From Karstenula rhodostoma CBS 690.94 (Eukaryota; Ascomycota; Dothideomycetes; Pleosporales; Didymosphaeriaceae): a stretch of DNA of 64,000 nucleotides. The stretch spans positions 758,051-822,050 of the forward strand of contig MU001508.1 of the NCBI GenBank assembly GCA_010093485.1. The letters run 5' to 3'. Shown piece after piece: positions 1 through 64,000 of the stretch (its first letter is position 1; each line of letters opens with the position of its first letter). The translations under genes and the position numbers were made by a program. The notes under the pieces are model-generated. The model searched no databases and was not told where the DNA came from. It was given only the letters and a program-made list of their open reading frames with translations.

Positions 1-197
1 GTGGTTGCTGCGCGAGCACAGCTAGGGGAACTTCGAGGTGGGAGAGCTTGACAAAGCCGGAAAGGAATCCCAGAGCGCCCATGTAATTTCGATCCTCGGA
101 ATGTATACCGTCACGCCAAGAAAGGGTTTCCAGCAATGAAGTGTGGCTCTTGAGCGATTTGACCATGCTGGGGGTTGACAAAGGATGTTAGCAGTTG

Positions 198-1445
198 TTA
201 CAATTGGTGCAAACTGTTCCATAGCGATGGTATCAGTGGACCGAGGCACGTTACCCAGCGCCACGCAGGGCACTTCCAAGTGATTGGGCTACTAGGAGAA
301 CAGGAGTCCACATACCTAAACCAACTGTTCGACGCAGCAATCTCGCCGTAGGGTTCGTACCCTTGTTGCCCAGAAATCCCCCAGTAATCGTCGCTGTGCC
401 GGCCACTCACCTCGAAATGATCCGTGGAGCTCCAATATCGGAACACTTTGAGCTTTTTGATGCCGGAGATGACCACATTAAGAAGATCATCATCGACAAA
501 ACTCATCTCCAACTGTAATTCATCGATTAGTGAGCTCCGATTTGGAAACAGACGTCGCAACTCTTCTTTCGCGGTTTCTCCCGTAGACGTCCACTCAAAA
601 AGGCCAACCAACGTTACTTTGCGCATGGAGCGTAATCTGAATAGTGGAGCCAAATGTCGGAGTTTCAAATACTGGACATCCACGCGGATGGATTTGAGGT
701 ACTGGAATCTATGCACACCGCCAAGATCCACGCCGTTCGCAATTTTCCGAAAGTGACTGAGCCACCGTGGAAGTTTACCTGGCGTCTCAACGGGTGCTCC
801 ATCGTCGATCTCTAGCCTTGCGATGTTAGGTGTGTATAACAGCATGGTAGCGTATAACAGTTCCTGGTCCACTTGGCGGTCGTTGCAGTCGGAGGCCCAT
901 TGCTTCCAATCGAATCTGGGTATTTCCAAACTTCTCAGGCTGTCTTTGATCAATTGCTTATCGGAGATAGACGGCACATATGGAGGTCGTTCCGAATGAA
1001 CGGTTGGTCCATACTTGAATGAAACGAACTTCACATGAGAAGCAATATCTGCATCGCACATAACCGTGCGAAGGAATGGATAGGGTGTGCAAAAGAAACT
1101 GTCGTACGTCGAGTAGAGTCTGTCCACGACTATGCGGTGGAATCGTCGGTTCGTGAGGGACAAGCTGGCCAGTGTGAGGAGTTGAAAACGCTGGAGATCA
1201 ATCCCGGGCAAGTAGTCAAGAATCTCTACGATTAGCTCGTCCGGTAAATCGTTCAGCGAAGCAGAGTGTGCGCGCCTTGTCGCTGCAGGTGGACCTTCAC
1301 TTCGCGGAGGCTCCTTCTTCGTTGGCCTCGACTTTCGCTGCACCTGCGACGGCAGCGGTGGGAAATCTTTGCTGCTGAGCATGTTTGACGTCTTGGGTTC
1401 TAAGCCCAGCCTCGAAGTTTTCGTGAAGAAGGGGTATGAAAGCAA
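198..1445 (-). CDS. F-box domain protein
   Basis: Predicted 415-residue protein. An F-box-like segment around residues 63-110 (NDLPDELIVEILDYLPGID, then SLTNRRFHRIVVDRLY) is followed by a leucine-rich region with no obvious repeats. F-box proteins normally recruit substrates to SCF ubiquitin ligases through SKP1; the substrate here is unknown. The second methionine (position 1382, MLSSKDFPPLPSQ) is an equally good start, because the first 21 residues are poorly structured. A GTATGT donor lies at about position 316 on the minus strand, so the last 35-40 residues may be replaced by a spliced 3' exon. The long open frame reads through to the stop at 198 either way. Such F-box proteins are numerous and fast-evolving in filamentous ascomycetes. 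The family call is firm; the C-terminus is not. Confidence 0.7.
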   Translation of the reverse strand: MLSYPFFTKTSRLGLEPKTSNMLSSKDFPPLPSQVQRKSRPTKKEPPRSEGPPAATRRAHSASLNDLPDELIVEILDYLPGIDLQRFQLLTLASLSLTNRRFHRIVVDRLYSTYDSFFCTPYPFLRTVMCDADIASHVKFVSFKYGPTVHSERPPYVPSISDKQLIKDSLRSLEIPRFDWKQWASDCNDRQVDQELLYATMLLYTPNIARLEIDDGAPVETPGKLPRWLSHFRKIANGVDLGGVHRFQYLKSIRVDVQYLKLRHLAPLFRLRSMRKVTLVGLFEWTSTGETAKEELRRLFPNRSSLIDELQLEMSFVDDDLLNVVISGIKKLKVFRYWSSTDHFEVSGRHSDDYWGISGQQGYEPYGEIAASNSWFRYVDSCSPSSPITWKCPAWRWVTCLGPLIPSLWNSLHQL

Positions 1446-2179
1446 ACGTCTGGCGAATGACGATGGGACAACGTGGAGCGCTAGTTAGTCAGCGCTAACT
1501 CGGCTGAGTAAACACTGCCCCGCGGCTCGCCCATCGTATCCTCCAGGCTTCATGCACCTTCTGGTAGAACATGCAAAATAGGATTCATAGGAGCTCAAGT
1601 ATCGCGAAGAATATGTACTGCTCCTCTTGTGGGGAACATCCAGATCCTGAGATAGCGGCAGTACTCTGCGGTGCATCATGTGTTGTACCTAGCGGTTTCC
1701 AGGGCCCACCGGTAAGGGGCCATCAAGTGCATTTATATGTTTATATAGCAAAGCTTTGGGTAGATCTGCAGCTGATACGCCGACGTGATCATAATCCTTT
1801 GTTGGCAGCTGAACTTTCAAGGATAGTACGCACTATTAAGCCCGTACGGTGGCGGAGACGTGTTGTTATTGAGCCCAGCTTGTCCAGACTTTCTCATCCG
1901 TTCAAAACGACAATCGACCCATTTAGGCATCTATTTGCATGGACTGCAGAATTGTGAATGTTGCCGCACGTGAAATGCTCGAGCCAACTTTAACCTAAAC
2001 AGGAAAGGTGCAAGTCCCATCTTCACAGCCCGCCTTCGGAATACGGCTACACTAACGTAGCATCCATCGCCACACTTCCCGCTGCATCCGCCCTTCCATA
2101 CAAGCTTCCACGAAATTTCTGGGCGTTCTCACATAAAGCTTCCGATTGTCAGCTCGAGTGAGAAGGTCCTCGAACGAAC
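1446..2179. other. Intergenic region, divergent promoters
   Basis: 734 bp between the F-box gene (-) and the metacaspase (+). Small open frames in it have no recognisable domain. I see no RNA gene or repeat. It must hold the promoters of both flanking genes. Confidence 0.5.
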
Positions 2180-3500
2180 ATGGCACAGAGAAAGAAATCG
2201 CTTCTGATCGGAATCAACTACGTTGGCTCCAAGCACGAGCTGAAGGGATGTACGTAAGTCACTTTTTCTCAGAGCGAACTCTGCCACATGATACCACACA
2301 TGAGTAATTCTATGTATTTCAAATGACAGCGCTCGGGGCGAAACAATGGCCATTGCTGGTGTTTCAAAGGATATCCATTGACACAGATGCAGGCCACTCA
2401 GATGTAGACAACGTTGCCGAGTTTCTGAGCTACAGAGGTTACAACAACAGCCACCGCGATAGAGTCATCTTGTCAGACAACTCTATGGTGGCTCCGGACA
2501 GCCCGTACTACCCATCGGGGCATAACATTCTCGCAGCGATGGACTGGCTAGTCTCTGAACCTGGATGCACTCTGTTTATGCACTACTCCGGACATGGCGG
2601 ACAGGTCGAGGACGTCGACAGCAATCGTAGTACAGGATTGGATGACTCTCTGGTTCCCGTTGACTTCGAGTACAATGGCCAGCTTAGCAGTACTCTGCTG
2701 CACCAGCATCTTGTTACTCGCATGGCGCCCGGATGCACTTTGTTCGTCCTCATGGTATGTACCTAGGCAATATACGGACACCAAACCAGCTTGACGACCC
2801 TAACCCGATTAAAAATCTAGGACTGCTGTCATTCTGGTTCCGCGATTGAACTTCCATTTGTGTACCGCACTGATGCAGATGGGCAAATCTCGCTGATAGA
2901 CAACCTGAAAAAGGGTGCGCAGCTCGTCGGTGAGGCCCAGGATATCATATCTGGTGGCTTCAGTTTCAACAAGATGGGCGAAGCCAGGGAGCTCTTCGCC
3001 GGCGCGACGAGCTTCTTCCATGGCTTGAAACACATGGGTGAACAGGAAGATGAAGGTTTGCAGAACGGTGAGTGGTATTCTACCAGTTCAAATTTGAAGA
3101 CTGATCCGTTTTGCTCGCAGGCGAATTCGTTGGCCAGTACGGGTCTGAGAATAAGATGGTGACCATGTTCAGCGGGTGCCGCGATGATCAAACAAGTGCA
3201 GACGCAAACATAGCTGGTCGCAGTACGGGCGCGATGGTACGCTTGTTCACCTTTGTCCTCGTGCATTCGTTGTTAACACTTTACAGACCTGGGCGTTTCT
3301 ACAGATTATGAAATCCGGCGGAACTCCGACGTATACTCAAGTAAGTACAAAAGCGTGAAAATGGAGAGGAGAAAAACTGATATCAAGATTAGACGCTACA
3401 AATGACCCGACAGCTGCTCGATCAGAGCAACTACACCCAGGTCCCACAACTCAGCTCTGGGCTCGATATCGATCTGGACAACTTGCCGTTGGTAATCTGA
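2180..3500 (+). CDS. MCA1: Type I metacaspase (caspase-like cysteine protease)
   Basis: Six exons: 2180-2249, 2393-2754, 2821-3067, 3121-3236, 3287-3340 and 3393-3500, giving 318 residues. The start (MAQRKKSLLIGINY) matches the beginning of the metacaspase p20 domain. Joining exon 1 to exon 2 restores KGCHSDVDNV, the family's LKGCxNDV region. Catalytic His91 lies in HYSGHGGQ. Catalytic Cys147 lies in DCCHSGSA, which begins exactly at an exon junction. The C-terminal QLSSGLDIDLDNLPLVI resembles the family's PQLSSxxxxD ending. Metacaspases cleave after Arg/Lys, depend on calcium, and act in stress, proteostasis and cell death. The Pro/Gln-rich prodomain usual in fungal type I enzymes is missing; a 5' exon further upstream would be needed to supply it. 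The gene converges on the GFA gene, 118 bp away. Confidence 0.9.
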
Positions 3501-3618
3501 TATCAGGGTCGAGTTGTCTATAGTGTGATTTCAATTATCATGAGATCATTCCATTGACGTTACTACATATTTACGCAAGCTCAAGCTCAAGTACAAGATT
3601 AAGACGAACATGACTCCT

Positions 3619-4266
3619 TCATTCCCCGAGCTTCTTCTGACCTCTCACAAGCGCATACTGCTCAAGCCCGTCATGCTTACCCTGCCATTCGTGACGATAC
3701 TCAGCAAAACCTTCGCACTCGGGTTTTGGAATCCTTGGGAACATCCCCATCTTTAGTATGTACATGTGAGGGACAATCTCGGATTGACTCATGATGGGCC
3801 TTGGTATACTCCGTCAATATTGCCAGTCCTAAGCTTCGTATGAATGCATAACGTAAATAAAGGGCAATAGGTAATGATCACTCACGACCCACAGTTCCCG
3901 CAAAGTGACCTCTTCACGCACTTCCCACTTCCAGTCGCCCAGTCATCGTACACTTTCAGCGTCCCGTTCTTATCCTCGTACGTCACCTTCTCTTTCTCAA
4001 TCGCCATGTTCGACGACACAAACGATCCTGATGCTTTGCGACAGTTTGCGCAGTGACTGCATCTCGTTAGCAACAGGTCCGCGACTCAAGTTGCTGAAGA
4101 CATACCACAAGTGACCGCGAGGTTTATCCCCGAAGAGCCCTTTGTCGTGGATGGTGGCACTGATGCTGCCGCAGAGACAGGTGCCGGTCATTGGCTCGCT
4201 GAACTTCGAGATGTCGCGCTGTTTTAGATCGCCCGTGAATTCGGACTTGAAGGCGATGTTCGACAT
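3619..4266 (-). CDS. GFA / CENP-V domain zinc protein
   Basis: Three exons (4106-4266, 3886-4056, 3619-3799 on the minus strand) give 170 residues. Splicing restores the zinc-binding cysteines of the glutathione-dependent formaldehyde-activating fold: TCLCGSI in exon 1, CHCANCRKASG across the first junction, and LCGNCGSPI across the second. The family binds zinc through these cysteines. Members include bacterial Gfa-like enzymes and many uncharacterised fungal proteins, so a formaldehyde-glutathione role is only a family-level guess. The C-terminus runs on to a typical KMGMFPRIPKPECEGF segment. The start MSNIAFKSEF was chosen over an upstream in-frame ATG because it begins just before the conserved domain. 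Its 3' end faces the metacaspase. Confidence 0.88.
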
Positions 4267-4680
4267 GGTGAGATGGATCAATTGATTAGATGGAGTGTTT
4301 CCGCCGGGGTATCGATCGTATGCGTGAAAGTAGTAATAGATCAACTAATGCAGAACAGGGTTAGTGTTCACTTAGATTTTAGGATAGGTACCTGTCCTTT
4401 CTTACAAGCAAGGAATTAGAGCAAAGACATGCAACAAGAGCAAGAAACGAAACCAGCCGCTTAATCACTAAGCACTTCTCTAGCCCTGTACCTCTGCAAT
4501 GCACGACTGCATGCGACTCGCCCATCCCGCTGACTCCGCACCCTGATCCGATGTGCGACCCCTCGCGATCCGTGTGCTAACGTTTACACCTATCCACGGC
4601 CGATAGGCCGCGTTCTGGAAGCTGGACTACCCCACCGTCAAAAACACCCCCTCTTCCGGAGCAGGAGCAAAAAATCCGCC
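4267..4680. other. Intergenic, no gene seen
   Basis: About 410 bp upstream of the GFA gene and downstream of the tRNA gene. It should contain the GFA promoter. I see no convincing coding sequence. Confidence 0.5.
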
Positions 4681-4685
4681 AAAAA
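4681..4685 (-). terminator. Pol III-type T-run after the tRNA-Phe gene
   Basis: Five consecutive T residues on the minus strand, preceded by TCTTC, begin 8 nt after the tRNA discriminator base. This is a normal RNA polymerase III terminator position. It supports descent of the interrupted tRNA from a Pol III gene. Confidence 0.6.
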
Positions 4686-4693
4686 GAAGAAGT

Positions 4694-4909
4694 TGTCGCT
4701 TCTGTGGATCGAACTGGTACAATGTTAGACATTGAAACGATCCAATTGTAGACATTATCACTTACCACAGTCTGTTGCGGATTAGCCCGAGTCCGGGTTC
4801 ATTGAACGGCTAGTAAACTTACACCTCCAGATGTCTTCGTTGCGAACCGAAGTTTGCCGCCAAGGCGGATTGCTTCAGTCTGGCGCTCTCCCAAGTGAGC
4901 TAAAGCGAC
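4694..4909 (-). tRNA. tRNA-Phe (anticodon GAA) interrupted by three insertions
   Basis: Read on the minus strand, the gene starts GTCGCTTTAGCTCACTTGGG. Its acceptor arm GTCGCTT pairs perfectly with AAGCGAC near the 3' end. The anticodon stem is CCAGA/TCTGG, with loop CTGAAG plus A and anticodon GAA at 4876-4874. The variable loop is AGGT plus A. The T arm is CTGTG / TTCGATC / CACAG. Three insertions interrupt it. A 40-nt insertion at 4833-4872 lies at the canonical 37/38 tRNA intron site and contains CTTC, able to pair with the anticodon. A 51-nt insertion at 4772-4822 lies in the variable loop. A 52-nt insertion at 4714-4765 lies between positions 53 and 54. The last two run GTAAGT to CAG, with CTAAT and CTAAC branch-like sites about 11 nt before the acceptor. 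Removing all three leaves exactly 73 nt. Outside the acceptor stem this nearly equals yeast tRNA-Phe; the differences seen are C15 and A48. It could be a working gene needing both splicing systems, or a pseudogene. Confidence 0.85.
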
Positions 4910-5544
4910 TGAATTGATGCCAAGATTTAAAATCTAAACGTAAATATTGATAGTAAAAAACCGGCCGGAACGTACACGTCTTTGCTGCTGCCCTGAAATT
5001 GGAACTGGACTTGTGCGGGGCAAGTGCGACTTCGGCTCTTAGCTTTGCGGAGATCTCAAAGACAGACTAGCTTGAAAGAAAACTCAGGCTGAATGCGGTA
5101 AGATGGATATCAAGCGTTACACTGTCCGCTTAGGAACGCTGTCTTAACTGGATTAACCCAATGCTGGCTTACTGTGTCGAATCGTTGGAGGGCGGTCGCG
5201 CCGCTTCAGAGTGGCGAAACGATGAACGAGGTTCTACAGCTGTCGTTACACGGATCACCATATGTATTGGCTGCCCAAGGTACATTGACATACGTATATT
5301 GTCCTTGGGTGATGTTCTCCTAAAGCATGATTTCCAGGATATGTGCCGGCCATCAACTACGTTCATTTATATAGATCGCAGGCCTGCCGACAGACATTAT
5401 GCATACACACAGCGTTGCAGGAGAAGACATACAGTAAGTCAAATTGAGGCTGTACAAGTGTGCCGGTAAACTGTGGAAAAGCGCTTGCAGCGATGTAGGG
5501 ATCAAATGAAGCCTTTGCATGCATCAGTAATGTGAGTCAGTGTG
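4910..5544. other. Intergenic, no gene seen
   Basis: About 635 bp between the tRNA 5' end and the 3' end of the endonuclease gene. A short A/T-rich stretch lies at about 4920-4965. The 102-codon open frame at 5161-5469 (+) has no recognisable features. No RNA gene was seen. Confidence 0.45.
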
Positions 5545-6655
5545 TTATGACTCCTCATCCTTTTCCCGTTCGTCCTTGTCTGGTAGCCGTACGTCAACCC
5601 AGACAGGAACATGATCACTCGGTCCCCGCTCTACCTCGCTGTCCATTATCCCCGCCCCACGCACCATCCCCCTATCCCACATGCTCTTCCCAACGACAAC
5701 ATAGTCTACTCTGTCACAGCTACTCCCCCACTCTCTTCCCCTCGGGAACCACGTAAACCTCTTCTCACCCTCATTCATCCTCCGCCAAACATCAACGCCA
5801 TCAAACACCTTCCCCTCATCCCGCCTCTTCCCACCAAGAAACCTTGCATTGAAGTCCGCTCGGTTCACAACATGCTGCTGAGGAAACGTGCGCAGCTGGG
5901 GATGTCCGTCAATTCTGGCAGGCGCAACGTTCATGTCGCCAGCGAGGAGGATTTCCCACCCCTTTTCTTCCAAACTTAGACACTCCTCCGCAAGAAGACG
6001 GTGAAACGAGAGTTTCCGATCATGTCGAGTTCCGCACACGGCACCCGTTGCAGGGTCGCGGCAAGCATTGTCCGTCCCGTTGACAGCGTATATATTAAAC
6101 AATGCAAGCTTTGCAGACGGACCGACCAGCTCCACAACAGACACGCGACCCTCACTGTCCCAATCCACGGTGCGGACTTTCACTGCGAAGTCTTTGAAGA
6201 CGTCGGCGCGTACGATGCTGCACACGCCGTAGACCTTTCCGCTGCCTCGTGGACCTCTTGCGTTGTGTGAGTCGCAGGGGAGTGTGAAGTGTGCTTCGTA
6301 GCTTGGGCCTGTCGTTGTGTTTGAGGTTTCAGTGGGTAGTCTCGCGTTCACTGCGCTTCGGACTGCGTCTTGTGTTTTCACGTCTTTGGCTGCGATCTTG
6401 ACTTCTTGTAAGAAGAGGAATGCGGGCCAGTGGTGTCTTCTGATAAAGCCACGGAGGGAGGCTGAAGGGATATTCGTATTTGGTAATCGACTTTTGTAGG
6501 AAAGGCTTGATGCCGTTGATGTTCCACGAGAAGATGCGCATTGTACCAGCGTCAGGTGCTGCGGCAGGCGGAGCTGTGGAGATTCTGCCCGTCTTTACAT
6601 TGTTGGTAGAAATCTTTCGCCTTTTTGCGGGTGGAGGACTGATTTCGTGGTTCAT
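5545..6655 (-). CDS. Exonuclease III-family AP endonuclease, apparent frameshift
   Basis: The N-terminal part starts MNHEISPPPAKRRKIS, with a basic PPAKRRK nuclear-localisation-like motif. It continues to MRIFSWNINGIKPFLQ, the first strand of the endonuclease/exonuclease/phosphatase fold. The remaining domain is in another frame: SLRGFIRRHHWPAFLFLQEVK (metal-binding Glu in LQEVK), then LLAGDMNVAP, RVDYVVVG and GPSDHVPVWVDV, which carry the catalytic Asp/Asn and final Asp-His. The two frames overlap without any plausible GT-AG intron; a +1 shift between about 6440 and 6490 would join them. The family cleaves DNA at abasic sites in base-excision repair. The product, about 360 residues, lacks the C-terminal GRF zinc finger of long Apn2 proteins. 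The shift may be a sequencing error, a strain mutation or real decay. Confidence 0.78.
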
Positions 6656-6800
6656 GTTATACCACGGGTGAGCTTCAGGTGGGTACTGTCTCCTGGGATC
6701 GTAGTCGTTGGAATGTATTGATGGTGACGTCATCGGCCCTTGTCCCTTCCATAGAACACTCATCTGTTCAACCATGCAGTTTCACCAGATCCATCGCGAA

Positions 6801-7406
6801 TCACAGCATAGCCTTACCCCTCTCCCTCTCAACCCTCTTCTCCCACTCCCATGCACTTCCCTTAAACCCACCCTCCTTCCACTCCCCATACATCTTCTGC
6901 CTCTCTGCTCTATCCCCCTCCTTCAGTATCCCCTCCCACACTTTCAATTGCTCTTTAAATCCCGGATTAGGTTCACAAACTGGCCTCCCCTCCTCAACCC
7001 ACCGCAGTCCCTCCTCAGCCCCAACCCCATACCTCGTCATCAAATACGCCACCACAACCGCGGCACTCCTACTCTTCCCCATCGCGCAGTGTACGAACAC
7101 TGCACCATCCTCGTACTCCAGCCCCTCTCTGATAAACTTGCTCGTCCGCTCAAACCACTGCAGCAGATCCTCGTTCGGGTCGTCCTCGGCCCAGATGTGC
7201 ATCTTCTTTAGACCGGACAAGTGCGGCTTGTCGAGGCCAGGTTCATAGTCTACGACTGAGAGGACGTGGGTTATGCCGGCGGCTTTGATCAGGTCAGTCT
7301 GGTACAATGCGTAAAGGCCGCCGATGTAGAGGTTCTTGGTCCTGGGGATGGAATCGACCCAGCCCATGCCTGTGTGTAAGGTGCTGCCGTGGAGGAGGTA
7401 GGACAT
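6801..7406 (-). CDS. Dual-specificity protein phosphatase
   Basis: 201 residues from the preferred start MSYLLHGSTLHTGMGW; an in-frame ATG at 7562 would add 52 poorly conserved residues. It carries the HCX5R signature as HCAMGKSRS, with catalytic Cys107, and the general-acid loop AEDDPNEDLL about 30 residues before it. The segment KNLYIGGLYAL is typical of the YVH1/DUSP12 group. Such enzymes dephosphorylate Tyr and Ser/Thr residues; YVH1 also works in 60S ribosome maturation through a C-terminal zinc domain. That zinc domain is absent: the protein ends about 30 residues after the PNPGFKEQLKVWE helix. A general DSP name is therefore safer than YVH1. It lies 146 bp upstream of the endonuclease gene on the same strand. 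Confidence 0.85.
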   Translation of the reverse strand: MSYLLHGSTLHTGMGWVDSIPRTKNLYIGGLYALYQTDLIKAAGITHVLSVVDYEPGLDKPHLSGLKKMHIWAEDDPNEDLLQWFERTSKFIREGLEYEDGAVFVHCAMGKSRSAAVVVAYLMTRYGVGAEEGLRWVEEGRPVCEPNPGFKEQLKVWEGILKEGDRAERQKMYGEWKEGGFKGSAWEWEKRVERERGKAML

Positions 7407-7772
7407 GCGTGAGGGTGGGGGCACGGGGAGGGATTTGTTACGTATGAGTAGAAGTGCCTTCGGGGGTGGGTATAGTAGGATGTGGGCGAGATGCCGAGGT
7501 TCAGTGTTGGCTGAGCTTGCCGAAAGAGGCCGAGATGAGCTATGTATCATCGCACAAAACAAGCATTGTCAAGTCAGAATATTGGTATTATGTTGCGATC
7601 TACGACCATGTAGACCACAACAATGAGTTTACGTTGCAAGACCTGTGGCAGGAATTTTCCAGGCTTTCAAAATCGAAATGATCAAATAGGTATCGCAGCA
7701 GACACCCAACCCCAGAACGCCTTGCTGTCAAGTATGAGGCTTAGAGAGCCATGTTTTGTACCTTGTTTTCTT
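7407..7772. other. Intergenic between phosphatase and RPD3
   Basis: 366 bp holding the phosphatase promoter and the RPD3 3' UTR. I see no further gene. Confidence 0.5.
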
Positions 7773-9765
7773 TTAAGATTCTTCCTTGGCGAGCTCCGCG
7801 CGTACCTCGCCCTTGACGTTCTCGGTGTCTCTCTCAGATTGCCCTTCTTCTTTTGCTTTGGCCTTTTCAACTTCCTCCGTTGCTTCTCCCATCTCCACGT
7901 CCGCAGTGGGAGCAGCCGCCGCAGCCGGCTGTGCAGCAGGTGATTCGGGAGGAGTTGGCACTGCTGGTGGCGACTGTGTCCTTGAAGCAGTGGCTGGGAC
8001 AAGCTCAGCAGGGACTGAAAGTGGAAGTCAGCACAACTATTTCCAAACAAGTAGACCTATTCTCACTCACCAGCCGAGGCTGGAATCGTAGCTCCCTCTG
8101 CCTCTTCCATTTCGATATCGGCATCTTCATCAGCAGTTGCAGGAATGGCGGGTGTCCGGGTTCGCGATGCGGTGCCATTGGGCGGCTGGGCAGACGAGGT
8201 CCCGGAAACAGATCTTCGGCGCCGCGCAGGCTCTCCGTTAAGCCCGCGAGTGCCATCTGGAGTCGCTGCGCCTTCATCTGCGTCGGGATTTTGAAAGTCC
8301 ATGATGTTGCGCTTCCTTCTAGCGCCTGGCTGTCGTCGCACGCCAAGACCGTTCTTGTAGTCTTCATCATCGCTCGGATCGTAAAGCTCTCCCTCGGCCT
8401 CAATCTGTTGATCGCGTTGGCGCTGCGTAGAACGCACATCGGGGTTCTCGTCTGCGTCGAGATCGTTCATTTCCTCCTCAGCATCGGAGTCGTAGCCTCC
8501 AAGCTGGGGAGGGTTATCAGGGATGTTCGTAAATGCCTCGACAGACGGCTTTCCGGTTCGCCGGATACTGTCAATCACAGACGACTTGATTTTGTGGAGA
8601 TAGTCAGCCGAGTTGGCATTTTCCATGTTCGACGGGCGGACAGCTAGCTCGTAATCCGGAGCGAAGTACTCGTAGTAGTCGTTGAAAGGTAGCTGCTTTT
8701 CCATGTGCTGGTTTACGAGTTGGCCGGTCTCATATGCCCAGGTTCGCGCCACGTTCCTCATGGTGTAACCACCACCGCCGAGCACGATGACTGGGATGCC
8801 AAAGCTCTTAACATAGCGAACGCAATTGGCGTGACCGTCCATGCTAAGATTGAAACAACCAAGTCGGTCACCAGACAGACTGTCGCCACCGCACTGGAGG
8901 ACGATAGCCTCGGGGCAATAATAGGTCATGACGGCCTCGATGACAGGCTCGAAGATGTTACGGTACGTCTCGTCGGTGATGCCGTCACGCAGCGGAAAGT
9001 TGACGGCGTAGTGCTTGCCGCTACCGACACCGATATCCCTGAGCTCACCGGTACCGGGAAAGTACTCGCCGTACTTGTGGAAGGAAACGGTCATGACGCG
9101 ATCGGTCGTGTAGAAAGCCTCTTCGACTCCATCTCCGTGGTGCACATCGATATCGATGTAGAGAACGCGCTGCTTATAACGCAGGAGTTCAATGATGCCG
9201 AGGACAATATCGTTGACATAGCAGAAACCACTCGCCTCGCTTTTCTTCGCGTGATGCAGACCGCCAGCCCAGTTGACCGCCACATCGCATTTGCCTCTGT
9301 TCAAGCGGGCGGCACCCTCCATGGTGCCGCCGGCGCTTATGCCGCAGAATTCAAAGAGGCCATCGAATACGGGGCAGTCATCTCCGACATTATACTTGCT
9401 CTGCTCTTTCGAGAAGTTGTCCATGTTGTCGGGGGTGACCTTGTGGAGGAAGTCGATGTACTCGTCGGTGTGGAACTGCGTCATTTCGTACTTGGAGGCC
9501 GGTTTTGCGCGCTGGAAACAGTCAGTACCATGCTCGAGGGTGTCTGCGGAGCGCGACGCACGTATATCTCCATCTTTGTGTACAAGCCATAGTTCATGAT
9601 CAAGCTGTGGGCCATTCGTATCCGGTGGGGCTTCATGGGATGGCCGGAAACATAGGCATAGTTGCCAACATCGGAGTCGTAGAAGTAAGCGACCTTCTTG
9701 GGCTGAGAACCCGTCCCATTGAGGGAGTTGGAGGCAGTTGGAGGCGCGGCATCGGCGTTATCCAT
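7773..9765 (-). CDS. RPD3: Class I histone deacetylase RPD3
   Basis: Three exons (9562-9765, 8071-9511, 7773-8014, minus strand) give 628 residues. The N-terminus has [31 protein letters not shown]. The first junction restores [23 protein letters not shown]. The catalytic domain shows [38 protein letters not shown] and [18 protein letters not shown], with the zinc-binding Asp/His residues and the substrate-site glycines intact. RPD3 removes acetyl groups from histone lysines in the Rpd3L and Rpd3S complexes to repress transcription. The tail after residue 400 is acidic and then Ala/Glu/Lys-rich, extended relative to yeast Rpd3 as is usual in filamentous ascomycetes. The gene shares a 415-bp upstream region with RPN11. 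Confidence 0.97.
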
Positions 9766-10180
9766 GGCGGGCGCACAGTGGGTGGGCGACGCCGCGCAGT
9801 TGCAGTCGCACGTTACGGGGTGATTCGGCTTGCAACAAAACGCTAGAGCAGTTGAGATGGTGTGCGAGCGGTGGGCAACGCGAAAAAGGACGCGTAACGG
9901 TTTCAACGCGGTGGGAGGAGTGGGAGTGCAGATCGCGGTGGGAAAGACGTAGAAGGCGAAGCTACGGGCGCAAGCTCCCAGTCCCCGCGAGAGATCCCTG
10001 TCCGCCCGGCAAAACTAACGGCCCGCGTTGAGCTCTTGCCGTTTACACCTCCGTCAAGTCGCCGCTGCCTCATCATCGCATTACATATCGCCCCTCACCA
10101 CACCCCGGCAAACTCTCCCGCACTCTTCCCCCCGACAGACGCAACAGCGAGTATCTTAATCCGACCGCCAAACCCGCGCC
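9766..10180. promoter_or_regulatory. Divergent promoter region RPD3 / RPN11
   Basis: 415 bp separates the start codons of two divergently transcribed housekeeping genes. Both promoters must lie here. I see no clear TATA box close to either start. Confidence 0.6.
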
Positions 10181-11419
10181 ATGGATCGGCTAAGTAGGAT
10201 GCTTGCCGCCGCCCAGAGCATGGGCGGCATGGGTGGTCAACAAGGTGTATGTCTTCCTGCACTGTCGCGCTCGTGCAGCCAGCATACCTGCTGCCCCCCC
10301 CCCGCCCCCCGGCCCTCTCTTGTGGATGCAGCAGCTTGCAGCTTGATTGCAATGCAATGCAAAGCCGAAGCTAACTGCTGCAGGACACCAACCTCATCGA
10401 TAACTCAGAAACCGTCTACATCTCGTCGCTCGCTCTACTCAAGATGCTGCGGCACGGCCGTGCTGGTGTGCCTATGGAGGTCATGGGTCTGATGTTGGGA
10501 GAGTTTGTGGACGACTACACTGTGCGTGTGGTGGATGTGTTTGCGATGCCGCAGTCCGGAACTGGTGTTTCCGTCGAAGCTGTGGACCCCGTCTTCCAGA
10601 CCAAGATGATGGACATGCTGCGGCAAACAGGACGGTACGCACCTACCTAACGCTGTCCCTTGGCAGCGCACTGACAGGTGGCAGGCAGGAAACAGTCGTA
10701 GGCTGGTACCACTCGCATCCCGGTTTCGGCTGCTGGCTATCCTCGGTCGATATCAACACGCAGCAGTCCTTCGAGCAGCTCACGCCTCGCGCCGTTGCCG
10801 TCGTCGTGGATCCCATACAGTCCGTCAAGGGCAAGGTCGTCATCGATGCTTTCCGCTTGATCAACCCGCAAACCCTCATGATGGGCCACGAACCCCGCCA
10901 GACCACATCGAACGTCGGACATCTGAACAAGCCCTCAATCCAGGCCCTGATTCATGGGTTGAACCGCCACTACTACTCCATCGGCATCAACTACCGGAAA
11001 ACCGCGCTTGAGGAGAACATGCTTATGAACTTGCACAAGCACGTGTGGACGGAGGCGCTTATGATGAACGACTTCCGGGACGAAGGCGAGCGGAATAAGG
11101 ACAGCCTGCAGAAGCTGGTGTCATTGGCTGAGGGCTACGAGAAGCGTGTGAAGGAGGAGACCGAGTTGACCAAGGAGCAGCTGAAGACGCGCTACGTTGG
11201 CAAGGTCGACCCCAAGAAGCGTACGTCCGTAACTGTCAATTCACAGTACCAAGCTAACATCTTGCAGACCTCGAAGACGTAGGCCAGCGCCTTATCGAAG
11301 ACAACATCGTCTCCGTCTCGCGGCAAATGATCGACAAAGAGGCGTCAGTGCCGAAATCGAACGGAAAGTCTAACGGACAACGGTCGCCAGACGAAGGCGA
11401 CGTGGACATGGAGGATTAA
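10181..11419 (+). CDS. RPN11: 26S proteasome deubiquitinase subunit RPN11
   Basis: Four exons (10181-10246, 10384-10634, 10685-11220, 11268-11419) give 334 residues. The MPN+ domain carries the JAMM motif [17 protein letters not shown], with zinc ligands His115, His117 and Asp128; the catalytic Glu is in the preceding [10 protein letters not shown] segment. RPN11 sits in the proteasome lid next to RPN8 and removes ubiquitin chains from substrates as they enter the core. The N-terminus [16 protein letters not shown] and the central [14 protein letters not shown], followed by [11 protein letters not shown], are diagnostic. The C-terminus ends in an acidic DEGDVDMED. Intron 1 follows codon 22. 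All joins keep frame and rebuild conserved residues. Confidence 0.97.
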
Positions 11420-11996
11420 ATGTCCGAGTGTTCATCCGTTGACGGCGAAACGAGCCCAGAGCGCGAATGCTCACGGACGCATAAGGAACCCCCGCCCCCC
11501 GTACCACCGTATGTGCCTTATGACTATGACGGATCCTAATCTTGGACAAGGAAGACTCAGTCGATGTGTCCTCTATCCAGAAGCTGCTCCATGAGGACCT
11601 GTCATGGTGAATATCTTTGTCAATCACGATCAGGCATGGTACAAGCGGGAGGCATACCTTGGTGTACGCTCTATTGTAGCATTCTGAGAGCTAGCTATAG
11701 CAGATTAATGAAAGAATACGAAGCATCATGATAGCAACACCATCCATCCATACAGTGCTAGATGAAAAGAGCTGTTTCTGCAATACAGTGTACTGGGACT
11801 GCTTACGAAGCGTTTGAAATGTCAATCTAGCGGGGAGTATCTCCGCCGTTTGCTTGGAAGCAGAATCCCGCCAACAATGCATGCCTCGTCAAAGACCCAA
11901 GCCTAGGCCAAAGGACCACCAGCGCCCAGAAATGCAAGTCACGAGTAGCCGCCACGTCGGCACATACGGTACTCTGTCTATTTCAACCCTCGCACA
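11420..11996. other. Convergent 3' intergenic region
   Basis: 577 bp between the stop of RPN11 and the stop of the methyltransferase. It should contain both 3' UTRs. No coding or RNA feature is evident. Confidence 0.5.
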
Positions 11997-13187
11997 TCAC
12001 GTCGATGCTGTCTCCCTATCCGTCTCCACCTTCACGCCCGCCGTCTCCACCTCTCCCTCCCTCGGCTTCCGCCCATACACCACCCGCACATCCTGAAAAT
12101 AGTGGTTCTTCCGGTTCTTGATCACCTTGCGGAACTCCTTTACAAACTCGACAACCTCCTGGTAGCTCCAGCCCAAAATACGCGTGTACAGCGCCATGAC
12201 CCAACCCTCCAGACCATCCACCCAGTTGCGCTCCCCCCAGCGCCCCAGCTCCTTCAGCTTGGGGTCCTTGGGCCACGGGCCGATGGGCCACACGAAGTGG
12301 TGCTCGACGACGTCGACGAAGCCCGCGCCGCGCATCCACGTCTCCATGTGCTCTATAGTGTCGAAGCGCTGGCCCGTCTTCTCCGCGCCGATGGCGAGGA
12401 TGGTGGTGCTGAAGGTGGTGTAGATTTTGTCAGCGTGGGAGGAGCCCTCTGTGTCAGCGCTGGTGGTGACGCTGAACTCGGCGTGCTCGAAGTAGCCGCC
12501 GGGCTGGAGGTGGGCGTAGGCCTGGGAGTACAGGGAGGGCCAGTCGCGGATGCAGCCCGTCAGGCCGCGGAGGTGGATGTAGTCGAAGGCTTCGGGCGGG
12601 TACGTCCACTCGCTGGCGGCGTCATCGATTTCGAAGCGGATGTTGGGCGGCGCCGTCGTGCTTTGCGTCGGGGATAGGTCCGTCGCGAGGATGCTGGCGT
12701 CCGGGTGCGCATCTGCCATGTCGACGGCCCAGAGGCCCGTGCCGGTGCCTACGTCGAGGATGCGCTGCGGGGACGCGATGGGCGCGAGGTAGAGTTTGTC
12801 GTCGAAGGTGAGGAGCCAGAGGTGGTGGACGATGGTCTCGTAGTGCGAGTAAGTGTCGTCGTTGGGGGCATAATAAGAGCCGTCGCGGTATGCATGGTAC
12901 CTTCGGCCGTTTTCGTAGCGGTAGCGGGTTACGGAGGAGGCGAGGGATTGGCCGGAGATGTAGGACTGGGAGTCGTCGTCGTCGGATTCGTGGTAGCGGG
13001 AGTAGGTGGAGTCCTGGGAGATGTGTCAGGTCATGTTGTTGGATGTATAGGACACTTGGGAGGGGGGAATTATGTCTGGATGACTTTTTTTGCGTGTATT
13101 TTCTGAGATGAATGTGTGCAAGTTATGACGAAGAAACGGGTAACCTACGACGATGATGTTCGCATCCTCGGGTCTCATCTTTTCCAT
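11997..13187 (-). CDS. LaeA-like SAM-dependent methyltransferase
   Basis: Two exons: 13149-13187 (13 codons, MEKMRPEDANIIV) and 11997-13013, giving 351 residues. The second exon is open far upstream of its first internal ATG, so a spliced start was sought; the GTAGGT donor and CCCAG acceptor keep the frame. Motif I reads ILDVGTGTGLWAVDMAD (SAM binding). It is followed by ASILATDLSP and by FDYIHLRGLTGCIRDW, typical of the fungal LaeA/Llm family. A LQPGGYFEHAEF strand comes next. LaeA relatives regulate secondary metabolism and development, but most Llm members have unknown substrates. This one lacks the features that would make it LaeA itself. The aromatic, Asp-rich N-terminus (HESDDDDSQSY) is characteristic of the group. 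Confidence 0.88.
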
Positions 13188-14784
13188 GCTGTGCAGGTGA
13201 CTGCTTCACCCTTCGCGCACACGGCGCAAAGTTGGTACCCGTGCCGCAAAGCTCTTCCTTATCTATCACTCTGCCCGAGCTCTTTCCTCGAATCCAACTT
13301 TTGCCGTCTATCTGCCCGATTCTTTTTATTGCTCCTCGTCCAGTTCTTGCTCAGCTCAGCCCGTCGCGTTCGCGCGATTCTTTGTCCGAACTTGTAATGT
13401 TCACATGCAGGGTTCTCACGCCAGCGCAAACATGGGGAGAACGCAACCACGCCACTGAACGGGAACGCAAAGCAGCACACCGCCTGTACCAGGTCCAAGG
13501 CTAACAGTATACGCGGTTTGTATTCGCGGGGCGCACTCTCGTTTGACAGCCCACTAGCTTCCGGCGCAGGACAGACCCAGACCCTCGCGACCGCTCAGCG
13601 GACCCTCACACAGGCACTCCCGCGCTCGACGCTGAAGTGCGAAGAAGGCGTATGCTCGACTCCGCTAGACAGTAGGTTCGGCTGGGCAAGAAGTCGAGGT
13701 TTTGTACGGATGATGTGATGAAGGACGGGTGGCAGGGCGTTATCCTCTCCCGATCGATTGCTGCGCCGATCGCCGAGGCGAGGTTGCGCCTGCATGGTCC
13801 ACGTATTGTTGAGCCGCGGCAAGCGCGCTTGCGCACGAAGCGATGCGGCCACGCTTCGTATACACACTGTCCACTGCTGTGTGTGTGCAGCGCCGTTTCG
13901 TCGGAGATTAAAGTATATCAGCTCGTAGCCGTCGTCGCTACCGGGGGATCGGAGCAGGGACGCGCGCACCGGGCGCTCGGTTGCTGGATGATGTTGGGGG
14001 CTGCTGTGCCTCATTCATGCAGTCAGTGCGTCCAACGCAACGAGCGACGATGCGGGTGCGTTCTTCTGCCATCTGCACACATCCCGGACACGACAAAAGT
14101 CCAAGCACTGAGACGATCCCAATCTATTTTGACCAAAGTAAGAGACTGCCCTGTTGGGCAACTATTTTCATCCTGCTGCTCGCAACTTGGCATGCTGTCC
14201 TCCCGCGCCCTGCAAAAGCAGGCGGATCGTGAGACACGCTATGCACTTTTGATCACCCCGGCCTGCGCCTACTCGATACAATGGCTGCCCTCCCTGGCTT
14301 CCCCTCTAAGGCTGCACCGAGCCAAAGCGACCCATCCGCCGAAACAGACAAACACTGAGCCTCCCGCCCCAATTTATCAAACCGCCCATGACCGCGTCAA
14401 TGCGTGACATTACCACCCTCGTCGTAAACACCCTGAGAAGCGACAGAAAGGCCAAAGCAAAGCATGCCGAAATGTACAGTCAAATCAATCCCACCTTTTG
14501 ACGCCATGCACAGATTACCACCCGGCCGTAACCCGAAGATGGCGGTAGATAAGGAAAGGACCAATGAAAGACCATACCTAAAAGCGTATACAAACATACA
14601 GGAAGGTGTTTGAACAGAGAACTTTGTATTAACAGGAAAGGAGAGGCCTTACCCTAGTTAGGAGATTGTGGACTGCATCTCGCAGTCCCGCCATCGTTTT
14701 TGAATAGGAGAGACTTGAACATATTCGAAAAGAACTCAAGCACCTGCTTCTGCAACGTCATGAATTTTCGACGCTCCATATGCA
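13188..14784. other. Long intergenic region without a recognised gene
   Basis: About 1.6 kb between the methyltransferase start and the 3' end of the ABC transporter. A 230-codon open frame at 13715-14407 (+) and shorter ones on the minus strand have no domain, low-complexity composition and no conserved start region. The region must contain the methyltransferase promoter. A non-coding RNA is possible, but nothing supports one. Confidence 0.4.
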
Positions 14785-17777
14785 TCATGGATGCCCAGGT
14801 GGTTTGGAGGTGGTTTGGCTATCGAGCTCCTCCTTTGCCCGTTGAGCTGCCTTTGACTTCTTCATCCGCTCGTCGTCGGAGGAGGAAGCAGAGTGGCTGC
14901 TGCTGTCATCGCCGAGACCAATGTTCCCATCTTTTGACTCTCGTCGTAGTCTATCTGCCTTATCCTTGAGCGCCTTGGCCTGCTCAGCGGCTCTCTGGGC
15001 GCGGATCTGCTTCTTCCACATGGCGGCATAATGCCCATTCTTCTCAAGAAGATCTTCATGTGTACCACGCTCAGCTACCTTGCCCCTATGCAGAACAAGG
15101 ATCTGATCAGCATGGGTAATGGTACTGAGTCGGTGGGCAATAACAAGCATGGTGCGGCCTTGAGCTAGGGTGGTGAAGGCTTCCTGGATATGTTGTTCGG
15201 TCTCGGTGTCAAGGGCAGCGGTTGCTTCATCAAGCATGATGATGCGTGGGTTCTTCAAGATCGTGCGGGCAATGGCTACACGCTGCTTTTCACCTCCTGA
15301 GAGGCGCAGACCACGCTCGCCAACCTTGGTTTCGTACCTGTCCGGGAAGCTCAAGATCTTGTCATGGATACTCGCGGCGCGGCAAGCAGCATACACCTCC
15401 TCATCTGTAGCGTCTTGGTTCGCATACTTGAGGTTATACATGAGCGATTCGTTGAATAGAACCGTATCCTGGGGTACGACGCCAATATGGCTTCGAACGG
15501 AGTCAATGGTAAGATCTTCAACATCGCGGCCGTCAATCTGGATGCTACCAGATTGCGTGTTATAGAAACGATACATCAGACGGAAGACGGTGGATTTCCC
15601 ACCACCAGACTCTCCCACGAATGCAGTCGTTGTACCGGGAGGGCAATGGAAATCTAAACCAGTAAGGGCGGGTTTGCGCTCATCGTATGAAAAGTGGACA
15701 TCGTTGAAACGAAGGTCACCCTCGCACCCTGGAAGGGTTTTGGCATCTGGCTTGTCCACAACGGTCGGCTGTTCCTTGAAAAGCTCGAGCATGCGCTCCG
15801 AGTTGATCAATGCGGATTGAATCATCCGGTAGAACGTTCCGAAGAAATTGAGCGGGCTCTGCAGCTGGCCCATGTATGTTACGAGCGCGACGAAGTCACC
15901 AGTCCTTTGCTCGCCTTTGACAACCTGATGAGCTGCAATGAAGCAAACAACAAGGAGCCCTAGCATGAAAACCATATTCTGGGAGACGTTCATGAGGTTG
16001 AGCGAAAAGAGAACCGTATACTCAGCATCTTGGAATTTGCGCACCGCGTTCCGATACCGGTTGAACTCGTACGCCTCGGCGTTGAAATACTTGACCGTTT
16101 CGTACGATACCATGGAGTCGTTTCTGGACGAGTTTAGTGGTGAATGACAGATGGCAAGATCTCGAACTCACTTGACGGCATCTTCTTCGCGGTCCGCATT
16201 GACCATTTCTCGGCGTATTTCAGCCCGCCACTGTGCCATGCGGATGGTCAGATAGATGTACCAGAACGTGACTACGCAAAGAACTAGCGCGTAAGTAGCG
16301 TCGAACTTGTAAAGGAAATAGCCAACAGCGACAGCGAGATCCACCAGCATAGGGACGACCTGAAAGGTCAACTGCTCCAGGAAGGTGTTGATGGAGCTGC
16401 CTTTGCCGAGCGCGGACAGGACCTCGCCCGTCTTCTTGCCGAGGTGGAAATCCAGACTCAGACTGTGCACGTGTTCAAAGGCCGCTACAGACAATTCGCG
16501 GTATGAATACTGTCCAACCGGAATCCAGAGCGTGGACCGGATCGCACCAAGCAGACCATTGTTGCCTTGGATGAATCGAAAAGCGATGAAGAGCATGATG
16601 GCTTGCCATGGATTCCCTCTTGACCCGTCTTCAAGCCTGTCTGTAATGCGGCCGATCTGATTAGGAACAAGCACGTTGACGACGCGCTGGAGGAGGACGA
16701 TGATGAAACAGATGACCACCATGATCTGCAAGCGGCGGTCTTTCGACGGCCACAGATACGGAAAGAAGACCTTGTAGCCCTTGAGGTACTCCCACCAGCT
16801 GCGCGCAGGAGCGCCTGTCGGCCTGCTCCAAGCGGGCGGAGCTCCTTCGGTATGTTGGTGTTTGCCACCGACGGGGTGGACCGAGCCATATGAGCCGTTC
16901 GCGTGACCATTTCCCGCGCTACCTTCCCGCTCAGCACCGCCGAGCAGCGAAGTAGTCTCACTCGCACTGCCGGATTCGCGGGAAGATTTTTGCTGCGCGA
17001 GTGACACGAAAACGACGTAGAAGGCGACCAAAGCGACGAGTATGACGATGCGCAGGAAGTCGCAAGCCAACTCGCCCGCTTCCCATCGGGTCACTCCCCA
17101 GCTGATGTAGTCCTTCTCCGGGTCCAGCAGGGGCTGGTGGTGGGCGTGCGTGTAGAGCGCCAGGGACAGGCCGACGAGTACAATCTCGAACACGGCGGCC
17201 ACGATCCAGGTGGCGAGGTGGGCGGAGGTTGGGGAGGGCTTCGAATCGATGAGCGAGATGAGGAACAGGCAGTAGACGAAGAAGGAGCCAATCAGATAGA
17301 CCTGGGCAGCAGTTAGCAGCTGGCAGCTGGCAGCGAGCATGGCAAGCTGCGCAGACGGGCACCTACCACGACGTTGTTGCCGGCCCACCAGGTGTCGGTC
17401 TGGTCGGCGACGGCGTGGGTCACGCTCACGGCGGAATTGCCGACGAAGGTGGCGGCGGCGAACAGCGACAGCCAGGTGAAGAGCAGCTTCTGCGAGTGGG
17501 TGACGTCGTCGTGGGACGTCTTCTTCACAAAGTTGCGCGTGGGATCGGTGGCAGGCAGCGGTTTCCCTCCAGGGCCCGTGTTGGTGGGTTTTGCGACATT
17601 AGCATTAGAATTAGAGGCGGCAATGCTGCGGGCGGTAAAGGCGACGAGAAAGAAGACGAGCAGGAATACGGGATATGAGTACTGCAGGATAACCAGAGCG
17701 GAGCGAATGGCGCGGGCGTAGTCCCACGGCTGCTCGTCGTCGAGGGCGGCGACCAGCGTGGGCGAGCGGGACGCCAT
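14785..17777 (-). CDS. HMT1-type ABC half-transporter (vacuolar or mitochondrial)
   Basis: Three exons (17367-17777, 16172-17301, 14785-16123, minus strand) give 959 residues. An N-terminal hydrophobic TMD0 of several membrane segments (about residues 25-240) precedes a six-helix ABC membrane domain (about 285-615). One nucleotide-binding domain follows: Walker A GESGGGKST at 684-692, signature LSGGEKQRVAIARTIL from about 788, Walker B IIMLDEATAALD from about 808, and the switch His in VIAHRLSTI. This layout (TMD0-TMD-NBD) matches fission yeast HMT1 and the ABCB6 group. HMT1 loads phytochelatin or glutathione conjugates into the vacuole and gives cadmium tolerance. The TVKYFNAEAYEFNRY segment is also typical of ATM1/HMT1 relatives. 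The tail is charged and Ser/Lys-rich. It is divergent from RTC1. Confidence 0.92.
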
Positions 17778-17860
17778 GCTGGGTGGGCCGAGTGCGAGGA
17801 GGGTCCGGATGCGTGGACTGCCCGGGGGAGGCGTGCGAGGGTGCGTTGTTGGAGTGGTTA

Positions 17861-17904
17861 GAGAGAGAGACGGAGACAGAGACGCAGACGGAGACGGAGA
17901 CAGA
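17861..17904. repeat. Imperfect hexanucleotide purine repeat
   Basis: GAGAGAGAGA followed by alternating GACGGA / GACAGA units, about 44 bp. It lies about 85 bp upstream of the transporter start codon, probably in its 5' UTR or promoter. Confidence 0.8.
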
Positions 17905-17926
17905 GCCGCGGCATGGTGTTGAAAAG

Positions 17927-18000
17927 AGAGCAGAGAGCAGCGAGCAGGGAGCAGGGAGCAGGGAGCAGGGAGCAGGGAGCAGAGGGCAGAGAGAGCAGAG
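17927..18000. repeat. GAGCAGG-type heptanucleotide microsatellite
   Basis: Tandem copies of a 7-bp unit (GCAGGGA), at least five of them perfect, flanked by degenerate GAGCAGA copies. It adjoins the hexanucleotide tract upstream of the transporter. Confidence 0.85.
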
Positions 18001-18381
18001 AGCGTCGGTGGATTGACGGCCGGCCAGGGTAGCGGTGCGGTAGTGGGGAGCTGGGCCAGAACAACGCGCCCCTGCTGCGTATCTAGTGCGTGGGTGCGTG
18101 GTGCGTACCTACTGCGTATTGACGCGCCCTGCTGCAGCTGCACGGCCTGCATACTTGACAGAGCATACATCGCCCGTCCCGCCGTGCCGTCACTGGAACC
18201 TGACGCCGCAGCGCGTTGCAGGACGTCGCCCGCGTCCGTTTCCACTGCCTCACCGCAACTCGCCCGGCTCCGCGACGCGCGTAGAGTCGCCGCTCAGGCT
18301 TCCCGCAACTTGACCCCCGGCCAGCCCGAGTCGGAAACCAGTCCTCTGCGCGAGCTGCCTGCCCTCTGCTGTCCGGCCGCC

Positions 18382-21300
18382 ATGGAGCCTCGCCGCGTGT
18401 CCTCCGCCGCGCCCATCCCGCCGCCGCCTCCGCTGCCGCCGTCCAAGGCCTCGTACTTCTCGCGCCTCGTCAACCAGGTCCAGACGAGCGCCAGCGCCTA
18501 CGGCAGTCGTCCGCCAAGCGCGCAGACGAATCGCCCCGACGGCGGCCGTCCCAACCCGCTTGTGCCAAAGCTCCCAGGGTAAGTTGGCTGCTGCAGCTGC
18601 TGCATTGCTCCCTTGGGCACTGATGCGTCCGCCTCGCCGCAATCCCTCTGCCCTCGTCTCCCCCCTAGCTCCCCGTCTCCCCGTTGCCTGAGTGAAGCGT
18701 GCTGAGTCGCCCAGCCTCCGCACCGGCTCCTCGCAAGATGCCAGCCACAAGACCGGCCTGCCCATCGAGGCCCTCGACATCAACCGGGACCGCACGCATG
18801 CCATCCTGGCTGGCAAGGAAATCCTCAAGACCGTCCGTGTCCAGCAGCAAGACGCCAGGATCGTAGAGGAGACCAACCTGCGCGCTGCCGTCATCAATTC
18901 CTCCGACCACGCCCATGCTCGCCAGCCCAACGGCCTTGGCATCCAGGACGTCAAGTGGTCTCATGGCCAGTTTAACACGCACATAGCCACCGCAGCCGCC
19001 AACGGCAAGGTCATTCTCTACGACCTCAATCGCGCAGGTGTCGAGCTGGCCCGTCTGCATGAGCATACCCGTCAAGTCCACAAGCTGGCCTTTAATCCTC
19101 ACCAAGGCCACTTGCTGTTGTCTGCAAGCCATGACACGACAGTTCGTTTGTGGGATCTGCGTGACACGAGGAAAGACATCATGACCTGCCGCAGCAGAGA
19201 CCAATATGCCGGCATCAGCGGCGCCATATACGACATTCAATGGTCCCCCACTGACGCCGTCGAGTTTGCCTTCGGCACAGACAACGGGACTATCATGCGC
19301 TGGGACTACAGCAACAACAGAGTTGCCAAACAGAAAATAACCGCCCATGACACAAAAACCTGCACCGCCATCGACTGGCACCCTGACGGGAAGCACTTGC
19401 TCAGCGCAGGTCTTGACCGGACGGTGAAGGTGTGGGATTTCTCTGTGGGTGTCAGGCGACAGAAGCCGGTGCTCACGCTAAACACTCCATATCCAGTCCA
19501 CAACGCCCGCTGGCGACCTCCCAATTGGTCTGAGGAGGGTGCATATCAATGCACTCAGCTGGCGACCGCTTATGACCGTGACCACCCAGCCATACACCTA
19601 TGGGATTTTCGACGTCCGCACTTACCCTTCCGTGAAATCAACAAGTTCCCTAGCGCTCCTTCTGACATGCTCTGGCACTCTCGTGACACCCTTTGGACCG
19701 TAGGGCGAGAAGGCATCTTCCAGCAAAACGATGTCCATCACGCGACCAAGGTCCTGGACCGACGGAATCTGCAGGCAATCGCCGTATCACCAAGCGGAGA
19801 GATCGGCGGTATTGCTCAGAGACGGCCACATCGCCGTCGCTCGACAGGTCCAGCATACTCGGAAGATACGTATGGTCCTGCTGGATCTCGAGAAAAGCGC
19901 AGCAGCCCGGAGAAGTCCAGCCTGCGTAGTTCAGCAGAGAACAGTTTTGATGAAAACCTACTGTCCAGAAGACATCATGGTCGCAGTGCGAGCAATAGGT
20001 CTGCTAAATCGTTTAGTAGCACCCCGCCCTCTGACGCTGCACCCAAGGTCATGTTCCTCACCGACTCCATGGTCGTACAACACGAGTCTTCAAGACCGAA
20101 CCAGGTCGCATTGCGAGGCACACTTCCTGGGGTAACGAATACCCAAATATTCGCATATCTTGCGCAAAAGTACAAGGCAATCTCGTTGACAGACCCTCCC
20201 ACGGTCCAATCCTTTGAGGATGTACAGCTCGTGTTCGAACAGAACGCAGAATACGCTCAAAGAGCCGCGTCCTATAGACTTGCTACCACATGGAGGTTTG
20301 TTGGCTTGACCATTGCAAGTAGCCTGCGACGGCGAGCGCAACTGCACCGAAACCGACGTCGAGTGAAAACCAAGCCTACAACACTAGCGTGGTTCGATGT
20401 CCAACCAGAACCTCCTTCGGAAAATCTGAAGGCACATGACAAACTCAAAAGTCATCCGGATATCGCCACCCATGCTCCCGTGAATCCAGAACAGCCATCT
20501 CCCCACAGCCACAGCACAGGCCAAAACACCGCCACTGTCGAGAGCACTTCAAACATTGCCACTCCACTTGCGCGGCCGCTTACAAGCACACCTGCAATAT
20601 TGAATGCGAAACAAAGATCTCCGCTCCCTGATATAGATCGCGAAGAGAAGATCGAACTGCCTCCAGCGATCGCTGGGCCGCACTCCAGCAATGGTCGATT
20701 AGCTCCAGACAGTGCAGTTCGGGAATCCGACCACACTGCTAATCGCCCCAACTTCAACGGGCCGCAGTGGTACCATTCGTCGAATGATCTCGACGAACGG
20801 AGGGCCATGGTTGGTAGTTGGCGAGCGCCTCCCCGAATACCTCTAAGTTACGAGCCACCCGAGACTCAAGGGCTCAACATGCAGGTACCACCCCGGTTAG
20901 ATCGCCATGATTCTGACGAGAGTTTCGCCATGTTTTCTGCTTCATCTGACTCACAGCGTGGAAGCTCCGTGCCTAGCTCTCTAAATAGTAGTACTTCTTA
21001 TCCGCAGAACATCGATGCGGAATCTCACGAGCTGCAAGGCCGTTCTCATGAGTCAAGCTTTGGGAAGGCAGTGCCTTCGTCATATGGCGCCGCAGATCAA
21101 CCTGAACATTTGCGCCGAAGTATCCAAATATCACCGACCACGGTCGCCCAGAACGATGGTGCAACGGCATTATCCCATGCCCGCGTTGAACCAGACTCGG
21201 CCCGTGATGATGCAAGCCAACCGCCAGAACACGAAAGCCAGGAACAAGCAGTTCATGACCTCGAGAACTTGCATCGAAACAACCAGCTGCTTCGACATGA

Positions 21301-22645
21301 TAGTTCGGAATCGGACGCGTTTACAAGTAATGGCAGTGGAGTTTCTGTATCTTCACTGATGGGATACAGCCTGGACATGGAAGCCAGCGGAACAATTGTT
21401 CCAGAAGCGCATGATACCACCATGTCCCCACAGGGTCTAAGGCTCCCTGCTCCGCTTTCGCATGCGACTGGGAGCGTTCCTGCGGCACTTGCTCCTGCAG
21501 CCGAAGATCGTTTGCTCCTGGAAGATTTCCAGGCCATGCACGTTGAGGCAGATGAAGAACAACCTTTTGCTATAATCGGTCTGCTCGAGAACCTTCTTAC
21601 GTTCTTCACCGACTCTCAAGCGGACGCACAAACCTCCTCGCTTCTCCTGCTGCTCGTAACACCCCTGCTGCCACAAACGCGCGCCGACCCTAAAGAGTCA
21701 AGTCTTGATTTGCAGTCCACGCTGGCCGCCTATACAGAAACCTTTACCGCACTAGGCCTCTCTCCAACTCAGTCGGAAACAATCCTCTATACCGAGTTGA
21801 GAAAGATCATCGCAACAGGCATAAACCCCTACCAGGCTGAAGCCATCCTCCAAACTTATCATTCACAGCTCCATAGTCTATCGCTGTACAATGCGGCCGC
21901 TACCATACGTCGGCTTTCATATCCAACGTATCCCGCTGTGTATGAACAAGCACTCAAAGGCACCCAGATTGGACTATTATGTCTCAGCTGCAAGTCTCCA
22001 ATCAACAATCCCAAAGACAAGATGCGCTGCGAAACATGCAAACGGGCTCAAGCACCTTGCCCTATTTGCTGGGGCCGATACCCAGCATTTGAGGCTGTGA
22101 CCACAAGGAAGAAAGCAACGGCGAAACTCCGCACGGGTCTGAAGGACAGAGATCACAGACGGAAACGCTCATCTTTGGTCTCAGTCATGGCAACTGATAT
22201 TCATGAGGGTAAGGGCGATTCGTCACCTAGCGTGCCAGAGTCTGTGTCTCCGCCGAACGCATTGCTGTGGACATGGTGCCCGCTTTGTGGTCACGGCGGA
22301 CATGCCCATTGCCTCTCCACATGGTTCTCAGATGCAACGATATCCGACGGGGCATGTGCGACCGAGGGCTGTCTGTGTGATTGTGTGCAAGGCAAGAGGC
22401 GTGACGAGAAGATCCAACAGATTCTACGTTTGAAAGCGGAGAAAGAACGGTCAAGAGTCGTCAGGAAAGGTGATGATTGGAAAGTTGGGGAAAGCAAAGC
22501 TGTCTCCGCTGTCCGTGGAGCCTTCGATGAGAATGCTCCGGATACGGCACAAAATACCGGCTCAAGTACAGGCGCACAAGTTCCTCGCGCAAAGGAAGAC
22601 AGTCGAAGAGTGCGTGTCGTGGAACCGCATACTGACCAACACTAG
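18382..22645 (+). CDS. RTC1: RTC1/SEA2 (WDR24) subunit of the SEA/GATOR2 complex
   Basis: Two exons (18382-18578 and 18715-22645) give 1375 residues. The short first exon (MEPRRVSSAAPIPPPPPLPP) is joined through a GTAAGT donor and a CGCCCAG acceptor, bypassing an in-frame TGA. WD40 repeats fill about residues 70-400, with several clear WD or WN endings such as HDTTVRLWDLRD and LDRTVKVWDFSV. A long Ser/Pro-rich disordered region follows. The C-terminus holds a helical segment and paired zinc-finger/RING cysteines: LLCLSCKSPINN with CETCKRAQAPCPICW (from about 1154), then WCPLCGHGGHAHCL (from about 1253). This order is diagnostic of Rtc1/Sea2, orthologous to WDR24. The complex acts at the vacuole membrane and regulates TORC1 in response to amino acids. 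Confidence 0.93.
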
Positions 22646-25576
22646 CAACGTTCAACGCAGCAGCATGGATACACCTTCGATAAATGCCGCAGTCAGAAGC
22701 GGCATGTTAGACGTGTTGGGTTTCTGATTGGCTTCTACACGCCGTGCCTCATGAGCCCCTGGCGTCATCCGAGGCGACCCGGAAGATGCTCCCTGCATCT
22801 GATCCAACACATGGATGCAAAAGCGTCCAACGTCCGTATGTGCATAGTCACACCGCCTCGCGCACGCTTTTGTGCCTAAAGGCAGTTGATGGAATCTTTC
22901 GAGACAAGAAACAGTAGCACCAGTAAATAGAGCAGAGAGCTCGAACTGTTTAGTGTAAGGTGGGTCTCTGCCACGTGGTTTGGGAGCTCGGTTGTTATCA
23001 TGGAACTCGGGTATGAGATTATGTGGGGCAAGCGGAAGGAACACAAGCTTCCCGGGTTTTACCGCAACGAAATGGCGGTGGCGAATATCACGACACTGGC
23101 ACGCTTTTCAGGCAGTCCACTTGTAACATATGTAGGTGAGCCGATGGGACCATCAAAATATACTCAATACGGATATGAATGCAGCGCATGTCGACGCAGG
23201 ATCGAATTTTGATAGGGCTGAGTGCACGGCACCAGGATCTGACAGGACAGTTGAAGACCCGGGCACTCTGACATCCGCTTTCGGTATCCCGATTCGGACC
23301 AACGTCGTTGTCGATCTTATCCAGCCAACTTCCTCTTCGGATCCAACACCCCGAAATCCATCTGCTGTCTGCATTGCTCCCACGCTGCGGGAAAACAAAG
23401 CAAAATCCTGATACACACCCTGCCCGGTTCCTACATACTAATCACGACAACGCACGGCAGGCGGCTAATGAACATACATGCATGTATGTACAATGGTATA
23501 CGAAGGAGTATCTGTGCGTCTGGCCACACACGGTCGAGGCAACACACTCCGTCTGTGAACTGCTTGGTATGTTTCTCGCCTAAATGGCTATCCTGGTAGC
23601 TGGCGGCACCAGAAGTGCACCCGCATGTTACGTACCTGCGCCGCCGACCGCACTTGACCATCTACATGTAGCTTCGAGACGAGGTTCCGTATTCGCGGCC
23701 TAGAGCCCGCCAATCACGCCCTTGTCATGTCTCCAGACTACAGCATTGTGCGAGAAAAGCTGGTTTCTCGACATCCCCGAACCGCTCTTTCAACGCGCGG
23801 CCCGACTCTTGAGCAGGATAACATTTCTAGACCGCGCGCGTTCGCCCCTGTCTCGTCTCGGTCATCTCGTCTCGGAGACGGCCCTCAGGGATGCGCACCC
23901 TATACCTCCGTGTTGCATCGGGCACTGCTCCAACCCCGGCAGCCGGCTCCTCAGGAGATCTTGCTCTTGCTCCCGCCCCTCATCGGTGTGCTTTCTGTGC
24001 AGTGCGGTCCGAATCGCGGCATCCGCCCGGCCTGCGTACAATTTTTCCTTTCTTCCACCCTCACGCAGTTGGACGCCGTCGACCACACTCTACAGTCTTC
24101 AACGCATGCCATGCCATTCCACGATATGGTAGGGCAGCAGTACAGGTTGGCTCATCGGTCACCCATGCTCGCCTATCTCCGTAGTGTCTCCCTTCGCTAT
24201 GTTTAGCTTTATCGGTGTAAGTGTCACTCTGCTTCTTGCACACCTCGAATCGAATGGCACGAAGCGTAATCAGTCAGGCCAGGCAGCTCGGCTTCCAGTG
24301 ACGTGTCCTGCCTCCCTGACAGAAGCTCGCGTTAGTGCTTCAGCCGTAGTACCTCCCATCGGTCGGTGGGGAAGCCATCCCGCTGCACCTTTTCGCAGAT
24401 ACATACACCGGTCATGTGCTCGACAGCCCTCTACGAGTCATGCTCACGTGTGCGTTTGTGCTCCGGAAGAAGCAATGCTTCGTGGGACAAGCGCGCGAGC
24501 GCAGGAAGACTAGGACGTAGCAGGTAGGCCGAGGCGAGTGCTTTTCGTCAAGAGTGATACGGCGCGGGGTGTGCGTGGGTGTGTCCATGTCGCGTGGGAG
24601 CCATTGGGGGGAGGGCAACGTGGGGCGAAGTGGTGATCGTACTGACGAGGGCAGCAGAGTAGGTATGGGACTGCGTTTCAGGAGAAAAAGCAAACGACGT
24701 AAGATGCCACTTGGGGTAGGCGCTGTTGGGACGTGGAGTTGCAGCAGGGATCGAGTGATAGGCTGGAAGGGGAGAGCGAGAAGCAGGGATCAATTGGTGT
24801 GCGGGGATCAGAACAACAGTGAGCATTGTGAGCGGTGCGATGGATGCTCTTGCAATGCTCCCTTGGGAGTGTTTCACCGTTCGACATCTCGCAAAAGCGC
24901 GCACACTACGTCACGTTCGGAGCCCAAGCATGCGGAGATATACACGTCGTCTACGGAAGCGCCCAGCCTCTGGCGGGCACTAAACGGTGTGACGAGCCCA
25001 GATGTGTGCGCTGTAGATTGGAATGCAGGTCCTGCCAGCGAAAGAACGTCGAGGGTTTGCTCTTAGGGCCAGAGAGCGACCCAGCAGAGTGGTTTAGGTG
25101 GCGGATTACATAGCAGGTGTGAAGAGCGCATGTGTAACGATTCGAGGAGCCTGGGCATCTGATTAGCGTATCAGGAGTAGCATCGGTCAGGTTCGAGATG
25201 TGTAAATGATGACATGGCAGCTGCATGTTAGCGCACAGTTTCGCAGCATCCTTCCGCGCAATTGCTCGAATGCGGATGTGTTGCCGATTCCGCGCAACAC
25301 ACTGTCACGTTTGGGGCCGAACTTTGCAGCACAAGAAGTGGTCGTCAACCATGGAAGAATTTAGAACCGAATTTTGTGGATTTGATTGCCTAGTGGCAGA
25401 AACCGACATCCGTCAATCGTGACTCCGTAGCAGCCCTCATGATAAAAGAAAGCCTTGAAAAGCCATGAAACGCATTCCGTGTCCTTGTTCGCTCATGCCA
25501 GATCCGGTACTCCTGCCATCTGTTAGTCCCTACAATTGGCCATGACCGGGCGAGAACGTACGTCTCCCACAGTGCT
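22646..25576. other. Long convergent intergenic region without a recognised gene
   Basis: About 2.9 kb between the 3' end of RTC1 and the 3' end of RPS21. Several 90-170 codon open frames occur on both strands (for example 24554-25066 + and 22652-23044 -). None shows a domain, a plausible splice pattern or a conserved motif. An 18-bp perfect palindrome lies at 23472-23489. The length is unusual for a convergent pair here, so an undetected fast-evolving gene or a non-coding transcript is possible. Confidence 0.4.
23472..23489. repeat. 18-bp perfect palindrome
   Basis: ACATACATGCATGTATGT reads the same on both strands and is alternating purine-pyrimidine over most of its length. It lies in the RTC1-RPS21 intergenic region. 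No function is implied. Confidence 0.85.
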
Positions 25577-25960
25577 CTATCGCTGCGCGCTCCAGACGCT
25601 CTTGAGGAAGCCGTCCTTCTGGGTGAGCCTGTTGATGGAGTCGTCGCTCTCGCCCATGGCGCGGACGAAGCCGCAGAGGGCATATGTCTGGTTCTCGCCG
25701 GTGTAGCGGCCGTTCTCGTCGACCTTGCCGATGCTGATCTGGACGGAGCCGTGGTCCTTGGCCTTGATGATGCGGCCGGTGGCGCTGCACTTGCGGGGGA
25801 CGTAGACTGCGCATGCGTGTTAGCACTCTGCGACTGCAATATTGTAGGCGAAGCGAAGCGACGGTTGGCGGGGTCGAAATTCAACGGCGAGGAGGGCCGC
25901 GCGGGTGGGCTATGCGGGGGCAGGCTTACGGTCGACGAGCTCGCCGCGTTCGTTCTCCAT
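25577..25960 (-). CDS. RPS21: 40S ribosomal protein S21 (eS21)
   Basis: Two exons (25930-25960 and 25577-25806, minus strand) give 86 residues, the normal length for eS21. It starts [19 protein letters not shown] and continues with [53 protein letters not shown] and [10 protein letters not shown]. The protein sits on the solvent side of the small subunit near uS2 and is needed for late 18S rRNA processing. The single intron after codon 10 has a GTAAGC donor and a GCGCAG acceptor. An early intron like this is common in fungal ribosomal-protein genes. An upstream ATG at 26058 opens a frame that overlaps the gene but encodes nothing recognisable. Confidence 0.97.
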
Positions 25961-26283
25961 GTTGACGGTTGTGAATGGGACGTCGGGGGATGTTTCGAGG
26001 GGTGTGGCGTGCGTGAAGTCGTCGTCAATCGCGGCTCGAGAGCTTCATTGTGGGCCATTTGACAAGTCGCGGAGTTAGTGCGGCCTTGGCGTGCTAGTGC
26101 GGAGATGGATTAGCGCATATGCCTGATAGACGCTTCCCTCCGTGACTCCATGATCAACATCTATTTTTCCAAAACTTTATGCAACTGAGAAGAGCGAAGC
26201 GAAGAACAGCTAAATCGTGCGCACCTAGTGGTTGGCACAGAAATGTGGACGTCATCGCCTCAGCGTGAAAGACAGCCATATAG

Positions 26284-26291
26284 TATAAATA
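26284..26291 (+). promoter_or_regulatory. Candidate TATA box of the 2EXR-like gene
   Basis: TATAAATA lies 73 bp before the first ATG (26357, another frame) and about 150 bp before the proposed start at 26440. It is the clearest TATA element I noticed in the window. Confidence 0.45.
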
Positions 26292-26439
26292 CGCATAACC
26301 GAAAGTCTGTCTTCCACAGTCAACCGGTTCCATAACGCCACGCGCTGCTACGAGCGATGTTTGTCAGTCTTGATGTGCTTCCCGCTAGATATACATTCAC
26401 TGAAGCGTTTAGTGGTTTTTACCGAGAGCACGAACAGCC

Positions 26440-27252
26440 ATGGCGCTTCCTGCAGACCCGAGCGTGCCCCTTCCAAACGGCAGATGCATGCTCCTCGAAT
26501 TGCCAGCCGAATTACGTCTCGAAATCTGGAAACTTGCTCTTACTCCTGCACCGCGTGCTCTCACTTACCGCACAATTCTGGACGAAGAGTACAGGGTCGT
26601 GAGATCAGGCCTTTCCAGCATGCGACTGGATGATGTATCACAAAGACCGACCTACACTAGTCCGCTCGAAGCGTACAAAGATCCGCTGAAAGTCTTCACA
26701 AAGCCATCTCAAGTCAGATACTTGTGTAAACAGATCTTCTCAGAGTCAAAGGACATCCCGCTCAACTTAAATTCTTTCACCTTTTCGAGCAGCTCAAGAC
26801 CCACCGTGGGTTTCGCAATGAAGCACTTCGAGCAGCTCATCCAGAGCCCGCCCGCCCGCAATATGTGGTCATCCATACGAGTCGTGACTATCAGATGTGA
26901 AAAGCTCAGAGGACTGGTGGAGAAGACCACTTCAGACGATCCCGACAGTCAGCTTTCAAAGCCCAAAGAAATCTTTGAAAACAGACATATTCCTTTCTAT
27001 ACAAGGAAGTTTCTGCGGCAGAATCCACAAACCACGCTACGCATTTGCGTGCCGGAGCTTGGCACAGAACAATCAGTACGGAGGCGTATGGCCGTGGTTT
27101 GGTGGATTCTAACTAGAACAAGGAGCGGAAGAGACATTCCCGATCCCATCGAAGGCATCTCCTCTGGACGCCCCCGCTGGTCAATCCCGCGACCGCAGAA
27201 CGTCAGGTTCGTGTCGCCGGATGGCGATATCTTCGAGAAGGTCGAACTCTGA
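26440..27252 (+). CDS. 2EXR / F-box-like hypothetical protein
   Basis: 270 residues. The region LLELPAELRLEIWKLALTPAPR near residue 18 matches the LPxELRxxIWxxAL signature of the large fungal 2EXR/F-box-like family, whose function is unknown. Later segments such as RYLCKQIFSESKDI resemble the 'CrqIyxEt' part common in this group. The same reading frame continues after the TGA at 27250 as SFLTGRPQATIEFWMAEAES, ending at a TAG at 27331-27333. The ATI(E/D)FWxAEAExW block is also present in the decayed copy downstream. A 3' exon that skips the TGA is therefore likely (for example a CCCCAG acceptor before ATIEFW), or the stop is a recent nonsense mutation. The start MALPADPS was preferred over an out-of-frame ATG at 26357. 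Confidence 0.65.
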   Translation: MALPADPSVPLPNGRCMLLELPAELRLEIWKLALTPAPRALTYRTILDEEYRVVRSGLSSMRLDDVSQRPTYTSPLEAYKDPLKVFTKPSQVRYLCKQIFSESKDIPLNLNSFTFSSSSRPTVGFAMKHFEQLIQSPPARNMWSSIRVVTIRCEKLRGLVEKTTSDDPDSQLSKPKEIFENRHIPFYTRKFLRQNPQTTLRICVPELGTEQSVRRRMAVVWWILTRTRSGRDIPDPIEGISSGRPRWSIPRPQNVRFVSPDGDIFEKVEL

Positions 27253-27517
27253 TCTTTTCTCACAGGGCGTCCCCAGGCGACGATTGAGTTTTGGATGGCC
27301 GAGGCGGAGAGCTGGGGCGAGAACGGGATTTAGGTAGTTTCTGAGGCTGGTACCGCTCATGATACTCGATCGAGTTGACACTGGAGTACACTTCAACCCC
27401 ATGTTTCCACCTAAGGCGGTATCGGCGCGGTTTGTGCCTCGCGACCTGGATTTACTAATCCTGACACCCAGCGTCGGTGGCACCGCCTCTGTCTCACCCC
27501 GACCGCCATAATCCGCC

Positions 27518-28493
27518 ATGGTCTACTTAACCCTCGAGAAACTCTTCGGCCAACAAGCCCACGTTCCCGACCCAAGCATAGCGACCGCGCTCGGGAAACC
27601 TTTTCTCCTCACCTTGTCCGCCGAGCTGCGCCTCAAGATCTGGAAGTTTGCTTACGCGCCCACTTCACGCGCATACGTCTTCCGCCACAATGCTCCCCAC
27701 AAACAGCACACGAAGTGCAGACTCTACAGCATCGCCCTGGACAAATCGCACCTGGCCGACACCTTCGCCATGTACCGTGACGCGATGCCCCTTCGCTTAG
27801 TCTACCGCCAAATATACAAGGAGACCCGAGGCATGCGTCTGGATCTCGATAGCTTGATCGTCTTAAGCAACCTCACAATCGACGCCTGTCTTGCAATACA
27901 ACACTTCGCGACTTGGCTCAACAAGTGTTCGGGTACGCATTCTTGCGGATCCGGGTAGTGACTGTGCAGTGCGAGTTCCTGTACTATCTATCCCATGGAA
28001 GAACGCACAACGCCTCCATACTATCTTATGGAATATCACACAGAGCTCACACACGCTCTTATGGAACAACGAACAGGGTGGTATCATGATATTACTACCG
28101 CATCGCACATTGTTTGCAAGAATATGCCTGAGACAGTTCATATTCCAATATTTCAACCCACAAACTACGCTACGCATCTTGCCCTCCCGGGGTTTGGCAG
28201 CAAGTTACCCATGAAGAGGAATATCATGGCTGGGTACTAGGTGGCTGCCGGGCTGCGCATTAGGGATATGGAGCACCGCTACCTGCGAACTTGATGTTTG
28301 TGGGTGAGTTGATTAGACCTCGGACAATAATGGGTTGGAACTCGCGGAACATCAAGTTTGCGCCACCTATTGGATACACGTGGGAAGAGGGAAGGGGAGT
28401 CCTCCGGTTTGGTCTACGCTGAAGAGTGAGCCGAAGGCAACGATCGATTTCTGGCTGGCGGAGGCAGAGACTTGGTATGGAGAGGGGGTTTAA
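27518..28493 (+). pseudogene. Decayed tandem copy of the 2EXR-like gene
   Basis: The first 146 codons (MVYLTLEKLFGQQ..., containing LLTLSAELRLKIWKFAYAP and LRLVYRQIYKETRGMRLDLDSL) align in order with the neighbour at 26440. The frame breaks near 27925. The matching sequence then continues in another frame (RIRVVTVQCEF against the neighbour's SIRVVTIRCEK), with later stops, through NIKFAPP to ATIDFWLAEAETW. It ends at a TAA at 28491-28493. The two copies lie head to tail, 265 bp apart, so a tandem duplication followed by decay of the second copy is the simplest reading. Splicing might rescue part of it, but I find no set of introns that removes all the breaks. Confidence 0.65.
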
Positions 28494-29718
28494 TGGGTAC
28501 AGCGTCTCGATGTGGTGATCTGCCAATCCCCTCTTCGGAGACTTTAGTGTATGCGAAATGCGAACTTTTTGCGTGACCGGAGTGCTGAGGAACCTTCTAT
28601 CGCGAGAAATTTGGAAGTGAAGGAACGGGGACGAAAACTTGGACTTAGATGCTAAAGACCAACCTGGGTCATAGGGTACTGAGAATGATCGGGTTACTTC
28701 TACTTGGAGTTTCTAAAGGCAGATACCCCTTATATTATAAACATCTACTCGATACTATTGTAGCTTGAAAAGGGTGGTGGGCGCAATACCCCATTTAACC
28801 CCGGGGGTAAAATGAAAACACCCCCCCTCTACCTACACCCGCTATTGTCCCACTATAAGTATAATCCAAATTAATAAAGAGGGTAGCAGCTAGAAGCACT
28901 AAGTTTCGTTCACAGAATAATTCAGACACAACCTTAGACTCTACAGTAGCACTGAGCGCTTAATCCGTCACTTTGATCTCTTTTTACCTATCCAGTCATA
29001 TTAACACTAGAGCACATCTTAGCCACTTATTTAGTCCCTTCGTGCATTGGGAAAGCACAATGCGCCACTTCATTGACTTACCCGCCCTTATAGTAATTAT
29101 ATACAATATATCTGGTGGTTATAGAAGGTTACGAACGAAACCCGGAGTTAGTACGCGAGAATCTCGAACTTGGTCGGATACTGCAGGTGCTATTGGCATG
29201 CCATTCATGTCCAATTGGATACTTCTCAGGGGAGGAGTCTAGAGCTGTGGTCAGTAGCTCACACATGCTTCCAGAAATGCTGCCACGAGCCCATTATTCA
29301 CCATTTCGTGAACAAAAGCGGAGCTCATCCATCTTTATCACAAGGGTATGGTATATGGACACTGATGGTATTGGAATTGATGATGCAGAGCTCGAGTGAG
29401 CAAACCTTGCGCGCGTACCATGGGTCCAGATGGACACTTTCATCTCACTACGAGCGTCGCACAGCTTCGTCCCGCTGGTCCACCAACGTCAGATATAGCC
29501 AGCCAGTAAGCTGTATTGTATCAGCCAGAGAGGCGTTAGTAAGGGCTATGATTTTGGTACTGGTTACTATGCGAGCCGATACTAGAAACCCCGCAACGAC
29601 AGGTGCCAAACTGACCACGAACAGCATATTCGGCACGCAAACAATAGTAGCTCGTTGATAGCCTCTAAGTGCTCAATTGCTCTCCTTGTCCGCACTCCTT
29701 TGCATCTCGCAAGCGCTC
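28494..29718. other. TpA-rich intergenic stretch, no gene
   Basis: About 1.2 kb between the decayed 2EXR copy and the aminopeptidase 3' end. The part from about 28690 to 29110 is visibly rich in A/T and TA steps, for example TTATATTATAAA and TAATTATATACAATATAT. Such composition could mark an old repeat mutated by RIP. No transposase or LTR motif is readable. Confidence 0.4.
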
Positions 29719-31209
29719 TCACAGATCCGTCGCGAATGCCAACTCATACGCGAACCCCACGGTCAGCTTCGCATGCTGCAACATGTGATCGAAGTTCACC
29801 GTCTCCAACGTATCCTGACTGGTGTGTATGTACGGACTATCGTCCGTGAAGTCGCTCTCGAAGACGAACGCGCTGGGATACCCGTTGCGATACGCAGACG
29901 CATGGCTATACTCGCGTGTACAAAGTCAGCTGAGTCACAAAAAGGGGGTTGTGTACGAAGTGTCCGTGTCTGAGACATAGCGGCTTTGTACCGGGGAGTA
30001 TCCTACTCGGAACATCCGTAACCACACTCGGTGCGCACATAGCCGATATCGCAGTACTGTCCCGGGTCAGCATGGTGAGTTTAACCGCAGACGCTTCGAT
30101 GTCGAAAAGTGCAGCGTAGGGTCACTCAGCCCATAAGAGCACTTCAACCCTCGCATATACTACTGAAACCCCACGAAAAAAGCAGGGGAACAGAAAGTCC
30201 AAACTCACAGCGTCAACTACCTTCGTAATGAACTCCGTAAGCCCCGCATCCACATAATCCGTGATAACGCCCACAACCTCGGGCTTTCCCTTGTCCGTAG
30301 TCCCTTTTGAGTACCCCGTCATATCCTGCTGCAGCATCGCCTTCACGTCTCTCCCCTCAGCCTTGTACTTCTTCCATATGTCGACAGATCCCAGGAGCCC
30401 GCCCTCTTCCGCAGCATACCTGTACCCGTTAGCGCATCCTCCCCTCCCAATCTTCCAAGAAACCAACACCTTACCAATGCAACTCGAGCGTATTCGGTGC
30501 GTTCCCCGTCCGAACAGCCTCATCCGTCAACACCACCCTCAACGCCTCCAGAATCGTCACCGTTCCGCTCCCATCATCGTCTGCCCCCGGCGCCCTGTTG
30601 TTGACGCGATCCGCATCCCGCGAGTTAATACTGTCTTGGTGCGCCCCCAGCACAATCGTCTTCTCGCTCCGCCCCGGGATCCTCGCGATGATACTGCTCT
30701 GCAGGAAGGAATGCCCGAAAGCCTCGACCGTTGCGTTTACGGCGCCAGACGCGGAGACAATGTCCCTCGCGGTTTTGAGGAGCCATTCCGAGGACTGCGC
30801 GCCGTAGGTGGAGTTGAAGTAGCGATTTCGAAACTGCGTCAAGGGTTCGAGGGTGGCGCGCATGGAGGCGGTGGAGAGCAGCGGGAGGAGCGGGGTGATG
30901 GAAGATTGGTGGGTGACGGAGGCGGGGAATGTGGCGGCTGCGACGTTTTGTTTTATCGGCGAGGCGTCGAGGTCCTCGGTTATGTCGATGAGATTGGTAC
31001 CTTGCTGCGGAGGGTAAGTTCAGTGTGGTGTGGTACTGGGGCGAAAGGCTTACAGCGAGAAGATCGAACTTCTGCTCTTCTGTGACTTGTTTGACGTTAC
31101 CCGGAGATAGTTCAATAGTGCGGAGTGATGGTTGCGCATCGCGTGCTGGTATGCTGAGCGCGGCTGCGCTGTACGCAGTGAGCGCGGCAGCTGCGATGGA
31201 GAGCTTCAT
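29719..31209 (-). CDS. Secreted leucine aminopeptidase, peptidase family M28
   Basis: Five exons (31054-31209, 30475-31004, 30209-30419, 30007-30056, 29719-29905, minus strand) give 377 residues. A signal peptide ([19 protein letters not shown]) is followed by a propeptide and the M28 catalytic domain. Zinc ligands and catalytic residues are visible in order: GAHQDSIN (His), [10 protein letters not shown] (bridging Asp), [10 protein letters not shown] (Glu-Glu, formed across a junction), QQDMTGY (Asp) and HTSQDTLE (His). The tiny 50-bp exon 4 and its joins rebuild the disulfide region [21 protein letters not shown]. The enzyme removes N-terminal leucine and similar residues outside the cell and is common among nutrient-acquiring and pathogenic fungi. 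The start at 31209 is favoured over an ATG 27 bp upstream because the signal peptide begins there. Confidence 0.93.
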
Positions 31210-32245
31210 GGCGAGAATGACACTCGAGGTGCACAATGTTGCGAGGACACAGTGCCATCTCTATGTAATCCATCTTTTGTGGGGTACGGTATCCAGAAGG
31301 CAGGTGCGTTCGTCATATAGATACTGGATAGAGCGCGACTCTATGCTATACATCACACCCTAGGTATATGGCACCAATAGGCAGGTTGAACGGCAAGACT
31401 TTTGCCGGTGCTGCCGGCATCGAGAAGCTTAGCGCTTGGCACAATAGTTGGCCCGATGTATGCAATCTGGTGATGGGGTTCTGATGCCAATGTTGTTCAT
31501 ATATATCCTTGTCGAGCTTCCTAATTGGGAGCGCCAACAGCTCGGTCACAGCAGGGTGGCCTGCGCGAAATAGATTACCGCACCTTGTCTGTCGCAGTCA
31601 GCGTGCATGCAGAGGGGCCGAACTCAGAGGTCAGACATTGCGAGTGGTGAGGACACTGTTCTCTGGCAATCCATATGAACCTGAAGAAGAAATCGACATG
31701 AATGACGTGCTGATTATTGCTTTGTACCTAAACTGAACATCTCAAATGCGGATTCCCTTCTCTTTCTCCTTTGTAGATGATGCCGTATCCTGATCGGCTG
31801 CTTACGTCCTTTTCTTGCCCGGGTTCGCCCTATTTCTGATAACACCAGTGCTGCCGGCAAATGAAAGTAACAGCTACTGCGGGATCTCTGTCCACCGAGG
31901 TGCCACCTTCGACGTGGGTAAAGATGCTGAAGTAGGATATAGTGAAGCACATACGAATGCATCCGGCAGTAGGCGGCCAAGCCATGTAATCACTTGTCCA
32001 AGCTGCGCCGTACAGTTGAAATGGTCGCACTGTATTGCCCCTCCTGGGGCAACGCAGTGCTTTCATACTTTTGAAGAGCGACTGTGAGTATGCTGCTGTG
32101 TGCGCACCAGCCAACTCGTTCGGGAATTGATAGGAACCGAACCCTTCTACCGAACGCCTCGCTTCCGTGATTGGGTATCTGAAAAACAAAGCAAAGCGAA
32201 TCATGTCATTATGTGGAGGCCGTGAGCTATCGCTGGAAAGTGGTT
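31210..32245. other. Intergenic, no gene seen
   Basis: About 1.0 kb between the aminopeptidase start and the 3' end of the rhodopsin-domain gene. Open frames up to 151 codons lack recognisable features. It should include the aminopeptidase promoter. Confidence 0.45.
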
Positions 32246-33476
32246 TCACTGATCCGACTGTCGTGGAGTTGTGCTGCCGCTCCAAGACAAGCTTAGAGTT
32301 TTGCTCTGAACAACTCGCGGCGTTTTCTGCCTCTCCTCCTCCTCCATGAGTACTTCAGTCGTACACCAGATCTCACCGTTCTTAACGGCAGTCTCATTGC
32401 CAGAGATCATGTGCTCCGCTGACTCCCCACCGGGGCTGCTGACCCTCTTCATGCGAAGAGGAGGGTCAAGCGAGCTATTTTTTCCACTTGTAATCTGAGT
32501 CGCATATTGTGTTCCAGGATACTGTCCGTAGGTGTACGTGGTAGTCTGGCGTAGGGTGACGATGCCGTAGTGTTCGAGGACGCGCTGGAAAGGTCCGCGT
32601 AAACAGGGCACACAGGACACTATGAAACCTGTGAGCACCTCAATTGAACACCACATCTCGATGACAATGATGTCAGCGTAGGCGTCTCCGCTGTTTTTCA
32701 TGGCAAGGATCTGTTTGATCTTGATGATGGAGGCAACGCCAGCAAATACGCCTAGACCCATGAGCAAGCCAATGACGACGCGTTCGCGAAGCGGACGCTG
32801 GACCTTGCGGAGGAAGTTCACTGGGAGCAGTGCGTAGATCCAATCGGTCAGGATGACGAAGGCTTGGACCGTGACTTGACTCGCTGATTCGACGTGATAT
32901 GGCCAGCACTTTCCCGGCAGGTTGTCGGAGAGGTCCCACATCTCGCGAAGAGGCATGCAGCCAAGCAGTTGTGTGAGCATGTTGTACGCACTAAGTACAA
33001 CTTGGAACGCAATCATGACCCAGAGGAATCGCCGCCACGGCTTGTCGGACTCCAGGCGAAGCAGCATCAAGCCAATGGATATCTTTACAGACGCCATGCC
33101 CCATGCCCAGAAGGGTTGCGCGATGATGCCCCAGAAGGCCGATTTCTCCATGTCAGCGATAGTGAAGTTGGATCGGTCGCCTCTCCAAGAAGGAAAGGTC
33201 CACTCGACGCTCTTGAAAAAGAGAGATGTGTTGATGGCGACAAAAACCTACGTGAAGCGTGAGTACAACCGCAGCACCGATGCAGCGAAGCCATACATAG
33301 CCCACTGCACAGACGTAATCGTCTGCCAGCATCCGAAATACGGGGAAGCAGCGAGTCCATAGCCTTGCAATAAAGAGGAGAGTAGCTGTGGCGAGCAGGA
33401 TAGTCGAGATGACGCTGAATTCCCAGGCGATGTGGACGGCGCGGTCGGAGGGCGGCGCGGGCGTGCTTCGATCCAT
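32246..33476 (-). CDS. Rhodopsin-domain integral membrane protein (fungal)
   Basis: Two exons (33252-33476 and 32246-33211, minus strand) give 396 residues. About seven hydrophobic segments fill residues 15-285; these include VISTILLATATLLFIARLW, SVKISIGLMLLRL and FVILTDWIYALLPV. DDYV after the second helix, LTQLLGCMPLREMWD and a KCWP motif fit the fungal rhodopsin-domain family related to Pth11-like receptors. No CFEM domain precedes it. A polar cytoplasmic tail (about residues 290-396) carries Ser/Thr-rich possible phosphorylation sites. Family members are uncharacterised or G-protein-coupled-receptor-like sensors at the plasma membrane. The single intron is about 40 nt. A GGTGAGGCGA-type microsatellite lies just upstream of the start. 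Confidence 0.88.
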
Positions 33477-34619
33477 TGCAGCGGCGGCTCGCTCTCACCT
33501 GCGTGCCGTTTCAAGGCGAGGGACAGGACAACGCGTTGAGGCGAGGTGAGGCGAGGTGAGGTGGGGCGAGGTGAGGTGAGGTGGGGCGAGGTGAGGTGAG
33601 GTGAGTTGAGGCGAGACGTAGAATGAAGTGGAGTCGGGGTCCGTAAGATGGATCGTCTGGTGCGTTCCATGCACCGGGAAGGAACGAACGGGGTGTGGCA
33701 GACAGGGAAGGCGCGTGATGGCATTGGAAAGAACGATGACCCCAGACCCCCGGACCAGCATTGATTTTCCGTCACACTGAATGGTCGGGCTTTTGAGTCG
33801 TGCATGAGCCTCACCGACCGGGGAGCGGTGCCTTGAGGCTGGATCCCCGCTGCATCGCGCGAATACAAACTTTAGAGCATCTCGACGCACGACCGTGCTC
33901 GCCCCCAGTTTCAGGAGCATCTCATCATGATTCATGTCCAGGGTCCATGTATGGCTGCTTACAGCAAGGCTACGCAGCCACATGAAGCCTCTTTAGTTGA
34001 TCCCTGTTGGCAATGCTTTGTTTGAGTGTTTATGCGGCTATGAACCGCACCACGGAGTTGACATGAATGCGGCTATAGCGCGTTTTTGCATTTTGACGGC
34101 AGCCATGCACTTTACCACCAAAGGATCCGGTACGGAAGCATTCAAGATAGTGTGCGACGGAAGAGCGGAACGTGAAATGCATGTGTGCCAATCTTCACGC
34201 GCGCTAATGCCGATGCTTGGCTCATATCGTATACAGACTTCCCCATGCTTACTGGCTTAGGCCCGTCAACCGCATCAACAAATTACCCTGCAACTTTTTG
34301 GAACTCTATCTATGTCGCCAGGCGTGACAGGCCGGGACTTGAATCCATGACATCTTCCATCTGTAACACAATTTGGGCACCGACCGGTACAGGGACTGAC
34401 TGTGTCAGAAGCTCTTGCTATGCCGTTGCTTTCGATCATCAAGGCGCGCGGTTTTGCGCAAGAGCCCGCATCTAACGGACCAACACTCAATTTTTGCAGG
34501 CCTCATTCTATCTGTCTAATACACCAAGAATCGTTCCAGAGACGCTGAGATGCGCTCCATAGTACCATCTATACCAATGCATCAGTCTCGTTTCCACATC
34601 GCTAATTCTCATGCATTCA
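33477..34619. other. Intergenic, with microsatellite
   Basis: About 1.1 kb between the rhodopsin-domain gene start and the 3' end of the next minus-strand gene. Apart from the simple repeat at 33537-33615 I see no feature. Confidence 0.45.
33537..33615. repeat. Five-base GAGGT/GAGGC microsatellite
   Basis: About 79 bp of tandem 5-mers GAGGT, GAGGC and GGGGC. It begins 61 bp upstream of the rhodopsin-domain start codon, likely in its 5' UTR or core promoter. Confidence 0.88.
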
Positions 34620-35462
34620 TTAACGATCAAACCCAACAATATTGTCACTGGATGGAATTAGCATCAAGAAGTACAGTGTCCAAGCCGAGCGCAACACGTA
34701 CTTCATCTGCAACGTCGGCGTCGCCAACATCTGCCACTCAACCGTACTCAACGTCGAAAAGTCCTTGACACCCTCCGGGAACCTCGGCTGATATGACACA
34801 TCTACCTGCAACTCAATCGGATTGTGGTGGCCTCGCGCGTACATAGCTTTGATCCCGTTCGTCTCGACCGTGGCTCTCCCTCGGCATGCGACATCGGACT
34901 GAATGACGAGAACGGCATTGAGTCGGTTCGGGATTCCGCCTCTCGACTGTTCATTCTCGTGGATATAGAAGCGCACCGCGTTGGGCTCAGCGAGTTGCGG
35001 TGATTTCCACGTATCGCTGAGGATGCTACAAGAATGCTCTTTTACGACGGACTCCTTGCGGCTCAGTGAAGCGTTTGCGTTGACGGTGCTGCCGGGAATG
35101 TCGACGCCCGCTGTAAGCGATCCTTCAAAGGTCCACTCTACGGACGATGTTGTTCGCCTCCCCGTGAGAAACTGCGGCGCCCAGCGCTTCACCACAGCAG
35201 TGCTCGCGAGGCCTGCTTCACTCGGCTCAAACTGCAACATGATGTTGGCCTTCTTGAAGCGATCGTTGTGCGGACACGAAAACTGTAACGTAAGGCAGAC
35301 GAGCCATGCCCGTCTCCCATTCAACATGCCACTATCGATGCTCTGGACGGTGATGGTCGTTGTTTTCCATGTGCTGAGATCCTGCTGGTACACCGTCGCA
35401 GGTGGAGTAGGCTGCTCCTTGCTGAATGAAGAATTGCGGGACTTCCACTCTGGGCTTTGCAT
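34620..35462 (-). CDS. Hypothetical protein, no recognised domain
   Basis: A single open frame of 280 residues starting MQSPEWKSRNSSF. I do not recognise the family. Composition is ordinary for a folded protein, with alternating hydrophobic strands such as TTTITVQSIDSG and RAWLVCLTLQFSC. These suggest a beta-rich structure. There is no signal peptide; a mildly hydrophobic stretch (SAWTLYFLMLIPS) lies close to the C-terminus. A CTGATCTAATCAG sequence shortly before the ATG resembles an intron branch site and acceptor, so the 5' UTR or an additional 5' exon may be spliced. The length, the lack of low-complexity sequence and a frame free of stops over 843 bp argue that it is a real gene. Confidence 0.6.
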   Translation of the reverse strand: MQSPEWKSRNSSFSKEQPTPPATVYQQDLSTWKTTTITVQSIDSGMLNGRRAWLVCLTLQFSCPHNDRFKKANIMLQFEPSEAGLASTAVVKRWAPQFLTGRRTTSSVEWTFEGSLTAGVDIPGSTVNANASLSRKESVVKEHSCSILSDTWKSPQLAEPNAVRFYIHENEQSRGGIPNRLNAVLVIQSDVACRGRATVETNGIKAMYARGHHNPIELQVDVSYQPRFPEGVKDFSTLSTVEWQMLATPTLQMKYVLRSAWTLYFLMLIPSSDNIVGFDR

Positions 35463-36895
35463 TGCTAACGACTGATTAGATCAGAGTAAAGGGAAAGATT
35501 GGCACTGATCGCCGACGTGGCTTCGAAACGGCGACCTCGACGCCTCTTGAACGCCTGCGCTGCATTTCCCACTCTGGAAACGCATCCGCTGCGGCGAGAT
35601 GGCTCGCACAGCGCCTCCTAGCGAGCTCCATTTCCCAGGCTGGCGGGCGTGAAACTGCTGCGCAGAAGTATTGGCCGACGATGTGGCCGTGGGGCTTCGC
35701 ATCTGGAAGTTCGGCCGGTGGTTTGTGCTATAAGGAGGTGCTGGGACAAAGAATGGACGAGTGTTTCTGGAGTGGCGACCGAGCGAGATGGTATTTTGGG
35801 GTGGTTCGTCATGCAGGTGGCCAGCGTAGCCATGGTGTGGTTCACGGCGACTAAGCGAGGTTCTTTGATGGCTCTCGCCGCAAACGGAAGCTGCGCAACG
35901 CGAGACGCGTCCACGGTGCATGACCCTCGGGGGTGCCAGTCTATTGATGTTCTGTTTGCCGGTCTGGATTGTGGCCATCGTCAGGCACAGCAGACATTTG
36001 GCCGTATCGTATACGCGGATCTGCCGTCGTTGAGGAGAGGCAACTGAGTATACTACACTGCCTAGTGGTGATTGTTAGTATGGCCGTACGCTAATTCAGT
36101 AGCGTTGAACTAGGCACCCAACATACTACTTGGCCCGCAGGACAAGTCTTTTGCTTCCATCAGAACTCCCGGAAGGTCTATCCCCAGTGGAAACACTCAA
36201 TGAGTGCACTGCAACCTGAACAACCTTCGACGAGCTTGTCTATGAACGATGCTGATGATCACTAATGGTACTCGTCCGGTGACATGTGGGGATCCCGAGG
36301 CGGTGGGATACGATAGGAGGGAGTGTAGGGGTAATTAGTAGGTGAGTCATATGTGAACCGTGGCTCTGGGACTATCGTTGTTTAACCATCTCAACACTCT
36401 GAAGCCCCATGGAGAAGAGTGGACCCGTCCGGCGATATGTAACTTTCGCCAGGTTTCCTCGCAGCAAGACATAACATTGCCTTGAATTCACTTTTAGCCT
36501 CCGAGCAAGAACCACCCCACATATTGTGACATCATCCCCGTTTTTAGTCCACTCTATGGATCAGTCCTTGTGCTGTGAAGTGGACAATGACGGAGAAGGA
36601 GGAGCGTGCACTGTTACCCAAACAGTGCGCACGCATGTTGGAAGTGGGACTTCAGAGTCTCGAAGACAACATATTGACGAATATCCTGGTTTTGGATAGA
36701 GACGCCTAACGTAACTTGCCCGCGATTTTCATGCACAAACCACACGATCTTTCGTACACATGGTGAAAGAGGATCAATCTTTTTCGTGCCCAGATTCAGA
36801 ACCGCAGCCAGAGAAGACACAAATTACCACACTCGATTGTTTTGGTCTTGATATTGAGGTCAAGCAGCGCGAGCCAGCTTGAGGATGGAAGCTAC
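35463..36895. other. Intergenic, no confident gene
   Basis: About 1.4 kb upstream of the hypothetical gene. A 165-codon minus-strand open frame (35481-35978) is Ser/Arg/Gln-rich and unrecognisable. It could be a 5' exon of the neighbour, but more likely it is chance. Confidence 0.35.
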
Positions 36896-39800
36896 GACTT
36901 TTGTGCCCCGTGTGTAAGGCCGCAGACGAAAAACATGTTCCTCATCTTCGTGCCCTTTTAGGGCAGACACCTCAGCTCATGCAATCTGTGTCTTTGATTT
37001 TTGGTTTACTACTAAAGCAACATTGTAGTGTGGAAAAGGCAGTACTACAGAGAATTCGGAGTTTATATGCCTTTACTCCATCTGAAGTATGCGTACGGGA
37101 TGGTGGTGGTGGTGGTGGTGGTGGTGGTGGTGATATCATCGTCAAAAGTCACTGGAAGGGAGAGGGGTCTTTAGCAAGGCAGCGAAGAGCCTATTCTGGA
37201 AAGCGTAGCTCGAGGTTTTGAGTCCGCACAGACAAGCCATGAAAAAGCCACTAAAAACTTTTGGCGCAGACAAGCGAGCGGAACACAACATGCATCTTTT
37301 TTCCAGCCCTTTGTTCTTGGACATCGGGCCAAGGGTTGTGCTGTCACACAAGAAATACAGTAATGATTCTGGACCGCGCCACACAGCAGAAATCACATGG
37401 ATGTCTTGAAAGACCTCTTGTCGAAGGGGGCACTTCTCTCCATGAAGGGACGCGAGTTACTTTTGAGTGCGACCGCAAAAAGCTCCATGCCCCAACCTTA
37501 ATTCAGTTTAGAGACAACAGACACCCCGTCTCATGAATCCTAATCACATCGCTTTTAATCCACCACTGAAGCGGTATTATAGTGTGCAAGCAATCCTTTG
37601 ATAAAAGAGGAGAGCTTATATACGTCTCCCACCGTCTCATCTGTGTGGTATGACGATGGGAGAGTACAGTGATACACGCCATCATCGTCGCCATTTGCAC
37701 TTGTGCACGGCGTCGATCCGGGCATTCCTGTTTCACGGAAGGACGAGGAAGCATGAATGTCATCCTCAGGAATTTTAGAACTCCAAATCGGCTGCACGGT
37801 CATAAGGGCCGCGCAGACCCCGTCAAAAGTCTGAATACAGGCGGCTTGGATACTGCCTACCCTGGGTTAACTGCTTATATAACTTGCCGCCGTCGGAAGG
37901 ATACCATGTGAAGACGGAGAGTGTAGCTAGTGACCTTCTTCATCACTAACATGGCAGAAGCAAAGCGCTTTGATCAATGGCACAAGCCATCACATACTGC
38001 CATGTCGCAGGAACTTTGGGACGGCAGACAGTCCCCTCCATGAATCTTCCCAAAATCAGTTTTGAGAACAGCAGACAGCCCAACCCATGAGCCGCAGATG
38101 TACACTATCTAATCCACCCTCAAAGCAGTGCTATAGCGTAAGGAAAGAAAAGCCGTAGAGATATAGAGGGCTCACATGGTTCACCGTCATTCCATGTACG
38201 CACAGTCTCTTTTGCACAGTGCTGCGCTTCATCATCCACGTGCGAAGTAAGCACGAGTCACACGCGATCCTGGGAGTTTCTCGACAGCGGACACAAACAC
38301 TCACATGCCACCTCTTGTCGTATTTTTAGAACGCAAAAGGGATCCCATACGTTCGCAATTGAGAGGTTCTGGCCTACTACAAGCGCAGTCTTCACTTCGA
38401 TGGAGAGCACATTGTAGGGGAATATCTGCTTTTTTTCTTGTGCTCGCCATCGAACGGGCAGAAGACGGGCGCACACGCACACATGGCTGTCATTACAGTC
38501 CCTTTGATAAAAATACACTCGGTCCCATGATGTATTAGTCGCGTCCTTTTTAGTGAAGAATAGTGTTGTACTGTTGAAAATAAAAAAAAAGCAGCTAGCA
38601 AGAGACACGCGGCATATATATGCAGTGCTCGACGTCTCATTTATAGAACGTCACCGAATGTCCAACGTAGAGACCGAACTCTCTGGATAGGCGCAACGGG
38701 CACATAGTTTTCGTGAGGTTGGCCAACCACCCATGTGCTCTTTAGTGTTGGTATTCGACAGTGTTGGTATTCGACACTTCCACGGGCAGGGCACCGGACA
38801 CACTTGTGTGCATTTTGGACTGCAGCCGGCGAAGGGCACATGAGCATGCAGAGTCTTTCTTTAGGGAGCTTGAGCAAGCACCCGTGTGTTAGAATGCGGC
38901 GCTTTTTTAAATGGCCGAGATCTTCCACGAGCAAGACATGTGTTCGAGCTTGCTGGACTTCTGGACCTATGCCAGCGAAGAGGACATAATAGCTCCCGGT
39001 AAAATTTGGAGCTCCACACAGATCCAAACATCGCAATGAACCCTCGGGGCTTCTGTGTTTAAGCCCCTGGAGACAAGGTTTGGGCTTGGGTCCGGCATAT
39101 TTCGGACTCAAAGTGCTGACAATACATCGCGTGACTTTGACCAGTTTTGTAGCACCACACTTGTCCAAATATGTGCTGACTAGTTACCGATTTAATTTTT
39201 TCCAGAGGCCTGAAAGACAAGACATTGGATTGATGGGAGTAGGTCTTTGACTCGCAGTGCCGAGAACATTTTGAGGACATCACATGTGCTCTGGTCTGAT
39301 TTTGGAGCTCCACACAGGTCCGCATACATCTTGATTGTCGTCTTTTATGGACCACAATTCCACGACGCAGGACGTTTGGTTTTAGGCTTGCAATGCCGTC
39401 GGCACATAAGATTGCTAGTATCCGGATTGTGGACTGCTACACCAAGCCGAATAACACGGCGCACGGGTATTCGTGAACAGTATGAGTACGACCGGAACTA
39501 TTGTAGAGCTTCCAGGCCCGACAGGGACATCATTGAGAACAGTCACTACTTCGAGACACATCATGCCCGAGACTCCATGTTATTCAAGCATACATTGTTG
39601 CTTGATCCTTTCTTGACTCATCCGACTGGTACATCGCACCAACAGACTGCCAAACGGAGCATAAATACGAAGATTTATGGCTTCTGGGCATACATGACAT
39701 TCCCAGACCAGAATTTCTGAAAGGACTGGCGGACGGCTGATTTCGAAGTCTGCTGCGCGGACACAGATACACATCCCCGTCCTTGTGGGCCATTTCTGAG

Positions 39801-40880
39801 GGAAGAAAAGACGGACGGGACATGTCCCCCGCGCGGCATGAGTTGTCGACACACATCGAACCCTTACTCAAGACCTTTTGACGAGTAGAAAAACATACCG
39901 CAGCAGCTAAGCTGGTTGGATTTCGGGCGCACACATGGCAGTGTTGCGTGGTTTTTGGAAGAGCGAGCAGATAACCCATGATGTTGATGCGGTGTGGTTT
40001 TAGATATTGTGTTCTCTAGGCAGACGCAGCCTGCCTTGCGATCTGCATAATTTCTGAACATATATATTGTGTCTTTGGTTTGTCTTTTGGAAGAAAAGCA
40101 CACACAGCCCGTCCTTTAATTTATTATGTGTTACTTCTTCGAAGAACAGACAAATAAAAAAAAACTCATGAAGCCGTGACGCGATGGACTTTCTGAAGAG
40201 CACACCGGCGAAGCATGGTAGGCTACGCCATCATTTTCCAGACATCGATCATACGTCGTGAACGGTCCTTTGAGAGTAACACGACAACACGCCATGGCTG
40301 TAGAAGCGGGCGTTTTAGACACATGAGTTCCATCCATGTCGCTTTTGGAAGACCATCCAGACACACCATGGCGATGTTGCTTGGGCTTTTCTGGACATAT
40401 CCGTTTTCCCTCTGCTGCCTTTGGAGCAACGAACACACCAGCCATTGTCTCGTCGCCTCTACTTTTCCTTCGTGAAAGAAGAGACAGACAGCCACCCCAT
40501 CGACATCCTCTTCATTGATCTGGAGAAGACCAGACAGCCACGCCATTGTACTCGTCCAGCTTCTTTCTTAGAGCGCCACACAGGCAGGCCATCGATTTTG
40601 TCGTTGTGCGTTTTAGAAGACCAGAAATCCAAGCCACCTTCGAGAACCCCACGCAGACAGACACCATTTGCCTGAGCCTTGCGGATTTCGAGAGACACAT
40701 CATTCTTGGAATCGCCCTTTTTAGAAGCCCAGACAACTGCCCCATCACCGTATCCGCTGTTACATTTCAGAGCCCCACACAAACACCCACACCATGACGA
40801 TGAAGTTCAGTCTTTCCCAGACACATGAAACCCGACCAACTTCGATTTTCGAGAGAAACAGACAACCAGACCGTCGGGTT
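36896..40880. repeat. Array of degenerate short repeats, about 4 kb
   Basis: A core resembling TTTTGGAGCACCACACAGAC, then a few bases and CCATG, recurs many times on the plus strand, usually every 40-60 bp. Clear copies start near 37216, 37258, 37459, 37505, 38060, 38321, 38704, 39005, 39144, 39300, 39951, 40343, 40419, 40565, 40611, 40718 and 40764. Copies differ at many positions and the spacers vary. No long open frame, terminal repeat or transposase is seen. Read on the minus strand, some units give peptides such as DGLPVWRSKK and NGVAVWSSP. The array could therefore be a decayed coding minisatellite, or purely non-coding. Boundaries are approximate. Confidence 0.65.
37102..37131. repeat. 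(GGT)n microsatellite
   Basis: Ten perfect GGT units within the degenerate repeat region. No coding context is apparent. Confidence 0.9.
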
Positions 40881-40979
40881 TTCTTGTTTCATGTTTTAGT
40901 CGGCGCCAGAAGCTGTAGTGTGAACAAGAGAAGTAGGTGGGGAGGGAGGAGAGATTATATACACTTTTTCGGGGGCGAG

Positions 40980-41141
40980 ATGAGTCAGCGAGGCACATAC
41001 AGTTGCGAACAGCTCGAGAGTGGTGATGAAGATCAGCTTTATTACTATGCGGTGAAGATGTTGGACGCTCTTAGGGCGCTGAGTCGCCCTCCGATCAACA
41101 ATCCGACGTACCACTCTCCAAGACTACGTATGCTGAGGTGA
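40980..41141 (+). CDS. Possible 53-residue small protein
   Basis: ATG at 40980 opens MSQRGTYSCEQLESGDEDQL, ending RMLR before TGA at 41139-41141. The acidic, then helical composition (YYYAVKMLDALRAL) is more protein-like than the surrounding sequence. There is no known domain and no other support. It lies just past the repeat array and 151 bp from the stop codon of the convergent ALDH gene. It may be a chance open frame. Confidence 0.2.
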   Translation: MSQRGTYSCEQLESGDEDQLYYYAVKMLDALRALSRPPINNPTYHSPRLRMLR

Positions 41142-41292
41142 CTCTGGGTCCACGATCCAACATTAGAAGTTCAACACAATAGACGTCGCAAAGACACGGG
41201 GTACTTTGGAAAGGATATTGCATAGCGGTCCTCCGAGGGTATATCTCCACTCTACCTCTTCCCACCGTGCCCGTCGCACGCATAGTCTTTAA

Positions 41293-42863
41293 CTAAACCT
41301 GGTACGTAATCGTCTTGAGCCGTAGAAACTCGTCGAAGCCCCAGCTGCCGTTGAAGCGGCCCCACCCGCTCATCTTTGCGCCGCCGTGCGGGAGATTAGT
41401 CTCGTCGTGCACCGTCATGGCGTTGATGTGTACGGCGCTGTAACACCATAAGTCTCTGCGAGTTGTTTCACTTGGGGTGTGAAGAAGACTTACCCGCTCT
41501 CGATCTGCTTTGCGACGCGCAGGCCGCGGCCGAGGTTCTCGGTGAACACGGCGCTGGTGAGACCGTAGTCGGTGTCGTTGGCGATTTCCACCGCCTCCTC
41601 CTCGCTCGAGATCTCGATGACGGAAACCGAGGGGCCGAAGGATTCGGTGTGGTACAGCTCCATGTCCTTGTTCACGCCGTCGACAATAACGGGCCGCATG
41701 CGCGTTTTGGACGTCTCCTTCGTCTCGGGATGCGCCTCTTCCTGCTCGTGGTCGCCATGCACGACCTTGGCACCAGCCTTGACGGCCTCGGCCACCAGCC
41801 GCTTGTTTTTGTCGACATTGGCCGCCTGCACTAGGATAGGCGCGGGCTTATCACCGCCGAAGATGCCTTCTGCTGCGCCCTTGAACGCCTCGATGAACTT
41901 GGCCTTGACGTCCTTGTGCACGAGGATGCGCTCCGTCGCCATGCAGATTTGGCCCGAGTGCAAGAAGGCGCCAAGCGCGCACTGCGTCGCGGCCTTGTTC
42001 AGGTCGGCGTCGTCGAGGACGATGGCGCTGGCCTTGCCGCCGAGCTCCATCAGCACCGGCTTGAGGTGCTTTCCCGCGCTTGCGGCGATAATGCGGCCGA
42101 CGGCTGTAGAGCCAGTAAAGTTGATCTTCTTCACAGCCGGGTGCTCAATCAGCGCAGTCGTGACTTGGGCCGCATCTTCGGGGCGGTGGTAGAGGACGTT
42201 GAGGGCGCCCGCGGGCAGGCCGGCTTCGGTGAGGACGCTGCCGATGGCCCAGAAGCAGCGGGGGGAGAACTCGGAGCCCTTGAGGATTGTTGTGTTGCCG
42301 GCGGCGAGGGCGTAGAGGACGGAACGGATGCCGAGGATGTAGGGAGCGTTCCTAGTTTCGTGTCAGCCATTGCAAACATGGAATTGCCGCAGGGCTACTG
42401 CTCACCATGGTGCTATGCCCAAGACGACGCCAAATGGCTCCTTCACCACCAGGGCGGCCGTGTTGTCGTCCGAGCAAGTGGGTATCACGCCATTGATGGA
42501 GCTGCACCTGCCAGCAACGTCCTTGAGCATCTCCGCGCCGAGCGGCACGTTGAAGCCCGAGCTGAAGGCTGCGGCCGAGCCCGTCTCCTCCTCCATGTAC
42601 CGCCCCAGCTCTTCGGCGCGCGACTTGACGATGTCGGCGGCCTTGAGGAAGATGTCACGGCGAGTGGCAGGCTTTGTCTTGGCCCACGCAGGGAACGCGG
42701 CCTGGGCAGCTTCAATGGCGCTCTTGACATGGTCGAGGGATGCTGACGAGGCGCTCCATATCTCCTTGTGCGAGCCGGGGGAGATAACCGGGAAAGTGGT
42801 CGAGGTGGTGATCTCTTTGCCGTTGATGAGCAACGGGACCGTGTACGACGCGTCAGAAGCCAT
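41293..42863 (-). CDS. NAD(P)-dependent aldehyde dehydrogenase
   Basis: Three exons (42406-42863, 41494-42351, 41293-41437, minus strand) give 486 residues, normal for the ALDH superfamily. The cofactor-binding loop reads KKINFTGSTAVGRIIA, the general-base Glu lies in LMELGGKASAIV, and the nucleophile Cys in SGQICMATERILV. The first junction restores GIAPWNAPYILGIR; the second restores IESGAVHINAMTVHDE. The C-terminal GAKMSGWGRFNGSWGFDEF is characteristic. The sequence resembles vanillin/salicylaldehyde-type enzymes, which oxidise aromatic aldehydes to acids, but substrate specificity cannot be read from sequence alone. The P450 gene lies 1.1 kb upstream on the same strand, so a shared aromatic-catabolism role is possible. 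That link is an inference. Confidence 0.94.
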
Positions 42864-43982
42864 GATGCTATCCTAGAGCACGATCTGGTGGTGAGAATGT
42901 GAGTTTGTCCGCGCTGGGATCAAATGGATGGGCCCAAGCTATGTAGAAGTTACACAGTGTGCGGGGCGCGTATGCGGGGTTGTTTTAACTGCGTCGCGTC
43001 CTGCTTGCTGTGTTACCAGGGTGGATTAGCAATGCAGAGGAGAGGTCGCATCGTTTCTCCAAATACGCAACGGACGCCACTGACTCGGAAGCAGGCATCG
43101 TGAAGACGGCAGTTGAGTCGGAAGAGCGTGTAGATGTGAAGTCATTCTGAACCCCGCGGCGAGCTGCGGCGCCCTTCTAGCGCGACATCGCGGCAGCCTT
43201 ACGCGGGTCATAAACTCCCCACCGCGTACCATTGTGAATCCACAACAGCTGATAAACGTGTGTACAGATGATGCATCATGAAAGGGGCTATCTCCCTCGG
43301 GTAAACCATTATCTCAAAGAAGACCACATGCTCACTGGATTGGCCAGAAATTGTATGCATGGCAAAATTTGCTTATAGATCTGCACGAAAGCTATCAGAC
43401 CAACCCACCGGTCCCGCACCCTTCTTCCTCAAGCTCACCTACCATTTACCGCGTTGACCATTCGATCCACCACCAGGCACTGGGCGCCGATACTCGCCCC
43501 TACCCCGCGAAGTACAATGGCCGGCTCCGAACGTTGGTTTCACCTGCGCCTCTTCCCAGTGCCTAAATCCCCCCGTTAAACCCTGTACAAACATGCATGT
43601 TAGTGCTGCGGGTTAGCTACCGATGCGGTCTCTTGCGGTTGTGCCGTGGGGAAAGGTAAAGCAGGGTGGTGAGGCGCGAGAAGCTTTATATAGAGAGGGG
43701 AGGGACACGCTGGTGGAGCGTGCCCGCTGCCTGGTCTGGGCGCAGGCGCAGGCGCGGTGAATGGTGAAAGGGAGTGTGAGTAAAGAAGTGGGGGGCAGAG
43801 GTTAGGCGCGGAGTGGTGCGCGGTGAAGGTGCCAGGTGCTGAGGTGAATGGTGCTAGGAGACGTCTCCAACGCGTGAACTCCGTACTGCATCGTTGACAT
43901 TTATACCACCATTCGAAGCATACTCTCGTCATCAATTTCAATATTTATCAACAGCCACCCCCCGTCCAGCTCCACACACCCT
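42864..43982. other. Intergenic between P450 and ALDH
   Basis: About 1.1 kb with the ALDH promoter and the P450 3' UTR. No coding or RNA feature is recognised. Confidence 0.45.
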
Positions 43983-45807
43983 TTACCACGCCCACTTAAC
44001 CTCAACCACAGGCCCGTCCCTCACCGCCCCCAGCGCATCCCAAAGCTGATACTCATCCACCCTCTCCCTGCCCGTCCCCAGCCCCGGCCTGCCACATCCC
44101 ACGCCCTTCTCCCCTTCACACTCCCTAATCTCAAACCTCCACAGGAAGTGCGCCAGGCTAAGCTTCAGCTGCGCATACGCGTGATTCTTCCCAATGCAGC
44201 CCCTTACGCCGAGCCCAAATGGCTCGAACGCGCGGCGCATCTCGTCGATGGCAGACTGCGGGTTCGACGACGACGGGAGCCAGCGCTCAGGGGAAAAGGC
44301 GAAGGGCGCCGCGAAGTACGCTGGATTGTGGTGCAGCGCGTACTGCGGGACGCCGACCACAGTGCCGGGTGGGAGATACGTACCGTCGACTGTGGTGCCG
44401 CCGGGGAGGACGACGCGGGGAACATGCGAGGGAACGGGTGCGAGGCGGCGGAGGGACTCTTCGATGCAAGCGTGGAGGTAGGTGCAGGAGTTCATTTTGG
44501 GGCCCGAAACAATTTCCGAAGGTGATGCGAAGGTCGAACTGAGAGGGATTAGAAGCTTAGAAAGGGCGTGCTGGGCGTCTGGCTTACCGAATCTCGGAGG
44601 TCACTTTCTTCAAGCAGTCTGCATTGTGCACAAGGTAGAAGAGCGTGCCGGTGAAGACCTGACTGAAGGGGTCTGCGCCGGCGATGATCATGTTGAGGGA
44701 CTCGGTGTCCAGGTCGAGCGACGAGGGTTGCCATCCCGTTTTCTTATCACCATTATAAGCCAGCTTCGAGAGGAAGTCTATGGCGTCGTTGAAGCCTTTC
44801 TCGTTATCCTCATTACTACGACGAGCCTGGACTTGCGCTTTCCCGTAATCGATCAGACGGTTGTTGTCCCGGACTGGCTTTCCCCCGACGATCTCCAGGA
44901 GCTGAGAGCGCAGAAATGGGCGCACGAGCGAGGCCACGGGCAGGTAAGAAAGCTGGCAAGTTTCTTAGAGTGATCATATACGTGAGAAAAGCGAGAATAC
45001 ATACCCAGTAGAGCAGTTTCTGCGCTGGCAGCACGCAGTCCGCAAGATCTCTATTACCTTCCTCCTGCACGCTCTTGAAGTCACTCCCAAATACCAATGC
45101 ACCCATGAGATCGAATCCAAGATAAACTCCCATCTGATGGGCATTCCACTTCGCGCCCCATCCATCTCCTTCCGGCTTCAAGGACTCGCAAAAGCGCTCG
45201 ATGATGTTGATAAGCAATGGTTCGTTCGCCTTGACTGACTCTGTCGAGAAAGCGGGCGCCATCCACCGTCGCTTTATCGCATGCTTTTCCCTGTCCGTTT
45301 CGGTAAAGCTGCTGTAGGTTCCAGCTGCGATGTCGAACGTCTTGTACCATTCGCCCTTCTTTACGTTTGCCGTTCGCGTCCCATAAATGGCATGAACAGC
45401 CGAGGTGGTGTTGAAGGAAAGCGTGTTCGGCGCTATGCGTACGACTGGGCCTGCAAAGCGATCAGTCCTGGCGAGAAACGAGACCAGGGCATGATGACTG
45501 GATTTTCGTGGGAAGTATCGCAGCTACGCACCATATTTGTCGTGGTCGAGAAGATGCCAGATGTGTCGATCGCCTTTGTATGCTTGCCAGACGAGCGGCC
45601 AGCCGCTGAGCTTGTAGCTGAGCGGGCCAGGATACTTCGCGAGCGGATGGAAAAAAACGCGGTATGCGCACAGAGAAATTATCTAATGTTGCACAATCTG
45701 AGTTGTCCGCCTAATGGCAAAGAAGATCTGGGACATCTTACATATCCTGTCAAAGCAACAGCGGCATAAGTGAGTGCCTCCCAAGGCGAGAAGGCAGATA
45801 CCCACAT
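43983..45807 (-). CDS. Microsomal cytochrome P450 monooxygenase
   Basis: Five exons (45742-45807, 45532-45682, 45005-45450, 44588-44952, 43983-44538, minus strand) give 527 residues. An N-terminal membrane anchor (WEALTYAAVALTGYIISLC) leads into YRVFFHPLAKYPGP. The I-helix region is ESLNMIIAGADPFSQVFTGT, with AGADP in place of the common AGxDT. The K-helix ExxR lies in EESLRRLAP (about 370-373), PERW in FSPERWLP, and the haem-binding loop FGLGVRGCIG places the thiolate ligand at Cys457. Family members hydroxylate hydrophobic compounds using a P450 reductase at the endoplasmic reticulum. The subfamily and substrate are unknown. All four introns have GT-AG ends, and the joins rebuild P450-typical segments such as DKYGPVVRIAPNTLSF. 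Confidence 0.93.
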
Positions 45808-47265
45808 GTTGAAGCGCGAAGTAAACTGGGGACAGGCGAAGGGATGAGACACATGCAATAAGAATATGCCATCTTTAAAAGTTCCGGCATGTAGGATGCA
45901 AGCCCCTCGTCGGAGGCATCCCCTCAATCAGCCTACTCTCCCACGTTACATGGAAGCGATTGGTAATCGTTGCATGATATGACCACCCCAGCTCGGTATC
46001 TAGCTGGGCTTTGCGAACGACACTGAAGACACACAGGCGTGGGATTCGAAGTGCATCCGCGTAGTCCAAATCCAGCTAGCGAAGAGGGGTGCGGGGACGG
46101 CCCGATGCCGTTGAACCTCCGCCATTTGTTGGCCTCTCGTAAACCAAACCGATCCCACTTATTCTCACCCTCCGGTCCAGCACCTGCGGAAAAAGCACAT
46201 CGCCATGCTCGCCAAAGGACCTCTTAAGCCGCCCTCAAGACCGACCACGTCATCTTCCTCAAGCGAGAGCTCTGCATCGCGTGGCGATCTATCGTTCAGC
46301 GTAGAGCCGCAAACGCGCAAAGGTTGCTCTCTCCAAAGCGGTCTTCTCGACCAATGTTCTAAAGTAATGGCAGCAACACAATTTAACCCTCTGCTCTCGC
46401 CCTCGCCGCTGCTCGACCCGAAAGAGCTGGAGCGCAAGCGAAAGGCCATGTCTAAATGAGGCTCTTCGACTGCAAAGGAACAAACGCCAATGAAATCCCT
46501 CTACGTACGTCGCTCACTGTAGCCTTATTTGTGCGGCTGTACTGCCACCTACATGGTGCTTTCGCGTGCCACATGGCCATCTTCACCCCTGATATGACTG
46601 GAGGCGCTGTTACTACATCGCTCAACATGGCATAGTCTTGATCATTATTTCGCACAGTCTATAATCAAGGCGGTCTAAACCTTTTGTGAGAGTAGGACAT
46701 ATGCACCATGTCATCAAACTTCCCAATAGATATTCTGCTCGCCGTCCTCAAGGAGCTTGCAGCATCCGCCCGCACCAACACACTCGGTTAAACCGGTAAA
46801 ATCCTCTGGTCTCCGCTATGTGAATGGATCAGGACGCCATGGGCGTTTGTTGGTGATTTCATGGTCACAATAGTCTCAATATCAGCGGAGCCGCCCGGCC
46901 ACGGGATAGAAGTCTGGGTACTACACGCGAGCAACACGCGAGCTTGCAACTTGAATGAAAAACGTATTATTCCAAGGTAATGCAGGCTGTTTTGATGAGG
47001 TGCTGGTTTGGCGATGCGGCAGGCATCGAGGCGTATCAAGATACATCATAGCTCAAAGTCCGATTGAGTATTTACTGTCGTATTCGAATGCAAGGCCAAT
47101 GTCAGAACGACGCGATTCAAAGGAGTACATACATCCACAATTTACATGTCCCAAAACCAGGGGTTGGCTTGTTCGCAAACCCGGTATCATGCTGTAGTCC
47201 CACGCGCAAAACGCCAGAAATGCCAATCAAACATACACTTATACAAGAAAAGTTCAGGCGGGTGG
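45808..47265. other. Intergenic with small unexplained open frames
   Basis: About 1.46 kb. An 84-codon plus-strand frame at 46205-46459 (Ser-rich, ending RKRKAMSK) and a 27-codon F-box-like fragment at 46708-46791 (MSSNFPIDILLAVLKELAAS) are the only features of note. Neither is convincing as a gene. The region should also include the P450 promoter and the PHO8 3' UTR. Confidence 0.4.
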
Positions 47266-49100
47266 CTAATGCCCACACCCGCACGCATCCCCATGCTCAA
47301 CACCGCGCTTCTTGAAATCCCCGCTATAGGTCGCCAAATGCGTCTGACCGTCCAGTCTCTCGCCCTCCTCGGGCACCTTGCCCATCCAGTCGCCTCCTCC
47401 GCCCTCGCCCAACATCTTCAGCTCCTTGTCCTTCTTCTTAAGCTCCTTCGTCACAGCCATGACGTCGACGCCAAGATAGTTCCGCAGGAAGGCGCCGACC
47501 TCGGTGTTCTCATGGTTCCCGATGAGCGGCAGCGCAGCCTTGGGATCGGACGCGTAGATGTTGACGTCGGCGGCGGAGTGGCCGTGGGAGGACCAGCCGG
47601 ATTGGGAGCGGCGGGAGATCATGTCTGCATAGCGGTAGAGGGCGGAGGCGGGGTCGTTTGCGATGTTGGAGACTTCGTCGTCGCTGTAGTCGTGGATGCC
47701 GAGGCCCTGCTCGATGGAGGCGGTTACGAAGGCCTTGCGGGCGGCCGTGTCGGGGTGGTTGTTGAAGTAGCCCATGTATTCGGCGGCGAGGCGCTCGGCG
47801 GAGTGCGTGGCGTTGGCCAAGGCGCCGGGGAACCAGACGTATTCGGGGTAGGCTACGTGGAGTTCTGGGGTGGGTTAGTCGGGCGTCGGAGAGGATGGGT
47901 AGAGGAGGGCTTACGGCGGGCAGTGGCAAGACCGCCGGTCTCATGGTCAGAGGTGGAAACCATGATTCCTTCGGTGGGGTCGTTCTTGAGGAAGTCGAGG
48001 ACGCTGGTCATTGCCTTGTCATAGGCGAGGACTTCGTGGACCTGGGCGGCGGGGTCGTTGTGGTGACCAGCGTGATCGATGCGGGAGCCCTCGACCATGA
48101 GGAAGAAACCCTTGTCACTATCCCTGGTCGCCTCGCTGAGTGCTTTGAGGGCAACTTCTGCCATCTCGTGCAGCGAGGGGTAGACGTCGGTCTCGTTTCG
48201 ACGGTCGATCTCGTACGGGATGTCCGTCTCTGCGAAGAGCCCCAGCAGGGGGAACTCGAGGCTGCTGCCACCCTTCAAGTCGTCGAACGCCTTGCGATTG
48301 CTGATGTAGTTGAAGCCGTTCTTCTTGGCCAGCTCGACCACGTCCTTGTTGTCTCCTCTGCACGAATGCTCGGCCGAGTTGGGCAAGAAATGGCAGCGTC
48401 CACCGCCGAACATCAGGTCGACCACGCGGCCCAGCGGGTAGTCTCCCACCATCTGCTCGGCGATGCGGTCTTCCTCTCCACGCTGGTGCACATGAGACGC
48501 GAAGCAGGCCGGGGTCGCGTCGGTGATCCTGGTTGTAACGACCAAGCCCGTCATGTATCCCGCCTTCTTGGCCGCCTCCAGCACGGTGCCGCACGGCTGG
48601 TGGTCCGGAGTCACAGAGATGGCGCCGTTGTAGCTCTTGGTAGCGCAGGAGAAGGCCGTCGCGCCAGCCGCCGAGTCGGTAATCAGCGACGAGCTGGATC
48701 GTGTGCGTGACTGGCCGATCAGGTGCTGGTCGATGACGAGCTGCTCGCTCCAGGGCGCGCCGTTCTGGAACTGCATGAAGCTGCGCGTCAGACTCAGGCT
48801 CGTCGGGCCCATGCCGTCCGACACCATAAATATCAGGTTGCGTTTGCCGCTCGGGACGGGGTTGCTGTGCTTCGAATCTTGCGACTTCTGGTAAACGACG
48901 GCGAGGACAATGACGAATGCCGTTGCGACGACGGCCCACACGAAGAGGCCGACCTCTCGCCAGAACGCCCACGGTCTCCGCCCATCGCTGCCGCGCTTCG
49001 TAGGACGGCCGGTGAGCAGAGCGTCTTCTTCGGCGAGGTCGCGCTCGTTTGAGATCTCAGATGAGTTGCGGCTGGCGAGGAGGGGCCGGTCGCCGGCCAT
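47266..49100 (-). CDS. PHO8: Vacuolar (repressible) alkaline phosphatase
   Basis: Two exons (47915-49100 and 47266-47864, minus strand) give 594 residues. An N-terminal cytosolic tail is followed by one signal-anchor helix (about residues 50-70, VGLFVWAVVATAFVIVLAVV), as in yeast Pho8. The catalytic domain shows FMVSDGMGP (metal-binding Asp95), the nucleophile Ser143 in ITDSAAGATAF, VEGSRIDHAGHHND (zinc-binding Asp and His) and STSDHETGG (Asp-His). Splicing restores ATARQLHVAYPEYVWFPGALANATHSAE. The C-terminal half includes SHGHSAADVNIYA with the last metal-binding His. The enzyme hydrolyses phosphomonoesters in the vacuole lumen and is usually controlled by phosphate supply. It is related to the E. 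coli PhoA superfamily. Confidence 0.95.
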
Positions 49101-50052
49101 GGTGAATACTAGAAAATGCTGAGACTCGTGAAACGCTGCAAAGAACGAGCACTGCGGGAAGGACGGAGAAAAGAGTGTCTATATGCGATGCTCGAGGCCC
49201 CGTGGTTTGCGACGTCAGAGCCATCGCCGTTCCGAAACACGTCTAAATCGGGCACGCTTGGCGATCAATCACAATCAGCTACGCGATAAGCATGACCCCG
49301 GACGTTCATCTGACCTCAAGTCACGTGCGTCCCTTCGGATCTCGATGAAGATGGCGAGCAAATGGTTGGCAAGCGTGGACACTTCAGTCTTGCTCCCGTA
49401 GAAGTCACTCTGCTCACTGAGAGAAACAAGGCACAGCTCCCGGACACAGAATTTGCTCGCAAGGCTACCAGATAGGGACACGTTACGCTGATCGATTACA
49501 TCTTCTCCGTGGAGAATATCGAGAGCAATTCAAGGGGTACGGCTATAAACATTGGTTACTAAAACTGCTGGCCACGATCGCCACGACTTTAGCTAACAAG
49601 CTCCAGAGAATGACATTGTACCAACTCTTTGCTATCATCCCAGAACTTCTACTCGACGCTATTCTCGATGGATCTCTACCACAGAGGCATAACAGGCGCG
49701 TGTGCGAACGGTCTGTATCTGGTATGTTTGAGCTTAACCCTACGTAAAGCAGCGCGTTTTGCCTGGAATATGTGCACGGTCACTCACGTCGTTCGTTTTT
49801 AGGTGCGAGGCGGTGACACATGTGTCGAGCGATCCCAGAGGCAAAACACACGGAGCCGTGCCCTCGTCCACTCTCAATGGGGCGACATGCTACATGTCAC
49901 GAAGATTCGATGAGCTTCCCCGCGTCGCTATTATGGTTACTATCCTGCCCTCCCGCTTATCTGTCCGAGGGAATGGTGCCCAAGCCGTTGTACCGCAATA
50001 CTCATCTCGTACAGATACATCTTCCATGCTACACTGAAAGTCCAACCACCCA
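49101..50052. other. Intergenic with F-box-like fragment
   Basis: About 950 bp upstream of PHO8. A short open frame at 49610-49747 (MTLYQLFAIIPELLLDAILD) resembles the start of an F-box domain and has a GTATGT donor soon after. It is probably a gene relic. No other features. Confidence 0.4.
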
Positions 50053-51226
50053 TCAAGGCACAAGGCACTCTAGCAATACCTCGCTCCACCGCGCGCTCTC
50101 AACCGAACACGAACGATCTCGGTCCCTCGTCGCCACACTACCTTCCCGCCCAGTATTCCTCGTCCCTTTCCTCGTCCCTTCCTGACTCCAGTCGCGAGAC
50201 CTGATCGCCGTACTCCGCGCCGCTCCTCCCTGACGTCCACCACGTCCACCACGTCCACTCCTCAGACTCCGACCCTCCCCGCTCCCATCCAAGCCACCCA
50301 CCGCCTCCTCACCTCCAATTCCATCATCCCTCTCCACGCCAAAAAACCACCCCTCCCATACCCTGTACGCCGAATGCCACACATGCACACCCACCAATAC
50401 CATACTCATCGCCACATCAAACGCCCCGCTCACGTAGCTGTCCGTGCAAATCCTCCGACAGCGCGCCAGCACGCTCATGCCCGTGTTCAACGGGTCCATG
50501 AAGTTCTCAGGGTAGGGCGATACGTACGTGTCGCAGGCGTCCCAGTTAGTGTCGATGACGTGGAAGAAGTTGACCGTGTGGGCGAGGAGGACGGTGGTCA
50601 TCAGTATATCGTAGAAAGTGAGGAGAGCAAGTGAGAGTGCAGGAGGGAGAAAGGGGTTTGAAAGCCGCGTAGGGAGGGAGATAGGAGCTGCGCTGGTGGA
50701 GGTGGAGGTGGGTGTGATCGTGGCTGTGGATGTGGATGCGCTACGGTCTCGCTCTTCTGCCTTGACACTATCCGTGGCGTCGTCTTCGGGACCCCTTTCG
50801 TAACGGCGAGCGTGGTAGTGATCTAGTGCTAGAAGGGCGTGCACGCAATCGATCGACACCTGCCTATATCAGTACTCCATCACATCCTCACGGCGGACCA
50901 GAGAAACGCACCACAACGAACAGGAAGGCCCACAGAAATCCTCTTCCACCCGTGAAATGAGCCTTGTCGAATGTCTCTATCCAGTCGTCTGGCATGCCAT
51001 AGTCGTCGTGGATGTGCACGCTCGAGATGTGCCAGATGAGCGCCGGCAGGGTGATGAATGCCACGATAAGATGAATGCTGTAAGCAGTGATGTGTATCTC
51101 GAGCCGGGCTGTGAGCGGGTATCGTTCCTGGATTGGGGCGAGCATGGTTGGGCGCCGATGCAGGGTACGGTTTGGAACTTGAGTAAGTGAGAGACCATCG
51201 ATGTCACTTTTGAGGTGTTCAGGCAA
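50053..51226 (-). CDS. Hypothetical four-helix membrane protein
   Basis: Two exons (50912-51226 and 50053-50859, minus strand) give 373 residues; a start at a downstream Met (MLAPIQERYPLTARLEIHI) is also plausible. Predicted membrane segments are AYSIHLIVAFITLPALIW, GFLWAFLFVVVSIDCVHALL (formed across the intron), LSLALLTFYDILMTTVLLAHTV and GAFDVAMSMVLVGVHVWHSAY. Between the second and third lies a Thr/Ser-rich loop. The C-terminal 110 residues are Gly/Arg/Ser-rich and probably disordered. Four helices with a central loop recall MARVEL-like fungal proteins, but I see no diagnostic motif and assign no function. Confidence 0.65.
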
Positions 51227-51824
51227 GGACGTTTTTGCTGCCGCTGTTGCGTTGTGCAGGAAGGAGAAAGGTGTACAAGGGTAGGAAAGAGCGGCCGGTA
51301 TACTGCCTTTACCGGCACCAACGCTTCTTAGCTATTCATACAGAAGATCCCACCTGCACATAGCAATACCTCCTTGATTCCATCTCTTCCCAGCAGTTTT
51401 TCTCCCATCGCAGTCCATATAAACATTTCTCGTCCGCCGATATTGACATTGCCCTCCTCTCAGGGGCCATTTCCCTTGTTACACGTGGAATACAGACCGA
51501 TACCACAACATAAGTATCATGTCGCCTAGGCGCCTGAACGCCTCGCTAAAAGATCCGAAGCATACCCAGAAGCAACAATGTGAAGAATAAAGTAAAGGAC
51601 CGGAACAGTGGGTATAACAAGGGAACCGGTGGTAAGAAAATAAGACAGAAAAAATGATGCGTGTCAACAGTGAGCGAATGGCATAGCCAAGCCATCGCGA
51701 TCAACATTATGAGAATAGTCGGCAGGTGTCGGCCGCGGGTCTCCTGAACCTCGGTCAGACGAGGTTGCATGGAGTGAGTCTCGGTTGCGTGGTTTTCCTA
51801 CGGGTCCGCGCACGAAGAGTCCGC
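51227..51824. other. Intergenic, no gene seen
   Basis: 598 bp between the membrane-protein start and the 3' end of the transcription-factor gene. Nothing recognisable. Confidence 0.45.
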
Positions 51825-53754
51825 CTACGACCCAAAGTCGTTAGTAAAGACACCCCCATACTGGTTATTCCAGTCTTGTGCCTCGAGCATCCAACTGACA
51901 GAGTCGAAGAATTCGTAGCTGTTGGCGCTCGCTAAGCCATTCGGTAAGGGCGCCGGCATGCTGAGCGTGTTGAGGTGCGGATTGAAGCTTGGAAGGCTGT
52001 GGGCCGGGTTTTCCACGATCATGCCTGGTGGAGGTGTGGAGTTGGACGAACTGTCTGGATTTGTTGGGTTCTCTCGTACTGTCGTGTCCAGCTGCTCTGC
52101 AGCACCACTGACTTGCGACTCACGCCAACGCCACACGCAATCGAAAACGACGCTCATGCTCATCCGGCTGCGAACGATGAGGCCGAGAGGATCTTCGAGC
52201 AGACCTGTAAGACGTTAGATATAAGGTTGCGTAGTGGAGGTGAAAAAAGGTGAACTCACCAGAACTATCCCTGCGATGACTCGACTGTTGCTTTTGAGGG
52301 GCCTGGACGTTGCTGTTGAACATGTTCGCGACCCCGGGATTGCTAACGACAGGCGATTGAGACATGCTATGAAGGCTGCGTCCTCGCGAACTCTCTTTCC
52401 ACAACTGAGCCAAAACCTCCGCAAAGCGATCAAGCAAGTCGTTCGTCTCGACTTTGGATTTCCGCAAGGCCTCTACAGTCTGCAAAACGTATTGTCGACC
52501 CTCAGACGGCAGCCTTGCTGCAAAGTCTGAGTTGAGAAGCTTGAGTAAGGCAAAGCCAGCTGCCAGTGCCAGCTGCATGATATGATATGGTGTATGAATG
52601 AGCTGTCCGTCGCGCTGTAACTTGAAGACGCGATCAAGATATGTAGTCGCAGACCAGTACAGTTGTACAAGATCATCGCGGCGCTCCAGGCGAGCTTCTC
52701 TGTTGAAGAAAGAGTACAAATGCAAGTGCAGGCTGACCGCACAATGATGTAGTTCCTCAAGCTCTGTTCATGTATCAGTACCTAGGTCACATTGCTGCAA
52801 GGATTTCCGAGGCAAGCATACCTTTGTTGACGCCATCAAAAGCTCCACGCTCTTCTCGAAGACGATCTGCTTCCAAACCCATATATGTTGTTGCAGCCCC
52901 TTCGGAGAATCGGTTGTTATTCATGGAGTACAGGAGCTTGTTGATGCGGCTCGCAGCCATTTCCTGACGCAGTCGGATGAAAATGTCGGGAGGCAGCGTT
53001 CCAGCATGTTCCTCGTCATCCATCTTGAAATCCAACGTACTATCGTATAGAGCGACCGATGGCTGACCATGACCGGTGGATACACTGCGATGCGTCAGCT
53101 GCAATCCATGTGGTAGGGAACGAAAGACTTACGTCTGGGCTACAATGTTGCAGACGGCCCACGTCCGCAGCCTATCTTGGATATCCTCTTTCTGCAGTCG
53201 CACCTTCGTCCTCGAAAAGTCCTGCGGATGCGTTGGCTGGTGCAGCCCGATCTGGATAGCAACCTGCATCATAACTCCGCAAAGCACGAAGGTGGGGTCC
53301 ATAACCGTCCGATGCTGCGGTAACGGCCAATAGCACAGAAGGCACAGCGCCTTCACTACGTGATGGTTTGTCTGACCCTTGATCGTCTTCCATATCAAGT
53401 CCGTCAACGGGTCCTTCAGGCGGTTCAGCAGCCCTGGGTCGCGCTTGTAGTGGCGCGCCCCAACGCTGATGATGGCCCAGAAGAGGAGCTTGTTGTCTTT
53501 CGCGAGGACTTCCTCAGGCTGGCGCAGCGGGTCGAGGAAGGGAAGGAAGCGGTGGTACTTGTCGAAGAACTCGGTAAACAGTTCCGTGACCTGCGCCGGC
53601 GGAAGGCGAAGGCTGTCGAGCGAATGCATCATGGGCGATCCGCTCCGAAGGTCCAGCAGCGAGGTCGCGGCAACCTGCTGGTGCTGCGTCTGCAAGAAGG
53701 CGTCGTCTTCATCGACCTTGATCGTGCCGGGTGTGGAAAATGCACCGTCTGCCA

Positions 53755-53789
<35 letters not shown>

Positions 53790-54296
53790 GGTGTGCTGAC
53801 CATGGGCATGTGGTTTGCTCTGCCCTCATACACAGCCAGGCGGTTGCGCAGCTGCTCCATCTCGCGCTCCATTTCGGCATTGCGCGTGCGCTTTCCCACG
53901 CGCTTGAAGTTGGGCTCGATGACGCATTTCAGGCCTTGTTTCTGGCAGCGCGCGCAGCTCACGAAGGGGTCCTGCTGGACATTGCATCTGAGCTGCCGAG
54001 GGTTAGCGGGGGCATGTCCTGCAACAGCGGGCTTGACATGTCTCTATCCGCGCTCCAACCGACTCGACGCGAACGCATGCACGCACCTTCTGCTGGCGAC
54101 ACTCGTTGCAGGCACGCTTCACCACGGTGCTGCGTCTGCTGCCGGGGCGCGTACTCGTACCGTCGCCATTGTCCTCGTCGTCGCTCGAGGCCGGTCGCTT
54201 GAACGTCTGGGAGCGGACGCTCGTCGGGCTGGCGATGTAGGATATTGGCGGATGCCCTTGCGCGCCGTTTGGCGTCTGGGGCGAAAGGGACAACAT
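51825..54296 (-). CDS. Zn2Cys6 transcription factor, LEU3-like
   Basis: Five exons (54087-54296, 53133-53992, 52822-53084, 52260-52763, 51825-52204, minus strand) give 738 residues. The zinc cluster is split by intron 1 and reads ACNECRQQKLRC, then a nine-residue loop, CARCQKQGLKC. Cysteines fall at 63, 66, 73, 83, 86 and 93 with the classic 2-6-9-2-6 spacing. It continues FKRVGKRTRNAEMEREMEQL, a linker and coiled coil like that of LEU3/LeuB regulators. A run of 11 Gln follows. The middle region (FFDKYHRFLPFLDPLRQPEE onward) is the fungal-specific transcription-factor domain. LEU3 controls branched-chain amino-acid genes in response to isopropylmalate; this protein's targets are not proven. 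A DNA-binding nuclear role is firm. Confidence 0.88.
53756..53788. repeat. Uninterrupted (CAG)11 coding microsatellite
   Basis: Eleven CTG units on the plus strand encode 11 consecutive glutamines in the Zn2Cys6 factor, just after its coiled-coil linker. Every codon is CAG, so length changes by slippage are likely. Confidence 0.92.
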
Positions 54297-55179
54297 TTCT
54301 GTTGTTGTGCCCGATATCGCATGCAGTGAGTGTTCGGCTCCAACGAGCGGAAGAATTCCAAGGGCGGGGCAGACTGAGCTAACTCAAATGGCACCAGGGC
54401 GTGCGAAAGACTGGCGCTGCCACTGCCAGTTGCTGCGAACGTGCGGAGTAGGTCGCTCATGTGATGTTGACAAGCCCGCTTCATGCAGGAGCCCGGAGAT
54501 TGATATGGCGACGATAGCCGTCCCAACTGACTCATCATCTGTCGACAGATATTGTGGCCGTCGAAGGCTGAAGCCGTGGGACAGCGAAGACATCTCCGCA
54601 ACGACCAATGGCACCAAGGCAACTGGCCCACTTCCGGCGAACCTCCCAAGAGCGGAAGTAGTGGAAACGAATCTGCCTGCATCTTCGTGGATTGTGTATT
54701 CTACTCACGCTGAGATCACTACGAGACACCGAACACGTCGACTGCCAGACGGAATCATCTTGTCTGATGACCGTTGACGACACAGACTCACGTTTTGTTT
54801 GCTGGCAGGCAAACTCCGCGTTACCTGTTGCAAGTGCTCCACGGTCTAGCAAGGGCAAGCCTTGAGCAACAAGTTTTCATAGTTCCATGGAACTCATGTG
54901 TACCATTTCGTCATCTGAACACTACTGGGGCCGCTGGTGAGAAGTGCATTCCCAGCGTCATCACGCCATCGCAATCACCATCGACGGGACGACTGGAGAG
55001 AAAACTTGGCTTGTCAGTAGTTTTTTGTTCTACTAAGCGAAATGTTCTGGGACGCCCGAGCGTAATGCAGAAATCGCCTTGATATCGTAATTCCTAGAGC
55101 CCGCCTGATCCAGGAACAGCCCGTAATGCACATGAACACCGAATGCCCTGTTTTCAATCACTCCCGCAACCATAATCCC
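54297..55179. other. Intergenic, no confident gene
   Basis: 883 bp upstream of the transcription factor and downstream of RPL34. A 156-codon plus-strand open frame at 54307-54777 has no recognisable features and would overlap the factor's promoter. Confidence 0.4.
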
Positions 55180-55658
55180 TTAACGCTTCTTCTGTTGCGA
55201 CTCCTTGAGCACCTTCTTCACGACCTTCTGCTCCTCAATGAGGAAAGCGCGGACGATACGGTCCTGGACGCAGTTGGCGCATCGCGAACCACCGTAGGCG
55301 CGCTGGACGGTCTTCTTGGGGCGGGAGATGGTGGCGTACTCGCGGGGGCGGAGGGCGGGAATACCGGGAAGCTTGGTACCGCAGTCCTGAAGTCGTCAAC
55401 ACATGTTCAACGCAGGTAGAATTTCGTCACATACACCGCACTTGGGAGCAGTGCCCTTCTTCTTGATGTGGAGGTATCGGAGCTGACCACCGGGCGTCTT
55501 GATCACGCGGACATTGTTGCTGGTGGTGTTGTACGGAGCCCGTCGGCGCTGCCCACAGTCAGTCTCGAATTCCAAATCGCCAAACAATTACAGGATCGCA
55601 GCTTCTGAAAGCCCCCGAGTGCAGGCAAACGTACGTAGGTGAGTCTAGTGGACGGCAT
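55180..55658 (-). CDS. RPL34: 60S ribosomal protein L34 (eL34)
   Basis: Three exons (55635-55658, 55435-55548, 55180-55386, minus strand) give 114 residues. The first exon encodes only MPSTRLTY. The joins restore [20 protein letters not shown] and [20 protein letters not shown], with the zinc-knuckle cysteines; CANC lies further on. The end is basic ([12 protein letters not shown]). eL34 lies at the surface of the large subunit near eL13 and the exit-tunnel side. Interruption soon after the start codon is typical of fungal ribosomal-protein genes. It is divergent from PRP8 across 729 bp. Confidence 0.97.
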
Positions 55659-56387
55659 TTTGATGGTATTCCCGAAGATTCAGACGGAGGAGTTACTACG
55701 GTGCGTGTAAGCGGCGTTCGAAGTGCGATAGAGTGTACGTATGCGAGCGAGGGAGGAGAGTTCGTACCTGATCTGTCGACGAGAATTAGTATCGCAGGGG
55801 GTAGCGGATGCGCGTTGGGGCAGACTTACCGCGGGTGTTGCTGTTGTCGACGGTCGTGGAGTTTCGCGATGGCTCGGAATCTGTGTGGGAGCGCCTTCCC
55901 TCGCTTAACTTTTCGCGGAGGCGCTAGTGACGCGCCCAGTCTCACGTGAGCTAGCTGCGACCTTGCGCGCAGCAGAAAAGATATCATCACCCGCCACTCG
56001 CTGTGTATCGCGAGTCCCTTCATCGCGTGGGGTATCAATTTCCTTGCTACGCGTCGATTTTCTCTGGATACGCCCTTGCGCGGTCGCAACCTCTTTCAAC
56101 CGTTGCGCGTCACCCGACGACCCGCCTGGAGAGCTGAAGGTAAAGCTCCAAGGCTTGCGTCGCGACAGGCGCATCAACCAGTCTTCCGCTCCAGCGCGAG
56201 CTGTACCTGGGTCACAAGGTAAGCCACCCCATCTCGGACGATTCCCATACTCTAGCAAAGCCCGTTGTCCATCTGGAGCCATCTTTCGCTGCCACTTCCA
56301 GCTATATCACGACTGCTCTGATTTACCTGGTCCGCCTCAAGTCCATCCCCGCTGACTCCAGCAAGTCATTCGGTCGTGTAATCCACG
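55659..56387. promoter_or_regulatory. Divergent promoter region RPL34 / PRP8
   Basis: 729 bp between the start codons of two divergent housekeeping genes. GTGAGT/GTAAGC-type donors occur on both strands, so spliced 5' UTRs are possible. No clear TATA box was noted. Confidence 0.5.
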
Positions 56388-59300
56388 ATGGCTTATCCAC
56401 CGCCGCCGCCGCCGCCTCCCCCTCCAGGGGCGCCTGGCTCTTCGTTCGGAGCTCTCCCCCCACCCCCACCTCCCCCTCCCCCAGGACCCCCTGGCACTGT
56501 CGGCCCACCTGGCCTACGACCGCCCGTCGACCCACAGGTAGCAAAGTTTGCGCAGAAGAAGAAGGACTGGCTGCGGCGACAACGGCAGAGATTTGGCGAG
56601 AGGCGAAAAGCAGGGTTCGTCGAGACGCAAAAGGCGGATCTCCCTCCGGAGCACTTGCGCAAAGTTTTCAGGGACATTGGAGATGTATCGCAGAAGAAGT
56701 TCACAAGCGACAAGCGAAGCTACTTGGGCGCGCTCAAGTTCATGCCTCATGCTGTGCTGAAGTTATTAGAGAACATGCCCATGCCATGGGAGAGCAGACG
56801 CGATGTCAAGGTTCTTTATCACACCAACGGATGTTTGACTTTGGTCAACGAAGTACCACGCGTGATCGAGCCCGTCTTCCATGCGCAATGGGCCGCAATG
56901 TGGATTGCGATGCGCAAGGAAAAGAGCGACCGACGGCATTTCAAGCGTATGCGATTCCCGCCATTCGATGATGAAGAGCCTCCCATGTCATACTCGGAGA
57001 ACATCGAGGATGTGGAGCCATTGGAGCCGATCCAGTTGGAACTTGATGAGGATGAAGATGGCCCGGTGTACGACTGGTTTTACGAGCACCGACCTTTGCT
57101 CGATACGCCGCATGTCAACGGACCGAGCTATGAGAAGTGGAACCTGGACCTGCCTCAAATGGCCACACTCTACCGTCTGAGCGACAAGCTGTTGAGCGAT
57201 CTAGTGGACAAGAATTATTTCCACATGTTCGACCTGGACAGTTTCCTGACCGCGAAAGCCCTAAACGTAGCAATCCCTGGAGGACCCCGTTTCGAGCCTC
57301 TTTACAAGGATATCGACCCGAATGATGAGGATTTTGGCGAATTCAATGCGATCGACCGCATCATCTTCCGGTCTCCCATTCGAACCGAATATCGTGTATC
57401 CTTCCCGTTTCTTTACAACTCCCTTCCGCGATCCGTCAGACTTGCGTGGTACTCTCACCCCCAAGTTGTGTATGTTCGCAGCGATAATCCTGATCTTCCG
57501 GCGTTTTACTTCGATCCCATCATCAATCCGATTTCATTGCGAGCAGTAGCCCCAACGAACATCACGGTCAGCCATGAAGACGAGGTCTTCGGTTACGGAA
57601 ACGACGAGGATGACGAAGACGACTTTCAACTTCCTGACGAGGTGGAGCCCTTCATGGCCGAAGAGGAGCTCTACACAGACGAGACAGCTTCGGCAATTGC
57701 CTTGTGGTGGGCACCACATCCATTCGACAAGCGCTCAGGCAGGATGGTACGAGCGCAGGATGTTCCCCTCGTGAAGCAGTGGTACCTCGAACACGTCCCT
57801 GCTGGACAGCCGGTCAAAGTGCGGGTCTCATACCAGAAGCTGCTCAAAACCTACGTGTTGAACGAGCTCCACAACCGGCCCTCGAAGGCGCAAAACAAGC
57901 AGAATTTGATGACAACGCTAAAAAGCACCAAGTTCTTCCAACAGACTAAGATCGACTGGGTGGAAGCCGGTCTGCAGGTCTGCCGGCAGGGTTTCAACAT
58001 GTTGAATCTACTCATTCACCGAAAGAACCTTACTTACCTGCATCTCGACTACAACTTCAACCTCAAGCCCGTGAAAACCCTCACCACCAAAGAACGAAAG
58101 AAGTCGCGATTTGGAAACGCCTTCCACTTGATGCGCGAGATCCTGCGTCTGACCAAGCTGATTGTCGATGCCCAGGTGCAGTACCGTCTTGGCAACATTG
58201 ACGCTTTCCAACTTGCTGATGGTATTCTGTACGCTTTCAACCACGTCGGCCAGCTCACAGGAATGTACCGCTACAAGTACAAACTGATGCACCAGATCCG
58301 ATCGTGTAAGGATCTGAAACATCTCATCTACTATCGTTTCAACTCCGGCCCCGTTGGCAAAGGACCTGGATGCGGTTTCTGGGCGCCGGCATGGAGAGTC
58401 TGGCTATTCTTTATGCGTGGAATCATCCCACTGTTGGAGCGATGGCTTGGTAACCTTCTTTCTCGACAATTTGAAGGGCGTCACAGCAAGGGCGTTGCGA
58501 AGACGGTCACCAAACAGCGTGTGGAGTCTCACTTTGATCTTGAGCTTCGCGCTGCAGTAATGAGCGATCTTATGGACATGATGCCGGAAGGTATCAAGCA
58601 GAACAAGGTCAACACCGTTCTACAGCATCTTTCGGAAGCCTGGAGATGCTGGAAGAGTAACATACCGTGGAAGGTTCCAGGTCTACCAGCGCCAATAGAG
58701 AACATCATCCTTCGTTATGTTAAGAGCAAGGCCGATTGGTGGATCTCTGTCGCACACTACAACCGCGAGCGTATTCGGCGAGGCGCCACCGTCGACAAGA
58801 CGGTTGCGAAGAAGAATCTGGGAAGATTGACGCGCTTGTGGTTGAAGGCTGAGCAAGAGCGTCAACACAACTACATGAAGGACGGTCCTTACGTCTCGTC
58901 AGAGGAAGCTGTCGCCATCTACACGACGATGGTGCATTGGTTGGAGGCGAGGAAGTTCCAGCCCATTCCTTTCCCTAGTGTCTCCTACAAGCACGACACG
59001 AAGATTCTCATCCTTGCACTTGAGCGCCTTCGTGAAGCGTACTCAGTCAAGGGCCGCCTCAACCAGAGCCAGCGTGAGGAGCTTGCACTCATTGAGCAGG
59101 CATACGACTCCCCTGGAACGACCTTGGCGAGGATCAAGCGATTCTTGTTGACGCAGCGAGCGTTCAAGGAAGTCGGCATCGATATGAACGACAATTACAG
59201 CACGATCAATCCGGTATACGATATTGAGCCGATGGAGAAGATCACGGACGCCTACCTTGATCAATATCTCTGGTACCAAGCCGACCAACGGCATTTGTTT

Positions 59301-62300
59301 CCAGGTTGGATCAAGCCTTCCGACTCCGAAGTCCCGCCACTACTCACCTATAAGTGGGCTCAGGGTGTCAACAACCTGGACAAGGTGTGGGAACATGAAA
59401 ATGGAGAATGCAACGTCCTGATTGAGACGCAATTGTCCAAGGTGTACGAGAAGATGGATCTAACGCTGCTCAACCGTCTGCTCCGGTTGATCATGGACCA
59501 CAACTTGGCAGACTACATCACGGCTAAGAACAACGTTCAGCTTAACTACAAAGACATGAACCATGTCAATGCTTATGGCATGATTCGTGGCCTACAGTTC
59601 TCTGGCTTTGTCTTCCAGTTCTACGGACTTGTCTTGGATATTTTGTTGCTTGGTCTGCAGCGAGCGAACGAGATCGCAGGTGCTCCGGAAAGCCCGAACG
59701 ACTTCCTCCAGTTCAAGGATAAAGAGACTGAGGTCCGCCACCCAATTCGCCTGTACACCAGGTACATCGATCGTATCTGGGTGTTCTTCCGATTCACCGC
59801 CGAAGAATCGAGGGATCTGATCCAGCGATTCTTGACCGAGAATCCGGATCCCAATTTTGAGAATGTCATCGGGTATCGCAACAAGAAGTGCTGGCCGCGC
59901 GACTCCAGGATGCGTTTGATGCGCCACGATGTCAATCTTGGACGTGCCGTATTCTGGGACCTGAAGAACCGTTTGCCTCGATCCATTACCACGATAGAGT
60001 GGGACGATACTTTCGCGAGCGTATACAGTCGCGACAATCCCAACCTCCTCTTCTCCATGAACGGTTTCGAGGTGCGCATCCTGCCCAAGATTCGCAACCT
60101 CAACGAGGAGTTCCCCACGAAGGACAGCGTGTGGTCACTCGTTGACAATGCCACGAAAGAGCGCACTGCACATGCCTTCCTTCAGGTGACGGAAGAGGAT
60201 ATCCAGAAGTTCAACAACCGCATTCGGCAGATTCTGATGTCCTCAGGGTCAACGACGTTTACCAAGATCGCGAACAAGTGGAACACTACGCTTATTGCGC
60301 TGTTTACGTACTACCGCGAGGCAGCTGTGTCAACCGTCAACCTGCTTGACACCATCGTCAAGTGTGAGACCAAGATTCAAACACGTGTAAAGATTGGTCT
60401 GAATTCCAAGATGCCTTCACGCTTCCCTCCAGCGGTCTTTTACACCCCAAAGGAACTGGGTGGTCTGGGTATGATTTCAGGATCCCATATCCTGATTCCT
60501 GCTAGTGATAAGCGGTGGTTCAAGCAGACCGATACTGGCATCACGCACTTCCGTGCTGGTATGTCCCACGATGAGGAGACATTGATTCCGAACATCTTCC
60601 GGTACATCATTCCGTGGGAATCTGAGTTCATCGACTCGCAGCGTGTGTGGATGGAATACTCACAAAAGCGACAAGAAGCACATCAACAGAACCGACGACT
60701 AACACTGGAGGACTTGGAGGACAGCTGGGACCGAGGTCTACCTCGTATTAATACTCTCTTCCAGAAGGACCGTAGCACTCTCAGTTTCGACAAGGGTTTC
60801 CGAGCAAGGACCGAGTTCAAGATCTACCAACATATGAAGAGCAACCCATTCTGGTGGACGAGCCAGCGACACGACGGCAAGCTTTGGAATCTGAATGCTT
60901 ACAGGACGGACGTTATTCAGGCTCTTGGTGGTGTCGAGACTATTCTTGAGCACACGCTCTTCAAGGCGACCGCTTTCCCGTCCTGGGAGGGTCTGTTCTG
61001 GGAAAAGGTACGTTCTTCACTTCGATTCCCCATTGCTTGGCGAATAGTTTGAGTACTGCATTGCTGCTCCTACGGTAACACAGGATACTCGGATTATTGA
61101 CTAGGCACTGTTTTACAAACTGAACTAACTTGTGGTAAGGCATCTGGATTCGAAGAGAGCATGAAATTCAAGAAGCTCACGAATGCCCAACGATCCGGTT
61201 TGAACCAAATTCCCAACCGTCGATTCACCCTGTGGTGGTCTCCTACGATCAATCGCGCCAACGTCTACGTCGGTTTCCAGGTTCAGCTTGACTTGACTGG
61301 TATCTTCTTACACGGCAAGATTCCGACACTGAAGATCTCCTTGATCCAGATTTTCCGCGCGCATTTGTGGCAGAAGATTCACGAGTCAGTCGTGATGGAT
61401 CTGTGCCAGGTCTTTGATCAAGAACTAGAAGCGTTAGGCATCGAGACAGTGCAAAAAGAGACTATCCATCCTCGAAAATCTTACAAGATGAACAGCTCAT
61501 GCGCTGATATCTTGTTGTTCGCCAGCCACAAGTGGAGCGTTTCGAACCCTTCCCCGCTTCAAGACAACAAGGATCAAATGGGAGCTACTACAACGAACAA
61601 GTTCTGGATCGACGTTCAGCTCCGCTACGGTGATTACGATTCCCATGATATCGAGCGTTACGTTCGCGCGAAGTATCTTGACTACACCCAAGACAGCATG
61701 AGTATCTACCCATCAGCTACTGGGTTGATGATCGCGATCGACTTGGCCTACAACTTGTACTCAGCCTATGGCCAGTATTTCCCCGGTCTCAAGCAGCTTG
61801 TTCAACAGGCCATGGCGAAGGTCATGAAGGCTAATCCAGCCCTTTACGTCCTTCGCGAGCGTATTCGAAAGGGTCTACAGCTGTACGCTTCGGAGAGCAA
61901 CCAAGAATTCCTCAACTCACAGAACTACTCCGAGCTGTTCAGCAACCAGGTTCAGCTGTTCATTGACGATACCAACGTCTACCGTGTCACTATCCACAAG
62001 ACCTTCGAGGGTAACTTGACCACCAAGCCCATCAACGGTGCCATCTTCATCTTCAACCCTCGAACCGGACAGCTTTTCCTAAAGATCATTCACACTAGTG
62101 TCTGGGCTGGACAGAAGCGTCTTGGTCAATTAGCGAAATGGAAGACTGCGGAAGAAGTTGCAGCCCTCATCCGATCTTTGCCCGTCGAAGAACAACCGAA
62201 GCAGCTGATTGTAACTCGAAAGGGTCTTCTCGATCCCCTGGAGGTTCACTTGCTCGACTTCCCCAACATCTCCATCCGTGCATCGGAGCTGCAACTTCCT

Positions 62301-63635
62301 TTCCAGGCTGCGATGAAGGTGGAGAAACTTGGCGATATGATTCTTCGCGCGACTGGACCTCAGATGGTGCTTTTCAACCTTTACGATGAATGGCTGAAGA
62401 CAATCTCGTCCTACACGGCGTTTTCGCGTCTGATTCTCATCTTGCGCGCCTTACACGTGAACCAGGACAAAACCAAATTGCTCTTACGCCCCGACAAGAC
62501 GGTTATTACACAGGAGCATCACATTTGGCCGACGCTGGGTGATGACGAGTGGATCAAGGTCGAGGTGCAACTTCGCGATCTCATCCTCAACGACTACGGC
62601 AAGAAGAACAACGTCAACACCTCGTCGCTCACCAGCAGTGAAGTGCGCGACATCATCTTAGGAATGGAAATCTCAGCACCTTCAATGCAACGTCAACAGG
62701 CTGCCGAGATCGATGCGCAGCAACAGGAGCAGCAACAACTGACCGCTGTGACCACGAAGACCCAAAACATCCACGGCGAGGAGATGGTCGTTACTACAAC
62801 GTCGCAATACGAACAAGCATCTTTCGCTTCCAAGACAGAGTGGCGCACCAGGGCAGTGGCAACTTCGAACCTGCGCACACGTGCCAACAACATCTACATC
62901 AACTCTGAAGATGTCAAAGAAGAAGGCCACTTCACCTATGTCATGCCAAAGAACGTTCTGAAGCGGTTCATCACCATCGCAGACTTGCGGGTACAGGTTG
63001 CAGGCTACCTCTACGGCCGATCCCCGCGAGACAACGACCAGGTCAAGGAGATTGTAACCATTGTCATGATACCTCAAGTTGGCAATACTCGCGATGTACA
63101 GCTGCCCAAGACCCTGCCGCATCACGAGTACCTCAACGACCTTGAGCCCCTGGGTATAATTCACACTGTCAGCGGCAACGAGCCTCCCTACATGCAAGCT
63201 AGCGATGTCACACAGCACGCTCGTTTGATGAATACCCATTCGAGCTGGGATAAGAAGACTGTCTCTATGACGGTTTCATTCACTCCCGGTTCAGTCTCGC
63301 TCGCCGCCTGGGCGCTCACCCCAGCAGGCTACAAATGGGGCGCGGAAAACAAAGACACCATGTCCGACAATCCGTCTGGCTTTTCCACCTCTTTCGGTGA
63401 GAAATGCCAGCTCCTGCTCTCCGACAAGATCCGCGGCTACTTCCTGGTCCCCGACAATGGCATCTGGAACTACAGTTTCTTGGGCAGCGCCTTCGGTACG
63501 GTGGAGAAGAGGCCAGTGAACGTAAAGCTGGACACCCCGGCGAGGTTCTATGATGGCGTGCATCGGCCGCTGCATTTCCACAATTTCGCGGAGTTGGAGG
63601 ATGTATGGGTGGACCGCGAGAATACATTTGAGTAA
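56388..63635 (+). CDS. PRP8: Spliceosome core protein PRP8
   Basis: Two exons (56388-61007 and 61140-63635) give 2371 residues. The fungal N-terminus has two poly-proline runs (residues 4-33). It is followed by the long, almost invariant PRP8 body; examples are [40 protein letters not shown] and [20 protein letters not shown]. The domains are the N-terminal, reverse-transcriptase-like, endonuclease-like and RNase H-like regions and a C-terminal MPN/Jab1 domain ([20 protein letters not shown] onward). The MPN domain lacks the catalytic His-x-His-Pro motif, as in all PRP8. PRP8 is the U5 snRNP scaffold that surrounds the spliceosome active site and controls Brr2. The intron lies between WEK and ASGFEESMK. 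The length shows there is no PRP8 intein. It ends 365 bp before the window edge. Confidence 0.98.
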
Positions 63636-63677
63636 TTGGGCGGATGGAATTGACAGTGTATATCAGTTCGGCGTTGG

Positions 63678-63985
63678 GGGGACACTGGAGTTGATACATA
63701 GTCGGCTTAGGGCCTAGTGTAGGATATTAGTTGCATTTGGGCGGCGGGGATGTTGGATGGTGAAGTAAAGGGCACGTCACGTATATCTAAAACAGCGCCA
63801 TCAAGCGCTCAGTTCATGTACACCTAAGACAGCGCCACCAACCGCTCAGTTTTCATCTCGCATAAGCTCTCATGTATGGATGTGATGTATAACTGCATGT
63901 ATTAACCTGATTAAAAAATGCATAAGGGGACACTGGAGTTGATACACAGTCGGCTTAGGGCCTAGTATAAGATACTCACAGATGG
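63678..63985. repeat. Direct repeat of about 55 bp flanking the PRP8 3' region
   Basis: The segment beginning GGGGACACTGGAGTTGATAC at 63678 recurs at 63926 with few differences (ACATAGTCGGCTTAGGGCC against ACACAGTCGGCTTAGGGCC). The offset is 248 bp. The second copy reaches the window end. The repeat may continue beyond the window. Confidence 0.85.
63785..63851. repeat. Two tandem 37-bp units
   Basis: CTAAAACAGCGCCATCAAGC followed by GCTCAGTT at 63787 is repeated 37 bp later as CTAAGACAGCGCCACCAACC followed by GCTCAGTT. It is nested inside the larger direct repeat downstream of PRP8. Confidence 0.8.
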
Positions 63986-64000
63986 AGATCAAAAGCCTAC

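Follow-up and report, generated by a model that had tools for sequence, protein, structure and literature searches.

A gene for tRNA-Phe(GAA) interrupted by three introns lies on the minus strand at positions 4694..4909 of the window, that is, of the whole 64,000-nt stretch of Karstenula rhodostoma DNA analysed here. Its 216 nt reduce to 73 nt (37+10+6+20) once the three insertions are removed, and the spliced form is tRNA-Phe(gaa) by ARAGORN. An initial sequence-only reading had proposed this reduction, and its exon and intron coordinates proved exact, base for base. Exon 1 (4873..4909, 37 nt) covers tRNA positions 1-37 and has the same sequence in all four tRNA-Phe genes of the assembly. It is followed by intron I1 (4833..4872, 40 nt), which occupies the canonical 37/38 site and is of the tRNA-endonuclease type. 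Exon 2 (4823..4832, 10 nt, positions 38-47) leads into intron I2 (4772..4822, 51 nt), a spliceosomal-type intron between positions 47 and 48 that reads GTAAGT...CTAAT...CAACAG and recurs in 4/4 tRNA-Phe genes. Exon 3 (4766..4771) consists of 6 nt, A48 and the 5′ half of the T stem. It abuts intron I3 (4714..4765, 52 nt), also of spliceosomal type, which separates positions 53 and 54, reads GTAAGT...CTAAC...ACCAG and is found in three of the four genes. Exon 4 (4694..4713, 20 nt) supplies positions 54-73. The branch-like motifs are CTAAT at 4781..4785 in I2 and CTAAC at 4724..4728 in I3, with the A located 10 and 11 nt, respectively, before the last intron base. The GTAAGT starts, CAG ends and branch motifs about 11 nt from the acceptor, all described from the letters at the outset, are thus present.

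After intron removal, the anticodon GAA and a cloverleaf are present by both programs applied. ARAGORN reports a full cloverleaf for the spliced 73-mer and makes the same tRNA-Phe(gaa) call when only the 37/38 intron is retained. RNAfold predicts the same cloverleaf for the spliced form, at a z-score of -1.63 that is not striking by itself; when I1 is retained, its best fold is not a cloverleaf and the anticodon loop is paired with the intron. The unspliced gene yields no Rfam tRNA match within positions 4000-5600, and ARAGORN gives no tRNA match in the window and none in the unspliced gene with its intron search. A chance arrangement is excluded because all four tRNA-Phe genes found share it.

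The acceptor, D, anticodon and T stems are perfect, as first claimed, but this description does not extend to the tertiary 15-48 pair, which is unusual. C15 and A48 occupy these positions in all four tRNA-Phe genes, instead of the usual G15-C48. Among 57 other distinct tRNA genes, the 42 with A14 were counted; 36/42 carry G15-C48 or A15-T48, and none has C15. The tertiary 15-48 pair varies among known tRNAs, and for this reason the C15/A48 combination is not taken as excluding function. A48 is the first base after I2, and the C15/A48 change may be linked to intron gain.

Copies of the gene in the assembly

The 44.3-Mb assembly, comprising 29 contigs, contains four tRNA-Phe(GAA) loci on four contigs, designated C6, C11, C17 (the contig of the window) and C18. 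A 29-nt pattern of the 5′ half, allowing up to 3 mismatches, matches the whole assembly four times (control 0). The corresponding 21-nt pattern of the 3′ half, also with up to 3 mismatches, finds the same four loci, all exactly (backward control 2), and the spliced 73-mer, searched with an E cut-off of 10, hits the four 5′ exons and nothing else. The exons are 73/73 identical across the four genes. I1 (38-43 nt) and I2 (50-54 nt, GTAAGT...AG between positions 47 and 48) are present in 4/4, and I3 (52-55 nt, GTRAGT...AG between positions 53 and 54) is present in the C11, C17 and C18 genes and absent from C6. Counting the tRNA-Phe genes, a check proposed at the outset, thereby gives four in total, each with at least one GT-AG intron.

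No tRNA-Phe gene free of GT-AG introns was found in the 44.3-Mb assembly; one could lie in unassembled DNA. The Rfam tRNA search scored 62 of 1177 candidates, and the resulting tRNA list is therefore incomplete; none of its 54 matches falls at the four tRNA-Phe loci and none is called Phe, the one without a clear call reading as an ordinary non-Phe tRNA.

These counts bear on the possibility that the interrupted genes are dead, insertion-bearing copies and that the cell uses other tRNA-Phe genes. Insertions in the D or T arm of eukaryotic tRNA genes are usually deemed to mark pseudogenes when they occur in one of many synonymous copies, according to the available text of PMC4090602. An intact tRNA-Phe gene elsewhere, which the sequence-only reading had named as evidence for a dead copy, is missing from the results of all three separate assembly searches. 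Moreover, the exons are identical in 4/4 genes while the introns have diverged, a pattern at odds with dead copies, which we consider highly improbable. The same pattern points to selection on the exons, and the introns look selected for their splice signals. An assembly or sequencing artefact is scarcely credible: the four loci lie on contigs of 1.4-2.0 Mb and differ in their flanks and in their intron sequences.

Splice signals and divergence of the GT-AG introns

All seven GT-AG introns of the tRNA-Phe genes begin with GTRAGT, end in YAG and measure 50-55 nt. Each carries a YTRAY branch motif, with the A placed 10 nt (I2) or 11 nt (I3) before the last base. For comparison, 43 distinct candidate introns, defined by pattern and not individually checked against proteins, were drawn from a pool of 291,711 bases of DNA of this genome, overlaps included and tRNA introns masked. 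A length of 45-59 nt is seen in 34/43 of these candidates versus 8/28 in a reversed control, and the branch A is placed 10-11 nt before the intron end in 19/43 versus 2/28. The likeness to protein-gene introns noted in the sequence-only reading extends to donor, branch spacing, acceptor and length, all of which match the pattern-defined introns. Joining the reading frames of the window across protein-gene introns leaves 4 to 21 candidates per junction, and no weight is placed on it.

Between genes, little else of I2 and I3 is retained. Their interiors, computed minus the donor and the last 16 nt, align at identities of 0.38-0.61, compared with shuffled means of 0.47-0.50. The I3 introns of C17 and C18 form the only pair with clear residual similarity, the other interiors being mostly at the level of shuffled sequence. 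RNAfold finds no more structure in I2 and I3 of the window than in shuffles (z 0.40 and -1.04), and such a lack of excess structure is the expectation for spliceosomal introns. The further suggestion that introner-like elements might be involved is not supported: a 311-bp query containing the window gene, searched with an E cut-off of 1, hits no locus beyond the four tRNA-Phe genes, and the majority of the intron interiors are no more alike than shuffled sequences.

I1 is of a different kind. Its identity between genes is 72-86%, and its element CTTCGG (CTTTGG in C18) can pair with CTGAAG of the anticodon loop. With a 37/38 site in an otherwise intact anticodon arm and possible anticodon pairing, it resembles ordinary endonuclease substrates and belongs with the canonical 37/38 introns of nuclear tRNAs.

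The presence of an endonuclease-type intron in the same gene lends some plausibility to a model in which I2 and I3 are also cut by the tRNA splicing endonuclease, as proposed for the non-canonical introns of Cyanidioschyzon, their GT-AG appearance being incidental. Cyanidioschyzon and the Guillardia nucleomorph do possess tRNA genes with several introns, and certain eukaryotic splicing endonucleases are inferred to recognise non-canonical sites, although the splicing of the Guillardia introns is called unknown there (available portions of PMC4090602). However, the central 4-bp helix of a bulge-helix-bulge motif, sought in the expected register at I2 and I3, is complete in just 1/7 introns. What I2 and I3 conserve is GTRAGT, the branch motif and YAG, not structure, whereas I1 keeps its 72-86% identity. 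Cleavage of I2 and I3 by the endonuclease appears very unlikely, and spliceosomal removal is the favoured reading.

The comparison with these organisms also sets the present genes apart. The accessible sections of PMC4090602 describe intron sites in the T arm of Guillardia nucleomorph tRNAs and a tRNA-Phe(GAA) with two introns. The Karstenula genes resemble those of the Guillardia nucleomorph and Cyanidioschyzon merolae in that a single nuclear-type tRNA gene contains two or three introns (PMC4090602). The Guillardia introns are 3-24 nt long, occupy non-canonical positions and are not described as GT-AG in that available text (PMC4090602). In Cyanidioschyzon, bulge-helix-bulge motifs seem critical and the introns are likewise not described as GT-AG there (PMC4090602). 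In contrast to both, I2 and I3 keep GTRAGT, the branch motif and AG, and bulge-helix-bulge pairing is not kept.

Pol III signals and predicted maturation by two splicing systems

The window gene carries an uninterrupted Pol III A box, TAGCTCACTTGG, at 4891..4902 on the minus strand and a B box, AGTTCGATCC, at 4706..4715 on the same strand. Both boxes are present in 4/4 genes, with the A box uninterrupted and I2 located between the two. I3 falls next to the B box, which survives because the intron ends in AG directly before TTCGA; the DNA of all three I3 genes still reads AGTTCGATCC. Upstream, three genes have a TATA element whose first base lies at -41 to -45, and the window gene has AATATT at -39, within the TATA-like element AATATTTA (4941..4948, minus strand). 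A run of T5-T7 starts at +7 to +10 in 4/4 genes, and in the window gene this terminator is a T5 at +9 (4681..4685, minus strand). None of the four genes contains an internal T4, which is weak evidence, since T4 occurs in only 6/34 comparable candidate introns. Together, the TATA-like elements, the A and B boxes and the T-run terminators indicate transcription by Pol III, and only intron sites harmless to the internal promoter seem to be tolerated.

The same signals weigh on a scenario in which the C6 copy, bearing I1 and I2 and lacking I3, is the sole source of tRNA-Phe, perhaps keeping I2 as an extended variable arm, and the three I3 copies are silent. Without I3, the T arm of the C6 copy is indeed uninterrupted. 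The three I3 copies nevertheless share the same exon sequence and retain both their Pol III signals and their splice signals, and I2 keeps all its splice signals in 4/4 genes, including C6. A sole contribution from C6 is therefore very unlikely.

We consider it very likely that this is a functional Pol III tRNA-Phe gene whose precursor would be matured by both the spliceosome (I2 and I3) and the tRNA endonuclease (I1). From what is seen directly, namely the gene structure, the copy number in the assembly, the conservation pattern, the splice-signal match and the Pol III signals, we infer transcription, both splicing reactions, their order and a dependence of Phe decoding on the spliceosome. 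In the proposed pathway, RNA polymerase III would transcribe the gene, and the spliceosome would remove the GT-AG introns from the variable loop (I2) and from between positions 53 and 54 (I3). The tRNA endonuclease and ligase would remove I1 from the 37/38 site. Splicing by the spliceosome would probably be the earlier event, taking place in the nucleus, since the T arm and variable loop have to be made whole before the ends are processed, the tRNA is modified and exported, and the endonuclease measures the tRNA body. Since none of the four tRNA-Phe genes seen lacks the arrangement, Phe codons in this fungus would be translatable only if the spliceosome processes a Pol III tRNA precursor. Counting against this pathway, the 10-nt and 6-nt exons between introns would force stepwise splicing, and C15 together with A48 is an uncommon combination in a functional tRNA. 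The uninterrupted U6 genes and the weak features of an interrupted tRNA-Pro copy, both described below, also speak against it.

The proposal that this tRNA may need both systems, or that spliceosomal introns can insert into tRNA genes, is supported as far as DNA can support it. It is likely that every tRNA-Phe gene of this fungus needs the spliceosome as well as the tRNA endonuclease, and that spliceosomal introns can repeatedly enter tRNA genes at sites that spare the Pol III boxes.

Ectopic spliceosomal introns are already known from other RNA classes. The U6 gene of Schizosaccharomyces (fission yeast) has an mRNA-type intron that is thought to have arisen by reverse splicing, according to the accessible text of PMC10484740. 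The tRNA-Phe genes share with it a spliceosomal-type intron within a Pol III-made RNA (PMC10484740). U6 itself functions within the spliceosome, and its intron sits close to the catalytic bases, whereas tRNA-Phe is a host without a link to the spliceosome. Unlike U6, the tRNA-Phe genes carry one or two such introns each, in addition to an endonuclease-type intron. In the rDNA of lichen fungi, ectopic spliceosomal introns are described that yeast removes from Pol I rRNA (available part of PMC8527467, citing Bhattacharya et al. 2000). The likeness there is to spliceosomal introns in an ascomycete structural RNA (PMC8527467); the RNA class and the polymerase differ, and in the present case the introns interrupt every copy found of an essential tRNA. 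With the U6 and lichen rRNA introns, there are earlier cases in which the spliceosome acts on RNAs not made by Pol II.

For nuclear tRNA genes, the literature searched, with preprints and most subscription journals outside its scope, contains no report of spliceosomal introns. Such introns are likewise unreported in the available portions of PMC4090602, PMC8450103, PMC11782384, PMC13149111, PMC8527467 and PMC10484740. In the accessible text of PMC8450103, the authors of tRNAscan-SE 2.0 put the limit for eukaryotic tRNA genes at one intron, unlike the tRNA-Phe genes here, which have two or three. Within the sources available, tRNA is thus a gene class for which no spliceosomal intron was found described.

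If the proposed maturation holds, a whole isoacceptor family requiring both machineries would break the division between the substrates of the spliceosome and those of the tRNA endonuclease, and the capacity of the spliceosome would bear on how Phe codons are translated. The genes would also offer a natural substrate for asking if the spliceosome acts on short Pol III transcripts that have no Pol II tail, and intron gain by reverse splicing would become testable in a highly expressed non-coding RNA. The results imply that tRNA finders miss such genes (ARAGORN reports none in the window, and Rfam 0/4 of the Phe genes), and a "missing" tRNA of a fungal genome may be a multi-intron gene.

Other tRNA and Pol III genes

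A tRNA-Pro(TGG) gene at C3:1354660-1354795, on the reverse strand, carries a 12-nt intron at 37/38 and a 51-nt GT-AG intron. The latter reads GTACGC...CTAAC...CTCAG and occupies the same 53/54 site as I3 of the Phe genes, a recurrence that speaks for the proposed pathway. ARAGORN finds a full cloverleaf in the spliced form; the best RNAfold structure keeps the acceptor and T stems and not the D stem drawn by ARAGORN. This interrupted copy may or may not be functional, given its weak donor (GTACGC) and a first T4 at +43; in its GT-AG intron, the branch A and the intron end are 13 nt apart. A neighbouring tRNA-Pro(TGG) gene, some 0.7 kb distant, lacks the GT-AG intron. As to a possible common origin with the Phe introns at 53/54, comparison along with 34 protein-type candidates ranks the Pro intron 1/35 for the I3 of C18, 2/35 for that of C17 and 30/35 for that of C11. 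The comparison with shuffles, more favourable when taken alone, gives 1 and 4 of 300 for C17 and C18, respectively, and 183 of 300 for C11.

Pattern searches were extended to other tRNA genes. CTAA..AGTTCRANYC has 45 matches versus 69 in the backward control. Three of the 45 are Phe genes, one is the tRNA-Pro and another three (one Ser, two Ile) are tRNA genes of the ordinary kind; the remaining 38 show no convincing tRNA by acceptor and T-stem pairing. GTAAGT..AG..TTCRANYC has 53 matches (control 60), three of which are Phe genes; among the other 50, six examined with their flanks reveal no tRNA, and 44 were judged from the matched letters only. For tRNA-Asp, at first seemingly missing, five ordinary genes are present, and no tRNA-His was found with D-arm patterns. 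Ordinary 37/38 introns occur in many tRNA families of this genome, including Asp, Gln, Lys, Ala, Cys and Thr.

Two U6 snRNA genes lie at C3:1527927-1528462, about 330 bp apart on opposite strands. Neither contains an intron, as both copies match the family over its full length, so Pol III genes in general have not been invaded. A pattern for tRNA-Phe with I2 has no match in either prokaryote genome contigs or viral contigs, sets from which the genome of the window itself and very near genomes may be omitted.

Elsewhere in the window, positions 56388-63635 of the plus strand hold two long open frames of 1554 and 824 aa with a small gap in between, possibly an intron; they read as a putative Prp8, the core spliceosome protein. 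The best named protein matches of the SEA-complex gene in the window are to Paraphaeosphaeria, Didymosphaeria, Paraconiothyrium and Kalmusia, at 78-88%, which places the fungus within or close to Didymosphaeriaceae (Pleosporales), and an unnamed protein matches at 91%.
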